From Trichocoleus desertorum NBK24 (GTDB taxonomy: Bacteria; Cyanobacteriota; Cyanobacteriia; FACHB-46), in NCBI RefSeq assembly GCF_030409055.1, contig NZ_CP116619.1, positions 2,246,628 through 2,310,627 on the forward strand: a stretch of 64,000 nucleotides of DNA. The letters are read 5' to 3'. The position numbers and the translations under genes are program-made. The first letter of the stretch is position 1. Each line of letters begins with the position of its first letter. Of the stretch, positions 1 to 64,000 are shown in pieces. Under the pieces are notes generated by a model that was not told the origin of the DNA, searched no databases, and saw nothing but the letters and a program-made list of their open reading frames with translations.

Positions 1-31
1 AAATCTGGTGTCTCGCTCACCCTATACTCCT

Positions 32-1129
32 TTACTCGGTGGTAATCAGTTGGCGAATCATCTGAGCCGTTGCAGGAGCGAGCAAAACGCCATTGCGGTA
101 ATGCCCTGTAGCGAGAAAAACATTACTGTAGCCAGGTAGCGGCCCAATAATTGGAGCAGGGCGACCTTCTGGGCGAGGACGAAAACCAGACCAAGTTCTA
201 AGCACTGTGGCTTTAGCTAAGGCAGGGCAGAAGGCGATCGCTTGCTCTAAAACTGCTCGCAATTGCGCTTCATCCGCCATAACTTCCTCACCAGCAGCGA
301 ATTCGACTGTTGCGCCCACCCAGCACTCATCCGAGCCTAACGGCACAATATGCACATCGTTGCCTGTAATGACAGGCTGTTTCTCCGGGATGTCTAAAGG
401 TTGGTCGAGTCGTAGATGCAGCGCTTGACCGAGAACTGGACGAATTTCTATTGATTCTTTAAGAGACGCAGTCAGAGGAGTGGAACCTAAACCCGCTGCC
501 ACAACCAGCCAATCAGTCTCAAAGTTTCCTGCTGTTGTGTATAACCGAGAGCAGATTTGTGAAATCTGCGTCTCTGCACTACAAGTGACAGCCTCAACAG
601 CCGCATCAAAATGAAAAGTCACACCTTTCTGCTTGGCAGCAGTTACTAGGGCGTGAGTGAGAGCGACCGGATCAACTTGGCGATCGCGAGGTGAGTAGAT
701 AGCCGCATTGACCGAATCTAGGTTGAGGTAAGGATACTGAGCTTGCAGTTGAGCCGCATCCAGAATCTCTAACGGCCAGCCTTGGTTCTTTCGAGTTTCA
801 GCCAAGGTTTGCCATTTGGTGAGGTCGTCCTCGGCAAAACAAAGCTTCAAAATGCCCTTGCGATTCCAGGGAATGGTGCAGCCTGCGATCCCCTCTATTT
901 CTGGAATCAGAGTCTCATACCGCTGCATACTAGCAAGCCGCAACTGCCAAGCTTTACCCTTCACTTTGTGGCTAATGATGCCCATTAGCACACCTAAGGC
1001 AGCTCCCGTTGCGGCTTGAGCAGGAAGTTGGCGATCGAACACAGTGACCGTCAATCCTGGGATTTGGCTGAGTTCGTAGGCGATCGCGGCTCCAACCACC
1101 CCACAACCCACCACAGCAACACGACTCAT
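32..1129 (-). CDS. FAD-dependent amino-acid oxidase, ThiO/DadA-like
   Basis: A 365-residue member of the DAO family (FAD-dependent oxidation of glycine or another amino acid; ThiO supplies the glycine imine for thiamine thiazole synthesis). The N-terminus is a Rossmann dinucleotide fold: VAVVGCGVVGAAIAYEL has the GxGxxG pattern, and an acidic/basic FDR end follows the second strand. The C-terminal part has RPRPEGRPAPIIGP followed by ATGHYRNGVLLAPATA, the usual FAD/substrate signature of glycine-oxidase-type proteins. Length matches the family. It is not fused to ThiG, as happens in some cyanobacteria, and no thi gene is visible nearby, so the precise substrate is inferred. The ATG at 1129 follows psbQ on the same strand with a stem-loop between them, so separate transcription is likely. 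Confidence 0.85.
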   Translation of the reverse strand: MSRVAVVGCGVVGAAIAYELSQIPGLTVTVFDRQLPAQAATGAALGVLMGIISHKVKGKAWQLRLASMQRYETLIPEIEGIAGCTIPWNRKGILKLCFAEDDLTKWQTLAETRKNQGWPLEILDAAQLQAQYPYLNLDSVNAAIYSPRDRQVDPVALTHALVTAAKQKGVTFHFDAAVEAVTCSAETQISQICSRLYTTAGNFETDWLVVAAGLGSTPLTASLKESIEIRPVLGQALHLRLDQPLDIPEKQPVITGNDVHIVPLGSDECWVGATVEFAAGEEVMADEAQLRAVLEQAIAFCPALAKATVLRTWSGFRPRPEGRPAPIIGPLPGYSNVFLATGHYRNGVLLAPATAQMIRQLITTE

Positions 1130-1137
1130 AGATTCAG

Positions 1138-1159
1138 CCCCTCTCCTACAGGAGAGGGG
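1138..1159. repeat. Perfect 9-bp inverted repeat between psbQ and the oxidase gene
   Basis: CCCCTCTCC and GGAGAGGGG enclose a four-base loop and are followed by a further degenerate copy (GGGGAGAGG). This looks like one of the short palindromic repeats scattered in cyanobacterial intergenic spaces. It could also attenuate read-through from psbQ, but there is no T-run on the minus strand. Confidence 0.6.
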
Positions 1160-1171
1160 TTTGGGGAGAGG

Positions 1172-1615
1172 TTAACTATTAGGCACCAGTTGGAAGAAGG
1201 CATCGAAGTCTTTTATGGCTTCTGCGTAGTTGCGAATTGCTTGGCGGTAGTCGCTCTTTTGCGCCGCTTCATCAATTTCCTCTAGATGGGTGAAGACATC
1301 TTGAGCAGCTTGCCGTGCTGGGCCTTGAGCATCGGGAAGTAAGTTGCGAGATAAGTTGCCCATTCTAGTCCTCAGCTCTCCCAAAGGACCATGAATAAAG
1401 CCGCGTACATCAATCCATTCACGATTTTCAATCAGAGTTGCTAGTTCAGGCATACGACTGCGAAGGGCAGTGATGCTAGAGCTATAACTTTGAATCCGCT
1501 CAATTTGAGTGGGGCTGTAAGTCAGGGTTTTGGTGCTGGTAGGGCTGCTGCAACTGACGAGAAATGCTGTGACGAAGGCTAGTGCTAGAGCCAAAATTGA
1601 CCGATAGTGTCTCAT
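1172..1615 (-). CDS. psbQ: Photosystem II lipoprotein PsbQ (CyanoQ)
   Basis: A 147-residue protein that is a lumenal extrinsic subunit of photosystem II, stabilising the oxygen-evolving complex. The first ~22 residues form a lipoprotein signal peptide ending in a lipobox (FLVSC, Cys at about 22), as known for CyanoQ. The mature part is all-helical and carries the family features: TYSPTQIERIQ, the WIDVRGFIHGPLGELR segment with its conserved WxxxRxxIHGPLGxLR pattern, and a final helix with FDAFFQLVP. Length and architecture match cyanobacterial PsbQ. The neighbours are not photosystem genes, which is normal because cyanobacterial psb genes are scattered. Confidence 0.93.
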   Translation of the reverse strand: MRHYRSILALALAFVTAFLVSCSSPTSTKTLTYSPTQIERIQSYSSSITALRSRMPELATLIENREWIDVRGFIHGPLGELRTRMGNLSRNLLPDAQGPARQAAQDVFTHLEEIDEAAQKSDYRQAIRNYAEAIKDFDAFFQLVPNS

Positions 1616-1841
1616 AACTCTACTTGTTTACCACTTGCAAAATCAATTGCCTTATTGATTAGAACCTATTCCCAAAACTCAAAGCAGTTTTGAAAAAAGG
1701 GTCTAGGGGCGATCATTTATATTTTTCGTAAAGAAATATATCTCAAGACTGTCCCCAAAGTCTTCTGCCTAAATAAAGACTACCGGATTAACCCGTGAGC
1801 GATCGCCCAAATCAAAGTAGCCACCTCAATCCTAACTAGCC

Positions 1842-2690
1842 CTAAAGGCTTTGACGACGTAGAAAGGGTAAGATCACTTCATTTACCTTTTCATACCAGT
1901 CTTCTTGGGGGTAGTGCCCTACTTCTTGTAGTTGTACTAGCTCTGCATCAGGAATCGCTTTAGTAAAGTTTTCGGCCATGCTAAAGGGCAACCAAGGATC
2001 GGACATGCCCCAAGCCACTAAGATCGGTCGCTCCCAGTTAGCAAAGCTCGACTCAATTTCCGCTGTGGTTGCTTGTAGTTGCAAGTTGCGTAGCGTATAG
2101 AGTAGCGATCGCCCCGCATCCGAACTTTTGAGGAAAGGCCGTCGATACACATCTAAATCTTTGTCATCTACCTGGTAAGGCCCGCCCCCTTCCAGTAAGC
2201 GATCGACTAACAGCGGATCTTGCGTCATCATGTCACCCACCAAAGGCAACCCCATTTGCTGAATCTTCCACGGCAGCTTAGCCACAGTAGCAAGGGGAGT
2301 GTTGAAGATGGCTAAGCGCTCGATCTGATCAGGGTGTTGTAAAGCGTAGCGGAGTCCTACAGCCCCTAAGAAACCTTGCACCACCAACGAAAATCGTTCC
2401 ACTTCTAGCACTTGCACCAAGTCTGCCAAAGCGCTCACAAAAGCTTCAGACGTGTAAGCAAAGTCTCGTTTATCTGGCTTAGTAGAAAAGCCAAACCCAG
2501 GCCAATCAGGGGCGATCGCTCTAAAACCTTGCTCTGCCAAAGCAGGCAATACGTGACGCCAACTGTAGCTTTGCGAAGGAAAACTGTGTAGCAGTAGCAC
2601 TGGTGGCTTATCCGTTGGATTCATCGGGTTTGCTTCTCGGCAAAACCACTTCAACGGCCCAACTTCAACCAAACGCTCCTCAACTGCCAC
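1842..2690 (-). CDS. Alpha/beta-fold hydrolase homologue lacking the nucleophile
   Basis: A 282-residue alpha/beta-hydrolase-fold protein resembling haloalkane dehalogenases and epoxide hydrolases. Visible family parts are the oxyanion region (LLLHSFPSQSYSWRHVLPAL), the APDWPGFGFS segment, the late acid strand ILVAWGMSDPWLPF, and the terminal histidine in LQEVGHYPQEDW. The nucleophile elbow, normally G/H-x-(S/D/C)-x-G, reads LVVQGFLGAVG, so no Ser, Asp or Cys sits at the expected place. I checked this by reading the DNA at about 2375-2400. The protein is therefore either a non-catalytic homologue or uses another residue. It lies divergent from the small gene at 2938. The fold is secure; the substrate is unknown. 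Confidence 0.8.
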   Translation of the reverse strand: MAVEERLVEVGPLKWFCREANPMNPTDKPPVLLLHSFPSQSYSWRHVLPALAEQGFRAIAPDWPGFGFSTKPDKRDFAYTSEAFVSALADLVQVLEVERFSLVVQGFLGAVGLRYALQHPDQIERLAIFNTPLATVAKLPWKIQQMGLPLVGDMMTQDPLLVDRLLEGGGPYQVDDKDLDVYRRPFLKSSDAGRSLLYTLRNLQLQATTAEIESSFANWERPILVAWGMSDPWLPFSMAENFTKAIPDAELVQLQEVGHYPQEDWYEKVNEVILPFLRRQSL

Positions 2691-2937
2691 AGATTTTCTC
2701 CCACAAGCTCAAGTGGTCTGAGCTTACCGCTGAACGGGAGCCTAAACAAGCTAACGCCCACTGGAATCGCGATCGCCCCCTAACTTACAAGCACGCTTGG
2801 TTGCCGCTCTATTTGTAAAAAAATATGAAAAATATGCTCTGTAAAACATTTTGTAACTTTAGATACAGAAAAATTTGTTATATTGATTGGACAACCCATA
2901 AATGCTCAGATCGATTCACCCAATAGGAGAACTATTT

Positions 2938-3138
2938 ATGTCTGCTCAAGATCAAGCTCGTGCTTTAATGATGCGCCACCACCACATGATTAAAAATCGT
3001 CAGCAATCAATGCTGGGTCGCGCCGCCGCAGAAGTAGGCATGCCCGCTGAAGCAGCAGAATACTGGAATCATATTCAAGGCAAAGCGCATCCCTCCTTCC
3101 GCGCGTCTTACGATCGCAGCCACGCTTCTCTCAGCTAA
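2938..3138 (+). CDS. Small conserved-looking protein, unknown function (66 aa)
   Basis: A 66-residue basic protein. The ATG at 2938 is preceded by a good Shine-Dalgarno, AGGAGA, nine bases upstream, which makes it a better start than the in-frame ATG at 2902. An AT-rich upstream stretch with a TATATT hexamer (2879-2884) could hold the -10 element. The product starts MSAQDQARALMMRHHHMIKN, with a His-rich RHHHM patch, and ends in KAHPSFRASYDRSHASLS. There is no membrane segment. I do not recognise a named family. The tight ribosome site and ordinary codon use support a real gene. No function can be assigned. Confidence 0.75.
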   Translation: MSAQDQARALMMRHHHMIKNRQQSMLGRAAAEVGMPAEAAEYWNHIQGKAHPSFRASYDRSHASLS

Positions 3139-3270
3139 ACGAGGCCAGACGGCTGAGTTTCCTGTTGGTTTAAGCTCGACGTTGATTAACACTTGTATGA
3201 AAAACCTAGTTGAAGCGTGATGCACAAAGCCTTCAACGGGACATTTCTCTTAAATGACTGCATCAGAGTT

Positions 3271-3305
3271 AAAAAGGGCGCTTTCCTTAGTGGGAAGGCG
3301 TCCTT
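3271..3305 (-). terminator. Rho-independent terminator of the polysaccharide island
   Basis: A 13-bp stem (3274-3286 with 3293-3305, two G-U pairs, six-base loop). Read on the minus strand it ends in CCCTTTTT, giving a GC-rich stem plus U-run 78 bases after the gmd stop codon. On the plus strand there is no U-run, so it serves the minus-strand genes. Confidence 0.75.
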
Positions 3306-3382
3306 AAAGTTGTAAGTTTTAGCAGTGAGTTGGAAGTGGGCTAGAAAGTGGGTTGTGAGTGCGATCGCCCAACTTTTACGGT

Positions 3383-4354
3383 CTAAGGCTCATCTTTGAG
3401 AGCTTTCAAATCATGCTCCACCATCAGTTCCACCAGCTCCTGGAAGGAATGCTGCGGCTTCCAACCTAGTTTATTTTGAATCTTGTCAATACAACCCATA
3501 AGCTGCACAGGCTCATCTGGTCGATAAAAGGCTGGATCAACCGAAACATAATCCTGCCAATTGAGATTCACACAGCTAAACGCAAATTCAACCAGTTCGC
3601 GCACCGAATGCGTTTCACCACTCGCAATAATGTAGTCATCGGCTTCCTGCTGTTGCAGCATCAACCACATCGCATAGACTGCGTCTTTGGCGTAGCACCA
3701 ATCCCGCTGAGCATCCAAATTGCCCAGTTTTAGCTCATTCAGCAAGCCCAGTTTAATCATGGCTGCGGCTCGCGTGATCTTGCGAAACACAAATTCTGCA
3801 CCCCGCCGGGGCGATTCGTGGGTATAAGTGATGCCACAGCAGGCGTAGAGATTGTACTGCTGGCGGTAATTCACGCTCATCCAGTGGGCGTAAGCCTTGG
3901 CTACACCATAAGGATTCCGAGGCCGAAAAGCAGTGCGCTCTGTCTGGGGGGACTCATCAGGCTGCCCAAACACCTCACTACTGGAAGCTTGATAGAACCT
4001 CGCATCTGGCTTACAGCGCCGAATGGATTCTAAAAGCCTAGAAACCCCCAAAGCCGTATATTCAGCCGTTAAGGAAGGTTGGGTCCAAGACGTAGGAATA
4101 TAACTTTGAGACGCAAGATTATAGATTTCATCTGGCTGAGCCTCAATAATCGCATCCATCAACGAACACTGATCCAGCAAATCCCCAGACAAAATTCTGA
4201 TGTCATTAGAGAAATGGCTGATGCGACTAGAATTACCCGAACTAGAGCGACGAACCAAGCCAGAAACTTGATACCCCTTCGTTAAAAGTAACTCGGCAAG
4301 ATAGGAACCGTCCTGTCCTGTAACGCCAGTAATGAGGGCAGATTTAGAAGGCAT
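3383..4354 (-). CDS. gmd: GDP-mannose 4,6-dehydratase
   Basis: A 323-residue short-chain dehydrogenase/reductase that converts GDP-D-mannose to GDP-4-keto-6-deoxymannose, the precursor of GDP-fucose, GDP-rhamnose and related 6-deoxyhexoses. The nucleotide-binding motif GVTGQDGSYLAELLL (GxxGxxG) is followed by the GMD-type SGLVRRSSSGNSSRI loop. The catalytic set includes SSSEVFG and YGVAKAYAHW (YxxxK). The ITRAAAMIKLG and GNLDAQRDWCYAKDAV segments are typical substrate-contact regions. It is slightly shorter than the common 340-370 residues. It is the last gene of the minus-strand glycan island and is followed by a terminator. No GDP-fucose synthase or other second-step enzyme is present in the window. 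Confidence 0.9.
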   Translation of the reverse strand: MPSKSALITGVTGQDGSYLAELLLTKGYQVSGLVRRSSSGNSSRISHFSNDIRILSGDLLDQCSLMDAIIEAQPDEIYNLASQSYIPTSWTQPSLTAEYTALGVSRLLESIRRCKPDARFYQASSSEVFGQPDESPQTERTAFRPRNPYGVAKAYAHWMSVNYRQQYNLYACCGITYTHESPRRGAEFVFRKITRAAAMIKLGLLNELKLGNLDAQRDWCYAKDAVYAMWLMLQQQEADDYIIASGETHSVRELVEFAFSCVNLNWQDYVSVDPAFYRPDEPVQLMGCIDKIQNKLGWKPQHSFQELVELMVEHDLKALKDEP

Positions 4355-4501
4355 AAAGGAGGAAACTTCTGCTGTTTTGTATTTGAGATTACAAACAACG
4401 GAGCATTGCTGTTAACAGCTATCAATTTATTACACCATCTAGAACAGCTTAAACCGTAACAGGATGATCTTCATGTTTTATTTGCCGTTGAGTATAAGAT
4501 A

Positions 4502-5443
4502 TTAAAAATTCCTACCAAGCTTTCCCCTTAAACCATGACAGGTACCTAATAGGCAAGCCCATATTTTTAAGTGCTTATCTTCGGCTTCATATAGTGAAAT
4601 TTGTATAATAGTTTTTAGTAAAAACTTAGTACGCCATAGGTAGGTTTTCATCCGATACCACCCTTGTGCATAGCGAGTTTCTAAATATGTGTGATTCCGG
4701 CAAATATAGTAGTGGCGTAAAGGTGTGTATTGTTGGAATACAAGCTCTCGTTTAAACCATTTAACCTTTATAGGAGTACCAAACTTATGCTCCATGATAG
4801 CTTGAGGAACGATTAAATTATGAAAACCTTTTTGTTTGAGCTGCATTCCGTAATCAAAATCAATCCCATCAATAAATAAATCAGTGCAAGGGAGAGATAC
4901 AGTTTGAGCAGCCACAAGAGAAATCAGCGATCCAGAAGTGATAGGTGAATCGCATTCAAAAGGTTGTTCGTAGTTAGGAGGTTTGTAAGGAGTAAATCGA
5001 TCGTGATCAAATACAGCACCATCAATAAGCCGACCCGTTCTCAGATCGATAGCGGTAGGAGCAACGATCCCAATTGAATAATTAGAGTTATTAAGCCTAG
5101 TGTAGACAAGCAATAGCTGACCTAGACAATCTTGACGTACTATACTATCTTGATCAAAAGTCCATAAAAAGTCATAGCCCTCTTCTATAGCCCAGGCGAT
5201 CGCTAGGCTGAAACCTCCAGCAACTCCTATATTTTCTGGGTAATGCTTAATAACTAGATTTTCAGCATTTAACTCTAACTTGAAAATAGATTTTTTCTTG
5301 GAATTATCTACAATCAAAATATTTTTTACTGGAAAAGACTGGCTCTTAATAGCTTGAACGCATAAGCTAACTGCTTCTGAATCTTCATAAGCAGTTATAT
5401 AAGCTGCCACTTTATATTGTTTTAAGTTGAATGGATTATGCAT
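4502..5443 (-). CDS. Glycosyltransferase family 2, rhamnosyltransferase-like
   Basis: A 313-residue GT-A-fold glycosyltransferase. The N-terminal nucleotide-sugar domain includes VAAYITAYEDSEAVSLCVQA and LIVDNSKKKS. The segment NIGVAGGFSLAIAWAIEEG is followed by FLWTFDQDSI, where DQDS takes the place of the DxD metal motif, as in rhamnosyltransferases of the RfbN/WbbL kind. The C-terminal third (HKFGTPIKVKWFKRELVF onward) is basic with amphipathic segments and probably touches the membrane. It likely adds a deoxyhexose to a lipid-linked glycan. The gene is AT-rich compared with housekeeping genes nearby. Donor and acceptor are not readable from the sequence. Confidence 0.85.
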   Translation of the reverse strand: MHNPFNLKQYKVAAYITAYEDSEAVSLCVQAIKSQSFPVKNILIVDNSKKKSIFKLELNAENLVIKHYPENIGVAGGFSLAIAWAIEEGYDFLWTFDQDSIVRQDCLGQLLLVYTRLNNSNYSIGIVAPTAIDLRTGRLIDGAVFDHDRFTPYKPPNYEQPFECDSPITSGSLISLVAAQTVSLPCTDLFIDGIDFDYGMQLKQKGFHNLIVPQAIMEHKFGTPIKVKWFKRELVFQQYTPLRHYYICRNHTYLETRYAQGWYRMKTYLWRTKFLLKTIIQISLYEAEDKHLKIWACLLGTCHGLRGKLGRNF

Positions 5444-5510
5444 TGTAGCAATAGTTGCTAGTTGCTTCCATACTGTCTAAGTTTATTGCAGCTTTACAGG
5501 TGATCTTTAC

Positions 5511-6167
5511 TTAGGCTGAAAACCAGTTAATTGCCTCCTTTAGGTCATTGGATTTTGGATTTTCATCAGATTCTGATTTTATCAGATACCTCTCAGCAGA
5601 ACGACTCACAGCAAATGTTTTTATTGGTTGAATAGTTTCACCTTTATATTCACGTTTAACTTCAATATTGGCACAAAATTCTTTAACCACTCCTTTATAA
5701 TATCTGACTGCAAAGTCTAGGCTAATTTGATTTTTATAAAGCTCTACCAGTACATCCGGTTCAACAATATAAGTAAATTCTTTGAGTAACCACCTAGCCT
5801 TGAGAATTTTTTCCCAAAAATCAACAAACCATACGCACATATGAAGATAATGATCTTCATTAAAAAACAACTTGTGATCGATAATGAATGCAGAATTCTC
5901 CCAAGCATAAGGAGTCCAAAATTCTAGCTTGGCACCGTCAGTACAAACCCGGCTTATCTCTGCAAAAACTCTCGTAGGATCTGAAATGTGTTCTAGACAG
6001 TGAGATGAGTAAACATAGTCTACGCTTTGATCGGGAAAAGGTAATGGTTCTGTTTGCAAGTTTAGAACATAATCAACTCCTGGCTGTGCAAGGATATCAA
6101 CGCCAACTGTCCCTTCTTTTTTACAGAAACCGCATCCCAAGTCGATTTTTAAGTGTTGCATCGCCAT
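5511..6167 (-). CDS. SAM-dependent methyltransferase (type 11)
   Basis: A 218-residue class I methyltransferase. Motif I is LKIDLGCGFCKKEG, the acidic residue after strand 2 is in GVDI, and the FPDQSVDYVYSSHCLEHISD segment carries the post-I/motif II pattern of the Methyltransf_11 group. The C-terminal half is less typical and probably forms the acceptor-binding region. Its place inside the glycan island suggests it methylates a sugar or a glycan end, but the acceptor is inferred only. Two starts are possible (MAM...; the ATG at 6167 or two codons later). The gap to the next upstream gene is 253 bases with no recognised feature. Confidence 0.82.
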   Translation of the reverse strand: MAMQHLKIDLGCGFCKKEGTVGVDILAQPGVDYVLNLQTEPLPFPDQSVDYVYSSHCLEHISDPTRVFAEISRVCTDGAKLEFWTPYAWENSAFIIDHKLFFNEDHYLHMCVWFVDFWEKILKARWLLKEFTYIVEPDVLVELYKNQISLDFAVRYYKGVVKEFCANIEVKREYKGETIQPIKTFAVSRSAERYLIKSESDENPKSNDLKEAINWFSA

Positions 6168-6420
6168 TTTTAGCTTTGGTATTTTAGATTTTTACACTAG
6201 TAGTATCCGAATTAATTGCATAACTGCGTCTAGCTTTTCCTAATCTTTTGTGCCTGCAGCTATGATATAGTTTTTCACCTTAGAGCTGATATATAAAGTA
6301 AATCTTAAGAATCCTGAAAATCATGCCTTGACAGAATTTGAGTTTGCGAACGCTTGAGAAAAACGATTGTTCAAAAGTCCTTGATTTACAACGATTTTAG
6401 GACACTTTACAAACCAGCTC

Positions 6421-7437
6421 TTAGTTATCTTCAGTCACTACTCCCGTAATTTTCTTAAGCTTGAACCAAGCTGTACGCAATTTCCAGAACTTACTCGTAT
6501 GCATGGCAGCAATTTTATCCTGACTTTGTTGTAGTTCAGCCTGGGTCTGCTGTAGCTGAATTTGCATGGCAGCAATTTTATCCTGACTTTGTTGTAGTTC
6601 AGCCTGGGTCTGCTGTAGCTGAATTTGCATGGCAGCAATTTTATCCTGACTTTGTTGTAGTTCAGCCTGGGTTTGCTGTAGCTGAATTTGCATGGCAGCA
6701 ATTTTATCCTGACTTTGTTGTAGTTCAGCCTGGGTTTGCTGTAGCTGAAGGTACACTTGATTACGATCGACTTTCTTCCTAGCCCAGCCGAGCCTACCGC
6801 CATGCGTAACGCGGAAATCGCAAAAATCTGGATGCTGTTTTACAACAAGGTCATAGACCATACCAACTTGGCAGGTATCGAGTTCTCTGTCAGTAAGCTG
6901 CCCAAAGTGAGTTTCCCAGTCTGGCATGCTTCTAAGCATAAAATTGATATCGTCAAAGACAATCCACCCTCCAGGTTTGAGAAGCTTTGCCACTAATGAA
7001 AAGGCTAGTGCGTCAGGCTCCCACTCATGGGCACCATCGATAAGACAGAAATCAAACAGAGGTTGGCAGCCATCTGTATCAGTTTGGCTGGCGATAAGGT
7101 CTGCGAGATACCAGTTATAACCCAGCTTTTCTACGATCGCTTCTAGATTTTCGCTCAACCCAGAATGGCTCTTCAGGACTTGGACATTTACAGGCTGATG
7201 TAAGTACTTATCAATCGTTAATACTTGACCGCCACCAATCTCGTCAACCGCAGCTGCCATGACGCAACTGGTTGCACCGTGACCAGTCCCAAGTTCAATG
7301 CATGAATGTAATTGGTTATCCACAATACACTTATAAATATCAGCCATCGCAGATTCGGAAAGCAAAAAAATCGATGAGGGCCAGTTACCTGGTATGACAA
7401 AGCTCTTAAGAGAGTCTATAATCGTTTCAAAATTCAT
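6421..7437 (-). CDS. Class I methyltransferase with C-terminal repeat coiled coil
   Basis: A 338-residue, two-part protein. Residues ~1-225 form a SAM-dependent methyltransferase of the Methyltransf_24/cephalosporin-hydroxylase-like type: CIELGTGHGATSCVMAAA (motif I), VLTIDKYLH, FDFCLIDGAHEWEPDALAF and KPGGWIVFDDINF. Residues ~228-312 are four near-identical 21-residue units (core LQQTQAELQQSQDKIAAMQI) predicted to be a long coiled coil. The tail HTSKFWKLRTAWFKLKKI is a basic-aromatic motif that recurs in the neighbouring sulfotransferase-glycosyltransferase fusion after its own coiled coil. That parallel suggests the two proteins share a scaffold or membrane-contact device. The methyl acceptor is unknown; a glycan is likely from context. 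Confidence 0.82.
   Translation of the reverse strand: MNFETIIDSLKSFVIPGNWPSSIFLLSESAMADIYKCIVDNQLHSCIELGTGHGATSCVMAAAVDEIGGGQVLTIDKYLHQPVNVQVLKSHSGLSENLEAIVEKLGYNWYLADLIASQTDTDGCQPLFDFCLIDGAHEWEPDALAFSLVAKLLKPGGWIVFDDINFMLRSMPDWETHFGQLTDRELDTCQVGMVYDLVVKQHPDFCDFRVTHGGRLGWARKKVDRNQVYLQLQQTQAELQQSQDKIAAMQIQLQQTQAELQQSQDKIAAMQIQLQQTQAELQQSQDKIAAMQIQLQQTQAELQQSQDKIAAMHTSKFWKLRTAWFKLKKITGVVTEDN
6502..6753. repeat. Four tandem 63-bp in-frame repeats
   Basis: Units begin at 6502, 6565, 6628 and 6691. They are almost identical in DNA; the clear difference is a C/T change in the GGGTCTGC/GGGTTTGC part, with divergence at the last unit's end. Each codes for 21 residues of coiled coil in the methyltransferase gene. 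The near-identity at synonymous sites shows recent expansion or homogenisation. Confidence 0.95.
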
Positions 7438-7582
7438 ATAAATTTTGTCCTATTAAAGTGACTTTGAGTGATACAGGAATCCTAAATGAGTTATGAGAGC
7501 CACAGGTTGAGTTAAGGCACGAAACCCAGCCTACAGAGTTTATTTTATAAATCATTTAGGATTTCCATAACAACATTTAATG

Positions 7583-8635
7583 TTAGTTTGCGACTAGAAG
7601 AATAACATCTCGCCAATTTTGGGCACAATGCTCGAGGGTTCTAGTGGAAAGGACATATTCTCGAGCCTGTCTGGCCAATCTTTGCCGCAGGGAATCTTCA
7701 CTCAGCAAGCTATCAAAGGCTTCAATCCAAGCTTGTGTATTGTTAGTGGCTAGATATCCCGTTTCTAGATGGCAAACGGCTTTCTCATAGGGTGTCACTC
7801 GACTGTATATCCCAGCTATGCCTAGAATACTATAGTCAAGGAACTTGATATCCGACTTGCAGCGCGTGAAACAATTGTCTTCCAATGGAGCGATCGCGAG
7901 ATCCCACTGGACAGTTTGGCTCATCCAACGCATAAAATCGGGGTATTCGCCATTACTACCAACATCTAATACTTTAATAGGAAGACCACTAAAAGCTTGC
8001 ATCACTGCTGAATCGGCGATACCTCCGATTAAGTGCAGTTCCAGAGTATCCAGATGTTTTCGTAGGGTTTCACGCAAGGCTTGAAGGATCATCATTAGGT
8101 CGGCATCATGAGTGTAGGTTCCCATATAACCAATTACCTTACGTCCATGATTGGCAGTGGCGGACTTTCTACCTAGTGCGTTTTCTATCAGACGTTCATC
8201 TAAAGCATTCGGCACCACAAAAATATTCTTGTTTAACCGAGCTAGCCGCTCCTTCAGACCATCCGTTGAAACAATGATGCCATCTGCCTCTCGCGCGAAA
8301 TAGCGTATTGCCATTAGTTGCTCTGTAGTAAATCCCTCTTGGAGCGGCTCGTCTGGCTTTAGATCGAGAAGATTGTCATCTATCGTATAGATGAAGCGGG
8401 CGTTATCTCTTCGGATACGGTCGATTAGCTCCTCTGCCATATTCAGCGAAATATTGCTTTTCCACATCCGTTCAACAATCACCACGTCTGCACTTCTGTA
8501 GCTTGTGCCATGACTAAGAACGAAAGTCTCTTCGTTCGCTGGGTGGGTTAAGGGCAGCAGCAAGCGGATATGGGAACAACCGTGGGGACGCAAATTCGCG
8601 CTGTGTTCAAAGAGGACATGGACTTTTAGCACCAT
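7583..8635 (-). CDS. Glycosyltransferase family 1/GT4-like
   Basis: A 350-residue GT-B-fold glycosyltransferase. The N-terminal acceptor domain begins LKVHVLFEHSANLRPHGCSH. The linker and donor-side domain include IIVSTDGLKERLARLNKNIFVVPNALDE and KVIGYMGTYTHDADLMMIL, the usual start of the second Rossmann domain. The donor-binding helix region reads RCKSDIKFLDYSILGIAGIYS. The classic E-x7-E motif is not clean, so it is a divergent member. It follows the large fusion gene with a 25-base gap and is probably co-transcribed with it. It probably adds one sugar to the glycan made by the island. Confidence 0.82.
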   Translation of the reverse strand: MVLKVHVLFEHSANLRPHGCSHIRLLLPLTHPANEETFVLSHGTSYRSADVVIVERMWKSNISLNMAEELIDRIRRDNARFIYTIDDNLLDLKPDEPLQEGFTTEQLMAIRYFAREADGIIVSTDGLKERLARLNKNIFVVPNALDERLIENALGRKSATANHGRKVIGYMGTYTHDADLMMILQALRETLRKHLDTLELHLIGGIADSAVMQAFSGLPIKVLDVGSNGEYPDFMRWMSQTVQWDLAIAPLEDNCFTRCKSDIKFLDYSILGIAGIYSRVTPYEKAVCHLETGYLATNNTQAWIEAFDSLLSEDSLRQRLARQAREYVLSTRTLEHCAQNWRDVILLVAN

Positions 8636-8660
8636 TCACAAACTCTCAATAAAGTTAGGC

Positions 8661-11600
8661 TTAAGCAGGAAAAATAGATTTCAGGGTGTTGTACGCTGCT
8701 TTTTCCGGAAAATGCTGACAAATATCAACAATCGCCTGTCGCTGTAACCGAGACCGCAGTGGTTCTTCTATAATCAAGCGCTTCAATGCAGTCACGCAAG
8801 CTTCCGGTGAATTAGTGTCTACCATCAGGCTATTTTCTTCGTGTCTGGCGAAGCTTTGAGCGCCGCCGTTTTCAGGGACTATCGCCGCAACTCCACAGGC
8901 CATGGCTTCCATAGCAGTCAAACCCATAGCCTGGAAAGTCGAGAAATCAACAAAAATATCTACTTCATTGAGGAGGAATGCCAGTTGAGGTCGAGTTAAA
9001 ATTCCTGCATTTCGCCAAGGGAAATCATGGGGTAGTGCTAGAAAATTAGGATCGTCTGCCTCGCATCCAAACAAGATGATTTCAATGTCTTCTCGATAAG
9101 CCTGATGGATGTCCCTTAAGACTTCTAGAGTCAGTTTTGGATTGCGGCGGGGAGTACTAGGACGAATCATGGCAGCGATACGTAGCGGTCTGTAGGGCCA
9201 GTCAGAATCTCGCCGCCGACGCGGACGGTATAAATCTATGTTCACGCTAGGCCCCACGATAGAACAATCGACCCCAATCTTCTGTTTGACTAGGCTACGA
9301 TTCCACTCAGTCTTAGTGATGCGTACTAGGTCAGGATAGCGAGTATATGAATTACAAGCAGTTCTAAACGATTCCGAATTATTTGGGAAGAAATATGGCT
9401 CAAAATCTTGGATATAGTATCCCCTAATTGGGAGGCTCTGATCTGGCGTTAGAGGTTCCAACCAATCCACAGATTTATATAAAGTAGCAATGACTGCATC
9501 GTACTGGGGCAATAATCCAGAAATGTGATGCTCTTTTTCTACGTAGATGACTGGTATATTATTTTGTGGATAGCTGCGCTCGAATGTGTTTTGATGGCCA
9601 CTAAGGTTTACAATTCTTACATCTACGCCCATCTTCTGCATGGCTGTGGCTTCCTGAAGAACCACATTGCCACCACCACCAGGTTCTATAATCGGCAGAA
9701 TGAATAAAACACGTTTACCTTCCCACCGAGATTTGCCGTCCTCAATTAAGCTTTGGCGCATTGCAACGACTTGACTTTGGGCGCGAATGCCTTGGATCGC
9801 CCGGTCGAAGCGGCACACATTGACGTTATCGCTGATGATCTGTTGACCGTGCTTGACGACTAAGGCTTTATCTGATCGAGCGCATAAGAGTTTCCTACGT
9901 TCGTGGGAGTAGCTGCGAGACTGGCTGTGATAAATGTAGGCATCATCAGCGATCGCTAGTTGCCAACCCGCTTTAAAAGCACGTAAGCAATAATCGTTTT
10001 CCTCACCATACCCTTCTCCAAAAGTCGCCTCATCAAAGTAACCCAGTTCTTTTATCACCCTTTGCTTGATCGCTAGGCAAAAACCATTGAGAAAGGGGAT
10101 GCGAGGGTAGAGACGCTCAGAGTAATGTGCCACCAACTTAGCCCAATTGGCTATTGTCATCCCTTCAGGCAACTGATTGTCTGCCCAATCTCCTTGATGA
10201 ACAATTTCTGGAATCGACTGCCATGAAGCCGTATTGGAAAGCGGTCCTATCAACCCAATTTGCGGATCAGATTCTCCGCAAGCAACAATCCGATCCAGCC
10301 AGTTTGGTGTGACAACGGTATCGCTATTAAGCAGGATTGCATAGTCCCCCTGAGAAAGACGAAGCCCTTGATTTGCTGCAGAGGTGTACCCTTTTGCAAC
10401 TTCATTCCTAATGCGGGTTGCCCCCTGTGCATTTGCGAAGTCTTTGAGATATTTGCATGTCTCTTCGCCACTACCATCGTCGACCAAGACTAAGGAGTAT
10501 GGCATTCGTGAGTAGCGAATTACTGATTCCAAGCAACGTTTAACATCGTCTAGTGCGTTATGGACACAAACAATAATGTCTACAGTGACGGAATACCTCA
10601 CTAATGGTTGACGGGAAGAGACTTCTGTAATAAAACTATCAGCGTCAGTTTGCTTGCTTCTGAACTCATGGTGTGGATGAGTACTAGCTTTACTTCTACG
10701 CAAAGATAAAGGTTTAGGAATAGACTCTTTCAGTTGGAACCACAATGTCCGTAACTTCCAGAATTTACTGGTTTCCATTGCGGCAGTAACAGTGTTCGAT
10801 CGCTCTAGTTCTGCCTGAGTTTGGTGAAGCTGCAACTGCGACTGCTCTAGCTCTGCCTGAGTTTGGTGGAGCTGCAACTGCGACTGCTCTAGCTCTGCCT
10901 GAGTTTGGTGGAGCTGCAACTGCGACTGCTCTAGCTCTGCCTGAGTTTGGTGGAGCTGCAACTGCGACTGCTCTAGTTCTGCCTGAGTTTGGTGAAGCTG
11001 CGACTGCGACTGCTCTAGTTCTGCCTGAGTTTGGTGGAGCTGCAACTGCGACTGCTCTAGTTCTGCCTGAGTTTGGTGGAGCTGCAACTGCGACTGCTCT
11101 AGTTCTGCCTGAGTTTGGTGGAGCTGCGACTGCGACTGCTCTAGTTCTGCCTGAGTTTGGTGGAGCTGCGACTGCGACTGCTCTAGTTCTGCCTGAGTTT
11201 GGTGAAGCTGCGACTGCGACTGCTCTAGCTCTACTTGAATTAAATTAATTTCGGGCGTATACAACTCACTAATACTGCGATATGCGAGGTATTGATCTGG
11301 GGTAAGGCTACCCTGCTTCAAAGCTTGATAACAGCTATCAATAACTAAGTTTTCAGTCCTCCCTTGCTCAGAATAGTGATTATAAATCTTTTTAATTACA
11401 GCAGCACTCTTACTAGTTAGCTCCATAGAAAAATCAAACTTTAAAGCTAACTTCTTAGCTTCTGCCAATGAGTCAGAAATAACATCTTCATAGTTAACAA
11501 AATATACAGATTCATCTCTCGTAAAGTACCTGGCCGCCAAGTTATGCTGAAGCCAGAAATTAAAATTGTAGGCTTCAGATTTTCTATTTAAATCTTGGTT

Positions 11601-12050
11601 CGACTGGACACTTTCTAAAGGATGACGGTACACCAAAATTACTTCTATCGAATACCCTAAGCTTTTAAGGACTTTTCTCCAAGCCGGAAAGGTGATGCAA
11701 AAACGAGGGTCCTTCAATCCTATCTTCTCCTCGTTTTTCCACTCTTTTTCTACATTTTCAGATATATTTTTCTCTAAATTAGATAGCTCTTTCTTTTCTA
11801 GATCGGCTTCCAGAGGAAGCAAATAATCCTTTCCCCAATAACCCCCTACTCTTGATATGATATTATTATTTATTCTATTAACCCATTCCAACTCAAAAAA
11901 AATAGGATTATGCTTATAAATAGAAGGATTTAAAAAATTATTGAAGTCACCGAAGTTCACTCCGAACTCATGGAGCATATGACTAACTGCTGAAGTTCCG
12001 CTCCTAGGAGCGCCCAATACCAAAAAAGCTTTTTTATATACAGAAATCAT
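8661..12050 (-). CDS. Trifunctional sulfotransferase - GT2 - GT4 fusion with coiled coil
   Basis: A 1129-residue protein with four parts. Residues ~5-265 are a sulfotransferase domain: the PAPS 5'-phosphosulfate loop is VLGAPRSGTSAVSHML and the second binding strand is VILVYRHPLESVQSNQDL. Residues ~274-413 are ten 14-residue coiled-coil units, followed at ~424 by METSKFWKLRTLWFQLKE. Residues ~483-735 are a GT2 domain (VDIIVCVHNALDDVKRCLES, LVDDGSGEETC, AILLNSDTVVTPNWL with DxD-like NSD, and FGEGYGEENDYCLRA). Residues ~777-1125 are a GT4 domain (VLFILPIIEPGGGGNVVLQE, LRIAAMIRPSTPRRNPKLTL, and FQAMGLTAMEAMACGVAAIV as the E-x7-E region). Nearby CysC would supply PAPS. The protein probably elongates and sulfates the same glycan. 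The order of action is inferred. Confidence 0.88.
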   Translation of the reverse strand: MISVYKKAFLVLGAPRSGTSAVSHMLHEFGVNFGDFNNFLNPSIYKHNPIFFELEWVNRINNNIISRVGGYWGKDYLLPLEADLEKKELSNLEKNISENVEKEWKNEEKIGLKDPRFCITFPAWRKVLKSLGYSIEVILVYRHPLESVQSNQDLNRKSEAYNFNFWLQHNLAARYFTRDESVYFVNYEDVISDSLAEAKKLALKFDFSMELTSKSAAVIKKIYNHYSEQGRTENLVIDSCYQALKQGSLTPDQYLAYRSISELYTPEINLIQVELEQSQSQLHQTQAELEQSQSQLHQTQAELEQSQSQLHQTQAELEQSQLQLHQTQAELEQSQLQLHQTQAELEQSQSQLHQTQAELEQSQLQLHQTQAELEQSQLQLHQTQAELEQSQLQLHQTQAELEQSQLQLHQTQAELERSNTVTAAMETSKFWKLRTLWFQLKESIPKPLSLRRSKASTHPHHEFRSKQTDADSFITEVSSRQPLVRYSVTVDIIVCVHNALDDVKRCLESVIRYSRMPYSLVLVDDGSGEETCKYLKDFANAQGATRIRNEVAKGYTSAANQGLRLSQGDYAILLNSDTVVTPNWLDRIVACGESDPQIGLIGPLSNTASWQSIPEIVHQGDWADNQLPEGMTIANWAKLVAHYSERLYPRIPFLNGFCLAIKQRVIKELGYFDEATFGEGYGEENDYCLRAFKAGWQLAIADDAYIYHSQSRSYSHERRKLLCARSDKALVVKHGQQIISDNVNVCRFDRAIQGIRAQSQVVAMRQSLIEDGKSRWEGKRVLFILPIIEPGGGGNVVLQEATAMQKMGVDVRIVNLSGHQNTFERSYPQNNIPVIYVEKEHHISGLLPQYDAVIATLYKSVDWLEPLTPDQSLPIRGYYIQDFEPYFFPNNSESFRTACNSYTRYPDLVRITKTEWNRSLVKQKIGVDCSIVGPSVNIDLYRPRRRRDSDWPYRPLRIAAMIRPSTPRRNPKLTLEVLRDIHQAYREDIEIILFGCEADDPNFLALPHDFPWRNAGILTRPQLAFLLNEVDIFVDFSTFQAMGLTAMEAMACGVAAIVPENGGAQSFARHEENSLMVDTNSPEACVTALKRLIIEEPLRSRLQRQAIVDICQHFPEKAAYNTLKSIFPA
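10812..11231. repeat. Ten tandem 42-bp in-frame repeats
   Basis: Ten units of exactly 42 bp encode ELEQSQ(S/L)QLHQTQA. Units differ at few positions (Ser/Leu codon, some silent A/G and C/T changes), so copies were made recently and probably vary in number between strains. They form the coiled-coil linker between the sulfotransferase and glycosyltransferase domains. Confidence 0.95.
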
Positions 12051-12114
12051 TTTATATTTACTATCTTTATGTTGTTACTTGTCTTTGTTTTGTTTGTTAG
12101 GCTGACTGTAGTTT

Positions 12115-13551
12115 CTATATGTAAGTTAGGGGCTCCATTTGTTGTAGAAATAAGATACTTGGCCTTATACAGAGATCTACAAATCCACTAGCTTTTATAC
12201 CTGGCTCTGATTGAACTCTAAACATAGCTACATCGATACAGCGATGCAAAAAAACTTCTCCCTCATCAGCATCGACTATTCCGTTAACACCTGCATTTAG
12301 GAAGTAAACTCCAGGTAATAAAAAGGAACAAAATTTGAATTTTACCTGAATAATTTGCCCTGCCTCTACGTACTCAATTGCATTTTCTTGCAAATGAGAT
12401 GACGCACCAGCAAGTTCCAATCCACTTATGGTTTTGATAAACATTCCAAATCTTACCTGATAACAGTTTTCACTAAATTTCACTGAGTATACATAAGTGT
12501 ATTCTTTCCCTCTTACAAGATTGTTAACCCTTTTACCCTCCGAATTTTCAATACATAGATCTTCAATAATGGCACCTCTTGAAACATATAAAACAGTACT
12601 TTTAGGTATTAAATTCTCGTCAAAAAACTCACACTCTTCGAGACATAGTTCATCGACATTTAAGCCATCGTCATCCATCATTATTGGTCTCGACTTACCT
12701 AGCGTTTGTGCAGGTTTTTCTTGAGAGCTTAGACCACCTTTGTCATCCAAAATATTTATTTTCTTTTCTCTGTTTATAGTTTTTATTTCTTGTCTAAAAC
12801 GTTCACGTTTCTCCACTGGAGTATAAATTAGCTTTTGATACGTAGAAACTACCAACTTGGGAATCCCAGATAGCAATAATTCTCCTCGATCTATCAAGAT
12901 TGCAGAGTTACAAAGCTCTATTACAGAAGCAGCTGAGTGAGAAACGAATAAAATGGTTCCTCCTTTTTCATGAGTAGCTTGAATTCGAGAAAAGCATTTA
13001 CGTTGGAAGGCTTCATCCCCAACTGAAAGTGCCTCGTCTACCACTAAAATGTCGGGATCAACACTTGTAGCGACTGCAAAAGCCAACCGAACAAACATTC
13101 CACTAGAATAAGTTTTAACAGGTTGCTCAATAAAATCTCCAATATCTGCAAAACTAGCAATATCATCAAATTTTCTCTCAATTTCTTTTTGGCTTAACCC
13201 CAATAGCTGGCCATTAAAAAATACATTTTGTCGTCCCGTGAACTCCGGATTAAACCCACTCCCTAACTCTAGTAAAGCCGATATCCGACCATTAACTTGT
13301 ACCTCACCTATCGTTGGCTTCAACGTCCCTGCTATGAGTTGCAAAAGCGTGCTCTTCCCCGAACCGTTCCTCCCCACAATTCCTAACATCTGTCCCTTGG
13401 AAACTTCCAAGTTAATATCGCGCAGTGCCCAAAATTCATCTGCTCTGATCTTTCCAGGCAAGAGCGACTCTTTTAGACGATCTATAGGTCGCGCGTATCG
13501 CTTGAAGGCTTTCGAGACATTTTTTAATGAAATTACAATCTCACTCATCAC
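12115..13551 (-). CDS. wzt: Polysaccharide ABC exporter ATPase (Wzt-like) with carbohydrate-binding C-domain
   Basis: A 478-residue ATP-binding subunit of an ABC-2 polysaccharide exporter. The nucleotide-binding domain (~1-250) has Walker A GRNGSGKSTLLQLIAGTL, the signature YSSGMFVRLAFAVA, Walker B DILVVDEALSVGD and the switch His in LFVSHSAAS. Residues ~310-465 form a beta-rich extra domain, like the Wzt C-terminal domain that recognises the finished chain end in ABC-dependent O-antigen export. The matching permease is at 14574-15431. The APS kinase gene sits between the two exporter genes, with gaps of 204 and 263 bases. It probably carries the undecaprenyl-linked glycan across the inner membrane. 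Confidence 0.9.
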   Translation of the reverse strand: MMSEIVISLKNVSKAFKRYARPIDRLKESLLPGKIRADEFWALRDINLEVSKGQMLGIVGRNGSGKSTLLQLIAGTLKPTIGEVQVNGRISALLELGSGFNPEFTGRQNVFFNGQLLGLSQKEIERKFDDIASFADIGDFIEQPVKTYSSGMFVRLAFAVATSVDPDILVVDEALSVGDEAFQRKCFSRIQATHEKGGTILFVSHSAASVIELCNSAILIDRGELLLSGIPKLVVSTYQKLIYTPVEKRERFRQEIKTINREKKINILDDKGGLSSQEKPAQTLGKSRPIMMDDDGLNVDELCLEECEFFDENLIPKSTVLYVSRGAIIEDLCIENSEGKRVNNLVRGKEYTYVYSVKFSENCYQVRFGMFIKTISGLELAGASSHLQENAIEYVEAGQIIQVKFKFCSFLLPGVYFLNAGVNGIVDADEGEVFLHRCIDVAMFRVQSEPGIKASGFVDLCIRPSILFLQQMEPLTYI

Positions 13552-13755
13552 TACTGTTAAACTTTATCTAAAGAACATCAGAAAATGCTAAGCTCAAACG
13601 CTCATCAGCTTATAAATAAATTATCGAAATAAGAACTCAACCCAAAAACCAAAATCCACCACTGGAGCCTTGCAGGCAGTCAACTCATGGGCACAAAGAT
13701 GTATTCTAGGAATCACCAAAGCAGATTGGAGAGTGCCATCATGCATACCTACTGA

Positions 13756-14310
13756 TTAATACAACTTTGTAGATATTAGACTTCTAGAATGCAAGTATTG
13801 AAGTACCTGATCAACCGACTGTTCTATACTCAGTTCATGAGTCTTCAAAATCAAATCTGGCTGAGTCGGAGCTTCATAGGGAGCTGTAAGTCCAGTAAAG
13901 TCTTTGAGCTCCCCAGCCAATGCTTTTTTATACAGGCCTTTAGGATCCCTCTCTATGCAGACCTCAAGAGGACAGTCCACATATATCTCAATAAAATGAG
14001 GTAGAGAAGACTTAACGTTCTCACGAGCCTCCTTATAAGGAGAAATCAACGCTACACAGGTATTTACACCATGTTTGTTTAGAAGACCACAAATAAACCC
14101 AACTCGTTCAACATGAATATTTCTGGCTTCGGGAGAAAAGCCCAAATCTTTCGATAGATTTTCACGTAGAACATCTCCGTCTAGGCGCTCACAAGAAAGA
14201 AATAGCTGATGCAAAGCTTTGGTAATTTCTACCGCCAAAGTTGATTTACCTGAACCAGGTAGTCCAGTCAGCCAACATGTAAACCCTGGATAACTTGTAG
14301 ACCTACTCAT
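13756..14310 (-). CDS. cysC: Adenylyl-sulfate kinase
   Basis: A 184-residue APS kinase making PAPS (3'-phosphoadenylyl sulfate) from adenylyl sulfate and ATP. The P-loop is LTGLPGSGKSTLA. The APS-contact stretch LDGDVLRENLSKDLGFSPEA, the DxxRE-like RNIHVERVGFI, the FIEIYVDCPLEVCIERDPKGLYKKA lid region and FTGLTAPYEAP are all classical. Because it lies between the two halves of a polysaccharide exporter, and the operon carries a sulfotransferase, it probably feeds glycan sulfation rather than general sulfate assimilation. No sulfate-adenylyltransferase gene is nearby, so APS would come from the cell's general pool. Confidence 0.93.
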   Translation of the reverse strand: MSRSTSYPGFTCWLTGLPGSGKSTLAVEITKALHQLFLSCERLDGDVLRENLSKDLGFSPEARNIHVERVGFICGLLNKHGVNTCVALISPYKEARENVKSSLPHFIEIYVDCPLEVCIERDPKGLYKKALAGELKDFTGLTAPYEAPTQPDLILKTHELSIEQSVDQVLQYLHSRSLISTKLY

Positions 14311-14573
14311 AAGCAGTTTTCTTTAAGAAACTAGTTTGGAGCAATTCATCAGTCCATCTTTTCGCTTTGGTTTGCCAATCCTTATTGCCAATCAATTATT
14401 ATATGCACTTTATAATATTTTTGTTCAACAAATAAGTTGGAATATGTAAAACTACCACCAAACTCTAGCACTAACAAGGTTTGATTTTGGCCCTTCGCTC
14501 ATCTAACGTGACTGCTACAAGATAAATGAGGCAGGGCCAGTACTTTGAAATTTCTTTTAGATGAGGGATCTAA

Positions 14574-15431
14574 TTAGAGTACATCTGCGAATGCTGTACG
14601 TAGCCGTTGATAGCACCACAAACCACCTAGGAAGAATAACAAAGATATAAACGAAGCGATACTCCATTCAGCCCAGCGGTTAAATTGTCCAACCAAAACT
14701 AAATCCCGGTAGCTTTCAACGATCCCAGTCAATGGGTTTAGCCAAAAAATCCAAGCGCGCCATTGTTCTGGGATGGCGGAGGCAGGGTAAATAATTGGAG
14801 TAACGTAGAACCAAAGGTTTAAACCTACTGCCACAGTCTGGGGAATATCTCGCGAAAAGACTGTAAGTCCAGCAAATAAGTAACCCAGCCCTGCAGTTAA
14901 TAGCAATTGAGGTATCCAAACCAATGGCAGTAGCCATAATGTACTATGTATTGTTTGAGAAGTTATGGCAACCATTAAGATTAAAGCCATCAGGCCTAAG
15001 GTGCTCTCTAGAAAAACGGATATAACCGGAACTAAAGGTAGCAATTCGAGAGGAAAGACAACCTTTTTAACTAGATTAGGTTGAGTAATCACTGACGCTG
15101 CAGCTTGAGTAACTCCGGAGATAAAAGGAATCCAAGGAAGCAAACCTGCAAACAGCCAAAGACCAAAGGTTAAATTGTTATCTGGCAAGCCTTGAAGGCT
15201 CAGCTTTACCTTAAGAATGATCGAAAAAACATAAGTGTAAATGAGCAACTGGGAAATTTGATTTAGCAGGGGCCATAAATTCCCCAAAATAGAGCCTTTA
15301 TAGCGGGCCTCTAAGTCCCGCTGCACAAGCGCCTTAAGCAAATCAAGTTTAGTGTACCACTCCGGATTAATTGGTAGCCAACGAGTTAGACTGTTAACTC
15401 GTCGAACTACTCCTTTCATTGGTCTTAGCAA
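14574..15431 (-). CDS. wzm: Polysaccharide ABC exporter permease (Wzm-like)
   Basis: A 285-residue ABC-2-type membrane protein. An N-terminal cytoplasmic helix (YTKLDLLKALVQRDLEARYK) leads to six hydrophobic segments, with the family-typical GSILGNLWPLLNQISQLLIY, FGLWLFAGLLPWIPF, VKKVVFPLELLPLVPV and WFYVTPIIYP parts. It pairs with the Wzt-like ATPase encoded downstream. The start is either the ATG at 15431 or that at 15419 (MKGVVRR). It is the first gene of the minus-strand island, so the island promoter should lie in the 455-base region just upstream. Confidence 0.9.
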   Translation of the reverse strand: MLRPMKGVVRRVNSLTRWLPINPEWYTKLDLLKALVQRDLEARYKGSILGNLWPLLNQISQLLIYTYVFSIILKVKLSLQGLPDNNLTFGLWLFAGLLPWIPFISGVTQAAASVITQPNLVKKVVFPLELLPLVPVISVFLESTLGLMALILMVAITSQTIHSTLWLLPLVWIPQLLLTAGLGYLFAGLTVFSRDIPQTVAVGLNLWFYVTPIIYPASAIPEQWRAWIFWLNPLTGIVESYRDLVLVGQFNRWAEWSIASFISLLFFLGGLWCYQRLRTAFADVL

Positions 15432-15886
15432 CTTTCACGCCCTCATCCACTGCCTATACACCGAGTTCTGCTCAATACTGTCGGGTTGTTAATGCTCTAA
15501 CTACGAGGCGATCAAGATTAATTCGTAATTCACTTTTATTTATGAAGGCAGACAGAGCATCTGTGTTCCTGTTGCTTCATTTGAGAAAAGACCTAAACGT
15601 TTTGATCTAGAGCCTGGTAGTCTTTGTTCATAATCCCGACAACATACCTTAAGTTAAGATTTTATTCAAATTCCGCCTCAACTGCACAACAATTCTCAGT
15701 ATGAGAACCGTTCTCAATTTTTGTCTAATGGTGATGGCTGAAACACTCATTCTTTCGTTAGCTCTGTGCAGAACTCAGGCTTTTACAAACCCAAAAACAG
15801 TACAAAAGCACCAAAATGAGAATTGCTGTTAACTACATCTCAATGTTTTGAAGCAGCATTAAGTTCTCAGCACAGGAGGCGAGGGC
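15432..15886. other. Gene-free region upstream of the glycan island
   Basis: Apart from a non-convincing 63-codon frame there is no coding signal. The part between 15640 and 15830 is AT-rich and carries the palindromic TTCTCA/TGAGAA cluster described separately. It should contain the promoter for the minus-strand wzm gene. Confidence 0.6.
15693..15716. promoter_or_regulatory. Possible Fur/Zur-like operator cluster
   Basis: Three alternating half-sites with three-base spacers: TTCTCA (15693), TGAGAA (15702), TTCTCA (15711). The core TGAGAAC-C-GTTCTCA (15702-15716) is a perfect 7-1-7 palindrome of the form used by Fur-family repressors (TGAGAATnATTCTCA). A further half-site, TGAGAAT, lies at 15817. 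It is about 260 bases upstream of wzm. That a metal regulator binds here is inference. Confidence 0.4.
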
Positions 15887-16420
15887 CTAAGCTAGAGCTT
15901 GTTGTAGGGCTTGCTGAATAACTTGACGCTGCTCGGTATCGTAGCCCCAGCGCTCTAAAAAGCTTTGATAAGGGCCTTGGCCAGACGTGATGCTATCTAA
16001 CAAGCTTTGACCTTTCGCTTGCACGCCGGGTAATTGCAGCATTTGGATTAATTGATGAGTTCGCGATCGCACTCTATCTGACTCTTGGGCTGTAGCTTCA
16101 TCGTGCTGGCGGCGGTGGAATACCGCCATTGCCGAAGACATCGCTAAGTTTTTGACCAGCAACTCAGCCACAATTTCTGGAGCAGAGCGCAGAGCAGCCA
16201 CAACGGCTGTATCCGGACGATCAGCTAGTGTTCCAGAATCTGTGAGATAAGTGACAAAAAATCCACGCGCTCCTGCTTCACTGCTAACCAAAGCAGCGAT
16301 CGCCCGTTCTACTTCTGGCGTGGGCAGGGTAGCCTGTTCCATATGAGCGAGCAGCGATTGAGTCAGGGCGATCGCTTGCTCAAAGGTCATTTCTTCGGGG
16401 ACTGTAAAGACAGATGTCAT
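15887..16420 (-). CDS. Conserved-looking protein of unknown function
   Basis: A 177-residue soluble, mostly helical acidic protein beginning MTSVFTVPEEMTFEQAIALT. This ATG is preferred over one 12 codons upstream, which would reach to within two bases of the divergent ruvB start and adds an atypical [10 protein letters not shown] lead. Helices occupy most of the chain; the C-terminal part reads RTHQLIQMLQLPGVQAKGQS then YQSFLERWGYDTEQ. No catalytic motif, signal peptide or membrane segment is visible. I do not recognise the family. It is transcribed divergently from ruvB with a very short shared control region. Confidence 0.75.
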   Translation of the reverse strand: MTSVFTVPEEMTFEQAIALTQSLLAHMEQATLPTPEVERAIAALVSSEAGARGFFVTYLTDSGTLADRPDTAVVAALRSAPEIVAELLVKNLAMSSAMAVFHRRQHDEATAQESDRVRSRTHQLIQMLQLPGVQAKGQSLLDSITSGQGPYQSFLERWGYDTEQRQVIQQALQQALA

Positions 16421-16458
16421 TGTTTTGAGCGAATCTCTGAGTATGATGATACTCAACT

Positions 16459-17592
16459 ATGGCAATTATCTCTTCTAGGCAACAGCCATCGGAACCGGAT
16501 CGGCAAACGGGAGTTAAGCCCCGTTCCCGACAGGTTGCTATTAGCGGTAGTCCTTTGCTTTCCACTACCGCACAGGAGTCATTGGTCCAACCGGAAGCTT
16601 GCCCCGAAGAAGTGGGTAAGCAGGAAGAAGGGTTGCGGCCTCAATGCTTGTCTGAGTATGTGGGCCAAAAAGACCTCAAAGAAGTCTTGGCGATCGCGAT
16701 TCAAGCCGCTAAAGCACGCGCCGAGACACTAGACCATCTCCTGCTCTACGGGCCACCTGGTCTGGGCAAAACCACGATGTCACTGATTTTAGCATCGGAG
16801 ATGGGTGTGAGCTGCAAGATTACGAGTGCGCCAGCGTTAGAGCGACCTCGCGATATTGTAGGGCTGCTGATTAACTTGCAGCCTGGAGATATTCTATTTA
16901 TAGATGAAATTCATCGGTTGCCGAGAGTAACAGAAGAAATTCTTTATCCAGCGATGGAAGATTTTCGGTTAGATGTCACAGTTGGCAAAGGTCAAAGTGC
17001 TCGAACTCGGAGTATTCCGCTACCATCTTTTACCCTGATTGGAGCCACCACACGGGTTGGAGCATTAACCTCCCCCTTGCGCGATCGCTTTGGCCTGATT
17101 CAGCGACTGCGCTTCTACGAACTTGATGAGCTGACCGAGATCGTGCGCCGGACTGGCTTAATTCTCCGCACAGATATTACTGAGGAAGGTGCGGCTGAAA
17201 TTGCCCGTCGTTCTCGCGGTACGCCCCGGATTGCAAATCGCCTGCTGAAGAGGGTGCGCGACTATGTGGAAGTCAAAGGTGTAGGAACGATTACTCCAGC
17301 GATCGCAGCCGAGGCTCTAGAACTCTACAACGTTGACCCCTGTGGTCTGGATTGGACCGATCGCCGTTTACTCAGTGTCATGATTGAGCACTTCAATGGC
17401 GGCCCTGTTGGTTTAGATACGATGGCTGCTGCCACGGGCGAAGATTCCCAAACCATTGAAGAAGTCTACGAGCCTTATTTGTTGCAGATTGGCTATCTCA
17501 ATCGCACCTCTCGCGGGCGCATCGCCACTACTGCTGCCTGGAAACATTTGGGTTATACTCCTCCAGATAACCAACTTCCCCTGTTGCCCTAA
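16459..17592 (+). CDS. ruvB: Holliday junction branch migration ATPase RuvB
   Basis: A 377-residue AAA+ motor that drives RuvA-dependent Holliday junction migration. A variable ~55-residue head ([14 protein letters not shown]...), usual in cyanobacterial RuvB, precedes [18 protein letters not shown]. The core has Walker [13 protein letters not shown], Walker [11 protein letters not shown], sensor 1 [12 protein letters not shown], the arginine finger in SPLRDRFG, and sensor 2 in [20 protein letters not shown]. The C-terminal winged helix is seen in [25 protein letters not shown]. The sequence is complete. The next gene starts 55 bases downstream, so co-transcription is possible. Confidence 0.97.
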
Positions 17593-17647
17593 GTCTTTTA
17601 TCTCTGAAATTCCACAAGATTTTTGTAGTCAGTCGAGAGCGGCCCCA

Positions 17648-18490
17648 ATGCGATTACTATTGGCTTTTTTTTGCGGTCTATGGGTTAGCCTCGCTACTTG
17701 GTTGGGTGGCTGCAATTTACCAATGGCTCAGGCTGCTACCTTGTCTGCCTCTAGTCCTGCTGTAGAGACGCTGGCAGAGGATGTGCAAGCAGAAGTGAAT
17801 GATTGGTTTCAGCGAGCTTTTGTGGCTACCAATACGGGTGATTTTGCCACAGCTGAAGCTTACTGGACGCAAATTCTCGATCGCTTTCCGGACAACGCTG
17901 CGGTGTGGAGCAATCGCGGTAATGCCAGAGTTAGCCAGAACAAGTTAGAAGAGGCGATCGCAGACTACAACCAATCAATGAAGTTGGCTCCTGATGCCCC
18001 AGACCCCTATCTAAATCGAGGAACGGCATTAGAAGGGCTAGGACGGTGGGAGGAAGCGATCGCAGACTACAACCACGTCTTAGAGCTAGACCCGAATGAT
18101 CCAGCGGCTTTCAATAACCGAGGCAATGCCGAAGCAGGGCTAGGACAGTGGGAAAAGGCGATCGCAGATTACCGCCATGCCGCCGACTTAGCCCCCGATT
18201 ACGCCTTTGCACGAGCCAACTATGCCTTAGCGCTTTATCAAGCAGGCCAAACTGAGGAAGCGATCCGCACGATGCGAAACCTGGTACGGAAATATCCTAA
18301 GTTTGCGGACATGCGAGCGGCCCTGACTGCGGCCTTGTGGGTACAGGGCAAGCGTGGTGAAGCTGAGAGTCAGTGGGTTTCAGCAGTGGGCCTAGATTCT
18401 CGTTATAAAGATGCTCAATGGGCCTTAAAGGTGCGGCGTTGGCCTCCAGCAATGGTGACGGCATTAGAGAAATTCTTATCTCTGAACTAA
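17648..18490 (+). CDS. Exported TPR-repeat protein, probable lipoprotein
   Basis: A 280-residue protein. The ATG at 17648 begins a signal sequence MRLLLAFFCGLWVSLATWLG with Cys next (LGGC), so lipidation is likely; the longer in-frame extension overlaps ruvB and is not credible. Four to five tetratricopeptide repeats follow, with clear units such as AAVWSNRGNARVSQNKLEEA, DPYLNRGTALEGLGRWEEA and AAFNNRGNAEAGLGQWEKA, each ending in AIADYN/R. Such proteins usually act as assembly scaffolds at the thylakoid or plasma membrane. The partner is unknown. It lies 55 bases after ruvB on the same strand and convergent with the HAD gene. Confidence 0.85.
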   Translation: MRLLLAFFCGLWVSLATWLGGCNLPMAQAATLSASSPAVETLAEDVQAEVNDWFQRAFVATNTGDFATAEAYWTQILDRFPDNAAVWSNRGNARVSQNKLEEAIADYNQSMKLAPDAPDPYLNRGTALEGLGRWEEAIADYNHVLELDPNDPAAFNNRGNAEAGLGQWEKAIADYRHAADLAPDYAFARANYALALYQAGQTEEAIRTMRNLVRKYPKFADMRAALTAALWVQGKRGEAESQWVSAVGLDSRYKDAQWALKVRRWPPAMVTALEKFLSLN

Positions 18491-18515
18491 AAACTTTTTT
18501 CGTCAATGAATCCCA

Positions 18516-19328
18516 TTACTGTGAGGCGATCAAGTGGTGGATGGTCTCAGGCGTGAGTTGCTCGACCTGCTCAAAAACTGCGATCGCCCCTGCTTGCTTA
18601 AGAGTCGTAGCGTAAGCCTCTCGACGCTCCGGGGTGGTTTGGACGTGGGGTGGCAAAATCCCAATTGCTAACCAAGAACGCTCAGGTCGGATGTCATGGG
18701 CTTTAGCGATCGTTTGCATATCTGCAACAGTATCTCCTACATAGAGCACTGGTGCGGCTTCATCGGTGCGACCCAAGCTTTGTTTTTCCAGTTGCTGCAC
18801 AGCTTGAAATAAACCTGTCGGGTCGGGTTTGCCAGGAGCATCTTCCATTGCAACCAGTGGCGGCGACTGCAACCCAATTCGCTGCTGCAACACATAAGTC
18901 GCTGAAATTCTGGTGGCCCCGCTAAAGAAGCCCCAGCCGATATTGGCCTGAGTTAACTGCTCAATATAAGTCGCACTCATCAGCAACGGCTCTTGGCAAA
19001 TGTAACCAGTTAAATAGTTAGGGTCTAGCCCACGATAGCGACTCTGGAAAAACACCACAATCTCTTCGTAGGTACAATTAAGCTGATTTTTTCCTTGTGT
19101 TTGAAAATAGCGGCGAATCAGTTCTTGCGAGGCTTCCCAGTCATTATTCCAGATGCCTTCTGACTTGAGCCTGTCCATCTCCTCTGAAGTAGGACGATAA
19201 GCGCCGTTAGTAAAATGCTCGACGGTATCTGCTAAGGCTCGGCGGTAAGAGCCACTTACGTCCCGCACAACCCCGTCAATGTCGAAAACGGCGATCGCTG
19301 TAAATGCTGGTTTTGCTGCTTGAGTCAA
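18516..19328 (-). CDS. HAD-superfamily hydrolase (subfamily IA, TIGR01548-like)
   Basis: A 270-residue haloacid-dehalogenase-type phosphatase. Motif I is IAVFDIDGVVRDVSGSY (DxDGV/T), motif II is FFSGATRISAT, motif III lies around the KPDP segment (DAPGKPDPTGLFQA), and motif IV is VLYVGDTVADMQTIAKA (GDxxxD). The insert EMDRLKSEGIWNNDWEASQE and the RYFQTQGKNQ region match a subgroup common in cyanobacteria and plants. The physiological phosphate ester is not known. Its start is near that of the divergent PSRP-3 gene, with a ~120-base shared upstream region. Confidence 0.88.
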   Translation of the reverse strand: MTQAAKPAFTAIAVFDIDGVVRDVSGSYRRALADTVEHFTNGAYRPTSEEMDRLKSEGIWNNDWEASQELIRRYFQTQGKNQLNCTYEEIVVFFQSRYRGLDPNYLTGYICQEPLLMSATYIEQLTQANIGWGFFSGATRISATYVLQQRIGLQSPPLVAMEDAPGKPDPTGLFQAVQQLEKQSLGRTDEAAPVLYVGDTVADMQTIAKAHDIRPERSWLAIGILPPHVQTTPERREAYATTLKQAGAIAVFEQVEQLTPETIHHLIASQ

Positions 19329-19449
19329 TGATTTGCACCTCTTGTGGTCAAGTCCTGCTAGATATCTTGTCAGATACCGGGAGCAGTGCGGTAAGATAAT
19401 CGTTTGTGGAGTTACGCAAACAGCTTAAAGCTGCTCGCTGGAGGTTTGA

Positions 19450-19749
19450 TTGTCGAAGTTTATTCTAAAGATTCTCTGGTTAGAAGAGAACGTTGCTCTC
19501 GCTGTAGATCAGGTTGTTGGTAAAGGTACCAGCCCTCTGACTTCTTACTTTTTCTGGCCTCGTAACGATGCTTGGGAACAACTCAAGAACGAACTAGAAG
19601 CCAAGCACTGGATTGCTGAAACCGATCGCGTCGAGCTACTCAACAAAGCGACCGAAGTGATCAACTACTGGCAAGAGGAAGGCAGACGCCGTCCGATGTC
19701 TGAAGCTCAATCTAAGTTTCCTGAAGTCACTTTTACAGGTAGCGCCTGA
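19450..19749 (+). CDS. ycf65: Ribosomal small-subunit protein PSRP-3 (Ycf65), TTG start
   Basis: A 99-residue protein of the 30S subunit in cyanobacteria and chloroplasts (plastid-specific ribosomal protein 3, cS23). The sequence [39 protein letters not shown] and [18 protein letters not shown] is near-diagnostic. The start codon is TTG at 19450, with the Shine-Dalgarno TGGAGG ending six bases before it; the next in-frame ATG would cut off the conserved domain. A rare TTG start with a strong ribosome site may set the level of this stoichiometric protein. It is followed by a good terminator. Confidence 0.93.
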
Positions 19750-19772
19750 TTTTTATCGGCTCCTGACTTTTT

Positions 19773-19825
19773 GGCGCAGATCAAATCCGTCCATTACCAA
19801 CATGGATGGAAAGCGCCTTTTTTTT
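19773..19825 (+). terminator. Rho-independent terminator after ycf65
   Basis: Nested stems: GGCGC (19773) pairs with GCGCC (19813), with an inner TCCAT/ATGGA hairpin, followed directly by eight T. It lies 24 bases after the PSRP-3 stop codon. Confidence 0.85.
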
Positions 19826-19854
19826 GTGGGAAATTTTGGGGCGAGTTGAAGAGG

Positions 19855-20649
19855 TTAATTGGGTGAAATGGAGCGGGCAATCTCCACGGCTTGGTTGAGT
19901 AACCCGATTGCTTCTTTTGGTTGCCCTGATTTAGCGTACTGCCGAGCGATCGCGCTAAGGGTTTCGGCTTTGCGCACCTTACCCGACTCATCCATACCAA
20001 TTTGGGCAGTTGTTTTAAGTGCCTGAGTGAATTGTTTTGACTCAGCGTATTCACGAGCAATCATCAGCAGTAACCGATTGCGATAAGCAAGGCTAGAAGC
20101 ACCTGCCTGTTCACGATCCTGCCTGCTTGACTCTGTTGCCTGAGCTTTCCAGTTGAGGCGCAGAGTCGCTTGTCTGGCCCATTCTAAATTGCCTAACTCA
20201 ATCGCTTTTGAAAGAATGTCGTAAATGACTTCAGCTTTGTTTTGAAATCCAAGCCACTCAGTTGTTTCAGCTATCTGAAGTGCTTTGGCATGTTGCCCGA
20301 TTGATACGTATTGCTGAACAATTACAAGCAGTGCCTCGTCTCGATGTCCTTTTTCAAGACTGTTAGCAAACTGAAGCGCTGATTCAAACTGGCCTGCTTC
20401 GGCATAGAAGGCTACGATAAGTGGCGTTAACCTTCCATAGTTAACATAAGACCTATAATCAACCTCAGCAATATCACCAGTGGGCAAATCGATTTTGCCA
20501 TCTCGCACCATTTGAGCGATTTCGATCGCTTGATCGACTCGTTCTATTCTTAAATAGCCACTAACAATTGCAATAAGTGCAGAATCGGCTTCAAAGCGCT
20601 CCCTAAGTTTCGAGCTGAGACCTGCTTTCAGGCTGGATAGAGCTTCCTC
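19855..20649 (-). pseudogene. 3' part of a helical-repeat gene split by an IS element
   Basis: This encodes the C-terminal ~260 residues of an alpha-helical repeat (TPR/SEL1-like solenoid) protein: units such as ALIAIVSGYLRIERVDQAIEIAQ, PLIVAFYAEAGQFESALQFA and LSAIARQYAKSGQPKEAIGLL. The frame is open to the insertion border but has no proper start; the only candidate is a TTG inside the IS terminal repeat. Joining it to 21939-22995 after removing the IS and one copy of the target duplication restores one frame of 613 codons through LLEEA-LSSLKAGL. The piece may be untranslated, or made at a low level from the IS-end TTG. Confidence 0.88.
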
Positions 20650-20666
20650 CTGCTTGACTGACAAAA
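20640..20666. repeat. Left target duplication and terminal inverted repeat of the IS
   Basis: Positions 20640-20649 are GAGCTTCCTC, the left copy of the 10-bp target duplication. Positions 20650-20666 are CTGCTTGACTGACAAAA, the left 17-bp terminal inverted repeat. Confidence 0.95.
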
Positions 20667-21938
20667 CTAAAAAGCTGGAAAGCGTTTCAGAACAATAAAC
20701 TCACGATTCAAGGACTGATCCTGTTGTCGTTGAGAAGCGATCGCAGGGTGCGGGTCCGGTGCACTCGATAGAAACTGAAACAGAGAGAGTTTCCGCTGTT
20801 GAGTAATCGCTAAACGAATCCAGTTCCAGCCCAACTTGAGATAACTCATGCCCCGATTCCAGTGAGTATCGACCAAACGGCGCTGGCATGATGTCACCAC
20901 CTGAACCCCTTGCAACACTAGAAACAGCATGGTCAGCGCCATCACCCCACACAGTTGAGTTAGCGCAAACTTGTCCCGTAAGCGTGATGCTTCCAAGTTG
21001 AAGCCATTCGACTTGAGATCCAAAAAGGATTCTTCCACTTGGAACCGCAATCGGTATTGGGCAAAGGTTTGTAAAGTGGTGGGTTCATCGCTCACGACCA
21101 CCCAATCTTCAGCCGCAGCTCGGTCATGAGCAAAGGCCAGGTAAACATTGCCATAGGGTTTCTTTTTACCCAGGAACACGGCTGGGGTGAAGTAGGCTTG
21201 GCCTGGTTGCAGTCGCACCGATGAAACCCGGTGCCAACGACCGGCGAGTTGAAACTGGAACGAGCTTTTGATGCGGATACGGAAATGCCAACCCAAGGTC
21301 TGGGTGAGATACTTCATCAACTTGCCATCTGCAAAACCTCGGTCTGCGAGCAAGACGACTGCGACTCCTTCTGGCAGCAACCGTGCCGATTGGCGCAGCA
21401 CCCGTTGAATCGTCCACAATCGCACACTGCTGCTGGATTGGGCAACGACTCTCCAAGCGATGGGAAGGGTTCGTCCTCGATACACAACCCCGACCCACAC
21501 CAGGCAGAAGCAATTCCACAGCACTGTGGTGTCCAAGCTCAAATAGATCCGCTCGTGACTCCATTGAGATAAGGCTTGAGCCATCAGCACCTGATGCATG
21601 CTTGCCACGTCAATGCGACGATTCGACAACCACCGCCGAAATCGTCGTTGATGGGACTGAGCATAGGTGGCGCGGCTCAGAACATAAACTCCAAAACCAT
21701 TGAGATGAATCTGCTGACTTTGGATGATGCCAACCATCATCCAGCACAACGTTTGCAGATGTCGAACAGCGCGCCAGAGGTCTTGGCATTGACTCAGATA
21801 ATCGTGCAACGCATCATAGAGACGGGAAGTAGGAGCCATTGGTTTTGCTAATGGGTGTGGTAACTGATCAGCTTAAACCAAGCTCCTCTTCCCTCCTAGC
21901 CTTCTTTTCAATCACTCAGACTTTTGTCAGTCAAGCAG
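20650..21938 (-). mobile_element. Complete IS4-type insertion sequence, 1289 bp
   Basis: The element is bounded by perfect 17-bp inverted repeats (20650-20666 and 21922-21938) and flanked by an identical 10-bp duplication, GAGCTTCCTC (20640-20649 and 21939-21948). It holds one transposase gene on the minus strand and no cargo. The target size and the D-D-E transposase fit the IS4 family. Identical ends, an intact transposase and an unmutated host frame show a recent insertion. The host is the helical-repeat gene on the same strand. Confidence 0.95.
20667..21839 (-). CDS. IS4-family DDE transposase
   Basis: A 390-residue transposase. The catalytic triad can be placed: first Asp in IYLSLDTTVLWN, second Asp in VVLLADRGFADGKLM, and Glu in YRLRFQVEESFLDLKSNGF, which matches the Y-(2)-R-(3)-E-(6)-K signature of the IS4 group. 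The N-terminal ~80 residues (LQTLCWMMVGIIQSQ, then FRRWLSNRRID) form the probable DNA-end-binding part. The C-terminal tail is basic. The reading frame is intact and fills the element from 99 bases inside one end to 17 bases from the other, so it is probably active. Confidence 0.95.
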   Translation of the reverse strand: MAPTSRLYDALHDYLSQCQDLWRAVRHLQTLCWMMVGIIQSQQIHLNGFGVYVLSRATYAQSHQRRFRRWLSNRRIDVASMHQVLMAQALSQWSHERIYLSLDTTVLWNCFCLVWVGVVYRGRTLPIAWRVVAQSSSSVRLWTIQRVLRQSARLLPEGVAVVLLADRGFADGKLMKYLTQTLGWHFRIRIKSSFQFQLAGRWHRVSSVRLQPGQAYFTPAVFLGKKKPYGNVYLAFAHDRAAAEDWVVVSDEPTTLQTFAQYRLRFQVEESFLDLKSNGFNLEASRLRDKFALTQLCGVMALTMLFLVLQGVQVVTSCQRRLVDTHWNRGMSYLKLGWNWIRLAITQQRKLSLFQFLSSAPDPHPAIASQRQQDQSLNREFIVLKRFPAF

Positions 21939-21948
21939 GAGCTTCCTC
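21922..21948. repeat. Right terminal inverted repeat and target duplication of the IS
   Basis: Positions 21922-21938 are the reverse complement of the left 17-bp end. Positions 21939-21948 are GAGCTTCCTC, the right copy of the target duplication. Confidence 0.95.
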
Positions 21949-22995
21949 AAGAAGTTGGGTAGCCTCTACATCTTTCTTGAGCGAGCCATAAATGTTAGCG
22001 ATCGCAGCTAATTCAGCAGCACGCTTAATCGGTGTTGGAATTCTTCGTGCAGGCACAGATATCTGCTCGAAAACCTGAACAACCTCATCGGTGACTCCTA
22101 TGTTTCGTCCAGTAAGTTTTTCCTCTTTACAGAGATCGAGAAGTGGTTTCAACTCTCTTGGGCCTAAATCACTTGTAGTTGCCCAGGTTGCATCCGGACG
22201 AAGTAGCTCTGATTTCATAAAACACTCAACCAGAGTGCGCTGCGTTTTCTCTTCAAGAGATTGATTGCTCAAAGAGTGATCTTCCGTCGGCTCAATCTTT
22301 GAAGCCAAGTTTTGGAACTGAGTTGCTTGCTCAGACTCCCCTATCTTTTTGTAGTAGTCAGCTAAAACAAGCCATATTTTTCTGGCTTTGTTAACTTCTT
22401 TAGTTCTGAAATAGAAATCAGCCAATCTTCGCTGGATAGCGATATCTAATTTAATCAATTCTGGGTTGTCTAAAATATTGCTATATGACATGACACTCTG
22501 CATATTATCCTGAATATCTTCAAGATATTGATCGCCAAGACCAGTTGCAATTTGAAAAGCTGTATCATATTGACCTATCAGAGCACGGGTGGAAGATGCT
22601 GCTGCGATCCAAGCCGTAGGGTCACTCCGACTAGAACCAGATGGTTCTGACCCGCAATATTTATTCGCCTCTAGAATGCTTCGAGCTTGAGTGAAAATCT
22701 CTGAGCTTTTAACCTTTTGTCCCATAAACGCATACTGCCCCGCAACACTGGCTAAAAGCATAAGCCTGTGACAAGGTTCTACCAGTGATTGATTGAGAGA
22801 TAAAGGCTCTTTTAATAGCTGAATAGCCTGATTTTTCTGCCCAATATTGGCATAATCTCCGGCAAGAGAAGTTAACAGGTCAGCTTCAATAAGAGCTGGC
22901 CCAATCTCTTCTTGTGAAAGTGTGATTGAAATTGGATGAATTAAGTTCAGTAATGGAGCTAGCACAAGCGAGGACAAAATAAGCCGAAGTTTCAT
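21939..22995 (-). pseudogene. 5' part of the split helical-repeat gene (exported)
   Basis: This encodes the N-terminal 352 residues of the interrupted protein; in the present sequence the frame runs three residues into the IS and stops at 21931. It starts with a signal peptide (MKLRLILSSLVLAPLLNLIH), so the intact product would be exported to the periplasm or anchored. Helical repeats follow (LLTSLAGDYANIGQKNQAIQ, LASVAGQYAFMGQKVKSSEI, LADYYKKIGESEQATQF). The piece keeps its own start and could still yield a truncated secreted product. The function of the parent protein is not known; such solenoids usually bind other proteins. Confidence 0.88.
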
Positions 22996-23194
22996 CTCTA
23001 ATGTCCCTGCTGAATCTTAATTAATTGATTGAACCTTTTAGATCCAAGCTATTAAGTATGAAGTGATTCAAAACAGCTTGGGAATAAATTCAGGAAAGTT
23101 TGGTTCGGCAACAGTCTAACAGCACAAGATAGAAGGAATTTTCTGATTTCATGTGCCTGCAGTGAAGCTCTGATAAAGATTAGGAAGTTGCGTA

Positions 23195-23230
23195 CAAAAA
23201 ACTCCCTCTAGCGCAAGACCAAAGGGAGTT
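23195..23230 (-). terminator. Rho-independent terminator of atpB-atpC
   Basis: On the minus strand, AACTCCCT (23230-23223) pairs with AGGGAGTT (23207-23200), followed by TTTTTG. It lies 26 bases past the atpC stop codon. Confidence 0.88.
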
Positions 23231-23255
23231 AAGACTGAAAAATAATAAGGCTCGA

Positions 23256-23669
23256 TTAAAGCTGCACTACACCACCTGCGGCTTGCAGACGGGCACGAGC
23301 CCGCTTTAGAGCTTGGGTGGCTTGAATTTGTTCTTGACGGGTACCATTTTGGACTTGGTTGATACGAGCTTGTGCTTCAGAGTAAGCAGTACGAGCTTTT
23401 TCCAAGTCAATCGCTTCACCGCGTTCTGCACCATTCACCAAAATGGTGACTTCGTCAGCTTCAACTTCTGCAAAACCGCCCATCAACGCGATCGCCACCC
23501 AATCCTTACCGGGGCGGACGCGCATGACGCCAGTTTCCAAGGCGGTTAATAGGGGAGCATGGCCGCTTAGGATGCCCAGTTGCCCAGTCGTGCTTGGCAA
23601 GACAACTTCCTCAGCCGTAGAATCCCAAACAGTTTTGTCTGGGGCAATTACACGTACAGTTAATGTCAT
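23256..23669 (-). CDS. atpC: ATP synthase F1 subunit epsilon
   Basis: A 137-residue epsilon subunit of the thylakoid F1Fo-ATP synthase, part of the central stalk and a brake on ATP hydrolysis. The N-terminal beta-sandwich shows [20 protein letters not shown] and [21 protein letters not shown], and [19 protein letters not shown] follows. The C-terminal helix hairpin contains [16 protein letters not shown] and [14 protein letters not shown]. Length and order are standard. It lies 105 bases downstream of atpB on the same strand, the usual cyanobacterial atpB-atpC operon kept apart from the larger atp cluster. Confidence 0.97.
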
Positions 23670-23774
23670 AGGTTTCTCCAGGGCTAGGGAATAAGAGTGG
23701 GGGACTCAAGGCTAAAGAAGCAAAATTTGGATTAGTAGCTCCTCACCTCGCGTCCCTTACCTCTCATCTCATTG

Positions 23775-25560
<1,786 letters not shown>

Positions 25561-26505
25561 CTACTTCCTTTTTCTCCAGACACCGATCCCAAATACCCCA
25601 AACCCAAGTAGAACGCCAACGAAACTGGGTTCAGGAATTGCTGTTGGGCTGCTTCTAGGAAACAGATTGCCATAGATTTGCACATTAACATCCGATGACT
25701 TATTCCAACCGCCAACCCCAGATGAACCACTAGCAGCGTACGTTCCAGGCAGGCCGTCGTTATTGGAGTTCCAGGTGCCAACATAATCTGGCGTTCCTTG
25801 GTAAATTCGCAATAGCCGATAGAAATCATCTGCCCCTGCTGGCGAAGAACCACTCAAATCCGCATTAGAAGCATGCAAGATAGGAAAAACGTTCCAAATT
25901 TCCGCACTGGTGAAGCCGCTCCCATTCACGAAGAATTGGTAGAGATTGCCTCCTTCTACCGTCCAGTTAAGGCCGCTGAAGTCTATTTGCCAAATTTTGC
26001 GATAAAGCTGCACTGGCTCAGCCCAGTAGTTTTCACCATTGCTGTAAGTCACTTGAGAAATGTTGATTTGGGGATCAGAACCATTCGTCGGCCCTGTGTG
26101 GAGTGTACTCAGGCCAGAGATCCCTGCCTCAACCTGACCGCCCCATAGAGTAAAGCTTTGCCAGAAATGCTCAGGAATGTTTGCTGTTGTGTTGACGACA
26201 CCAATCACAACCCACACTCGCAATGTGTCAACCAAATAAGTTTGGCCTGTAGTTCCCAGGACAAAATCATCTCCGATCGGGTAGGAATAACCAGAGCTGA
26301 TCAGATCAGCAAAACCCCAACTAATGTTGCTGCGGTCTTGATCAGCGGCAGGATTGTTGGGAGCGGTGTTGTTAATGTTTTTGGTAGGCAGTCCCCGCTC
26401 AAACAGCAAGGTTGCCTGTGCCTCACTCCCACCACTAGTTGCAAGCGCCAGAGCAATGAGGAAAGATTTAAGGGCTGTATTGATAGAGATCCCCATAAAA
26501 TCCAT
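25561..26505 (-). CDS. PEP-CTERM sorting-domain protein, extracellular
   Basis: A 314-residue secreted protein. The N-terminus has a signal peptide (LKSFLIALALATSGGSEAQA). The middle is a beta-rich globular domain (LFERGLPTKNINNTAPNN, SGYSYPIGDDFVLGTTGQTY, WQIDFSGLNWTVEGGNLYQF) without a known catalytic motif. The C-terminus is a PEP-CTERM signal: AIPEPSFVGVLLGFG, a hydrophobic stretch and the basic tail WRKRK. Exosortase recognises such tails and hands the protein to the cell surface, usually in organisms that make exopolysaccharide. This fits the two glycan clusters nearby. The function of the globular domain is unknown. Confidence 0.88.
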   Translation of the reverse strand: MDFMGISINTALKSFLIALALATSGGSEAQATLLFERGLPTKNINNTAPNNPAADQDRSNISWGFADLISSGYSYPIGDDFVLGTTGQTYLVDTLRVWVVIGVVNTTANIPEHFWQSFTLWGGQVEAGISGLSTLHTGPTNGSDPQINISQVTYSNGENYWAEPVQLYRKIWQIDFSGLNWTVEGGNLYQFFVNGSGFTSAEIWNVFPILHASNADLSGSSPAGADDFYRLLRIYQGTPDYVGTWNSNNDGLPGTYAASGSSGVGGWNKSSDVNVQIYGNLFPRSSPTAIPEPSFVGVLLGFGVFGIGVWRKRK

Positions 26506-27066
26506 GGCTCTCTAGAATGCAGGATGGGGTCGAGGCTTCCAAGCTAAAGCTCTTTGTATGACTGAGAAAATCTTGGCGTGGAGAGCAACGGCTCAGTAGA
26601 AATAAACTCACTCGATTCCGAATCGCGAACCCTAAAGTCCCAAAACTTCTAACGTTAAGCTGGCATGATGTTTTTAAGATTTCTAGTAGTTCCACCTAGA
26701 ATTATCTAAAAAAATACACCGCAAGACGGATTGTGAAGAGTGAGCAAACTAAGGCCAGCTTAGCAAACAAGATTCTGATGGCAAGTAATCTGCGAGACGG
26801 GAACGTAATTCTGGGTCATTAGACCTATACAGATATTCAGAAGTCGATTCCTGAATCAGCTAGTAAAAACACGGATTGTTGAGTTTGAGACAAAAATTAA
26901 TTTTGTTCCCGTTGGATACAGACCAGATAGAAGCCTAAAACCAGCGCGATCGCCTTGACTCCCTCAGCCCGAAACCCCCAGAAGGCAACCACAATCGCGA
27001 TCGCTCATGACTACAGGTGCGACAAACTAACAAGATTGAGTTCGGGAACCCGTACAGTCGCATCAG

Positions 27067-27095
27067 TTGCAATCGTCTCTAACCTTGGGTAGATT
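27067..27095 (+). promoter_or_regulatory. Sigma-70-type promoter of groESL
   Basis: TTGCAA (27067-27072), a 17-base spacer and TAGATT (27090-27095) form a group 1 sigma-factor promoter. The -10 box overlaps the first bases of CIRCE, so a repressor bound there would block the start of transcription near 27102. Confidence 0.6.
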
Positions 27096-27120
27096 AGCAC
27101 TCAGGGATGGAGAGTGCTAA
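27094..27120. promoter_or_regulatory. CIRCE operator (HrcA binding site)
   Basis: TTAGCACTC, nine bases, then GAGTGCTAA: a perfect match to the CIRCE consensus bound by the heat-shock repressor HrcA. Its place at the predicted start site predicts heat-induced release of groESL. Confidence 0.96.
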
Positions 27121-27352
27121 CGCCTCAATCCCTCAGATCAGATCGACCTGTGACTGTGGACAAAAGCTCAGCTCAAAATCTTAGTTAAAGTCTTGGGCTG
27201 AATCGCTGCTGGTGGCTTAGGCAAGCAAACTAATTTAGCTTTGCATCAACCTTAGCGCTACAGCATGGGTTACGACATTTCAGATTTGGCTTGACCAGAT
27301 TAAGCCTGCTGAAATTGAACTGAATCTAACCTGTAGTGTGGAGAATTTTTTT

Positions 27353-27664
27353 ATGGCAGCTGTATCTCTGAGCGTTTCTACCGTTAAGCCTTTGGGCGAT
27401 CGCGTATTTGTTAAAGTAAGCGCGGCTGAAGAAAAAACTGCGGGTGGCATCCTCTTGCCCGACAACGCTAAGGAAAAGCCTCAAGTTGGAGAAGTGGTCC
27501 AAGTGGGTCCTGGCAAGCATAACGACGCTGGTGGTCGTCAGGAACTGGAAGTAAAAATTGGAGACAAAGTGCTGTACTCCAAATACGCTGGTACCGACAT
27601 CAAACTGGGTACCGAAGAGTACGTACTACTCTCTGAGAAAGATATTCTTGCGGTTGTTTCATAG
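27353..27664 (+). CDS. groES: Co-chaperonin GroES (Cpn10)
   Basis: A 103-residue co-chaperonin, the lid of the GroEL folding chamber. The ATG at 27353 gives [20 protein letters not shown], typical for cyanobacteria; the upstream in-frame extension (MENFF) is not used in the family. The mobile loop is [19 protein letters not shown], and the C-terminus has [20 protein letters not shown] followed by [13 protein letters not shown]. It heads a groES-groEL operon with CIRCE control and a 157-base spacer to groEL. Confidence 0.98.
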
Positions 27665-27675
27665 TTTAGAACTCC

Positions 27676-27760
27676 TTTAGTCATTAGCCATTAGCTGCCG
27701 GGGTTAGGAGAATGCCGCACCCTGAGGCTAACCGTTACGAGCTAACGACTAATCACTAAA
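27676..27760. repeat. Imperfect 21-bp inverted repeat between groES and groEL
   Basis: 27676-27696 and 27740-27760 are complementary at about 18 of 21 positions. The sequence family (TTAGTCATTAGCCATTAG-like) is a frequent cyanobacterial spacer repeat. In the groESL mRNA it would fold into a large hairpin, which might modulate read-through or protect one part from decay. Confidence 0.65.
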
Positions 27761-27809
27761 CGCCAAAAGCTTTCAAGCTTCAATCCGATTTCGTTGTCCT
27801 CATTACTGA

Positions 27810-29462
<1,653 letters not shown>

Positions 29463-29498
29463 GTCTTTCGCTAATCATCTAAGTTAATTAGTCCCAAG

Positions 29499-29537
29499 GG
29501 TAGGAGTTGGTCATGTACCGCTCCTACCTTTTCTTTT
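29499..29537 (+). terminator. Rho-independent terminator of groESL
   Basis: GGTAGGAG (29499-29506) pairs with CTCCTACC (29521-29528), followed by TTTTCTTTT. Confidence 0.88.
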
Positions 29538-29590
29538 GCAGTTTTTTAGAACCTAAAGCGATCGCGATCGCCCACATCAAAGCTAGGCTG

Positions 29591-30139
29591 CTAGTTACCC
29601 ATATAAGGCTCGCCGGACAAGAGGAAGACTAAGAACATACTCATCCAGGCTAGAGCCACCAAATAGATTAGAAGCGCTAAAGAATTTAGTAACAACTGCG
29701 ATACGCTCTGCCACACCTTCCGCTTTTGCCTCACTGCTGTGATGACCTTCAGCACTCCTGTAATGATTAGTGGAAGAGTCGCGATCGCTGCTAGAAGCAA
29801 GCCACAGAAAAGAGCGAGGGTTGAGAAGAAGGGTATTTTATAAAACGCAGCAGACGCCAACATCATTAAACTAGCTACAACCAGCAAACTGGCACAAGCA
29901 AGTTCTCCGATCAGGCACTTTTTATCTAGTTTTGCTTGCCTCTGGCCCCTAAGCGCGCTTCTACCAATTAGTACCCCATGCAATCCGGGTGATCCTATGA
30001 GTATGCCTACAAAGAAAATATTGTGTTGAGCTGCGATCGCCGCTAAAAGCAAACCGCAGAGAAAACCGAGGGCTGGGAGGAACGGTCTTAGCTTGGACAC
30101 AAAAGACCTCAGCATTATTAAATCAGCTAAAACCAGCAA
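29591..30139 (-). CDS. Membrane protein with internal duplication, unknown function
   Basis: A 182-residue hydrophobic protein with about five membrane segments. An internal duplication is visible: LGFLCGLLLAAIAAQHNIFF and LALFCGLLLAAIATLPLII share FCGLLLAAIA, each following a basic-aromatic lead (RPFLPA, KIPFFST) and followed by a GVL segment with basic residues. The C-terminal helix pair is LLLNSLALLIYLVALAWMSM. No conserved catalytic motif is seen. It lies divergent from the reverse transcriptase gene with a ~145-base shared gap; whether they work together is not known. The start may be the second Met (MLRSFVSK). Confidence 0.65.
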   Translation of the reverse strand: MLVLADLIMLRSFVSKLRPFLPALGFLCGLLLAAIAAQHNIFFVGILIGSPGLHGVLIGRSALRGQRQAKLDKKCLIGELACASLLVVASLMMLASAAFYKIPFFSTLALFCGLLLAAIATLPLIITGVLKVITAVRQKRKVWQSVSQLLLNSLALLIYLVALAWMSMFLVFLLSGEPYMGN

Positions 30140-30285
30140 GCGAGCACAGTTAAGTTCTACAGCAACTACACTAACCGGACCTCTAATTTCTCAAATGATT
30201 ATTACCAACTAGGATGGAGAGCGATCGCCTGCATCAAAGTTCGATCCTACATCTTCTCTGTAAGAATATAAAACAAGAAATTTGT

Positions 30286-31911
30286 ATGGCTAAGCAAACA
30301 ATCTCTGATCAACTCAAGGTAGAATCGCTAGACTGGGCAATTGCTCATATTAGAAAGTTTGGAGATACAGATATATTTCCTGTCCCATTCGAATATGAAG
30401 CGATCCAGATTAGCTGGAATGGAATTAGGAATGAGTTAACTCATATTAATATCAAAGAATATGAAGGAAGACCTTTTCAAAGGATTCTGATTCCAAAGCC
30501 TCAGGGCGGCTTTCGTGTAGCCATCCAGCTTGATCCAATAGATGCTTTGCTATATACCGCACTAGTCTATGAAGCTGCTCAACTGATAGAGCAGAGCAGG
30601 GCTCCGAAAGAAAGTAAAATTGCTTGTTCTTATCGAGTGGAAATTGACTCTAGTGGTCAGTTATTTCGAAAAGATAGCGGTTGGAATGATTTCCATGAAC
30701 GATCAGCTAGCTTGGCCGAATCAGGCCAGTATAGTTATGTAATCACCGCAGATATATCTGATTTTTATAATCAAATAAGCCACCATCGGGTAAGAAATGC
30801 ATTGGAACTGTCTGGAGTATTAAGCTCCCGTGCAGAGAATTTTGAAAATTTTTTAATGAATCTTACACGTGGTCAATCCAGGGGGATTCCAGTAGGCCCT
30901 TCAGCGTCTATTTTACTTGCCGAAGCTTGCTTAAATGATGTGGATAGCTTTCTCTTACGTAAGGGCTATACTCACGTTCGCTATGTAGACGATTTTAGAA
31001 TTTTCTGCCCTAATCTTACGAAAGCTTATAAAGCATTGCATGATCTTTCTGAGTATTTATACACTGCTCATAGATTAACATTACAAGCAGGGAAGACAGA
31101 GATAAAACCCCTAGAGAGGTTTGTGGCCCATGAACTGTTTGATCCGGAGAGATTAGAAGAACAGACAAAAGCCAACAAAATAGATAGTTTATTAAAAGCT
31201 TTTTCAGTAGAGCGCGAAGAAGTATTTCAAGTTTTTTTGCGCTATTCAAATCCTTTGGATCTCGAAAGTCTAAGCCTTCAAGATCAAGAAATCTCAAAAG
31301 AAGAAGTAAACAAAATTGCAAGGGAAAATATTTTAGAGCTTTTTACTAGCTGCTTAACTGAAAATATCCTTCACTTGGGTCTCGCACGCTATTTATTAAG
31401 ACGAGCTTTGCTTCTCAGAACTAATGTTTTACATGAAAGTGTTTTGAATAATTTAGATAAGCTTGCTCCTGTGATGCGAGATGCAATGATATACCTAAGT
31501 AAAACTACAACATCAAGCAATTCACCATATGTTGGTGAAAGATTGATAGAGTTTTATAGAAAATCAGAGATTTCTTTTCTTCCCTATATGGGCCTTTGGC
31601 TATCTTACATATTAGCAAATCACTTTGCTTCTGATTTTGAAAGGGATATTAATAATATCTGTGACTCCCTAAGAATTCAGCTTGGTACACGTCCATTTGC
31701 ACTATTAGCTAGAAAACTAAAGTACCTAGACTGGGTCAGGGAGCAGAAGGAGACCTGGCAGAACAATAATCCCTGGGATAAGCGTGCAATCATATGGTCC
31801 GCATCAGTCTTATCGGAGGATGAAAGAAGATATTGGCTTGCCCGAGTGCAGAACGCCGGAGACCTATTAGACAAGGCTATAGCAACAGCAGCACTTTCTA
31901 TAAAGATTTGA
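30286..31911 (+). CDS. Stand-alone reverse transcriptase, UG/Abi (defence-type) like
   Basis: A 541-residue RNA-directed DNA polymerase homologue. RT motifs appear in order: RILIPKPQGGFRVAIQLDP (fingers, ~65-85), motif A VITADISDFYNQISHHRV (~152-170; catalytic Asp), motif B RGIPVGPSASILLAEACLND (~198-218), motif C YVDD in THVRYVDDFRIFC (~233), and a thumb-side LQAGKTEIKP. The C-terminal ~270 residues are helical with no maturase, HNH or protease domain. The GxPVGPxAS form of motif B and a long helical C-terminus resemble Abi/UG reverse transcriptases used in antiphage defence. The ATG at 30286 (MAKQTISDQ) is preferred to 30214, whose lead spans a HIP1 site and looks non-coding. No HIP1 and high AT content suggest transfer. 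Confidence 0.85.
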   Translation: MAKQTISDQLKVESLDWAIAHIRKFGDTDIFPVPFEYEAIQISWNGIRNELTHINIKEYEGRPFQRILIPKPQGGFRVAIQLDPIDALLYTALVYEAAQLIEQSRAPKESKIACSYRVEIDSSGQLFRKDSGWNDFHERSASLAESGQYSYVITADISDFYNQISHHRVRNALELSGVLSSRAENFENFLMNLTRGQSRGIPVGPSASILLAEACLNDVDSFLLRKGYTHVRYVDDFRIFCPNLTKAYKALHDLSEYLYTAHRLTLQAGKTEIKPLERFVAHELFDPERLEEQTKANKIDSLLKAFSVEREEVFQVFLRYSNPLDLESLSLQDQEISKEEVNKIARENILELFTSCLTENILHLGLARYLLRRALLLRTNVLHESVLNNLDKLAPVMRDAMIYLSKTTTSSNSPYVGERLIEFYRKSEISFLPYMGLWLSYILANHFASDFERDINNICDSLRIQLGTRPFALLARKLKYLDWVREQKETWQNNNPWDKRAIIWSASVLSEDERRYWLARVQNAGDLLDKAIATAALSIKI

Positions 31912-32022
31912 GCTTGTATTCGTTTAAGAAGTAACTGAGAGACTGACTCACCATTCTCTCTAACAAACGTACTACAGCAACTTCTTCATAAGACCATCGC
32001 CCCACAGATGCAGGGCAATTAT

Positions 32023-32196
32023 TTATTTAGAACCAAATTGTTGTTTGGCTTGCTCGTAGACTTCGACTGTGATTTGGGTGATGTCTGCTTCTTGAGCAAA
32101 CTTTTCGATTTTTTTGCGGGCCGCAGGGCGAACGAAGAACGGAATCTCCTTGAGGCGGGCTTCCGCGTCTGCGGTCCACTGAATTGCATCACTCAT
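32023..32196 (-). CDS. PCP_red-domain mini-protein (protochlorophyllide reductase C-terminal-like)
   Basis: A 57-residue protein, MSDAIQWTADAEARLKEIPF followed by FVRPAARKKIEKFAQEADIT, then QITVEVYEQAKQQF. This is the small domain found at the C-terminus of ChlB (light-independent protochlorophyllide reductase; PCP_red family), with its W-(T/D)-x-EA-x-x-x-L-x-x-(I/V)-P-x-F-V-R start and PxxxRxxxEK(x)A-type helix. Here it stands alone, without ChlB or ChlL. Free-standing copies are known in oxygenic phototrophs, with unclear roles. Ordinary codon use and a clean start and stop support a real gene. It lies convergent to the reverse transcriptase. Confidence 0.82.
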   Translation of the reverse strand: MSDAIQWTADAEARLKEIPFFVRPAARKKIEKFAQEADITQITVEVYEQAKQQFGSK

Positions 32197-33005
32197 CGTC
32201 TGTAGCTCCCACGCACTAATTGATTTGGGCCTTGCGCCATTTTTAGAGCGTAGACTTACCTGCTCTAGATGGCAAGAAAAAATCTAGAGTTAAATTATTT
32301 TTATACCGTAAACTTACCGAACTCAGCAGGCAGAGTGGAAGAACCTCTGGCTATAGACTTAAGAATCCACCGTATAAAAAACTACCATTTATTGTGTTGA
32401 GTTCTTGAACTTATGTCCACTCAACTAAGTAATTCTAGGGATGACAGAGCTTCACCAAAAATTTAGATTTGTGTCGTTGGTGTAAAGTTGACTCCAAAAA
32501 GTGTGAAATCAGTCAGAATAGTGCTGAATTACCAGGGTGCTGAAGTCATATCCGTTATCTTGAAAGCCGTTGGGCTAGAACAGCGGCCTTCCTTCTTTCA
32601 GTTGTGTGTTCTCTGAATAATGATCACCCTTGATCCCGCGAATTCTGTTAGCAATAACGTCTACCCGTTCGCGCCGAACGATTGCTGATAATCCGAGTCC
32701 AGTCGTAAGGTTAAGCCGCTAATGATGATGTTCGATTGTTGATGGAATTTTTGGTTTAAGTTTTCCCACTCAAATTTAGGCGATCGCCCTAACTCAAGTT
32801 TGCTTTAACAGCTACATTAGTCTCCTGTTTTACATTTATGGAGGCTCTGTTCCTGCTGACTTTAGCTTCGGAATTGTTCCTCATCCAGCTCATTCATCCC
32901 TGTAAGCTTGGCTCAGATAATATTTTGGGCTGACAATATTCATTCACACTGTTTTGGAACTCAGCTTTGCCTAACTCCACGCGACATCGTAGAGGAGGCA
33001 ATTCG
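32197..33005. other. 809-base gene-free region upstream of the glycanase gene
   Basis: No convincing coding frame or RNA gene is seen. The part 32300-32400 is AT-rich, with TTTTTATACCGT and ACCGTATAAAAA as near-complementary pieces about 70 bases apart. Promoters for the PCP_red gene (minus) and the glycanase gene (plus) should lie here. A strong GAGGAGG ribosome site ends at 32998. Confidence 0.5.
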
Positions 33006-34742
33006 ATGGCACGTCAAACGACACTGCAACAGCAATCCGCTCAAAGCCAGCCTGTGGCTCAGCATTCCCGCACCGCGCGCTTTTGGCGACCTTTTTATCG
33101 AGGAGCCTTTGTACTTTCGCTTTTTGGTCTCACTTTGCAGACATGTGCAATGCCCATTGCCGCAGCAGCGACGAATGTTCAACTGCCGCTATCTACGAAA
33201 GGAGCCAGCATCATTGATGCGAGCGGCCAGCCAGTCCTGTTACGGGGAATCAACTGGTTTGGTATCGAAACTGAGACTCATGCTCCGCATGGTTTGTGGG
33301 CAAGAGACTATAAAGAGATGCTGGCCCAAATCAAAGACCAAGGCTATAACTTGATTCGGCTACCTTATTCAGTGGAATCGTTGCGATCGAGCACTGTGCA
33401 AGGCGTTGATTTTAGCATTGGCAGCAATCGTGACCTGCAAGGCAAAACTCCCCTGCAAATCATGGATTTGGTGATTCAAGAAGCCAATCGTCAAGGACTG
33501 TTGGTACTGCTCGACAGTCATCGGCTCAACGATCAAAAAATTCCTGAACTTTGGTATGGAGATGGTTTTACAGAAGCGGACTGGATCGACACTTGGAAAA
33601 TGCTGGCGACCCGCTACAGGAAACAGTCCAATGTGATTGGGGCAGACCTGAAAAACGAACCCCACGGTCGGGCCAGTTGGGGCACGGATGATCCCGCAAC
33701 GGATTGGCGACTGGCGGCAGAACGGGCAGGCAAAGCGATTCAGGCGATCGCTCCTCACTGGTTAATTGTGGTGGAGGGCGTCGAGAAAAACGTACCGGGC
33801 CAAAAGCTTCCCTACCATTGGTGGGGCGGTAACTTGGAAGGGGTCAAGCAAGATCCAGTGCGCCTACCTGTAGCCAACAAGCTGGTTTATTCTCCCCACG
33901 AGTATGGCCCTGGCGTCCTTGACCAAAGCTGGTTCTCTGATCCAGCGTTTCCCAATAACCTGAAAGCTCGTTGGGAAACTGGATTTCATTACATTGCAAC
34001 TCAAGGGATCGCGCCCATCTTGGTGGGAGAGTTTGGTGGTCGTCAAGTTGACAGCACCTCAAAAGAGGGGATTTGGCAACGCAAGTTCGTGGAATTTATT
34101 AACCAGAACGACCTCAGCTTTACCTACTGGAGTTGGAACCCTAACAGTGCTGATACAGGCGGCATCTTGCAAGATGATTGGCGTACGGTTAATCCAGCTA
34201 AGCAACAACTTTTAGGCCCGTTGCTCTCCTTAGCGAGTGGTGTGGTGGGTTCTACTCTAAATCAGATTGACAGCACACTCTCTAGTCCTATCCCCCTTCC
34301 TGCTCCAACTCCCATTCCAACTCCAACTCCAACGCCTAGCCCAACGCCCGCACCCAGTCCAATGCCTGATCCCACGCCTGCACCCACTCCAACTCCAACG
34401 CCTGAGCCCACGCCTACTCCCGCTCCAACTCCAACTACTTCGACGCAACTAAAAGCAGAAGCCATTATGCAATCCGAGTGGGCTTCTGGATTCTGTACTA
34501 ATCTGCGGGTCACTAACCTAGGTACGACAAATAGTAGACCTAACTGGCAAGTGACTTTCCAAATGAATGAGGCCGCGATCGCAAATAGCTGGAATGGCAA
34601 CTTTAGGAAGCAAAGCACAGGCTATGTAGCGACTGCTCCAGGTTGGGCTAGGGTCATTGCTCCCAATAAAACCGTGGAGATGGGTTTCTGCGCTGACAAA
34701 CTTGGCACCGACTATAAGCCAACCCAAGTAGTCGTCAAATAA
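33006..34742 (+). CDS. Secreted glycoside hydrolase family 5 enzyme with CBM2-like domain
   Basis: A 578-residue modular beta-glycanase (probable endoglucanase). The ATG at 33006 follows GAGGAGG at eight bases. Residues ~30-55 ([20 protein letters not shown]) form a long signal peptide ending AAAA. The GH5 domain (~60-420) shows [40 protein letters not shown], acid/base Glu at about 217 in [10 protein letters not shown], and nucleophile Glu at about 340 in [11 protein letters not shown] Pro/Thr-rich linker of ~50 residues (repeats of [11 protein letters not shown]) joins a C-terminal ~100-residue CBM2-like cellulose-binding domain with two Cys ([20 protein letters not shown]). It may remodel the cell's own cellulose-like sheath or attack plant matter. 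Confidence 0.93.
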
Positions 34743-34774
34743 AATCACCTTCCTGGTAATCAGGGAGCAAACTT

Positions 34775-35476
34775 TTAGCAGTAGGGGGTTACGTCTTCAC
34801 CGCATTTGTCCGCCAGGTAAGACAACGCTCGAAACCGTAGCCCTACTAACTGCTCATAAAGTGGGTTCAGCTTGCACAGCGGCGGAATGTGCACAACTTT
34901 GCGACCAAAGAGTTGAATATCCCGCTCAAAAGGACACTGAGCGGGAATCAACCTACAGAGGAATCGAGCTACCTGAGGATCTTGAATATCTAGCTCATCC
35001 AACCATTCCCGCACTGGATGCAGTAAATCGTGTTTCTCTGCCTCGGTGAGGTTGAGTACAGCAGGTGTGGCTGTAGCTACTTGGTTTCCGGAAGGGCTAG
35101 TTTGCGGATCGTAGAGAGTGTGACGCAATGCTTCCAGGACTTCTAAGCTCTGACCTAGGGCTTGGCAAAACTGCTCTAGCAAACCATCTTCTTGCGCCGA
35201 GTAGATGCCATCAGCGATCGCAACCATCACAGCAGTTCTCAAAAAGTGTTGGGCAATTTCATCACTTTGGCCCAAACTAGCGGCTAACTCACTGGGTGTA
35301 ATCGCTGCCATAGCTCCTAAGCTGGTAGCGGGGGCTAAATCTTGCTGAGTCAGGCTAGTAATTAAATCTTGCTCCTCAGGGTCAAAGTTACCATCGGCCC
35401 AGGCGATCGCGAGGAGCCCGCGTAACCAAGCAGAAATTTGGTCGTTAGTCGGAGGAGATTGCACAAGATCGGACAT
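34775..35476 (-). CDS. TerB-like protein with Mo-dependent nitrogenase C-terminal domain
   Basis: A 233-residue two-domain protein. The N-terminal half is TerB-like and helical: WLRGLLAIAWADGNFDPEEQ with an acidic metal-type loop, and a second similar helix pair AVMVAIADGIYSAQEDGLLE. The C-terminal ~85 residues match the Mo-nitrogenase C-terminal domain named for a cyanobacterial nif neighbour: VREWLDELDIQDPQVARFLC, RLIPAQCPFERDI and HIPPLCKLNPLYEQLVGLRF. Cysteines in AQCPFER and PLCKLNP may bind metal. No nif gene is present in the window, and the domain also occurs in non-fixing cyanobacteria. The role is unknown. Confidence 0.85.
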   Translation of the reverse strand: MSDLVQSPPTNDQISAWLRGLLAIAWADGNFDPEEQDLITSLTQQDLAPATSLGAMAAITPSELAASLGQSDEIAQHFLRTAVMVAIADGIYSAQEDGLLEQFCQALGQSLEVLEALRHTLYDPQTSPSGNQVATATPAVLNLTEAEKHDLLHPVREWLDELDIQDPQVARFLCRLIPAQCPFERDIQLFGRKVVHIPPLCKLNPLYEQLVGLRFRALSYLADKCGEDVTPYC

Positions 35477-35578
35477 AGAATTCTACTGAATCTCAAGTGG
35501 CAACTTGAACTGATTTTAGCTCTAGTCTTACCTGAGCTACCTGTAAACTAGACTGGCAATTCTCAGTGAGGAAGTTTC

Positions 35579-35947
35579 GTGACCCTGCAAGAATTTGGTT
35601 TGCTATTGATGTCAATTCTCGCCAGTGTTGCGGGGCAATTCTTCCTCAAAGCGGGCGCACTCAAACTCGGCAAAGTAAATGCCGACAATGTGTTGAACCA
35701 TATCCTTGGTATTTTGCTCACCCCTGAGTTAATTGCTGGTCTGACTTGTTATGCCTTTGGTGCGATCGCTTATATTTTGCTCTTGACCCGCGTCAATCTC
35801 AGTATTGCTGGCCCCTCGGTAGCCTTGAGTTATGTTTTTGCCGTGATGCTAGGCTATTTTATCTTCCGCGAAGCGATTCCCCTCAGTCGAGTCGTAGGGC
35901 TGGGTTTAATCGTAAGCGGTGTGCTTTTGGTCATTTGGCAAAAGTGA
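35579..35947 (+). CDS. Small multidrug-resistance/EamA-type transporter, GTG start
   Basis: A 122-residue membrane protein with four predicted helices (LLLMSILASVAGQFFLKAG, LTCYAFGAIAYILLLTRV, LSYVFAVMLGYFIFREA, LGLIVSGVLLVIWQK). This is the half-size DMT/SMR architecture, close to ArnE/ArnF-type flippase subunits. The glutamate in FIFREAIPL is at the EamA-typical place. The start is GTG at 35579 with GTGAGGA just upstream. It converges with the second glycan operon, so a role in moving lipid-linked sugars is possible but inferred. A small dimeric exporter is the other option. Confidence 0.82.
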   Translation: MTLQEFGLLLMSILASVAGQFFLKAGALKLGKVNADNVLNHILGILLTPELIAGLTCYAFGAIAYILLLTRVNLSIAGPSVALSYVFAVMLGYFIFREAIPLSRVVGLGLIVSGVLLVIWQK

Positions 35948-35997
35948 GATCCTCCCACGCTGTCAGATCTGCGTTGCCCTTCAACTAAAAATCTCGA

Positions 35998-37071
35998 CTA
36001 AAGATATTGCTGCAAAATTTCTGCGGTGGCCTGTCCCGTTTTTGTCCAGCTAAATTGTGCAGCTCTGGCTAACCCACGTTGGCGTAGTTGCGATCGCAAG
36101 TTTGCGTCTGTCGCGATCGCCTGCATTGCCTCTGTGAGTTCTTCTACTTGGTAAGGGTTCACAAAGAGAGCAGCATCACCCGCCACTTCTGGTAAAGATG
36201 CCAGATTAGAGGTGATTACAGGAGTTCCACAGGCCATTGCTTCCAAGACAGGCAAACCAAATCCTTCCCAGAGGCTCGGAAAAACCAAGGCAATCGCTTG
36301 ATTGAGCAGCTTGGGCAATTGTGTATAGGGCACATAATCAAGAAACTTCACCTGCTGTTGTAATCCTAGTGCTGCGATTTGCGCTTGCAGTGCCGGGGTG
36401 TAGCGCGGATCAGGGGGACCAGCGAACCACAATTCATAATCTGAGCTATTGGGTAAGGCGGCAAAAGCTGAGACTAAATGCTGAGGGTTTTTGTGTGGGT
36501 TATGACGCCCTAAATAAAGGAAATAGTTTTGTTGAGGCAACTGCAAATCGTGAAAATTGCTAATGTCATAAGCGAGTGGAATGGCAGTCACTTTGTTGCT
36601 AGAAATACCACAAAAAGCAACCACATCTTGGGCAGTTGCTAGTGAATTGCAAATAATATGCTCTGCTTGCCTTAATACGGTGGGAATGTAGGATCGACAA
36701 TAAAGCTTTTGCGCTTGAGAAAACCATTGAGGAAAATGCAAAGGAATCAAGTCATGAATCGTGACGATCGCCCGACAGCTTTTGGAGATAGGTGCTTCTG
36801 GCACAGGAGAAAATAGTAATTTAGAATGTAAATTCTGATATATTTTCGGTAAATAAAACTGAGTCCAAAGCAACCGTTTGAGATGTCCTTTAGCCCCAGC
36901 CTCTGTTGTTAAATCAGCCGGAGATGGATAAGTTTTTATATTGTCTTGTAGCAGTATTGGGCTTACGGCCTGCATATCTGCAAGAGGCAAAGATTTGAGC
37001 AGATTAAGGCTATAAGTTGCCCAGCCTGTCGGTCTTTCAGGTAAAAAGGCTAAGTTAATCAGAACTGACAT
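35998..37071 (-). CDS. Glycosyltransferase family 4
   Basis: A 357-residue GT-B glycosyltransferase. The N-terminal domain ([20 protein letters not shown]) includes the usual IVTIDHLIP-type segment ([20 protein letters not shown]). The donor domain shows [40 protein letters not shown] and [20 protein letters not shown] with the E-x7-E motif (EGFGLPVLE). It is the last gene of the rml operon and overlaps the upstream glycosyltransferase by 17 bases. It is mannosyl/rhamnosyl-type by general similarity; donor not resolved. Confidence 0.9.
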
Positions 37072-37987
37072 TGAGGCTTGATTTGGGTTTCAACCCTAGA
37101 GGATATTGCTTACAGTCGAATAACAATAGGACGATTTTTCTAAATGTGGGGTTTAAAGTTTGTAGAAAAAGCCCTAAAAACTTAATTAACAAATAGATTC
37201 TGAGTAATAACTGTTCAGCTAAAGGCCGGTGCTTTTGATAGTAATAAAGCTGGCTTCTACGGTACTCGATCGCCATCGCATCGGCTCGTTGGCTCACGGA
37301 ATGCCCATGCAAATGAATAAGTGCAACTTTAGGAGTATAGAGAATTTTCCAGCCTAGGTTGCGCGATCGCTGGCATAGATCCGACTCCTCGAAGTACATA
37401 AAGAAGTTTTCATCGAATCCATCCAATCTGTCAAACAATTCTTTTCTAATAAAAATTGCTGCTCCAATTACAACTCCAACTTCCTGAATAGTTTGAAATT
37501 GCTGGCAAATTGACACCTGATTTTGAGGATTTTTATACTTTTTGAGTTGTTGCTGAGCGCGATATTCTCCTTGCAATCCGATCGCAGGAACCACAGAAAT
37601 CTGTAAAGTTCTATCTGGGTTGAGGAGCTGAGGTCCAATCATGCCAACGTCGGGACGACTTTGGATCAACTCTATCAAGTGCGGTAGTGGGTCACAGATT
37701 AGGACAGTATCGGTATTGAGCAAAAATAAAAAATTTCCTTTAGCTGCTTTTGCGCCTACATTATTACCTGTACCAAAGCCTAAGTTTTTAGCTTGTTGAA
37801 TTAGGCGAACTTGAGGAAATTTCTGCGCGACTAATTCTGAACTGCCATCCGTAGAAGCGTTATCCACCACAATCACTTCATAAGAAGTTGAATGAATAAA
37901 ATTTTCAATTGAATTTAAGCAGTCTAAGATAACTCCTGCACCATTGTAGTTAACTAAAATAATTGAGACTAAAATATCGTTTTGCAT
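37055..37987 (-). CDS. Glycosyltransferase family 2, rhamnosyltransferase-like
   Basis: A 310-residue GT-A enzyme: VSIILVNYNGAGVILDCLNS, VIVVDNASTDGSSELVAQKF, QAKNLGFGTGNNVGAKAAKG, the metal-site FLLNTDTVL (DxD as NTD), VGMIGPQLLNPDRTLQIS and EVGVVIGAAIFIRKELF, then GFDENFFMYFEESDLCQR with catalytic-base candidates. The WbbL-like order suggests transfer of rhamnose, which fits dTDP-L-rhamnose genes in the operon. A C-terminal hydrophobic part (LLLRIYLLIKFLGLFLQTL) probably touches the membrane. It overlaps the downstream gene. Confidence 0.9.
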   Translation of the reverse strand: MQNDILVSIILVNYNGAGVILDCLNSIENFIHSTSYEVIVVDNASTDGSSELVAQKFPQVRLIQQAKNLGFGTGNNVGAKAAKGNFLFLLNTDTVLICDPLPHLIELIQSRPDVGMIGPQLLNPDRTLQISVVPAIGLQGEYRAQQQLKKYKNPQNQVSICQQFQTIQEVGVVIGAAIFIRKELFDRLDGFDENFFMYFEESDLCQRSRNLGWKILYTPKVALIHLHGHSVSQRADAMAIEYRRSQLYYYQKHRPLAEQLLLRIYLLIKFLGLFLQTLNPTFRKIVLLLFDCKQYPLGLKPKSSLNVSSD

Positions 37988-38009
37988 CAGTCAAAAAGCA
38001 TTTTCTACC

Positions 38010-39044
38010 CTAACTAGCCTTCAATAGTTTAAAGGTTAACTTATGACGCAATTTTTCCAAATCAAACAATACCTTCAAGGCCCAAATCCTAAAAGCGATC
38101 CCCTCGGAGCCGTAACCTGCTTGCCAACTTCGCCAAGCTAAGCGAAGAATGCCTAAACCGAAGTCTAAGTAGCGATCGCTAAAGGGATCTTGCCATTGGG
38201 GATTGGTTTGCTGGTGAAAGCGCAAATAAAAGGCCTGACTCAAATTCCGATGAATCAGGTAACTTTTGCCTGTGATTCGGCATTTTTTACCCAGCCAAAC
38301 GATTAATTCTCGGTAGAACTTGCCCGCATCTTTAACTACCCCGACAGTATTGGAGCCATGAATTCTGTATCTGACTAGAGGTTGTCGTACATGAGCAACC
38401 TTGCCCAACTGTGCTGCCACGATCGCTACCCAAACATCGTGGTACCAGTGCACCTCCGCTTGGGGCGGAAACGGCAGTACCGAGGGCAATAGGGTTGCAC
38501 AGAATAGCAACGAGCAACCTGTGACTGTGTTCCATAAGAGCAATAACTCGGCAGTAAGTTTTTCGGGATGGCGGCTCTCAAACTCCCAAGCAGAAGCGTG
38601 TAAGGTGCGATCGCTGCCATCAATCAGTTCTAAGTCAGAATGTACCAGCAGCGCTTTCTCGGTTCGCAGAGTTTCTAGCAATACCTCTAGCTTATGAGGT
38701 TGCCAAATATCGTCTTGATCAGCAAAGGCGATCGCAGTCACAGTGGGGTCAGCAGCGACATAGTGCAAGCCCCGCTCGAAGTTGTGATAGGAATTGAGGT
38801 TTTGCGTATGAAAATGGCAGATAAAGTGATCGTCATGGCTCACCAGTTGTTGAATCATTTGTTGCGACTCAACCTGGGAGCAATCATCCACAATATGACA
38901 AACCCAGTTTTGCCAAGTTTGGGTTTGAATAGATGCAATTTGCTGACGAAAATAGTGCGGATCAGGGTTGTAAGTGGCTAAAACAATCCCAATTCGCTCT
39001 TGATTCAGCATGTCATCATTAAGCCAATTCAATTTGGCAGTCAT
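38010..39044 (-). CDS. Glycosyltransferase family 2
   Basis: A 344-residue GT-A glycosyltransferase: IGIVLATYNPDPHYFRQQIA, CHIVDDCSQVESQQMIQQL, FERGLHYVAADPTVTAIAFADQDDIW (split DxD: ADQDD) and a C-terminal acceptor part with HDVWVAIVAAQLGKVAHV. Two starts compete: the ATG at 39044 overlaps the end of rmlA by 26 bases, while the ATG at 39011 lies just past the rmlA stop and gives a more typical short N-terminus (MLNQERIGIVLATYNP). Either way it is translationally close to rmlA in one operon. Confidence 0.88.
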   Translation of the reverse strand: MTAKLNWLNDDMLNQERIGIVLATYNPDPHYFRQQIASIQTQTWQNWVCHIVDDCSQVESQQMIQQLVSHDDHFICHFHTQNLNSYHNFERGLHYVAADPTVTAIAFADQDDIWQPHKLEVLLETLRTEKALLVHSDLELIDGSDRTLHASAWEFESRHPEKLTAELLLLWNTVTGCSLLFCATLLPSVLPFPPQAEVHWYHDVWVAIVAAQLGKVAHVRQPLVRYRIHGSNTVGVVKDAGKFYRELIVWLGKKCRITGKSYLIHRNLSQAFYLRFHQQTNPQWQDPFSDRYLDFGLGILRLAWRSWQAGYGSEGIAFRIWALKVLFDLEKLRHKLTFKLLKAS

Positions 39045-40092
39045 CCCCCACCATAAATCTTAAAGCTTTGGGCCGACGGGGATGCACACTCAAGGATGCG
39101 TTACGGCCAATCACACTATCCACAATGCGCTGATGAATATTGACGACTTTAGCGCCGCGCAAAATCACACTATGGTCAATGTCTGTGTCAATCAGCGTTA
39201 CTTGATCGCCAATGCTGCTGTAAGGCCCAATAAAGCAATTTTCTAAATGACAGTTCTGCCCAATGATCACCGGGCCACGCACCGTACAGTTAAGCAGTTG
39301 TGAGCCTTCGCCGATTGCTACCCTGCCGCTCACCTGGGACTGAGCATCAACTTCGCCCGCAATTTGAGGATTCACGTAGCTGTCGAGAATAATTTGATTG
39401 GCAGCGAGCAAATCATCTTTTTTCCCAGTGTCTAGCCACCAACCCAACAGTTGAGTCGCTTGCACATTTCGCTGTTGATCGATCAAGTACTGAATGGCAT
39501 CTGTGATCTCCAGTTCTCCTCGCGCGGACGGTTGGATATTGTCGATCGCATGATGAATCACGGGTGAGAAAAAGTAGACTCCCACCAGAGCCAAATCAGA
39601 GGGGGGGTGCTGGGGCTTTTCAATCAAGCGTATGATCCGTCCATCCTCCGCCACCTCTGCCACCCCAAAGGCGCTAGGGTTCTTCACCGATCGCAGGAGA
39701 ATTAAGGCATCTAGGTCTTGCTGGGTAAATTTCTCTAAAAACTGGTCCAGGCTATCTTGGATCAGGTTGTCGCCCAGGTACATGATGAAGGGCGAATCTC
39801 CCAAGAAGGGTTGAGCTATTTTGACGGCATGAGCTAGCCCTGCGGGTTGGTCTTGCTGAATATAGGTAATATTGGCTCCAAAGCGATCGCCATCTCCAGT
39901 CCTGACCTTCACTTCTTCCCCAGTTTCGGGGCTAATGATAATACCAATTTCGGTAATGCCTGCGGCCACAATGCCTTCAATCCCATACCAGAGAATGGGT
40001 TTGTTTGCGACGGGCACTAATTGTTTGGCTCCCGTATAGGTGAGCGGTCGCAGCCTTGTCCCTTTACCCCCGGAGAGAATCAGTGCTTTCAT
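39019..40092 (-). CDS. rmlA: Glucose-1-phosphate thymidylyltransferase, long form (RmlA/StrD type)
   Basis: A 357-residue nucleotidyltransferase that makes dTDP-glucose, the first step to dTDP-L-rhamnose. The N-terminal signature is MKALILSGGKGTRLRPLTYT with KQLVPVANKPILWYGIEGIV. Further landmarks are QQDQPAGLAHAVKIAQPFLG and FIMYLGDNLIQDSLDQF. Compared with the common ~290-residue RmlA it carries an extra C-terminal left-handed beta-helix (hexapeptide turns such as GRVAIGEGSQLLNCTVRGPV and GPYSSIGDQVTLIDTDI), the rmlA_long type. It overlaps rmlD by 29 bases. Chemical specificity (dTTP, glucose) follows the family and is not proven here. Confidence 0.93.
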   Translation of the reverse strand: MKALILSGGKGTRLRPLTYTGAKQLVPVANKPILWYGIEGIVAAGITEIGIIISPETGEEVKVRTGDGDRFGANITYIQQDQPAGLAHAVKIAQPFLGDSPFIMYLGDNLIQDSLDQFLEKFTQQDLDALILLRSVKNPSAFGVAEVAEDGRIIRLIEKPQHPPSDLALVGVYFFSPVIHHAIDNIQPSARGELEITDAIQYLIDQQRNVQATQLLGWWLDTGKKDDLLAANQIILDSYVNPQIAGEVDAQSQVSGRVAIGEGSQLLNCTVRGPVIIGQNCHLENCFIGPYSSIGDQVTLIDTDIDHSVILRGAKVVNIHQRIVDSVIGRNASLSVHPRRPKALRFMVGDDCQIELA

Positions 40093-40972
40093 GGGTTTGA
40101 GTATAGAGTTCCGCTAGCATCTGTCTGAGTCCTTGTCGCCAGTGAGGAGGATAAGTTCCCAGAACTCCCGCTATTTTGGCACAGGAGAGAACTGAGTAAG
40201 CTGGACGATGGGCAGGTGTAGGATAGTCGGCAGTCGTGATCGGCACCACTCGTTGAATTTTGAGGGAAAAGCCTAGTTGCTTGGCTTCTTCGAAAATGGC
40301 AATCGCAAAGTCATACCAACTAGCCACACCGCTGTTGGTGTAATGGTAAATGCCTGTAGTTTTTGAGCTGGCGTGGGGGATAAACTGAGCGATCGCTTGA
40401 GCTAAATCCTTGGCCCAAGTGGGACTCCCAATTTGATCGGCCACTACCCGAATTTCTTCGCGCTCTGCTCCCAAGCGCAGCATGGTTTTCACAAAATTAC
40501 TTTTGCCATAGCTACCGTAAACCCAAGCGGTTCTGATCACGGCATAGTTGGCGGTACTCAGCGCGATCGCCATTTCCCCCATCAACTTAGATTTACCATA
40601 AGCTCCCAGCGGATTGGTTGCATCCGTTTCTCCGTAAGGATGGCTTTGGGTACCGTCAAACACATAATCGGTCGAGATGTGAATGAAAAAAGCGCCTACC
40701 CGTTGTGCTGTTTCTGCTAAAACCTGGGTAGCAGTTGCATTCACGGCGATCGCTTGCTCTAATTCCGTTTCGGCTTTATCGACCGCTGTATAAGCAGCCG
40801 CATTCACGATTATGTCTGGCTGTAGCTTTTCTACGACCTGAAGAATTTGTTCAGGATGGGCTAAGTCTAAAGCGTCTCGTCCCCAGCTTGTGACCTCTCC
40901 GACAGAGGTGAGGCAGGTCTGTAGCTCTTGTCCAACTTGGCCGTTAGCCCCAGTGACTAAAATCCGTTTCAT
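40064..40972 (-). CDS. rmlD: dTDP-4-dehydrorhamnose reductase
   Basis: A 302-residue SDR enzyme carrying out the last step of dTDP-L-rhamnose synthesis (NAD(P)H reduction of the 4-keto group). The start is MKRILVTGANGQVGQELQTC at 40972, whose ATG overlaps the rmlC stop as ATGA; the 27-codon longer frame lies inside rmlC. Cofactor loop GxxGxxG, NAAAYTAVDKAE, the catalytic STDYVFDGTQSHPY and YGKSKLMGEMA (YxxxK) are present. The C-terminal WYDFAIAIFEEAK matches the family. It is translationally coupled to rmlC. Confidence 0.95.
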   Translation of the reverse strand: MKRILVTGANGQVGQELQTCLTSVGEVTSWGRDALDLAHPEQILQVVEKLQPDIIVNAAAYTAVDKAETELEQAIAVNATATQVLAETAQRVGAFFIHISTDYVFDGTQSHPYGETDATNPLGAYGKSKLMGEMAIALSTANYAVIRTAWVYGSYGKSNFVKTMLRLGAEREEIRVVADQIGSPTWAKDLAQAIAQFIPHASSKTTGIYHYTNSGVASWYDFAIAIFEEAKQLGFSLKIQRVVPITTADYPTPAHRPAYSVLSCAKIAGVLGTYPPHWRQGLRQMLAELYTQTHESTDSLRG

Positions 40973-41517
40973 GCGAAATTTTCTGCAACTTGAAAGGGTT
41001 GACCTATTTGATCTTTCGCGGACAAGATAGGCGTTTCTCCAGCCAAAGGCCAAGCGATCGCCAAATCTGGATCATTCCATAAAATACAGCGCTCTCCGCC
41101 CGGAGCATAGTAATCCGTCGTTTTATACAGGACTTCTGCCACATCCGAAATCACGAAAAATCCGTGAGCAAAGCCCGCAGGTATCCAGAGCTGCTGCTGA
41201 TTTTCGGCACTGAGCAAGCGACCCACCCACTGCCCAAACGTAGGAGAACTCCGACGAATATCAACTGCCACGTCAAACACAGCCCCGACCACGACCCGCA
41301 CTAGCTTTCCTTGCGGTTGCTGAATCTGGTAATGCAATCCCCGCAGCACATTTTTTTGGGAGCGAGAATGGTTGTCTTGCACAAAGGTAACTGTGGTGCC
41401 AGCTTTCTCGTTAAAGGTTTGGTGGTTGAAGCTTTCAAAAAAGAAGCCGCGATCGTCTCGAAAGATCCGAGGCTCAATTAGCAAGACATCTGGAATCTCA
41501 GTTGGCACAATATTCAT
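40969..41517 (-). CDS. rmlC: dTDP-4-dehydrorhamnose 3,5-epimerase
   Basis: A 182-residue cupin-fold epimerase. The start MNIVPTEIPDVLLIEPRIFR at 41517 is preferred over an ATG four codons upstream. Catalytic landmarks: RDDRGFFFESFNHQTF, FVQDNHSRSQKNVLRGLHYQ (catalytic His), GKLVRVVVGAVFDVAVDIRR, WIPAGFAHGFFVISDVAEV and the active-site Tyr/Lys in VLYKTTDYYAPGGERCI. First gene of the rmlC-rmlD-rmlA-GT-GT-GT operon. rmlB, the 4,6-dehydratase needed between RmlA and RmlC, is absent from the window. Confidence 0.95.
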   Translation of the reverse strand: MNIVPTEIPDVLLIEPRIFRDDRGFFFESFNHQTFNEKAGTTVTFVQDNHSRSQKNVLRGLHYQIQQPQGKLVRVVVGAVFDVAVDIRRSSPTFGQWVGRLLSAENQQQLWIPAGFAHGFFVISDVAEVLYKTTDYYAPGGERCILWNDPDLAIAWPLAGETPILSAKDQIGQPFQVAENFA

Positions 41518-41529
41518 GTCACTTCTCAC

Positions 41530-42080
41530 ACGGATTGCTCAGCTTTTATTAGCTGCCTGGGCAATATTTGCCTGGTTGCGTTCCCAGAATATCACTGTTA
41601 TGACAAGCTAGAAGTAGCGGAGGCTTCGCACCAAATCCAGGCCAAATCTATACCAATCAAGTTATTCAGTGGTTTTCCAAACCCAACCTCAGCAATTGCA
41701 ACAGCTTTAGCGAAGTTTGTGTAAATCTCTATGAATAATTTTGTGAGTGGTTCAATAGTGTGAGTGAACTTGGCTAAATTTATCTAGAATTTATAAAACA
41801 ACAATTTTTGTTTTCAGTGCGTTCACGCACGTAACGCTAGAATTAAGCTGAAACTTACAGTATTAGTTTCAATCTTTTATAAGACTTAGGGCTTTTATAA
41901 AATTAGGGGTTCACTTTTGGCTAGAGCAGCCTTCTAACCTCAGTATCTAACGAGTCTAGATTGCGTTCTCCTTATCTAAGACTTTTAGCTCCAGCAGGTT
42001 AGTTGTTAGTAGCACGTGTTACCTGTTATCTACGGTTGGTCGAATATCCGGGCTATTGAAGTAAAGAGACCGAAATTTTA
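41530..42080. other. 551-base divergent control region between rmlC and the hybrid kinase
   Basis: No gene is seen. The stretch 41780-41910 is AT-rich and has a possible hairpin AAAACAA/TTGTTTT (about 41797-41816) and a GTGCG-TTCA-CGCAC palindrome at about 41816-41829, either of which could be a binding site. Promoters in both directions are expected here. Confidence 0.5.
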
Positions 42081-44351
42081 GTGGACAGGCTAAATACACA
42101 TCAACATTTGAGTTGGCAGGTAGAGGGGGTACCGGGTGCAGCATCCTCACCAGAGTTGAAATCGCACGGGTCTCCTGACAATGCCGCTACGTCCCGCATT
42201 CAGCAACTAGAAACTGAGTTGTGGGTAGAACGCTTTTGCCGTCAACTCAGCGATCGCCTTGCAGATCACTTAGTCCACCATGCTCATGCCCCGGACCTGA
42301 CCACTGCTTTACAGCCCGAAGCAGAAATTTTTCAAATTATTGTTAATGAACTCAGATCTGCCTTAGGCAACGGCATTGTCGCGATCGCTCTGCCTTACGA
42401 GACCCCTGTAGCTGCATTAGCAACTTCTTCAGTTTCTGCTCCAGAAGTAGTGTTGGCTTTCCGCATTGGTCATGTGGCGTCTCAGCAATTGCAACGAGCT
42501 AACCCGTTAGTCTCCGCAATGACGATCGCTACCAGCAAGCCCCTCAAATTCACCTTGGGGGAACTGCTCACCTTGAGCGATTTACAAAGCCTGCATCATC
42601 ATACTCACCCTACTGCTTGGCCCATTGCTGATGTGGCTGGAGCTGTTTTGGGTTGGTTGATTGTGTTTGACGCGTTTGGTGAGGAGAGGCTAGCAAGTCT
42701 GCCAGATTGGGAGAGACAGTTAAGAGTTGACTTGATTGAGCGAGTAGGACGGCAATGCGCGATCGCAGTGCAGCAAGCCCGACAACTCAATGCCGCTTGC
42801 CCGCACTGTCAGAAGCTAGAAACCCGCAATCGCGAGTTAGAGCGTACCAACCAACTTAAAAGTGAGTTTTTGGCTAATACCAGCCACGAAATTCGCACTC
42901 CTCTTAGCTCAATCTTAGGTTTTACTCACTTGCTACGAGAGCAAGGTTATAACCCCAGCAGCTTACGCCATCGAGAATATCTCAACATTATTCTGACGAG
43001 TGGACAGCATTTATTGGCCTTAATTAATGACATCTTAGATTTATCCAAAATCGAGGCCAATCAACTCGATTTGCAATGGGAAACTACCAAAGTTGAAGAG
43101 ATTTGTCGCGGCGTTTTTAAATTAGTCAAAGAAAAAGCGAGTGACAAAGGCTTGGAGTTGCGCCTTGACCTCGATCCACATGTGACTACGTTTGTGGCTG
43201 ACCCGTTGCGGCTCAAGCAGATGTTATTCAACCTGCTCTCCAACGCCTTAAAATTCACAACTAAGGGCACGGTAGGTTTGCAGGTGCGGTTGGCTGGCAT
43301 TTTTCTGCACTTTACCGTTTGGGATACAGGAACAGGGATTTCTCAGGAGCAGCAGCAACAACTGTTTCGGCCTTATTCACAGATTGCCAACGGTGTGGTG
43401 AGTCGAGATGAAGGGACGGGTTTAGGCTTAGCTTTAACCCAAAAGCTGGCTGAGTTGCATGGTGGTTGGGTGGAAGTGGAGTCGGAGCTAAATCAGGGTT
43501 CTCGCTTCACCATTAAGCTGCCACTTACTCCACAACTCAATACTCAGCCCCACTTGGAGTCTCAGTTAGAGTCTCAATTGGAGTCTCAGTTAGAATGCCA
43601 GGAAGCTTTGTCATCGCCAGCTTCAGTAGCCAGTAATGCTATTGCGGCTGAGAGTGATGCTACTTACAACCTAGCCGAAGGTTCCATCCCCCACCACTCA
43701 GGTGCACGGTCTGGGAGTTGCTCTAGTCAGCCTGGAGCGAATCGTGCCACCAGCAAGACCAGTGCGGTCGGCTCAGCCAGTCGCAGTGCTCAGCGATCGC
43801 GGCTACAGCGAACCGCCATGCAGGTTGCTAGCCCATCGGCTCAAGCTGCTATACGCCACGCCGAAGCCACCGCAACCGGAACTAAAATTGTCAATGCCAA
43901 AGCTGTCCGAACTCCAGCACGTCCTAGAGTCCTGAGTGCCTACCCTCGGCCCTATCACGTTCTCTTGGTAGAAGACCATCCTCCCAATGCCAAACTGCTG
44001 ATTGCCTACTTAAGTAAGCTGGGCTATGAGGTCACCTGGGTACAGAGTGCTGCCGAGATGTGGCAAGCCTTAACGATTTCGTTGCCCGCCCTGATGCTGA
44101 TGGATATCCATTTGCCGGAGGTAGATGGCCTTACCTTGACCCGCCAACTACGCTCGCGGCAGGAATACCAGCAGTTGCCAATCATTGCTCAAACCGCAAT
44201 GGCGATGACAGGCGATCGCGAAGTCTGTATGGAGGCAGGCTTCACAGACTACATGACGAAACCCATCGACTTGAGCGTATTGGCGCGAATGGTGGCTAAG
44301 TACAGTGGTAGTGGTGCAGATCCCGATCGCGTTTGGCCCCAAGAAGCGTAA
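42081..44351 (+). CDS. Hybrid histidine kinase with C-terminal receiver, GTG start
   Basis: A 756-residue soluble sensor kinase. An N-terminal GAF-like region (~40-245) is followed by a coiled linker ([24 protein letters not shown]). HisKA is [18 protein letters not shown] (phospho-His ~269). The HATPase has an N-box [21 protein letters not shown] and [21 protein letters not shown] low-complexity spacer ([14 protein letters not shown] and Ala/Ser-rich tract) precedes a receiver domain ([19 protein letters not shown]; phospho-acceptor Asp ~674 in [23 protein letters not shown]). No membrane segment. GTG at 42081. It is divergent from the rml operon, so it may control it; this is inference. Confidence 0.92.
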
Positions 44352-44455
44352 GCCAGATTAAAAACTCAGCCGAAATTCGCTACCCTAGGTGAGGCGCTTG
44401 ATGCCACAAGATGCCAGAAATTTAGTGATTGTTCTTGCTTAGGGATTGCCAGACC

Positions 44456-45274
44456 ATGCCGCTACAAAAACTTGAGCAATTGAAGACTTTATTTGCCGAA
44501 ATGGAGCGGGCTTTGATTGCTTATTCAGGTGGCATTGATAGCACTCTCGTAGCCAAAGTGGCGTGCGATGTCCTAGGCGATCGCGCCCTTGCAGTCACGG
44601 CAGAGTCTCCCTCTCTAATGCCGGAAGACCTAGAGGATGCTCGGATTCAAGCCGCTGAGATTGGCATTGCCCATGAGGTGGTTAGCACCCATGAAATGGA
44701 TAACCCCAACTATGCCTCTAATCCGGTCAATCGCTGCTACTTCTGCAAGAGTGAACTGCACGACACCTTAAAACCACTGGCGCTAGAGCGGGGCTACCCT
44801 TACGTCGTTGATGGCGTGAATGCCGACGATTTACGAGATTACCGTCCGGGCATCCAAGCAGCCAAAGAACGGGGAGCGCGATCGCCTCTAGCCGAAGTGG
44901 GCATTTCCAAGCTGGAAGTACGGGAGTTGGCCAAACTTTTAGGTTTACCGTGGTGGAACAAACCCGCTCAACCTTGTCTCAGTTCTCGTTTTCCATACGG
45001 TGAAGAAATTACGGTAGCCAAACTCCAGCGAGTCGGTCGAGCGGAGCGTTACCTGCGCGACTTAGGACTCCAAAATCTCCGGGTACGATCTGAAGGCGAC
45101 ACAGCCCGGATTGAGCTACCCCCAGAGCAAATCAAAGAATTTGTCTCAGCTAACGACCTCTCTACCCTCGTGACGGCTTTCCAAAGTTACGGCTTTTTCT
45201 ACGTCACCCTGGACTTAGAAGGCTTTCGTAGTGGCAAGCTCAATCAAGTCTTACAGCTTGCTAGCAGCAACTAG
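44456..45274 (+). CDS. larE: ATP-dependent sacrificial sulfur transferase LarE
   Basis: A 272-residue PP-loop ATPase making the nickel-pincer nucleotide cofactor (NPN). The ATG at 44456 gives MPLQKLEQLKTLFAEMERAL; the TTG nine codons earlier is unlikely. The ATP loop is IAYSGGIDSTLVAK (~22-34). CYFCKSEL (~94-101) and the sulfur-donor Cys (about 174) in KPAQPCLSSRFP are present, equal to the sacrificial Cys176 of the Lactobacillus enzyme, so the one-cysteine mechanism is expected. NADDLRDYRPGI and GDTARIELPPEQI are standard. larB and larC are not nearby. Cyanobacteria commonly keep LarE singly. Confidence 0.93.
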   Translation: MPLQKLEQLKTLFAEMERALIAYSGGIDSTLVAKVACDVLGDRALAVTAESPSLMPEDLEDARIQAAEIGIAHEVVSTHEMDNPNYASNPVNRCYFCKSELHDTLKPLALERGYPYVVDGVNADDLRDYRPGIQAAKERGARSPLAEVGISKLEVRELAKLLGLPWWNKPAQPCLSSRFPYGEEITVAKLQRVGRAERYLRDLGLQNLRVRSEGDTARIELPPEQIKEFVSANDLSTLVTAFQSYGFFYVTLDLEGFRSGKLNQVLQLASSN

Positions 45275-45353
45275 GCGATCGCCAGAAGTTTGATCTTTTA
45301 ATCTGATCTCTCTTTTGATCTGAATCTCATAGAGCATCTGAGCAATATTGCGT

Positions 45354-46394
45354 TTACCGGGCAGCTTCAAGTTGCAAATCTGCTAAGACTTGCTTCATGT
45401 CCAGCGCTAAAAAGCGATCAATGGATTGATACATCCAGTAGGCCGACAGGGAAGCCTCTTGTCCGGTTTTCTGAAAGCCCAGAGTAGTGGCTAAGGATGA
45501 AAGATGAATCGGATGTACGACTACAACGTAGAGATCGCATAAGTTAGGAAAATCCTGTTTCATCTTTGTCAGAGTGGCTTGCACATCTTCCAAAAACTGG
45601 CAGAGATAATCTCGGCGCAGATATTCACTATCAACGATCCAAAATCGCTCGAACACAGCCGTACAATTCATATCTCCTGGAGATGCCATCTGGAATGGGT
45701 CGCTCTTGGCCTTGGAAGTCAAGTAAAAGCTCTTGGCGGGTGGGGTAAAGAAATTGATTTCAGATTCACTCATTACCGGAAATAAAATTGACATGCCTAC
45801 AGGCTGGAGGTTGTCGCAGCGCCGCAAGACCCGCATGCCAGTGGGATATTGTTGTGCCCAAGCTCGTAGGGTTTTAATGATTTTGGGTTGAGCGATCGCC
45901 GCATCCCTGACCAGCCAACCATAGGTATGCGCCAGCAAGCTAGCCATCGCGATCGCATCCGTCCGGGGATTAAAGGCATCTGGCTCTACATCCGCAATAT
46001 TGGAGGAACCAGATGATTCAGTTAGCTCTGGAATAGCTCGAATGCTGACTAGGAGACCGTTGCCATCAAACCGTTTCTCAATCAGCCCTAAGGTGACGAG
46101 CTGATCTAGCATCATGCCTGCTGCGCGATCGCTCCCCTGGGCTTTACCTGTGTAAAACAGTTGTGCCGCTTCCCGATGACTACAAGCGACTGGCTCCGCT
46201 AACGGCTGCAATTGGGTGAGCGGAATCGGAGGCAGTTGAGTTACGGCTTGTTGCCGCTTGAGAACCAAGTAGCCCCACAACCGCACCAAACATTCGGCCC
46301 GACGCCGAGTTAAGCCAATTCGACCAGACAACAAAGCAATGTAATGCTGCTGGCATTCTGGAGCAAACCAACGGTCTAGCTCATGGGGTTGCAT
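45354..46394 (-). CDS. Protein of unknown function, possible GNAT-like C-terminus
   Basis: A 346-residue protein starting at the ATG 46394 (MQPHELDRWFAPECQQHY), with GGGAG just upstream; the seven-codon longer TTG frame is less likely. The N-terminal ~150 residues look like a winged-helix-type region (IGLTRRRAECLVRLWGYLVL, LVTLGLIEKRFDGNGLL). The C-terminal ~180 residues (VLRRCDNLQPVGMSILFPVM, AVFERFWIVDSEYLRRDYLC, VVVVHPIHLSSLATTLGFQK) have a beta-alpha order like GNAT acyltransferases, but I cannot see a clear acetyl-CoA loop. No named family recognised. It sits 33 bases after pdxH on the same strand, so the two are probably co-transcribed. Confidence 0.78.
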   Translation of the reverse strand: MQPHELDRWFAPECQQHYIALLSGRIGLTRRRAECLVRLWGYLVLKRQQAVTQLPPIPLTQLQPLAEPVACSHREAAQLFYTGKAQGSDRAAGMMLDQLVTLGLIEKRFDGNGLLVSIRAIPELTESSGSSNIADVEPDAFNPRTDAIAMASLLAHTYGWLVRDAAIAQPKIIKTLRAWAQQYPTGMRVLRRCDNLQPVGMSILFPVMSESEINFFTPPAKSFYLTSKAKSDPFQMASPGDMNCTAVFERFWIVDSEYLRRDYLCQFLEDVQATLTKMKQDFPNLCDLYVVVVHPIHLSSLATTLGFQKTGQEASLSAYWMYQSIDRFLALDMKQVLADLQLEAAR

Positions 46395-46427
46395 GGGGCA
46401 CTCCCGTCGCTGCAAGGCTGTCGCAAC

Positions 46428-47072
46428 TCAAGGTGCTAAGCGCTCAATCAACCATTGACCGTCCTCACTTTGACGATAATGCAAGCGATCGTGGAGGCGA
46501 CTGGGACGACCCTGCCAAAATTCGATCGCCGATGGCACCACGCGATAACCGCCCCAGTGAGGGGGACGGGGAATTTCTTGGTCTTGATATTGCTCGGTTA
46601 AGGCTTGCAAACGCTGGGCTAATACTTCGCGATCGCGGATCACCTGGCTTTGATTAGAAGTCCAAGCCCCTAAACGGCTACCACGGGGACGACTCTGAAA
46701 ATAAGCATCTGCTTCTGACTCGGACACTTTTTCTACTTGGCCTTCGATGCGGACTTGGCGCTCTAGCTCGGCCCACCAAAACACCAAGACTGCCTGAGGA
46801 TTTTCGCCTAGCTCTTGGCCCTTACGGCTGTTGTAGTTGGTATAGAGCACAAAGCCTCGCGGATCAAAGCCTTTCAGCAGCACGATGCGGGCCGATGGCA
46901 TGCCTGTTTTGGTTGCGGTCGCCAAAGTCATCGCGTTGGGTTCGTGGAGTTGGGCCGCGATCGCTTGATCAAACCAAATTTGAAATTGCTGAAACGGATC
47001 AGGATGGGCTTCTGCTTCCGTAAGGGCTTGGAGGGCGTAGTCTTTACGCAGATCAGCGATCGAACTGTTCAT
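46428..47072 (-). CDS. pdxH: Pyridoxamine 5'-phosphate oxidase
   Basis: A 214-residue FMN enzyme converting pyridoxine/pyridoxamine 5'-phosphate to pyridoxal 5'-phosphate. The start [20 protein letters not shown] at 47072 fits the family; the 12-codon longer frame does not. FMN contacts: [63 protein letters not shown] contacts: [20 protein letters not shown] and the C-terminal [17 protein letters not shown] with its conserved W-x-G-x-x-x-R-x-H-x-R. Complete and probably active. First of a two-gene unit with the unknown gene downstream. Confidence 0.96.
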
Positions 47073-47259
47073 GGACGGTTGTATATCAGAGCAATGGTTA
47101 GGGATCAAATTATAGGGATCAAATTAAGAGCTAGGTGAATGGAATCTATGACCATTCATGGAGTTGTAAACGAGAACCACGCCTTACACTTACCATTGGA
47201 GTTGCATCCTAGGGCAGCTTCTTGCCTGAGTTAGCGTTGAGAGGGAGTCCATAAAAGCT

Positions 47260-48339
47260 ATGACGTTACTATTAGCGGGAGACATTGGTGGCACTAAAAC
47301 TATCCTGCGTTTAGTCGAAGCCCAAACTACATCACCTCAAGCCAGAATTAATCTTAAAACACTCTACGAAGCCCGCTACTCTAGTCAGCACTTTCCTGAC
47401 TTGGTTCCGATGGTGCAGCAGTTCTACAAGGAAGCCACAGAAAAAGTAGGCCATGCTCTCGCGCCCCAAGAAGCTTGCTTTGCGATCGCTGGGCCTGTGG
47501 TCAACAACACCTCCATTTTGACAAATTTGGGTTGGTCTCTCGATGGTAAGCGACTAGAAGCAGAGCTAACCCTCAAACATGTACGGCTAATCAATGATTT
47601 TGTGGCGGTAGGGTATGGAGTCGTAGGCTTGGATTCCGAAGACCTACTCACTCTACAAGCAGGCAAACCAGATCCTAGCGCGCCCATTGGGGTCATTGGG
47701 GCAGGAACTGGCTTAGGGGAAGGATTTCTGATTCCTTGCAACAACGGCTATGAAGTGTTTGGTTCCGAAGGGGGTCATGCTGACTTTTCGCCTCGCTCCG
47801 AGCTAGAGTTCCAACTGCTGAAGTACTTGTTGGATCGCAACAACATTCAACGGATTTCTGTAGAGCGCGTCGTTTCTGGGCAAGGCATTACGGCAATTTA
47901 TCAATTCTTGCGCGATCGCCAATTTACAAGCAGTGCTCAACCCATTGCCGCCGAGTCTCCGGTGGGGCAGATTGTCCGGATTTGGGAGCAAGAAGCAGGC
48001 CGCAGCGAAAAAACGGTAGACCCTGCGGCTGCGATCGCTACCGCTGCCTTAGAAGAGACAGATCGGCTCTGTGAGCAAGCGATGCAAATCTTTGTGGAAG
48101 CTTATGGGGTTGAAGCAGGCAACTTAGCACTGAAACTCCTACCGTACGGTGGCCTTTATGTGGCGGGTGGCATTGCTAGCAAAATTTTGCCGTTAATGCA
48201 GACTGGTTTGTTTATCCGAGCGTTCGGCCAAAAGGGCAGAATTAGCCCGTTGCTAGAGCGAGTCCCAGTGCATATTGTCTTAAATCCTCAGGTTGGCTTA
48301 ATTGGAGCCGCCCTCTGTGCTGCCCGACTAGAGGGTTAA
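47260..48339 (+). CDS. glk: Glucokinase
   Basis: A 359-residue ATP-dependent glucokinase of the Glk family (not ROK). Phosphate loop LLAGDIGGTKTILRLVE, FAIAGPVVNNTSILTNLGW, the catalytic region VRLINDFVAVGYGVVGL (Asp base), GVIGAGTGLGEGFLIPC, the glucose-binding EVFGSEGGHADFSPRSELE, and the C-terminal GGLYVAGGIASKILPLM. Length is typical for cyanobacteria, somewhat longer than the E. coli enzyme. It feeds glucose into G6P for glycogen or respiration. It stands alone. Confidence 0.96.
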   Translation: MTLLLAGDIGGTKTILRLVEAQTTSPQARINLKTLYEARYSSQHFPDLVPMVQQFYKEATEKVGHALAPQEACFAIAGPVVNNTSILTNLGWSLDGKRLEAELTLKHVRLINDFVAVGYGVVGLDSEDLLTLQAGKPDPSAPIGVIGAGTGLGEGFLIPCNNGYEVFGSEGGHADFSPRSELEFQLLKYLLDRNNIQRISVERVVSGQGITAIYQFLRDRQFTSSAQPIAAESPVGQIVRIWEQEAGRSEKTVDPAAAIATAALEETDRLCEQAMQIFVEAYGVEAGNLALKLLPYGGLYVAGGIASKILPLMQTGLFIRAFGQKGRISPLLERVPVHIVLNPQVGLIGAALCAARLEG

Positions 48340-48347
48340 CTCTCTGA

Positions 48348-48386
48348 TTGCGATTACTGGTTGCGATTACTGGTTGCGATTATTGG
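48348..48386. repeat. Three tandem 13-bp repeats downstream of glk
   Basis: TTGCGATTACTGG at 48348 and 48361, and TTGCGATTATTGG at 48374. No hairpin is formed. It lies between glk and the small minus-strand frame at 48398-48499. Confidence 0.9.
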
Positions 48387-48397
48387 CAATAGCAGTA

Positions 48398-48499
48398 TTA
48401 GTCAGGAAAGCGACTGGGAGGAAAAAGATAGCTAATTGCAACCACACCTAAAGTCAGGGCGAGGCTCACCAGAAGGATCGCTAATGAGAGTGGAGACAT
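48398..48499 (-). CDS. Possible 33-residue single-pass membrane peptide
   Basis: Frame MSPLSLAILLVSLALTLGVV followed by AISYLFPPSRFPD: one ~22-residue hydrophobic helix with a Pro-rich polar end. This is the build of many very small thylakoid-complex subunits, but it does not match those I know by sequence (PsbM, PsbN, PsaM, PetN and PetM checked). No Shine-Dalgarno is visible, which is common for cyanobacterial small genes. Support is limited to its composition. Confidence 0.45.
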   Translation of the reverse strand: MSPLSLAILLVSLALTLGVVAISYLFPPSRFPD

Positions 48500-48613
48500 A
48501 GGGATTACCGTTGTGCCAACAGCCTGACTTTAGCGACTCTGCTTGGCATCTTCGTGACCACAACATCACAAAGTTTTGTCATTGGATGTGGCTCACCTCA
48601 AGGAGTAGGTTGT

Positions 48614-49705
48614 TTAAGCCAAGGGTAAGGAAAATCTAAAGGTACTACCCTCTCCCATTTGGCTCTCCACCTCCATTTGGCCCCCTTGCAGCTCTACCAA
48701 GCGGCGGGAAATGGATAACCCAATTCCAGTGCCACCAGAACTGCGATCGCGCGAGGGGTCTGATCGCCAGAAGCGCTCAAATACATGGGGTAGATCGGCT
48801 GAAGCAATGCCTACACCCGTATCTACCACTGAAACCCATACTTTTCCTGCTTCACTCCAAGCTCGCACCGTAATCGATCCCTGCTCGGTATATTGCAGCG
48901 CATTCCCCATCAAATTAATCAAAATTTGTTCTAGACGTTCTGGATCAGCCAAGACCAAAGGGAGATCAACCGGACAATCTAGGCGTAACTCAGGCCCCTC
49001 TTCTAATAGTTGGTCAGAAAACTTTTGAATCAGTGCCGTCAACAAAGGCAGCAGTTCCAACTTTTGGGTATGAATGGGCAAATAACCTGCCTCGGCTTGG
49101 GAGAGTTCTTGCAGATCATTCACCAAGCGCCGTAACCGTCTGGTTTCCTTCGCCAAGCGTTGGTAAATATCGACAGAAGGTTCAATCGTGCCATCTGCCA
49201 AGCCTTCTAAATACCCTTCCACTACGGTTAAAGGAGTGCGCAACTCATGGGTTAGATCGCTCACTAACTCCCGCCGCCGCTGTTCTACTCCTTGCAGATC
49301 GGCTGCCATGCGATTGAAACTTGCTGCCAGTCGATGCAACTCACGAATGTCGTTGGCAGGCATACGCTCACTGAGGTTGCCAGAAGCAAATTTCTGGGTG
49401 ATAGCTTCCATTTGAGTCAGGGGTTTGACAATGCGTCGCGCCACTAAATAGCTCAGCCCTCCCGCAGTCGATCCTCCGACCACGACTGACCAAAGCGCTC
49501 CACGTCCCCAGGCGTACTCGAAGCCTTTGATTAGTTGGTAGCGCACATAACCTAACTTAAATCCACTTCCTTCTAACTTGGCTAAATGCAGCACAAATAA
49601 GCGAGGTGAATAAAACTTGCCCACTGTGATGAGGGTACTCAGCCCCACCACCATGACAATGACATGGGACAAAAATAATCGCCCTTGCAGCCCAATCTTA
49701 GACAC
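48614..49705 (-). CDS. Membrane sensor histidine kinase (BaeS-like)
   Basis: A 363-residue kinase. Two membrane segments (GRLFLSHVIVMVVGLSTLIT and ALWSVVVGGSTAGGLSYLVA) bound a short external loop of ~40 residues, then HAMP (RRIVKPLTQMEAITQKFASG with SERMPANDIREL), HisKA with the phosphorylated His (about 152) in VSDLTHELRTPLTVVEGYLE, and HATPase (N-box QILINLMGNALQYT, DTGVGIA, FWRSDPSRDRSSGGTGIGL). It is most likely the partner of the response regulator at 50753-51499, from which it is separated by an opposing pirin gene. Confidence 0.92.
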   Translation of the reverse strand: MSKIGLQGRLFLSHVIVMVVGLSTLITVGKFYSPRLFVLHLAKLEGSGFKLGYVRYQLIKGFEYAWGRGALWSVVVGGSTAGGLSYLVARRIVKPLTQMEAITQKFASGNLSERMPANDIRELHRLAASFNRMAADLQGVEQRRRELVSDLTHELRTPLTVVEGYLEGLADGTIEPSVDIYQRLAKETRRLRRLVNDLQELSQAEAGYLPIHTQKLELLPLLTALIQKFSDQLLEEGPELRLDCPVDLPLVLADPERLEQILINLMGNALQYTEQGSITVRAWSEAGKVWVSVVDTGVGIASADLPHVFERFWRSDPSRDRSSGGTGIGLSISRRLVELQGGQMEVESQMGEGSTFRFSLPLA

Positions 49706-50033
49706 AAATGCTCAATGTCCTGAATCTAATCGTTCGCGATCGCCAGTGTGATATAACCAGTGCTATCTCTTAATCTATTGCCCCAGCCCTAGCTCGCTAC
49801 GTTAGTTCTAGGCTAACTTCAAACTTAGTTGTTTTGTTTAGTATCTTTTTGGATAGTATTGCACTTTCAAGTATGTACTTCCCATATCGATGCTAGCTAG
49901 TTTAGAGTAGGAAGACATCCAAGAAATAGCCAATTTCATTTGGGTGCCTGCAAGATTTCAACTGAGAAATATCTCCCTGACGCAACACACCAGGAGTGTT
50001 TTCAGCGATCGCCTTTATTACGAGGTTTAAGCT
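49706..50033. other. Intergenic region between the sensor kinase and pirin genes
   Basis: No gene or strong structure was found. Divergent promoters for both genes are expected. GAGG lies 10-13 bases upstream of the pirin ATG. Confidence 0.5.
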
Positions 50034-50750
50034 ATGACCCAAGGGACAGTGAGTAACCTAATTCATAATCGCAATGCCCGTGGTCGCACTAAAATCGGCT
50101 GGCTCGACAGCTATCACACCTTCTCCTTCGGCAACTTCTACGATCCCGGTCGGATGGGGTTCCGAGCACTACGAGTCATCAATGACGATCGCGTAGCACC
50201 GGGCGCAGGATTTCCTATGCATAGCCATCGGGATATGGAAATCCTTACCTATGTGATCGAAGGAGCCTTGGAGCATAAGGACAGCCTAGGCACCGGTGCG
50301 ATCATTAAGCCCGGAGAGGCTCAGGTGATGAGTGCAGGCACAGGCATTACTCACAGCGAGTTCAATTCTTCTGGCACTGATCCTGTTCACCTTTTACAAA
50401 TCTGGATTTTGCCCGATGAGCCAGGGTTGAAACCTCGGTATGAGCAGCGCGACTTTCCTCTAGAGGAAAAGCAAGGTCAGTGGCGTTTGATTGGTGCTAA
50501 AGATGGCCGTCACGGAGCCGTCACGATTCACCAAAATGTTGACCTGTACGTGTCTATCTTGGCCGCTGGCGATCGTCTCTCCTATACCCTCCAACCAGAA
50601 CGCTACGGCTGGCTGCAAGTGGCGAAGGGTATGGTGGCTTGGGGCGATCAAACTCTCCAAGAAGGAGATGGCGTGGCGATCGCTCCTGGAGAGCAGCTAG
50701 ATCTCAACACCGAAACAGGTGCCGAACTCTTGCTGTTTGACCTGGCATAA
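50034..50750 (+). CDS. Pirin-family bicupin protein (YhhW-like)
   Basis: A 238-residue pirin-type protein, possible quercetin 2,3-dioxygenase. The N-terminal cupin holds the metal ligands: GAGFPMHSHRDMEILTYVIE (H-x-H-x-x-x-E pattern) and AGTGITHSEFNSS (His). LHLLQIWILPDEPGLKPRYEQ-like text (here VHLLQIWILPDEPGLKPRYE) is the family signature. The second cupin lacks the same ligand set, as usual in YhhW-type members. Its stop lies only two bases from that of the converging response regulator gene. Confidence 0.93.
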   Translation: MTQGTVSNLIHNRNARGRTKIGWLDSYHTFSFGNFYDPGRMGFRALRVINDDRVAPGAGFPMHSHRDMEILTYVIEGALEHKDSLGTGAIIKPGEAQVMSAGTGITHSEFNSSGTDPVHLLQIWILPDEPGLKPRYEQRDFPLEEKQGQWRLIGAKDGRHGAVTIHQNVDLYVSILAAGDRLSYTLQPERYGWLQVAKGMVAWGDQTLQEGDGVAIAPGEQLDLNTETGAELLLFDLA

Positions 50751-50752
50751 TT

Positions 50753-51499
50753 TCAGGCTTGGGCTTGATCCTCAAATTTGTAGCCCACCCCGATCACCGT
50801 TTTTATGAACGTGGGATTTGCGGGGTCGGGCTCAATTTTTTTGCGGAGTCGCGCCACATGGGTATCCACTACCCGCTCATCACCAAAAAAGTTGCTGCCC
50901 CAGAGTTTGTCTATCAGTTGGGTGCGGTTCCAGGCTCGCCCTGGGTAACTCATAAACGTGGCTAACAGTTCAAACTCTAGGGTGGTGAGATCCAATGCCT
51001 CTGCGCGATCGCTCCCGATCACGCTTCCTGTCGTGTCTTCTGTAACACCATCGGTGAAGCGGGAGGCGGTGCGTTGCTCTAGATCAATCAAGAAATGCTG
51101 GGTGCGGTAGGTTTGACTTTGGCCCCCTTGTCGTAGCGTCCGCCGCAACAGTGCCCGGACCCGCGCCACTAACTCTCGCGGGCTAAAGGGCTTGACCATA
51201 TAGTCATCTGCCCCTGTAGACAACCCGATAATGCGATCGATCTCTTCACCCTTGGCAGTCAGCATCAAGATGTAGGGATCTTTCGCCCCAGGACGTTGAC
51301 GAATGCGGGCGCAAACCTCCAAGCCATCCAAGCCAGGAATCATCAGATCTAAGATGACCAAATCTGGCTTTTGCTCCGAAAACACCTGTAGCGCCGTGAT
51401 GCCATCCCGACAAACTCGGCAGGAAAATCCTTCTTTTTCTAAATACAGTTGAATCAGTTGGGCAATTTCAGCTTCATCCTCAACAATTAAGATTTCCAT
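50753..51499 (-). CDS. OmpR/PhoB-family response regulator
   Basis: A 248-residue transcription regulator. The receiver domain has acidic pocket EDE at residues 7-9, phospho-acceptor Asp51 in DLVILDLMIPGLDGLEV, and Lys of VKPFSPRELVARV. A linker with a DTTGSVIGSD insert leads to a winged helix (DLTTLEFELLATFMSYPGRA, RTQLIDKLWGSNFFGDERVV, DTHVARLRKKIEP). Complete. Its probable kinase is the gene at 48614-49705 on the same strand. Confidence 0.95.
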   Translation of the reverse strand: MEILIVEDEAEIAQLIQLYLEKEGFSCRVCRDGITALQVFSEQKPDLVILDLMIPGLDGLEVCARIRQRPGAKDPYILMLTAKGEEIDRIIGLSTGADDYMVKPFSPRELVARVRALLRRTLRQGGQSQTYRTQHFLIDLEQRTASRFTDGVTEDTTGSVIGSDRAEALDLTTLEFELLATFMSYPGRAWNRTQLIDKLWGSNFFGDERVVDTHVARLRKKIEPDPANPTFIKTVIGVGYKFEDQAQA

Positions 51500-51640
51500 T
51501 TGGTTTGCCGCTTTTCTACATTTTCTAAACTTTCTGCAACTGACGGTTAAGTTAGGCCGAAATCACCCACAAGCAGGATGTAGATTGTATGGATACAGTC
51601 GCGATCGCAACTTCTCCATTGGGCAACCTGGAACTGGAAG

Positions 51641-53533
51641 TTGCATTTAGATTTTCAATTAAACAGGTGGAAGTGGTATTGCCCTATGGGAACCGCAGTG
51701 CATCAGGGTAACTTACAAGCGCTAGGACGGCAATTGCAGCAATATTTGCAATCCGAGCTAGCCCAGCCAATGCCGATCCAGATTCAGTGTGCGCTCAAAC
51801 AAGGCGACCTCATGATCTTAGGCCAGCACTCCCCTGGTATTAACCCACCCACTCCCCAAGCCATTTTCACGCTTCTAGAGCAAGCCCTAGAGTTTCTACA
51901 ACCCGCCTTATCCGAGTCCGAGTTTAAGGGCACAGTGCGGCTGTATTTACGAGTTGCTGGGCAACAACAGCCCTATGCTAGCCATGCCTTGACGCTGGCA
52001 TCCACAGCATCTACCGCTCCAGGTGACAATGTCGCCACACCTCCCACTAATCAACTGGACAACTCAGCGGATAGCAGCCATTACTTTGCCTCTACCAATG
52101 CCCTGCTCCACTCCACCGACATTGCTGATCCACCAGACTTGGACGCAGTAGAAGACAACCCGTTCTCTTCTGCCCTTCAACCCTTGACTGAGTCTAGTGG
52201 TGAGTTAGTTCCAACTCGAAAAACTAGCAAGACAGACCAACGCACCACTTTACCTTTACGCGTACTTGGAGCAGGGGTAGGGCTGTTTGCCCTGGCAGGA
52301 GCCGTTTATGCCCTGACTCGACCTTGTGTGATTGGTGCTTGTCCGGCGATCGCCACCGCTCAACAACTGAGCCAAGAGTCAGCCCAAATCCTCCAAGCGG
52401 CCAAATCTGGCCCAGAAGTTTTAAGCGCCCAACAGAAATTAGAAACCGCGACCCAATCTCTAGCACCGATTCCTGCTTGGTCGAGCCGTCATGGGGAAGC
52501 CCAAACGCTGCTAAAGATTTATCAAGTGCAAGAGCAGGCACTCGCCCAAGTAGTATCTGCACAAAACCAGGCTGGTGCTGCTGCCCAAAGGAGCCAAAAT
52601 CCGCCACATCCCCTATCAGAGTGGAGCGAGATTCAAAAGCTATGGCGGGGGGCGATCGCGCAATTAGAGGCAGTGCCCAAAACCAGTAGTGCCTATGCGA
52701 TCGCGCAGAAGAAGCTGACGGAATACCGCGCCAACCTCGTCATGACTAACAAACGGATCATATTAGAGCAAAAAGCGAATGCCTCCTTAGCTAAAGCCAA
52801 ATCAACTGCCCAGGTAGCGGAGGCTCGGCAGGGAATTGCCCAATCTTTAGCGAGTTGGCAATTGGCAGACGCAACTTGGCGCATGTCCACCAACACGTTA
52901 CGGCAAGTCCCTCGCGGCACAATGGCTTATCAAGAAGCTCAAGCCTTGCTCAGTGAGTATCAGCCAAAGATCCTGGCAGCTCGCGATCGCAAAACCAAGG
53001 AACAGTTGTCTGCTACGGCTTACCGCCAAGCTGTGACGTTTGCCCGTCAAGCCCAAAGCTATGAGCGGCAAAATCAGTGGTCTCAAGCGGTCGCTAATTG
53101 GCGAGATGCCTTAGCCGCAGTGAAGCAAGTTCCAACAGATACTTTGTTCTACAACCAAGCTCAACCGCTGACCAGTTCCTATGGCAACTCGTTAACCGAA
53201 GCCGAAAATAAACTGAGTTTGGCAAATATTTTGGAAGGGGCACGGGCTGATCTTCGCCGTACCTGTGCTGGCTCTCCCAACGTTTGTGACTTCTCGGTGA
53301 GTCTCGCCCTAATCAGAGTACAGCTCAATCCTGACCACGTCAGAAAGCTAGTGCGAACTGCAATCACGGCAGAAGTCAATGGCGACATTGGCACTCAGGT
53401 CGATGTGCGAAACCACATCCAAACTTTGGAAGCGGCTCTAGAAGCCATCAGCGAAAACTCCAACATCGCGATCGAACTCTACGACGAAAATGGTTCCTTG
53501 TTAGGGCGTTATGTGCCTTCTTTAGGGCAATAA
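51641..53533 (+). CDS. Membrane-anchored protein with VP..Y repeats, unknown function
   Basis: A 630-residue protein (TTG at 51641, or ATG at 51686). The N-terminal ~150 residues (VHQGNLQALGRQLQQYLQSE, FTLLEQALEFLQPALSE) form a cytoplasmic helical/beta region, then a disordered Ser/Thr/Asp stretch. One membrane helix is at ~205-225 (VLGAGVGLFALAGAVYALT). The outer part contains a repeated element, seen four times: PAWSSRHGEAQTLLKIYQ (~273), VPKTSSAYAIAQKKLTEYRA (~345), VPRGTMAYQEAQALLSEYQP (~421) and VPTDTLFYNQAQPLTSSYGN (~496). A C-terminal globular domain with two Cys (RRTCAGSPNVCDF) follows. No named family recognised. Confidence 0.85.
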   Translation: MHLDFQLNRWKWYCPMGTAVHQGNLQALGRQLQQYLQSELAQPMPIQIQCALKQGDLMILGQHSPGINPPTPQAIFTLLEQALEFLQPALSESEFKGTVRLYLRVAGQQQPYASHALTLASTASTAPGDNVATPPTNQLDNSADSSHYFASTNALLHSTDIADPPDLDAVEDNPFSSALQPLTESSGELVPTRKTSKTDQRTTLPLRVLGAGVGLFALAGAVYALTRPCVIGACPAIATAQQLSQESAQILQAAKSGPEVLSAQQKLETATQSLAPIPAWSSRHGEAQTLLKIYQVQEQALAQVVSAQNQAGAAAQRSQNPPHPLSEWSEIQKLWRGAIAQLEAVPKTSSAYAIAQKKLTEYRANLVMTNKRIILEQKANASLAKAKSTAQVAEARQGIAQSLASWQLADATWRMSTNTLRQVPRGTMAYQEAQALLSEYQPKILAARDRKTKEQLSATAYRQAVTFARQAQSYERQNQWSQAVANWRDALAAVKQVPTDTLFYNQAQPLTSSYGNSLTEAENKLSLANILEGARADLRRTCAGSPNVCDFSVSLALIRVQLNPDHVRKLVRTAITAEVNGDIGTQVDVRNHIQTLEAALEAISENSNIAIELYDENGSLLGRYVPSLGQ

Positions 53534-53561
53534 AGGGGGAGCGATCGCCCCTACGCTATTT

Positions 53562-55850
53562 CTATACCTGAGCCGCTCCAGATCTTCGTAAATTCTCTAG
53601 CCGAGTTTTCTCTATGTGGGCTTTACGAGACAAAACTTGAAGATTGTCGATCGTAGTTAAGCCACCTTCAGCCATTGGTTTGATATGGTCAATTTGAAAA
53701 TCTCTTCGCATCTGGCTCTTGAAACCACTCACGGCACAAGTGATAAATTTTTGGGCGTTTGTGTATTTGGCAAACACAACATCCTTAATCTCCCGGTATT
53801 CCGCTGGATCTCTCTCCTTCATTTCAATCAACGATAGATTTTCTAGCGGCACTGTGTCAGGAATTACGGTCGGCATACTTATTGGCAGATCATCACCATA
53901 AGCTCCAGTCAGCTTATTGATTTCGATGTCTACCTGCTTCTTGAAATATAGGTAGTTATCGAATAGAACCTTCCAAAAGGATTTCTCACTATTCCATAGC
54001 AAGGCGAGATATTCGGCTTCCTGTTTGCGAGTCAAGTCATTTTCATAGATATGCCTTGCTACCACTGACAAGTCACATTTTCTACGCTCACTAAAGGCAA
54101 TGAATTCTGGCTCCATTTCCTTTTGAGCATAGAAACGAAGAATATTTTTCACATCCGCATCTCTATAGCCCAGCAAGAATGGATGATCAGGAAAATATAG
54201 TTCCTTTGTTTGTTTCAGAAGATACTCAAGTTCTTCATCTGTTAAAACTTCGCGATCCTCAATATTAACTATCTTGAACACAGCCTCTAAATCATTCACG
54301 AAGCTATCGTAGGCTTCTTCAGTGTCGTTGTAGAGAAGCACATCATAGTTCCTAGATTCAGGTTCACCTGATTCAGAAGTTTCAAGGATAGAAAAGCGAT
54401 AAATACCAACAGGAACTCGCCTCAAAAAATCTAGTTTTTCCAGGGTGGTAGTATCGATAGATTCATCCATCATACGAGCAAATTCCTCAATCTTCTCAAT
54501 TGAGATTAATCGAACAATTTCTTTAGCTGTCTCGATGTTCTTTTCCTTAAGTTCTCTTCCTTCATCAAGGGTCAGCTTTTCAGGGTTTACCCAATTAATT
54601 TTGTCCTCCCAATTGTCAATGAAGCTGACAACATAGGCTTTCTCTGTGCCTCCCGCCTTCTGACCGCGCAAAGCTCTACCGATCATTTGGGTCATCAGAA
54701 TTGTAGAAGTGGTGGGGCGAGTGAGGAAAACAGTCTGGACGTTGGGTAAGTCGGTTCCCTCAACCAGCATTTCCACGTTAATGAGTACTTCAAGCTCTCC
54801 CCTTCTAAATCGCTTGATTTTGTCTGAGTTCTCTTTTGGAGAGATTTTGGCCCCTGTATTTAGGTCTACGAGTTGACCTACGACAAAATCAGAATTAATA
54901 CCTCGGCTCTTAAATACAGCGTTTAGTGCGATCGCATGGTCAACATCAATTGCAAAAACCAACAGTGGTTTGTATTTGTCGCGATTCACAACATAGTGAT
55001 CAACAATCCGTTTATTACGGATGCTAGACATTGCAATTTTTTCGACAAGCTTTTTCGGTAATTTATCAAAAGCTTCGATCGCCTTGATATCTTTGCTAGT
55101 CAACTCCTGATAAAAATCTAGATTTGTTTCTAGATGCTCGAAAACTGGCTCAGCTAGGATGCCTCTAGTGATTAGGGTTCTCAAATGCTCTGAGAAAATA
55201 ATGTCATCTGGGAAAACTTGCTTAAGCAAGCCCTGCTCACCTTTATCTGTTCTAAATGGAGTGGCTGTTAGGCCAAGCATTTTGAAGCCGTTCTCATTTC
55301 CTCTCTGCTGAAAATCTTCTTTGATGGCATCGATTAATTTGCGGTAGGTTTTTGCCGTCGCGTGGTGCGCTTCATCTACGACCAAAAGAATGGCATCAGA
55401 ATGCTTGACCCAATTTTTTAGTAGATGGTCTAAACTACTGTTCAGGCTATCTTTGCTGGCGATAATGATGTCATCAGTTGGTTGAATGTTGACAGGGCGA
55501 TCGTGCTTAGGATGACCAGAAATCACACGATATCTAAACTTCTCAACATCGCTGAGCAAGGATGGATAAGCACTGAACTTGAGCGTCTCAAATGCTTGAT
55601 CTAGTAGTTCATGCCGATGGGCAATCCACAAAACCTTTTTTCGCTTATCTATAAAGTTACGCAGGAGCCAGTGGACAGCCGTTAAAGTTTTTCCGCCGCC
55701 CGTAGGCAGAACTAGCAAACCTTTGAACGATGATTGGTTTTTCTGGTTTAGTGCTTTGATTGCCTCATTCTGATGAGAGTAGAGTTCGCGTGGGTTTTGG
55801 CCCGCATTAACTTGGATCTGACCAGCATACTCAACTTGAACGGTTGCCAT
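53562..55850 (-). CDS. Superfamily 2 helicase with C-terminal HNH nuclease domain
   Basis: A 762-residue protein. The helicase part (~20-470) has Q-type lead LYSHQNEAIKALN, Walker A LLVLPTGGGKTLTAVHWLL, DEAH box ILLVVDEAHHATAKTY, TATPFRTD (motif III region), motif V VEMLVEGTDLPNVQ and motif VI MIGRALRGQKAGGTEKAY. This is the ResIII/SSL2 style of type I and III restriction motors. After ~230 residues of unknown alpha-helical sequence an HNH domain ends the protein: RDFQIDHIKPMAEGG-LTTIDNLQVLSRKAH (Asp-His, Asn, His; ~717-745). No methylase or specificity gene is adjacent. It probably cuts or unwinds foreign DNA, by inference. Confidence 0.9.
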   Translation of the reverse strand: MATVQVEYAGQIQVNAGQNPRELYSHQNEAIKALNQKNQSSFKGLLVLPTGGGKTLTAVHWLLRNFIDKRKKVLWIAHRHELLDQAFETLKFSAYPSLLSDVEKFRYRVISGHPKHDRPVNIQPTDDIIIASKDSLNSSLDHLLKNWVKHSDAILLVVDEAHHATAKTYRKLIDAIKEDFQQRGNENGFKMLGLTATPFRTDKGEQGLLKQVFPDDIIFSEHLRTLITRGILAEPVFEHLETNLDFYQELTSKDIKAIEAFDKLPKKLVEKIAMSSIRNKRIVDHYVVNRDKYKPLLVFAIDVDHAIALNAVFKSRGINSDFVVGQLVDLNTGAKISPKENSDKIKRFRRGELEVLINVEMLVEGTDLPNVQTVFLTRPTTSTILMTQMIGRALRGQKAGGTEKAYVVSFIDNWEDKINWVNPEKLTLDEGRELKEKNIETAKEIVRLISIEKIEEFARMMDESIDTTTLEKLDFLRRVPVGIYRFSILETSESGEPESRNYDVLLYNDTEEAYDSFVNDLEAVFKIVNIEDREVLTDEELEYLLKQTKELYFPDHPFLLGYRDADVKNILRFYAQKEMEPEFIAFSERRKCDLSVVARHIYENDLTRKQEAEYLALLWNSEKSFWKVLFDNYLYFKKQVDIEINKLTGAYGDDLPISMPTVIPDTVPLENLSLIEMKERDPAEYREIKDVVFAKYTNAQKFITCAVSGFKSQMRRDFQIDHIKPMAEGGLTTIDNLQVLSRKAHIEKTRLENLRRSGAAQV

Positions 55851-56012
55851 AGGGGGTGGGGATTGGGAGACAGCTACGGGCCTATTGAGTTGCTTGAGAA
55901 GACTGAATTAGGTTTTCGCGCAACTGTTTACAGGCCCACGTGCAGTATTCCCCTAGCCAAGGCATAGATAGAAGCGATCGCTTCCACCCTATTTGTTAAC
56001 TCAATCTAATCT

Positions 56013-56792
56013 TTAATACAGCGTTAATTGAGCAGCTTGATTAAAGAAGAGACGACACAAACCTCGTGTGACCAAAATCGTTGTTACTAGCGTCGTAAAC
56101 GCCAGCATAAACATAATTAGCATTTGGTAACTAGCAGCATCCAAAGGACTAACCCCACTGAGCAATTGCCCAGTAATCATGCCTGGTAGGGTGACTAATC
56201 CCACTGCCATCATTGAGTTAAGGGTGGGAATCATGCCTGCTTTAATGGCATCTCGACGGTATTGAGCCACTGCTTGCTCCGGAGTTGCTCCCAAACTTAA
56301 ATAGGTTTCGATTTCTAAGCGACTGCTACTGATTGTGCTGGCTAGGCGTTCTCCCGCGATCGAGGCTCCATTCATAGCATTGCCTAATACAATCCCTGCT
56401 AGTGGAACTAGATATTGGGGCGAGTACCAAACATCTGGACGAATCACAACCAAGTTGGTGTAGCTCAAGGTCAAAGCGGCAGCAACAAAAATCGACCCCC
56501 ACAGCAGTGGCAGCAGACGCGGAATTTTTTTGCTGATGCGATTACGGGCGACAACTGTCGCGATCGTCAGCATCCCTGCAATAATAGCCAGCACTACCCA
56601 AGGATTTTCGACAGTGAACACCAACTCCAGTAAATAGCCAACCATTACCAACTGAATAATGGTTCGCCCGGTCGCAATGGCTAGATTCCACTCCAAGCCC
56701 ACCCGTTGCCAAGCTGATAAGCCGATCGCGATCGCCATCATTCCTAGTGCCCAAGCCAGATCTAACGTATCCAGCTTTATCAACGTATCCAC
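56013..56792 (-). CDS. fetB: UPF0014-family permease, FetB-like iron exporter subunit
   Basis: A 259-residue integral membrane protein with about seven helices. Family landmarks: VGLEWNLAIATGRTIIQLVM, PWVVLAIIAGMLTIATVVAR, VPLAGIVLGNAMNGASIAGE, EIETYLSLGATPEQAVAQY and LPGMITGQLLSGVSPLDAASYQ, diagnostic of the YbbM/FetB group. In E. coli the permease works with the ATPase FetA in iron export and oxidative-stress resistance. No ATPase gene is next to it here. It lies divergent from the DegT aminotransferase gene. Confidence 0.92.
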   Translation of the reverse strand: MDTLIKLDTLDLAWALGMMAIAIGLSAWQRVGLEWNLAIATGRTIIQLVMVGYLLELVFTVENPWVVLAIIAGMLTIATVVARNRISKKIPRLLPLLWGSIFVAAALTLSYTNLVVIRPDVWYSPQYLVPLAGIVLGNAMNGASIAGERLASTISSSRLEIETYLSLGATPEQAVAQYRRDAIKAGMIPTLNSMMAVGLVTLPGMITGQLLSGVSPLDAASYQMLIMFMLAFTTLVTTILVTRGLCRLFFNQAAQLTLY

Positions 56793-56949
56793 AAGTTCTG
56801 ACCTGCCAACGTGTTTTCCTGATTTTGCCAGAGCAGAAACAATCTGCGGTCAGCCTTATTCTAAGAACAGGTAAAGCCGAGGAATGGCGGATTCCATTTT
56901 TTAACAAAATTTGATTTCATTAACCTAGCAAAACTTGTGGTGCTAACGA

Positions 56950-58134
56950 GTGAATAAAGTCCCTCTGCTTGACCTGACACGGCAATTTCAAACCATTAGC
57001 GAAAAAGTAAATGCAGCCGTTCTCCAGGTTCTGGGGTCTGGTGGCTACATTGGTGGTCCCGCCGTTTCAGGATTTGAGCAGCAGTTTGCCGCCTACACGG
57101 GTACCTCTGAATGTGTTGCCTGCAACTCTGGTACCGACGCTCTCTTCTTAGCGCTCCGAGCTTTGGAGATTGGGCCTGGAGACGAAGTAATTGCCCCTCC
57201 CTTTACCTTTTTCGCAACCGCAGAAGTGATCAGTGCGGTGGGAGCCACCCCGGTTTTTGTCGATATTGATGCGAACACGTTCAATCTCGACCTCAACTTG
57301 ATTGAAGCTGCCATCACTGAAAAAACTCGCGCTATCATTCCGGTGCATTTGTTTGGTCAGCCTGTAGATATGACCCGGCTGATGGCGATCGCAGAAGCGC
57401 ATCACTTAGCAGTCATTGAAGACTGTGCTCAGGCCACGGGAGCAGAATGGGTCGGGAAAAAGGTTGGCAGTATCGGTCATGTGGGTTGCTTTAGCTTCTA
57501 CCCCACCAAGAATTTAGGTGCAGCCGGAGATGGGGGCGCAATCACCACCAACGATCCAGCGATCGCAGCCAAGATTCGGATGCTGAAAGAGCATGGCAGC
57601 CAAACGCGCTACTACCATGATGCGATCGGGATGAATAGCCGTTTAGATGCCGTACAAGCAGTGGTACTACAAATCAAGCTGCGGTTTCTAGATGAGTGGA
57701 ATGCCCAACGCCGTCAAGTTGCTGAGCGCTATCAACAACTGCTGAGCCACATTCCCTACATTATTCCGCCTCAAGAAATCAGTGGTGGTCAGTCGGTGTG
57801 GAACCAGTACACAATTCGCCTCGCGAGTACCCCGGATGCGCCCCAGCACGGCACCGAGCCTGGAGCTTTACGAGATTGGGTACGGCAGGAGTTGCAGAGC
57901 CGTGGCGTTGGCTCTATTGTTTACTACCCATTGCCCCTACATCTGCAATCGATTTATCAAGGCTTAGGTTATCAGCTAGGTCAATTGCCTGTGTCTGAGC
58001 AAATGTCCCACGAAGTTTTGTCGCTGCCGATGTTTCCAGAGCTGTCTGTGGCAGAGCAAGACCAAGTCATTTACAGCTTGAAAGATTGCCTAACTGCGGT
58101 TGAGTGTCGGAGCTGGTCGGGAAAACTAAAGTGA
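56950..58134 (+). CDS. DegT/DnrJ/EryC1 sugar aminotransferase, GTG start
   Basis: A 394-residue PLP enzyme that transaminates nucleotide-activated keto-sugars. The N-terminus VPLLDLTRQFQTISEKVNAA, YIGGPAVSGFEQQFAAYTGT and CNSGTDALFLALRALEIGPG are standard. The PLP aspartate is in AVIEDCAQATGAEWVGKK, and the aldimine Lys (~187) is in FSFYPTKNLGAAGDGGAI. The C-terminus has the QYTIRL and YYPLPLHLQ segments. It starts with GTG at 56950. The product (for example a 3- or 4-amino-sugar for O-antigen-like glycan) cannot be fixed. No nucleotide-sugar partner genes adjoin it; the rml operon is 15 kb away. Confidence 0.92.
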   Translation: MNKVPLLDLTRQFQTISEKVNAAVLQVLGSGGYIGGPAVSGFEQQFAAYTGTSECVACNSGTDALFLALRALEIGPGDEVIAPPFTFFATAEVISAVGATPVFVDIDANTFNLDLNLIEAAITEKTRAIIPVHLFGQPVDMTRLMAIAEAHHLAVIEDCAQATGAEWVGKKVGSIGHVGCFSFYPTKNLGAAGDGGAITTNDPAIAAKIRMLKEHGSQTRYYHDAIGMNSRLDAVQAVVLQIKLRFLDEWNAQRRQVAERYQQLLSHIPYIIPPQEISGGQSVWNQYTIRLASTPDAPQHGTEPGALRDWVRQELQSRGVGSIVYYPLPLHLQSIYQGLGYQLGQLPVSEQMSHEVLSLPMFPELSVAEQDQVIYSLKDCLTAVECRSWSGKLK

Positions 58135-58572
58135 AAGCCTTGAGTAGGTTTGTGCTGTGCCTACTCAAACTGCTGCTGTCAGCAATTCAATACGAAACTA
58201 TAGCAATATTCACAATCTTTAGACTGAGACTAGTCGGAGTTTAAGTTGTCTATTGCTTGTACTGTCGAGATTGCTGAACTTTTATTGCTCAGAGGTTCAC
58301 GCTATTTGCAGTGATCTGTGACACAAAACTTAACTCTACTTGCGATCGCATCCCAGTTGTTTGTAGTTTCCTATACTATAGTTAATAAAAAGATAAGAAT
58401 TCAGAGATCTGCTTAGAGATCTGAATTTAGTTGCAGCTTGGAAAGTTACCCGTAAAATCCAGTCGAAAGTCAGTAGGGACTGGGCAGACCGAGTGACGGA
58501 TCAAGGTGCAGCATTTGTCGGCGACTGTCAGGCTTTTGAGACGTTACCCGCACTAAAGAGGCGTATAGAGGC
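58135..58572. other. 438-base gene-free region upstream of the UbiB-type kinase
   Basis: Contains the hairpin at 58140-58168, then an AT-rich stretch with a -10-like TATACTATAG (58372-58381). No gene is recognised. The kinase promoter probably lies here. Confidence 0.5.
58140..58168 (+). terminator. Hairpin after the aminotransferase gene
   Basis: TTGAGTAGG (58140-58148) and CCTACTCAA (58160-58168) form a perfect 9-bp stem with an 11-base loop, six bases past the stop codon. There is no T-run, so termination is possible but not assured. Confidence 0.5.
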
Positions 58573-60351
58573 GTGAGTCAGCATCAACTGGTTTCTGTAG
58601 CAGAAACACAACCGCGTTCCACCGACCTTAGCTGGCGTGCTCACCGCGAAAAACCACTCTCCACTCGTATATATGACGCTCAGGCGATCGCCCGTCATTT
58701 TCGCTATCGCCCTCTCCAAGCTATCTGGCGCGCCCTCAACATTATTTGGTCCTTTGCCTGGTTTGTGCTCGGCTTGAAGTCAGATGAATGGCAACACCGC
58801 ACCGAAGCCAACAAGTTCAAACGAGCCACCCAACTGCGAATTTTGCTCACCCGTTTGGGACCGACGTTTATCAAAGTGGGGCAGGCGCTCTCTACTAGAC
58901 CCGACTTAGTGCGGAAAGACTTTTTGGAAGAGCTGGTGAAGCTTCAAGACCAGTTACCGCCTTTTCCTACGGCGATCGCTTTCGGCATTATTGAAGAAGA
59001 ATTAAGCTACGCAGTTGACGAGATTTACGCGCAGATTTCACCAGAACCGATCGCGGCTGCCAGTTTAGGCCAAGTGTATCGGGCGCGTCTTTACAGCGGG
59101 GAAGAAGTTGCGGTCAAAGTGCAACGGCCCAATTTGCTCCCGACGCTGACATTAGATTTGTACTTGATGCGCTGGGCTGCAAGTTGGCTCGGCCCCTTGC
59201 TACCACTCAATCTAGGCCACGATCTCACCTTGATTGTGGATGAGTTCGGCACCAAGCTGTTTGAAGAAATCGACTACTTGCATGAGGGATACAACGCGGA
59301 GAAGTTTGCTGATAACTTCCGCGACGACCCCACGGTAAAAGTCCCCAGCATCTATTGGAGCTACAGCAATACTCGCGTTCTGACGCTGGAATGGATTCAC
59401 GGCTTCAAGCTCACCGACACCGAAAGCATTAAAGCCGCAGGGTTGGATACAGATACCTTAATCCGGATTGGTGTCACTTCTGGTTTACGCCAGCTTCTAG
59501 AGTTTGGCTTTTTCCATGCCGACCCGCACCCTGGCAACTTGTTTGCGATGCCCGACGGTCGCATGGCCTACATCGACTTCGGCATGATGGATCAACTGAG
59601 CGAAACCAATAAAGAAACCTTGGTGGACTCGTTGGTACATCTAATCAACAAAGACTATGTGGATTTAGCCGCAGACTTTGTCAAACTCGGTTTTCTGGCT
59701 CCTAATACCAACATTTGGCCCATTGTTCCGGCGCTAGAAAGCGTATTGGGCGACATTATGGGCGAAAGCGTCGGTGATTTCAACTTCAAAACCATTACCG
59801 ACAAGTTCTCGGAACTGATGTATGACTATCCGTTCCGCGTCCCTGCTAAATTTGCCCTGATCATCCGTTCCTTGGTGACGCAGGAGGGGTTGGCCCTGAG
59901 CTTGAATACTGAGTTCAAAATTGTAGATGTGGCTTATCCCTACGTGGCTCAGCGGTTGTTGAAGGGAGAATCACCTGAGCTGCGGCGCAGGCTAATTGAT
60001 GTGCTGTTCAAGGATGGTAGATTTCAGTGGCAGCGACTGGAAGAGCTAATCGCGATCGCCCGCTCTGATACCAACTTTGACTTGTTACCGACTGCTCAGC
60101 TCGGTCTGCAATATTTGCTGTCGCCAGAAGCCAACTTCCTACGGCAACAGCTGATTCTGGCTCTAATCGAAGACGATCGCCTGCATACTGAAGAGGTTCA
60201 GCGGCTTTGGAACTTGATAAAAGACGAACTCAAGCCTGCTCGTCTCTTCAGTGCGGCTTGGGGAGCGTTGGCTGGAGCTTCGATGCAGGGAGCGGCGGCG
60301 TTGCTGCCCACGATGCCCTTTGCTAGCTGGCAGACTCCTCCGCAAAACTAA
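58573..60351 (+). CDS. AarF/ABC1/UbiB-family atypical protein kinase, GTG start
   Basis: A 592-residue kinase-fold ATPase related to UbiB/COQ8 and plastid ABC1K proteins, linked to prenyl-quinone metabolism. Family motifs are complete: KxGQ in GPTFIKVGQALSTRPDLVRK, the Ala-rich nucleotide loop IAAASLGQVYRARLY, the ATP Lys in EVAVKVQRPNLLPTL, EIDYLHEGYNAEKFADNF, the catalytic loop FFHADPHPGNLFAM and the DFG-like YIDFGMMDQLSE. The C-terminus (GALAGASMQGAAALLPTMP) is weakly hydrophobic and may associate with membranes. GTG at 58573 with AGAGG at 58567-58571. Confidence 0.95.
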   Translation: MSQHQLVSVAETQPRSTDLSWRAHREKPLSTRIYDAQAIARHFRYRPLQAIWRALNIIWSFAWFVLGLKSDEWQHRTEANKFKRATQLRILLTRLGPTFIKVGQALSTRPDLVRKDFLEELVKLQDQLPPFPTAIAFGIIEEELSYAVDEIYAQISPEPIAAASLGQVYRARLYSGEEVAVKVQRPNLLPTLTLDLYLMRWAASWLGPLLPLNLGHDLTLIVDEFGTKLFEEIDYLHEGYNAEKFADNFRDDPTVKVPSIYWSYSNTRVLTLEWIHGFKLTDTESIKAAGLDTDTLIRIGVTSGLRQLLEFGFFHADPHPGNLFAMPDGRMAYIDFGMMDQLSETNKETLVDSLVHLINKDYVDLAADFVKLGFLAPNTNIWPIVPALESVLGDIMGESVGDFNFKTITDKFSELMYDYPFRVPAKFALIIRSLVTQEGLALSLNTEFKIVDVAYPYVAQRLLKGESPELRRRLIDVLFKDGRFQWQRLEELIAIARSDTNFDLLPTAQLGLQYLLSPEANFLRQQLILALIEDDRLHTEEVQRLWNLIKDELKPARLFSAAWGALAGASMQGAAALLPTMPFASWQTPPQN

Positions 60352-60429
60352 GCTGTAGCCGTAAGGCGAACCAATACCTTCATAGATTGATACAATTGAG
60401 CGTCAGCAACTGCATATTAGGAGTTCTTT

Positions 60430-60801
60430 GTGTTTACTTTCCCTGACCCTCCCTACTTCTTACTGGTTGCTGGCCTCCTGATCAGCCTTACTTCTGGGGT
60501 CGCGTTTGAGGCTACCCTGAAGCAAGCAGTGCAAGATTGGGCCAAAAATCGCTCTACTCGTACTCTAGCGGCGTTGCAAGGTATGCAGCTTTTTGTGCCT
60601 TTCGTGGGAATTACCGCAGGTGCCTGTCTCTTTCTAGGTTCTGGGATGGAAATCTTTGGCTTTAGCACCAAGTTGTCCTACGCCCTCTCTTTTCCCCTAT
60701 CACTCTTTACCAGTTGGCTAGTTTGGTCACAGTTGGGCAAAATTTTGATCCAGCTAGAGCAGGGTGGCTCCCAAGCGCTGGATCTAGATTCCTTCAACTA
60801 A
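60430..60801 (+). CDS. Small membrane protein, unknown function, GTG start
   Basis: A 123-residue protein with three hydrophobic segments (FLLVAGLLISLTSGVAFEA, LFVPFVGITAGACLFLGSG, LSYALSFPLSLFTSWLVWS) and a basic loop (QDWAKNRSTRTLA). Starts with GTG at 60430, with TTAGGAG upstream. It lies 78 bases after the UbiB-type kinase on the same strand and may be co-transcribed. No family name recognised; a cyanobacterial thylakoid protein is a plausible guess from composition. Confidence 0.8.
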   Translation: MFTFPDPPYFLLVAGLLISLTSGVAFEATLKQAVQDWAKNRSTRTLAALQGMQLFVPFVGITAGACLFLGSGMEIFGFSTKLSYALSFPLSLFTSWLVWSQLGKILIQLEQGGSQALDLDSFN

Positions 60802-60825
60802 CTCGGCCTCAGCTTTAGCTTTGTC

Positions 60826-61749
60826 TCAAGGTACTGACGCACTACCTGCCTGAGCCTGTTTTAGTTGCTTTTCAGCATTGGCGGCCCAGGCGGTATTGTT
60901 TTGAGCGGTGTAGAGGTCTTTGGCATACTGCAAGACCTGTTGGGCATCTTTGTACTGGCCTTGCCGCAAGAACACTAACCCAGCCCCGTAGTAGGCATTG
61001 GCATAGTTAGAATTGGCCTCTGCCGCCTGTCTAAAAGCTGCCAAAGCTTCTGGCAATTGCCCCTGCTGCATCAGAATCGACCCTAAGTTGTAATGCGCTT
61101 CTGGATACTTGGGGCTGATTTTTATTGCCTGTCGTAAAGCCGCGATCGCCTCAGACGTTTTGCCCTGCTGCATATAAACCACACCGAGATGATAGGCAGG
61201 TTCTGGAGCGGTAGGGCTAAGCTGTTGTGCCCGCTTAAACGTCGCGATCGCCTGATCTAAAGCGCCCTGTTGTTCTAGCACCAAGCCCAGGTTGTAATGA
61301 GCTAAACCCAGCTTCGGGTCTATTTCTAGCGATCGCTGCAAATATTCCTTGGCTTGCTGTAAATTATTGCCTTCCAACAATGCCGCGCCTAAATTGGCAT
61401 AAGCAAGCGCAAATTTGGGGTCTACCTGAGCTGCTTGATAAAAGGCATTCGCAGCAGGTTGCAACTCACCTTTTTGCCGGAGCGCTAGGCCCAAATTGTA
61501 ATGAGCCGCAGCTAAGGTGGGATTTAGTTGGGTTGCCTGCTGGAAGGCTGCGATCGCTGAATCTAACTTGCCCTGCTGAATCGCCTGTAACCCCTGCTGC
61601 ATGACTGACTCAGCCGTTTGGCTAGTTTGAGCTTGGGCGATCGCTTGTGACCCAATTGGTCTATCCCCATTAACTACCAAAACTCCTAGCTGAATCAGCA
61701 CCGCTAAACCCATTCCACCCAACTTGATCAATCGATTCCGGTTTTTCAT
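60826..61749 (-). CDS. Exported TPR-repeat protein
   Basis: A 307-residue protein. The start at 61749 (MKNRNRLIKLGGMGLAVLIQ) has GGGAG about 10 bases upstream and gives a clean signal peptide or anchor helix, better than the ATG eight codons earlier. Seven or more tetratricopeptide repeats follow with the canonical W/L-G-Y/A-F-A-P spacing: AAHYNLGLALRQKGELQPAA, LAYANLGAALLEGNNLQQAK, LAHYNLGLVLEQQGALDQAI, PAYHLGVVYMQQGKTSEAI, EAHYNLGSILMQQGQLPEAL. The Gln-rich turns show repeated duplication inside the gene. Scaffold role, partner unknown. Converges with the membrane-protein gene. Confidence 0.9.
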   Translation of the reverse strand: MKNRNRLIKLGGMGLAVLIQLGVLVVNGDRPIGSQAIAQAQTSQTAESVMQQGLQAIQQGKLDSAIAAFQQATQLNPTLAAAHYNLGLALRQKGELQPAANAFYQAAQVDPKFALAYANLGAALLEGNNLQQAKEYLQRSLEIDPKLGLAHYNLGLVLEQQGALDQAIATFKRAQQLSPTAPEPAYHLGVVYMQQGKTSEAIAALRQAIKISPKYPEAHYNLGSILMQQGQLPEALAAFRQAAEANSNYANAYYGAGLVFLRQGQYKDAQQVLQYAKDLYTAQNNTAWAANAEKQLKQAQAGSASVP

Positions 61750-61773
61750 TCGGGTTGAACTCCCATCAATCAT

Positions 61774-62374
61774 GCTGCTCTACTTCTGCGCTTACATGCC
61801 ATACCCTGTGTAACAGCATCCTGCTTGAACTGGAAGAAATCAAGCATTATATCTCTTTTACCCATGAGCGATTGAGGGTTAGTGATAAAGCGATCGCAAG
61901 TTGTGAAGTTTAGACACAAGGCTCCGCCAAACAATTAAAAGTCAATCACCTAACAACTAAAACAAAAAAATTTACCTCTAAAGAATCAAATAAAATCTGA
62001 TTTTCTCATAAAGAATTATTGTTGCCTGTAGAGTAAAAAATGAAAAACGAGATGTAAAGCAAGCATCTTGCCTGCTAGCATACAGGATGATCACACTACG
62101 GTTTAAAGTAATCGAAACACAGCTATTTCTAGGGGTTTGGATTTTGTTTGAGTCAGTATTTTATTCAAACTATCGAGATGTAAACTAATAGCTTGAGAAC
62201 TGTAAAGACATATCAAATAGCTGTTACATAAAATTTTGATAACGAAGTTCCACGTTCTGATCCCAGGCGCGTTAATCTAAGCTTTAAGCAATTAAGATTT
62301 CTGTGTTGAAAACTGAGCAGATATCTCAATTGCCGCTTTACTTTTTTCACATAATTAAATAAGGAGAGCGACCT
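61774..62374. other. 601-base AT-rich control region before the EF-G-like gene
   Basis: No gene is convincing; the longest frames are a few codons (an ATGAAAAACGAGATGTAA mini-frame starts at 62040). GAGATGTAAA occurs twice (about 62050 and 62177). It would be a long leader or a promoter region for the EF-G-like gene, whose AAGGAGAG ribosome site is at 62361-62368. Confidence 0.5.
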
Positions 62375-64000
62375 ATGAACAACAAAGTAGAGGTGGGTTC
62401 GCGAAATGTAGCCATTGTTGGTCCTTATCTCAGTGGGAAAACCACGCTTCTGGAAAGTCTTTTATCGGTTACAGGAGCAATTAACCGTAAAGGTCGGATA
62501 CAAGACCGCAATACCGTGGGGGACAGTGCCGCTGAAGCCCGCGATCGCCAAATGAGTGTGGAAATAAACGCCGCCAGTACTGAATATGGCGGCGTTCGTT
62601 TTACGTTTGTAGACTGTCCTGGTTCCGTTGAATTCGCTCAAGAAACTTACAACGCCTTGATTGGGGTTGATGCTGCGATCGTAGTTTGTGAAGCAGTGAG
62701 CGATCGCGTCCTCACCCTGGCTCCCTTATTTAAGTTTTTGGATGACTGGGAAATTCCCCATCTCGTCTTTATCAACAAAATGGACCGCGCTACCTCTCAC
62801 TACATGGATGTGCTCCAGGCGCTCAAGTCTGTTTCTAGTCGGCCCTTGGTGCCGCACCAATACCCAATTGCCCAAGGCGAAGAAATTGTGGGCTTTATCG
62901 ACTTGGTGAGCGAGCAAGCTTATCACTACCATCCGGGTGCGCCCGCTGACCCTGTCCCTCTACCAGAAGCTCTCCAGAGCGAGGAACAATCTGCGCGGGC
63001 AGAGATGCTGGAAACTCTAGCCGACTTTGATGATCGTCTTTTAGAAGAGCTGCTAGAAGAAATTAACCCCTCCGAAGAAGAAATTCTGCAAGATCTGAAA
63101 ATGGATCTGGGCGCAGATTTGATTGTGCCTGTCTTCATTGGTGTGGCGGAGCAAGATTATGGCGTGAGGCCACTACTAGAAGCCTTGCTGAGAGAAGCTC
63201 CGGATGCCGAAACCACCGCAGAACACAGAGGCACGGTGCTCAGTGCCAAGGCTCCGCTGGCTCAAGTCCTCAAAACCTACTACACCCCACAAGGCGGCAA
63301 GCTCTCTCTCGTGCGGGTTTGGCAAGGCACGATTACCGATGGTATGACCTTGAATGGTGTGCGAGTCGGCGGTCTGTATCGCCTGATGGGACAACAAACC
63401 CATAGCTTAACTAGTGCTCAGGCAGGCGAAATTATTGCCATTAGTCGCTTGGAAGGTGTGAAGACCGGAGACACGCTGACCACAGCCGATTCTCAACCTA
63501 CCGCTGAGCTACCAAAAGCTGAACACATGGCTCCTGTATTTGCGCTCGCCATCACCCCTGAGAAGCGCAACGACGAAGTAAAGCTCAGCAGTGCCCTCAG
63601 TAAATTGCTAGAAGAAGACCCCTCTCTGGCTTGGGAACAACATGGCGACACCCACGAAGTGATTCTTTGGGGACAAGGTGACATTCACTTGCAGGTAGCG
63701 CTCGATCGCTTGCGGCGGAAATATAACTTGCCGATGAGCACCCACTTGCCCCAAGTGCCTTACAAAGAAACGATTCGCAAACCCACCTCTTCTCACGGTC
63801 GCTACAAGCACCAAACTGGAGGTCATGGGCAGTTTGGCGATGTTCACCTAGACATCAAACCGCTACCTAGGGGAGAAGGCTTCAACTTTAAGGAAACAAT
63901 TGTGGGGGGTGTGGTGCCACGGCAGTACATTCCGGGGGTGGAAACAGGGGTACGGGAGTTCTTGGTGCATGGGCCGCTCGGTTTCCCGGTGGTTGATGTG
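62375..64000 (+). CDS. EF-G-like translational GTPase paralogue, 3' end beyond window
   Basis: The first 542 residues of an EF-G-family GTPase (~650-690 expected). G1 is NVAIVGPYLSGKTTLLESLL (SGKTT), G2 corresponds to RQMSVEINAAS, G3 is FVDCPGSVEFAQETY (residues 80-87) and G4 is NKMD (134-137). True EF-G has the catalytic His at the D-x-P-G-H position; here it is Ser84. Domain II (~265-360) and domain III to IV onset (YKETIRKPTSSHGRYKHQTG) can be followed, with GGHGQFGDVHLDI. ATG at 62375 follows AAGGAGAG by six bases. It matches the EF-G-like (non-housekeeping) group known in cyanobacteria and actinobacteria; the biological task is not settled. Confidence 0.93.
   Translation, partial: MNNKVEVGSRNVAIVGPYLSGKTTLLESLLSVTGAINRKGRIQDRNTVGDSAAEARDRQMSVEINAASTEYGGVRFTFVDCPGSVEFAQETYNALIGVDAAIVVCEAVSDRVLTLAPLFKFLDDWEIPHLVFINKMDRATSHYMDVLQALKSVSSRPLVPHQYPIAQGEEIVGFIDLVSEQAYHYHPGAPADPVPLPEALQSEEQSARAEMLETLADFDDRLLEELLEEINPSEEEILQDLKMDLGADLIVPVFIGVAEQDYGVRPLLEALLREAPDAETTAEHRGTVLSAKAPLAQVLKTYYTPQGGKLSLVRVWQGTITDGMTLNGVRVGGLYRLMGQQTHSLTSAQAGEIIAISRLEGVKTGDTLTTADSQPTAELPKAEHMAPVFALAITPEKRNDEVKLSSALSKLLEEDPSLAWEQHGDTHEVILWGQGDIHLQVALDRLRRKYNLPMSTHLPQVPYKETIRKPTSSHGRYKHQTGGHGQFGDVHLDIKPLPRGEGFNFKETIVGGVVPRQYIPGVETGVREFLVHGPLGFPVVDV

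Follow-up and report, generated by a model that had tools for sequence, protein, structure and literature searches.

A stand-alone DRT8 reverse transcriptase gene with a Class 1-type architecture in the cyanobacterium Trichocoleus desertorum NBK24

Among the UG/Abi reverse transcriptases (RTs), Class 1 systems have in common an alphaRep domain and a DNA synthesis that needs no nucleic-acid template (PMC13174585). In AbiK and Abi-P2 a tyrosine primes the synthesis and the helical domain stands in for the template (PMC9508834), and in several enzymes of the Class 1 layout it is the enzyme's own tyrosine that acts as the primer (PMC9508834, PMC13174585). Other priming sites described in UG RTs are Y666 of DRT3b (PMC13174585) and S402 of DRT1 (PMC13275509). 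DRT4 and DRT6 are single-gene systems (PMC13213688), whereas several UG RTs require a cis ncRNA (PMC13174585, PMC12632851). DRT8 is a numbered DRT type for which antiphage activity has been reported at the family level, with no published mechanism (PMC13213688).

The gene described here, located in a window of 64,000 nucleotides, is a stand-alone DRT8 reverse transcriptase and thus a further representative, from a cyanobacterium, of a type already catalogued rather than a new system. UG7 of the UG numbering is presumably the same type as DRT8, and we take two of its members, NP_442332.1 and AFY59940.1, to be cyanobacterial. Both RTs were assigned to UG7 in a 2021 survey (PMC8934634). The present analysis adds comparative evidence that a single gene of Class 1 architecture makes up the DRT8 system, together with a specific residue to test. 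The features of the locus are listed in Table 1.

Table 1. Features of the RT locus and the evidence for each (positions are those of the window; G386 and G387 are the two comparison genomes)
Feature	Position	Strand	Evidence
groEL, conserved left anchor	27822..29462	+	Pfam Cpn60_TCP1; syntenic DNA 92-93% identical in G386/G387
Strain-specific insert, approximate: RT gene and little flank	30260..31995		Homology limits against G386/G387
DRT8-type RT gene, intact, 541 aa	30286..31911	+	PADLOC Drt8, Pfam RVT_1, tree
RT fingers/palm domain, aa 1-284	30286..31137	+	Motif invariance (54 homologues), predicted structure
Alpha-solenoid (HEAT/alphaRep-like) C-terminal domain, aa 285-541	31138..31908	+	AF2, Foldseek, VIA
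PCP_red-domain small protein, conserved right anchor	32023..32196	-	PF08369, E 7.6e-22; syntenic in G386/G387

Type assignment and architecture of the RT

The protein matched the PADLOC Drt8 profile with 490.3 bits (E 2.4e-147), residues 10-536 aligning with positions 2-489 of the 493 in the profile, and the runner-up was the UG21 profile (RT_UG21) with 181.5 bits. Searching 84,980 species genomes gave 80 relatives, distributed over at least eight phyla, and seven of these, spread over the tree, all scored best with the Drt8 profile. The tree of 80 proteins places the RT in a clade of 12 rows (support 99/89), nested in one of 31 rows (100/100), where its companions are proteins of Nostoc, Chromobacterium, Methylobacter, Variovorax and Acidobacteriaceae. 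The full-length profile, the layout of an RT followed by a helical region, the tree clade and the stand-alone gene are all shared with the DRT8 type; within the type, the RT is distinguished by its sub-clade with Proteobacteria, Acidobacteria and Nostoc and by nearest full-length relatives that are just 54-58% identical. Two Nostoc homologues (L045:5992-7419 and L046:5992-7047) are closest to it over the RT domain, at 71%; both lie near contig ends and are either interrupted or lengthened by a long insertion in the RT-solenoid linker.

In the tree of RT domains, a DRT8 clade of 15 rows (93/95) joins DRT5, DRT6/4 and AbiP2 (95/91) and lies apart from the six other RTs that the genome encodes, a set of group II intron and RT-Cas1-like enzymes. 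The first-pass annotation had described a stand-alone UG/Abi-like RT, as the profile search and the phylogeny now support, but its suggestion of a possible new defence system is contradicted by the full-length Drt8 match and the grouping with 80 DRT8 loci, and the numbered DRT type that it could not assign is given by that same match. A maturase domain, intron RNA and placement among intron RTs were looked for as marks of a group II intron RT and none was found. Diversity-generating retroelements (DGRs) and retrons were checked by profile, RNA-family and repeat searches: motif B is GIPVGPSAS rather than the SQ form, only short repeats occur within 29900-32300, and the upstream DNA gave no RNA family match for a retron msr-msd, the 146 nt upstream showing no unusual folding (z 1.1). 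The earlier reading, in which no maturase, Cas1, retron-style signal or template repeat was seen, is upheld, for repeats over 29900-32300.

The open reading frame matches Pfam RVT_1 (E 1e-15) and its start, the ATG at 30286, is backed by the N-termini of the relatives; an in-frame ATG lies further upstream, at 30214, but the homology stops short of it. Motif A (DISDF, containing D156 and D159), motif B (residues 200-208) and motif C (YVDD, residues 233-236) were all recovered as first noted, and D156/D159, G200/P202/G204, R232 and D235-D236 are invariant in 54 homologues. The catalytic triad of D156, D235 and D236 is intact. Across five DRT8 gene pairs dN/dS is 0.07-0.15, and the family is thus under purifying selection.

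In the predicted structure (pLDDT 92 for the whole protein and 90 for the C-terminal domain modelled alone with AF2), the C-terminal ~257 residues form an all-helical solenoid, in agreement with the helical C-terminus proposed earlier. The protein has the Class 1 UG/Abi layout, in which the RT is fused to an alphaRep/HEAT-like solenoid in place of the thumb. Conservation within the C-terminal domain is highest at P395 and Y403, the latter being present in 51 of 52 sequences (98%) and invariant in the alignment of the C-terminal domain. No other hydroxyl residue outside the RT core is as conserved as Y403.

Foldseek ranked DRT4, UG15 (the same type as DRT4), DRT6, Abi-P2, AbiK and AbiA at the top. 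With VIA-align, DRT6, AbiK, DRT4 and Abi-P2 were all aligned from residue ~12 to 535, with 410-454 residues aligned and Z of 16-21; the matches include 9wy8 of DRT6 (Z 20.7, 439 aligned), 7r07 of AbiK (Z 19.8, 445 aligned), 9vdo of DRT4 (Z 18.8, 432 aligned) and Abi-P2 (Z 18.1, 410 aligned). DRT6 and DRT4 are the best end-to-end structural matches and, like the RT, are single genes with an alpha-solenoid C-terminus, but they share only 13-17% sequence identity with it and have their own clade and profile. AbiK and Abi-P2, the Class 1 Abi polymerases, likewise combine an RT-like domain with a helical solenoid, although their priming tyrosines (Y44 and Y61 respectively) have no conserved counterpart here. 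The candidate for an AbiK-like tyrosine in the fingers loop between helices 2 and 3, Y59, was rejected, being tyrosine in 34% of the sequences and otherwise W, F or V; any priming by the RT would therefore use another residue. The ncRNA-templated DRT9 and DRT2 share the palm and fingers, but their alignment is limited to 250-280 residues and ends after the RT domain. The C-terminal domain alone matches alphaRep, armadillo and HEAT solenoids with Z of 10-12 and Foldseek E no better than ~0.05, a result that for this predicted model indicates a common fold class and not kinship.

Insertion site and distribution

The insertion site was compared with the two available genomes of the same genus, G386 and G387. 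The RT gene lies among ordinary genes, with groEL and a membrane protein to its left and the PCP_red protein to its right, and no defence island surrounds it. Both sides are retained in G386 and G387 while the DNA between them is unrelated to that of the window, and a search of both assemblies revealed no DRT8 elsewhere. In G387 the interval between groEL and the PCP_red gene holds an ORF of 166 aa, in G386 one of 136 aa; these small genes (L136:2941-3441 and L137:420-830) differ and are unrelated to each other, so the interval is a variable spot beside a housekeeping operon.

Homology to the two genomes restarts at ~31996 on the right. On the left, strong identity stops at 30122-30149 and a weaker similarity to G386, equalled by one of 500 shuffles, extends to ~30259. 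These limits leave as insert-specific flank only ~26 bp on the upstream side of the RT gene and ~84 bp on its downstream side, so the acquired piece is close to the RT gene alone. An imperfect direct repeat of 14 nt (30154-30167 and 31969-31982, 13/14 matching) exceeds those of ~3000 random segment pairs and was considered as the ends of the insert; it was set aside because its left copy lies in DNA still resembling G386 and neither relative has the repeat.

Judged from this comparison, the RT gene is a recent horizontal acquisition that arrived as a single gene between groEL and the PCP_red gene. Acquisition had been proposed in the first-pass annotation, and that part stands on the two genomes of the same genus, which lack the gene and have other DNA at the spot; the support it drew from HIP1 and AT-richness is weaker than stated. 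The GC content of the RT ORF is 38.7% against 47.1% in the window (~5th percentile). The ORF lacks HIP1, but so do 11.5% of the 1626-bp windows here, too many for its absence to serve as evidence of acquisition, and one HIP1 occurs just upstream, at 30221.

Six of 386 cyanobacterial genomes carry DRT8, and these fall across three separate DRT8 clades. Six viral contigs carry a relative of the RT when scanned with the alignment as the query; the scan with the RT protein alone gave no match. The scatter over the clades and the viral-contig copies point to repeated horizontal transfer, by which DRT8 has reached cyanobacteria repeatedly and independently.

Mode of DNA synthesis, partner genes and flanking DNA

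Enzymes of the same layout make template-free DNA (PMC9508834, PMC13174585), and DRT8 therefore probably works in the Class 1 way. This mode is favoured by three observations: 80 loci reveal no partner, the flanks are not conserved and the fold matches DRT6, AbiK and DRT4 from end to end. Taken together, the evidence points to DNA made template-free by DRT8. The gene is probably a stand-alone, horizontally acquired DRT8 working by oligomeric, protein-primed, template-independent and phage-triggered DNA synthesis. The RT would form trimers or hexamers through its alpha-solenoid, a domain that would also do the work of both thumb and template strand. Starting on one of its own hydroxyl side chains and needing no RNA template, the RT would polymerise dNTPs into single-stranded DNA joined to the RT protein. 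Phage infection might trigger or unmask this synthesis, and the DNA product might then halt phage replication or kill the cell (abortive infection). Antiphage defence by this copy is suggested by its membership of the DRT8 family.

No partner gene recurs at the 80 DRT8 loci except among close relatives whose entire neighbourhoods are shared. This, together with the lone position of the RT gene between housekeeping genes, makes it unlikely that DRT8 only makes the DNA within a system that takes its effector or regulator from another part of the genome or from the phage, such that the gene alone would not be defensive. Such a two-part system would nonetheless agree with a review in which Cap17 (PNP) effectors are reported to accompany some DRT8 (PMC10952713), from which some DRT8 may be multi-gene. 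It would also agree with a distant genome of the cyanobacterial phylum (L012:722-3078), in which the stop of the DRT8 RT is overlapped by 19 nt by a downstream gene of 253 aa; this gene has no Pfam match, and the pair is a possible two-gene DRT8 variant. DRT8 relatives often adjoin other defence genes as well, but the 31 neighbours scanned were picked partly by eye and no enrichment is claimed. In Chromobacterium (L038:4496-5998) and Stutzerimonas (L101:4508-5998), which belong to different sub-clades, nrdB lies directly upstream of the DRT8 gene on the same strand; this adjacency either marks an insertion spot common to both or reflects a connection with the supply of dNTPs.

Unlikely too is a Class 2 style of synthesis (as in DRT2/3a/9/10), templated by an ncRNA that would be concealed in the short flanks, on the strand opposite the ORF or at another place in the genome, in keeping with the cis ncRNA needed by several UG RTs. 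Among DRT8 pairs with 70-85% identity in RT DNA, the flanks are dissimilar on both sides apart from short stretches and shared neighbourhoods, in a comparison run without a positive control (a known ncRNA-bearing DRT) and hence of unmeasured sensitivity. The upstream identity between L038 and L101 was considered as an ncRNA and rejected, as it is the end of nrdB (a gene named from its sequence, not from a profile). The flanks of the RT gene gave no Rfam match and fold no better than shuffles, with the exception of the 84-nt downstream piece, which folds somewhat better (a weak z of -1.56). As the flanks are unconserved at this RT identity and so little flanking DNA came along with the gene, a co-inherited ncRNA is unlikely, and the C-terminus is a solenoid of the Class 1 type. 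Such an RNA, if it exists, may be small, fast-evolving, provided in trans or contained within the ORF itself.

It is very improbable that the gene encodes a retroelement enzyme, or that it is a captured RT serving the cell in some role other than defence. The missing defence island would suit this reading, and the fold of the RT domain aligns well (Z 23-24, 260-304 residues, mainly the RT part) with the RTs of group II introns and DGRs, as that of any RT would, but profile, tree and full-length architecture all give DRT8, no maturase domain or intron RNA was found, nor any template repeat within 29900-32300, and the distribution among cyanobacteria is patchy.

For protein-primed, template-independent synthesis, Y403 may provide the primer, form part of the wall of the DNA channel or do no more than stabilise the protein. 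It would be bold, and we give it a low probability, to regard DRT8 as single-gene, RNA-independent polymerases that prime on a solenoid tyrosine, Y403 here, at a site unlike those of AbiK, Abi-P2, DRT1 and DRT3b, with a DNA product whose sequence is possibly dictated by the protein. The conserved C-terminal tyrosine offers a test of priming by one mutation, and, with almost no co-inherited flank and no partner in 80 relatives, the gene by itself is a reasonable minimal construct.

Further reverse transcriptases of cyanobacteria and other features of the window

Other UG/Abi RT types were found in cyanobacterial genomes (L014, L018, L019, L020, L022 and L027), namely UG34, DRT5, UG13a, AbiP2 and DRT6/4. 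The genome of the window carries three identical copies of a 458-aa RT (L002, L003 and L004), which look like a recently active mobile intron. Within the window, a stretch of 6.1 kb at 9949-16063 has no HIP1 and a GC content down to 35%, and holds a polysaccharide-export-like cluster consisting of an ABC transporter pair, a kinase and a glycosyltransferase. The ORF at 8661-12050 (1129 aa) contains a long tandem QSQLHQTQAELE repeat.
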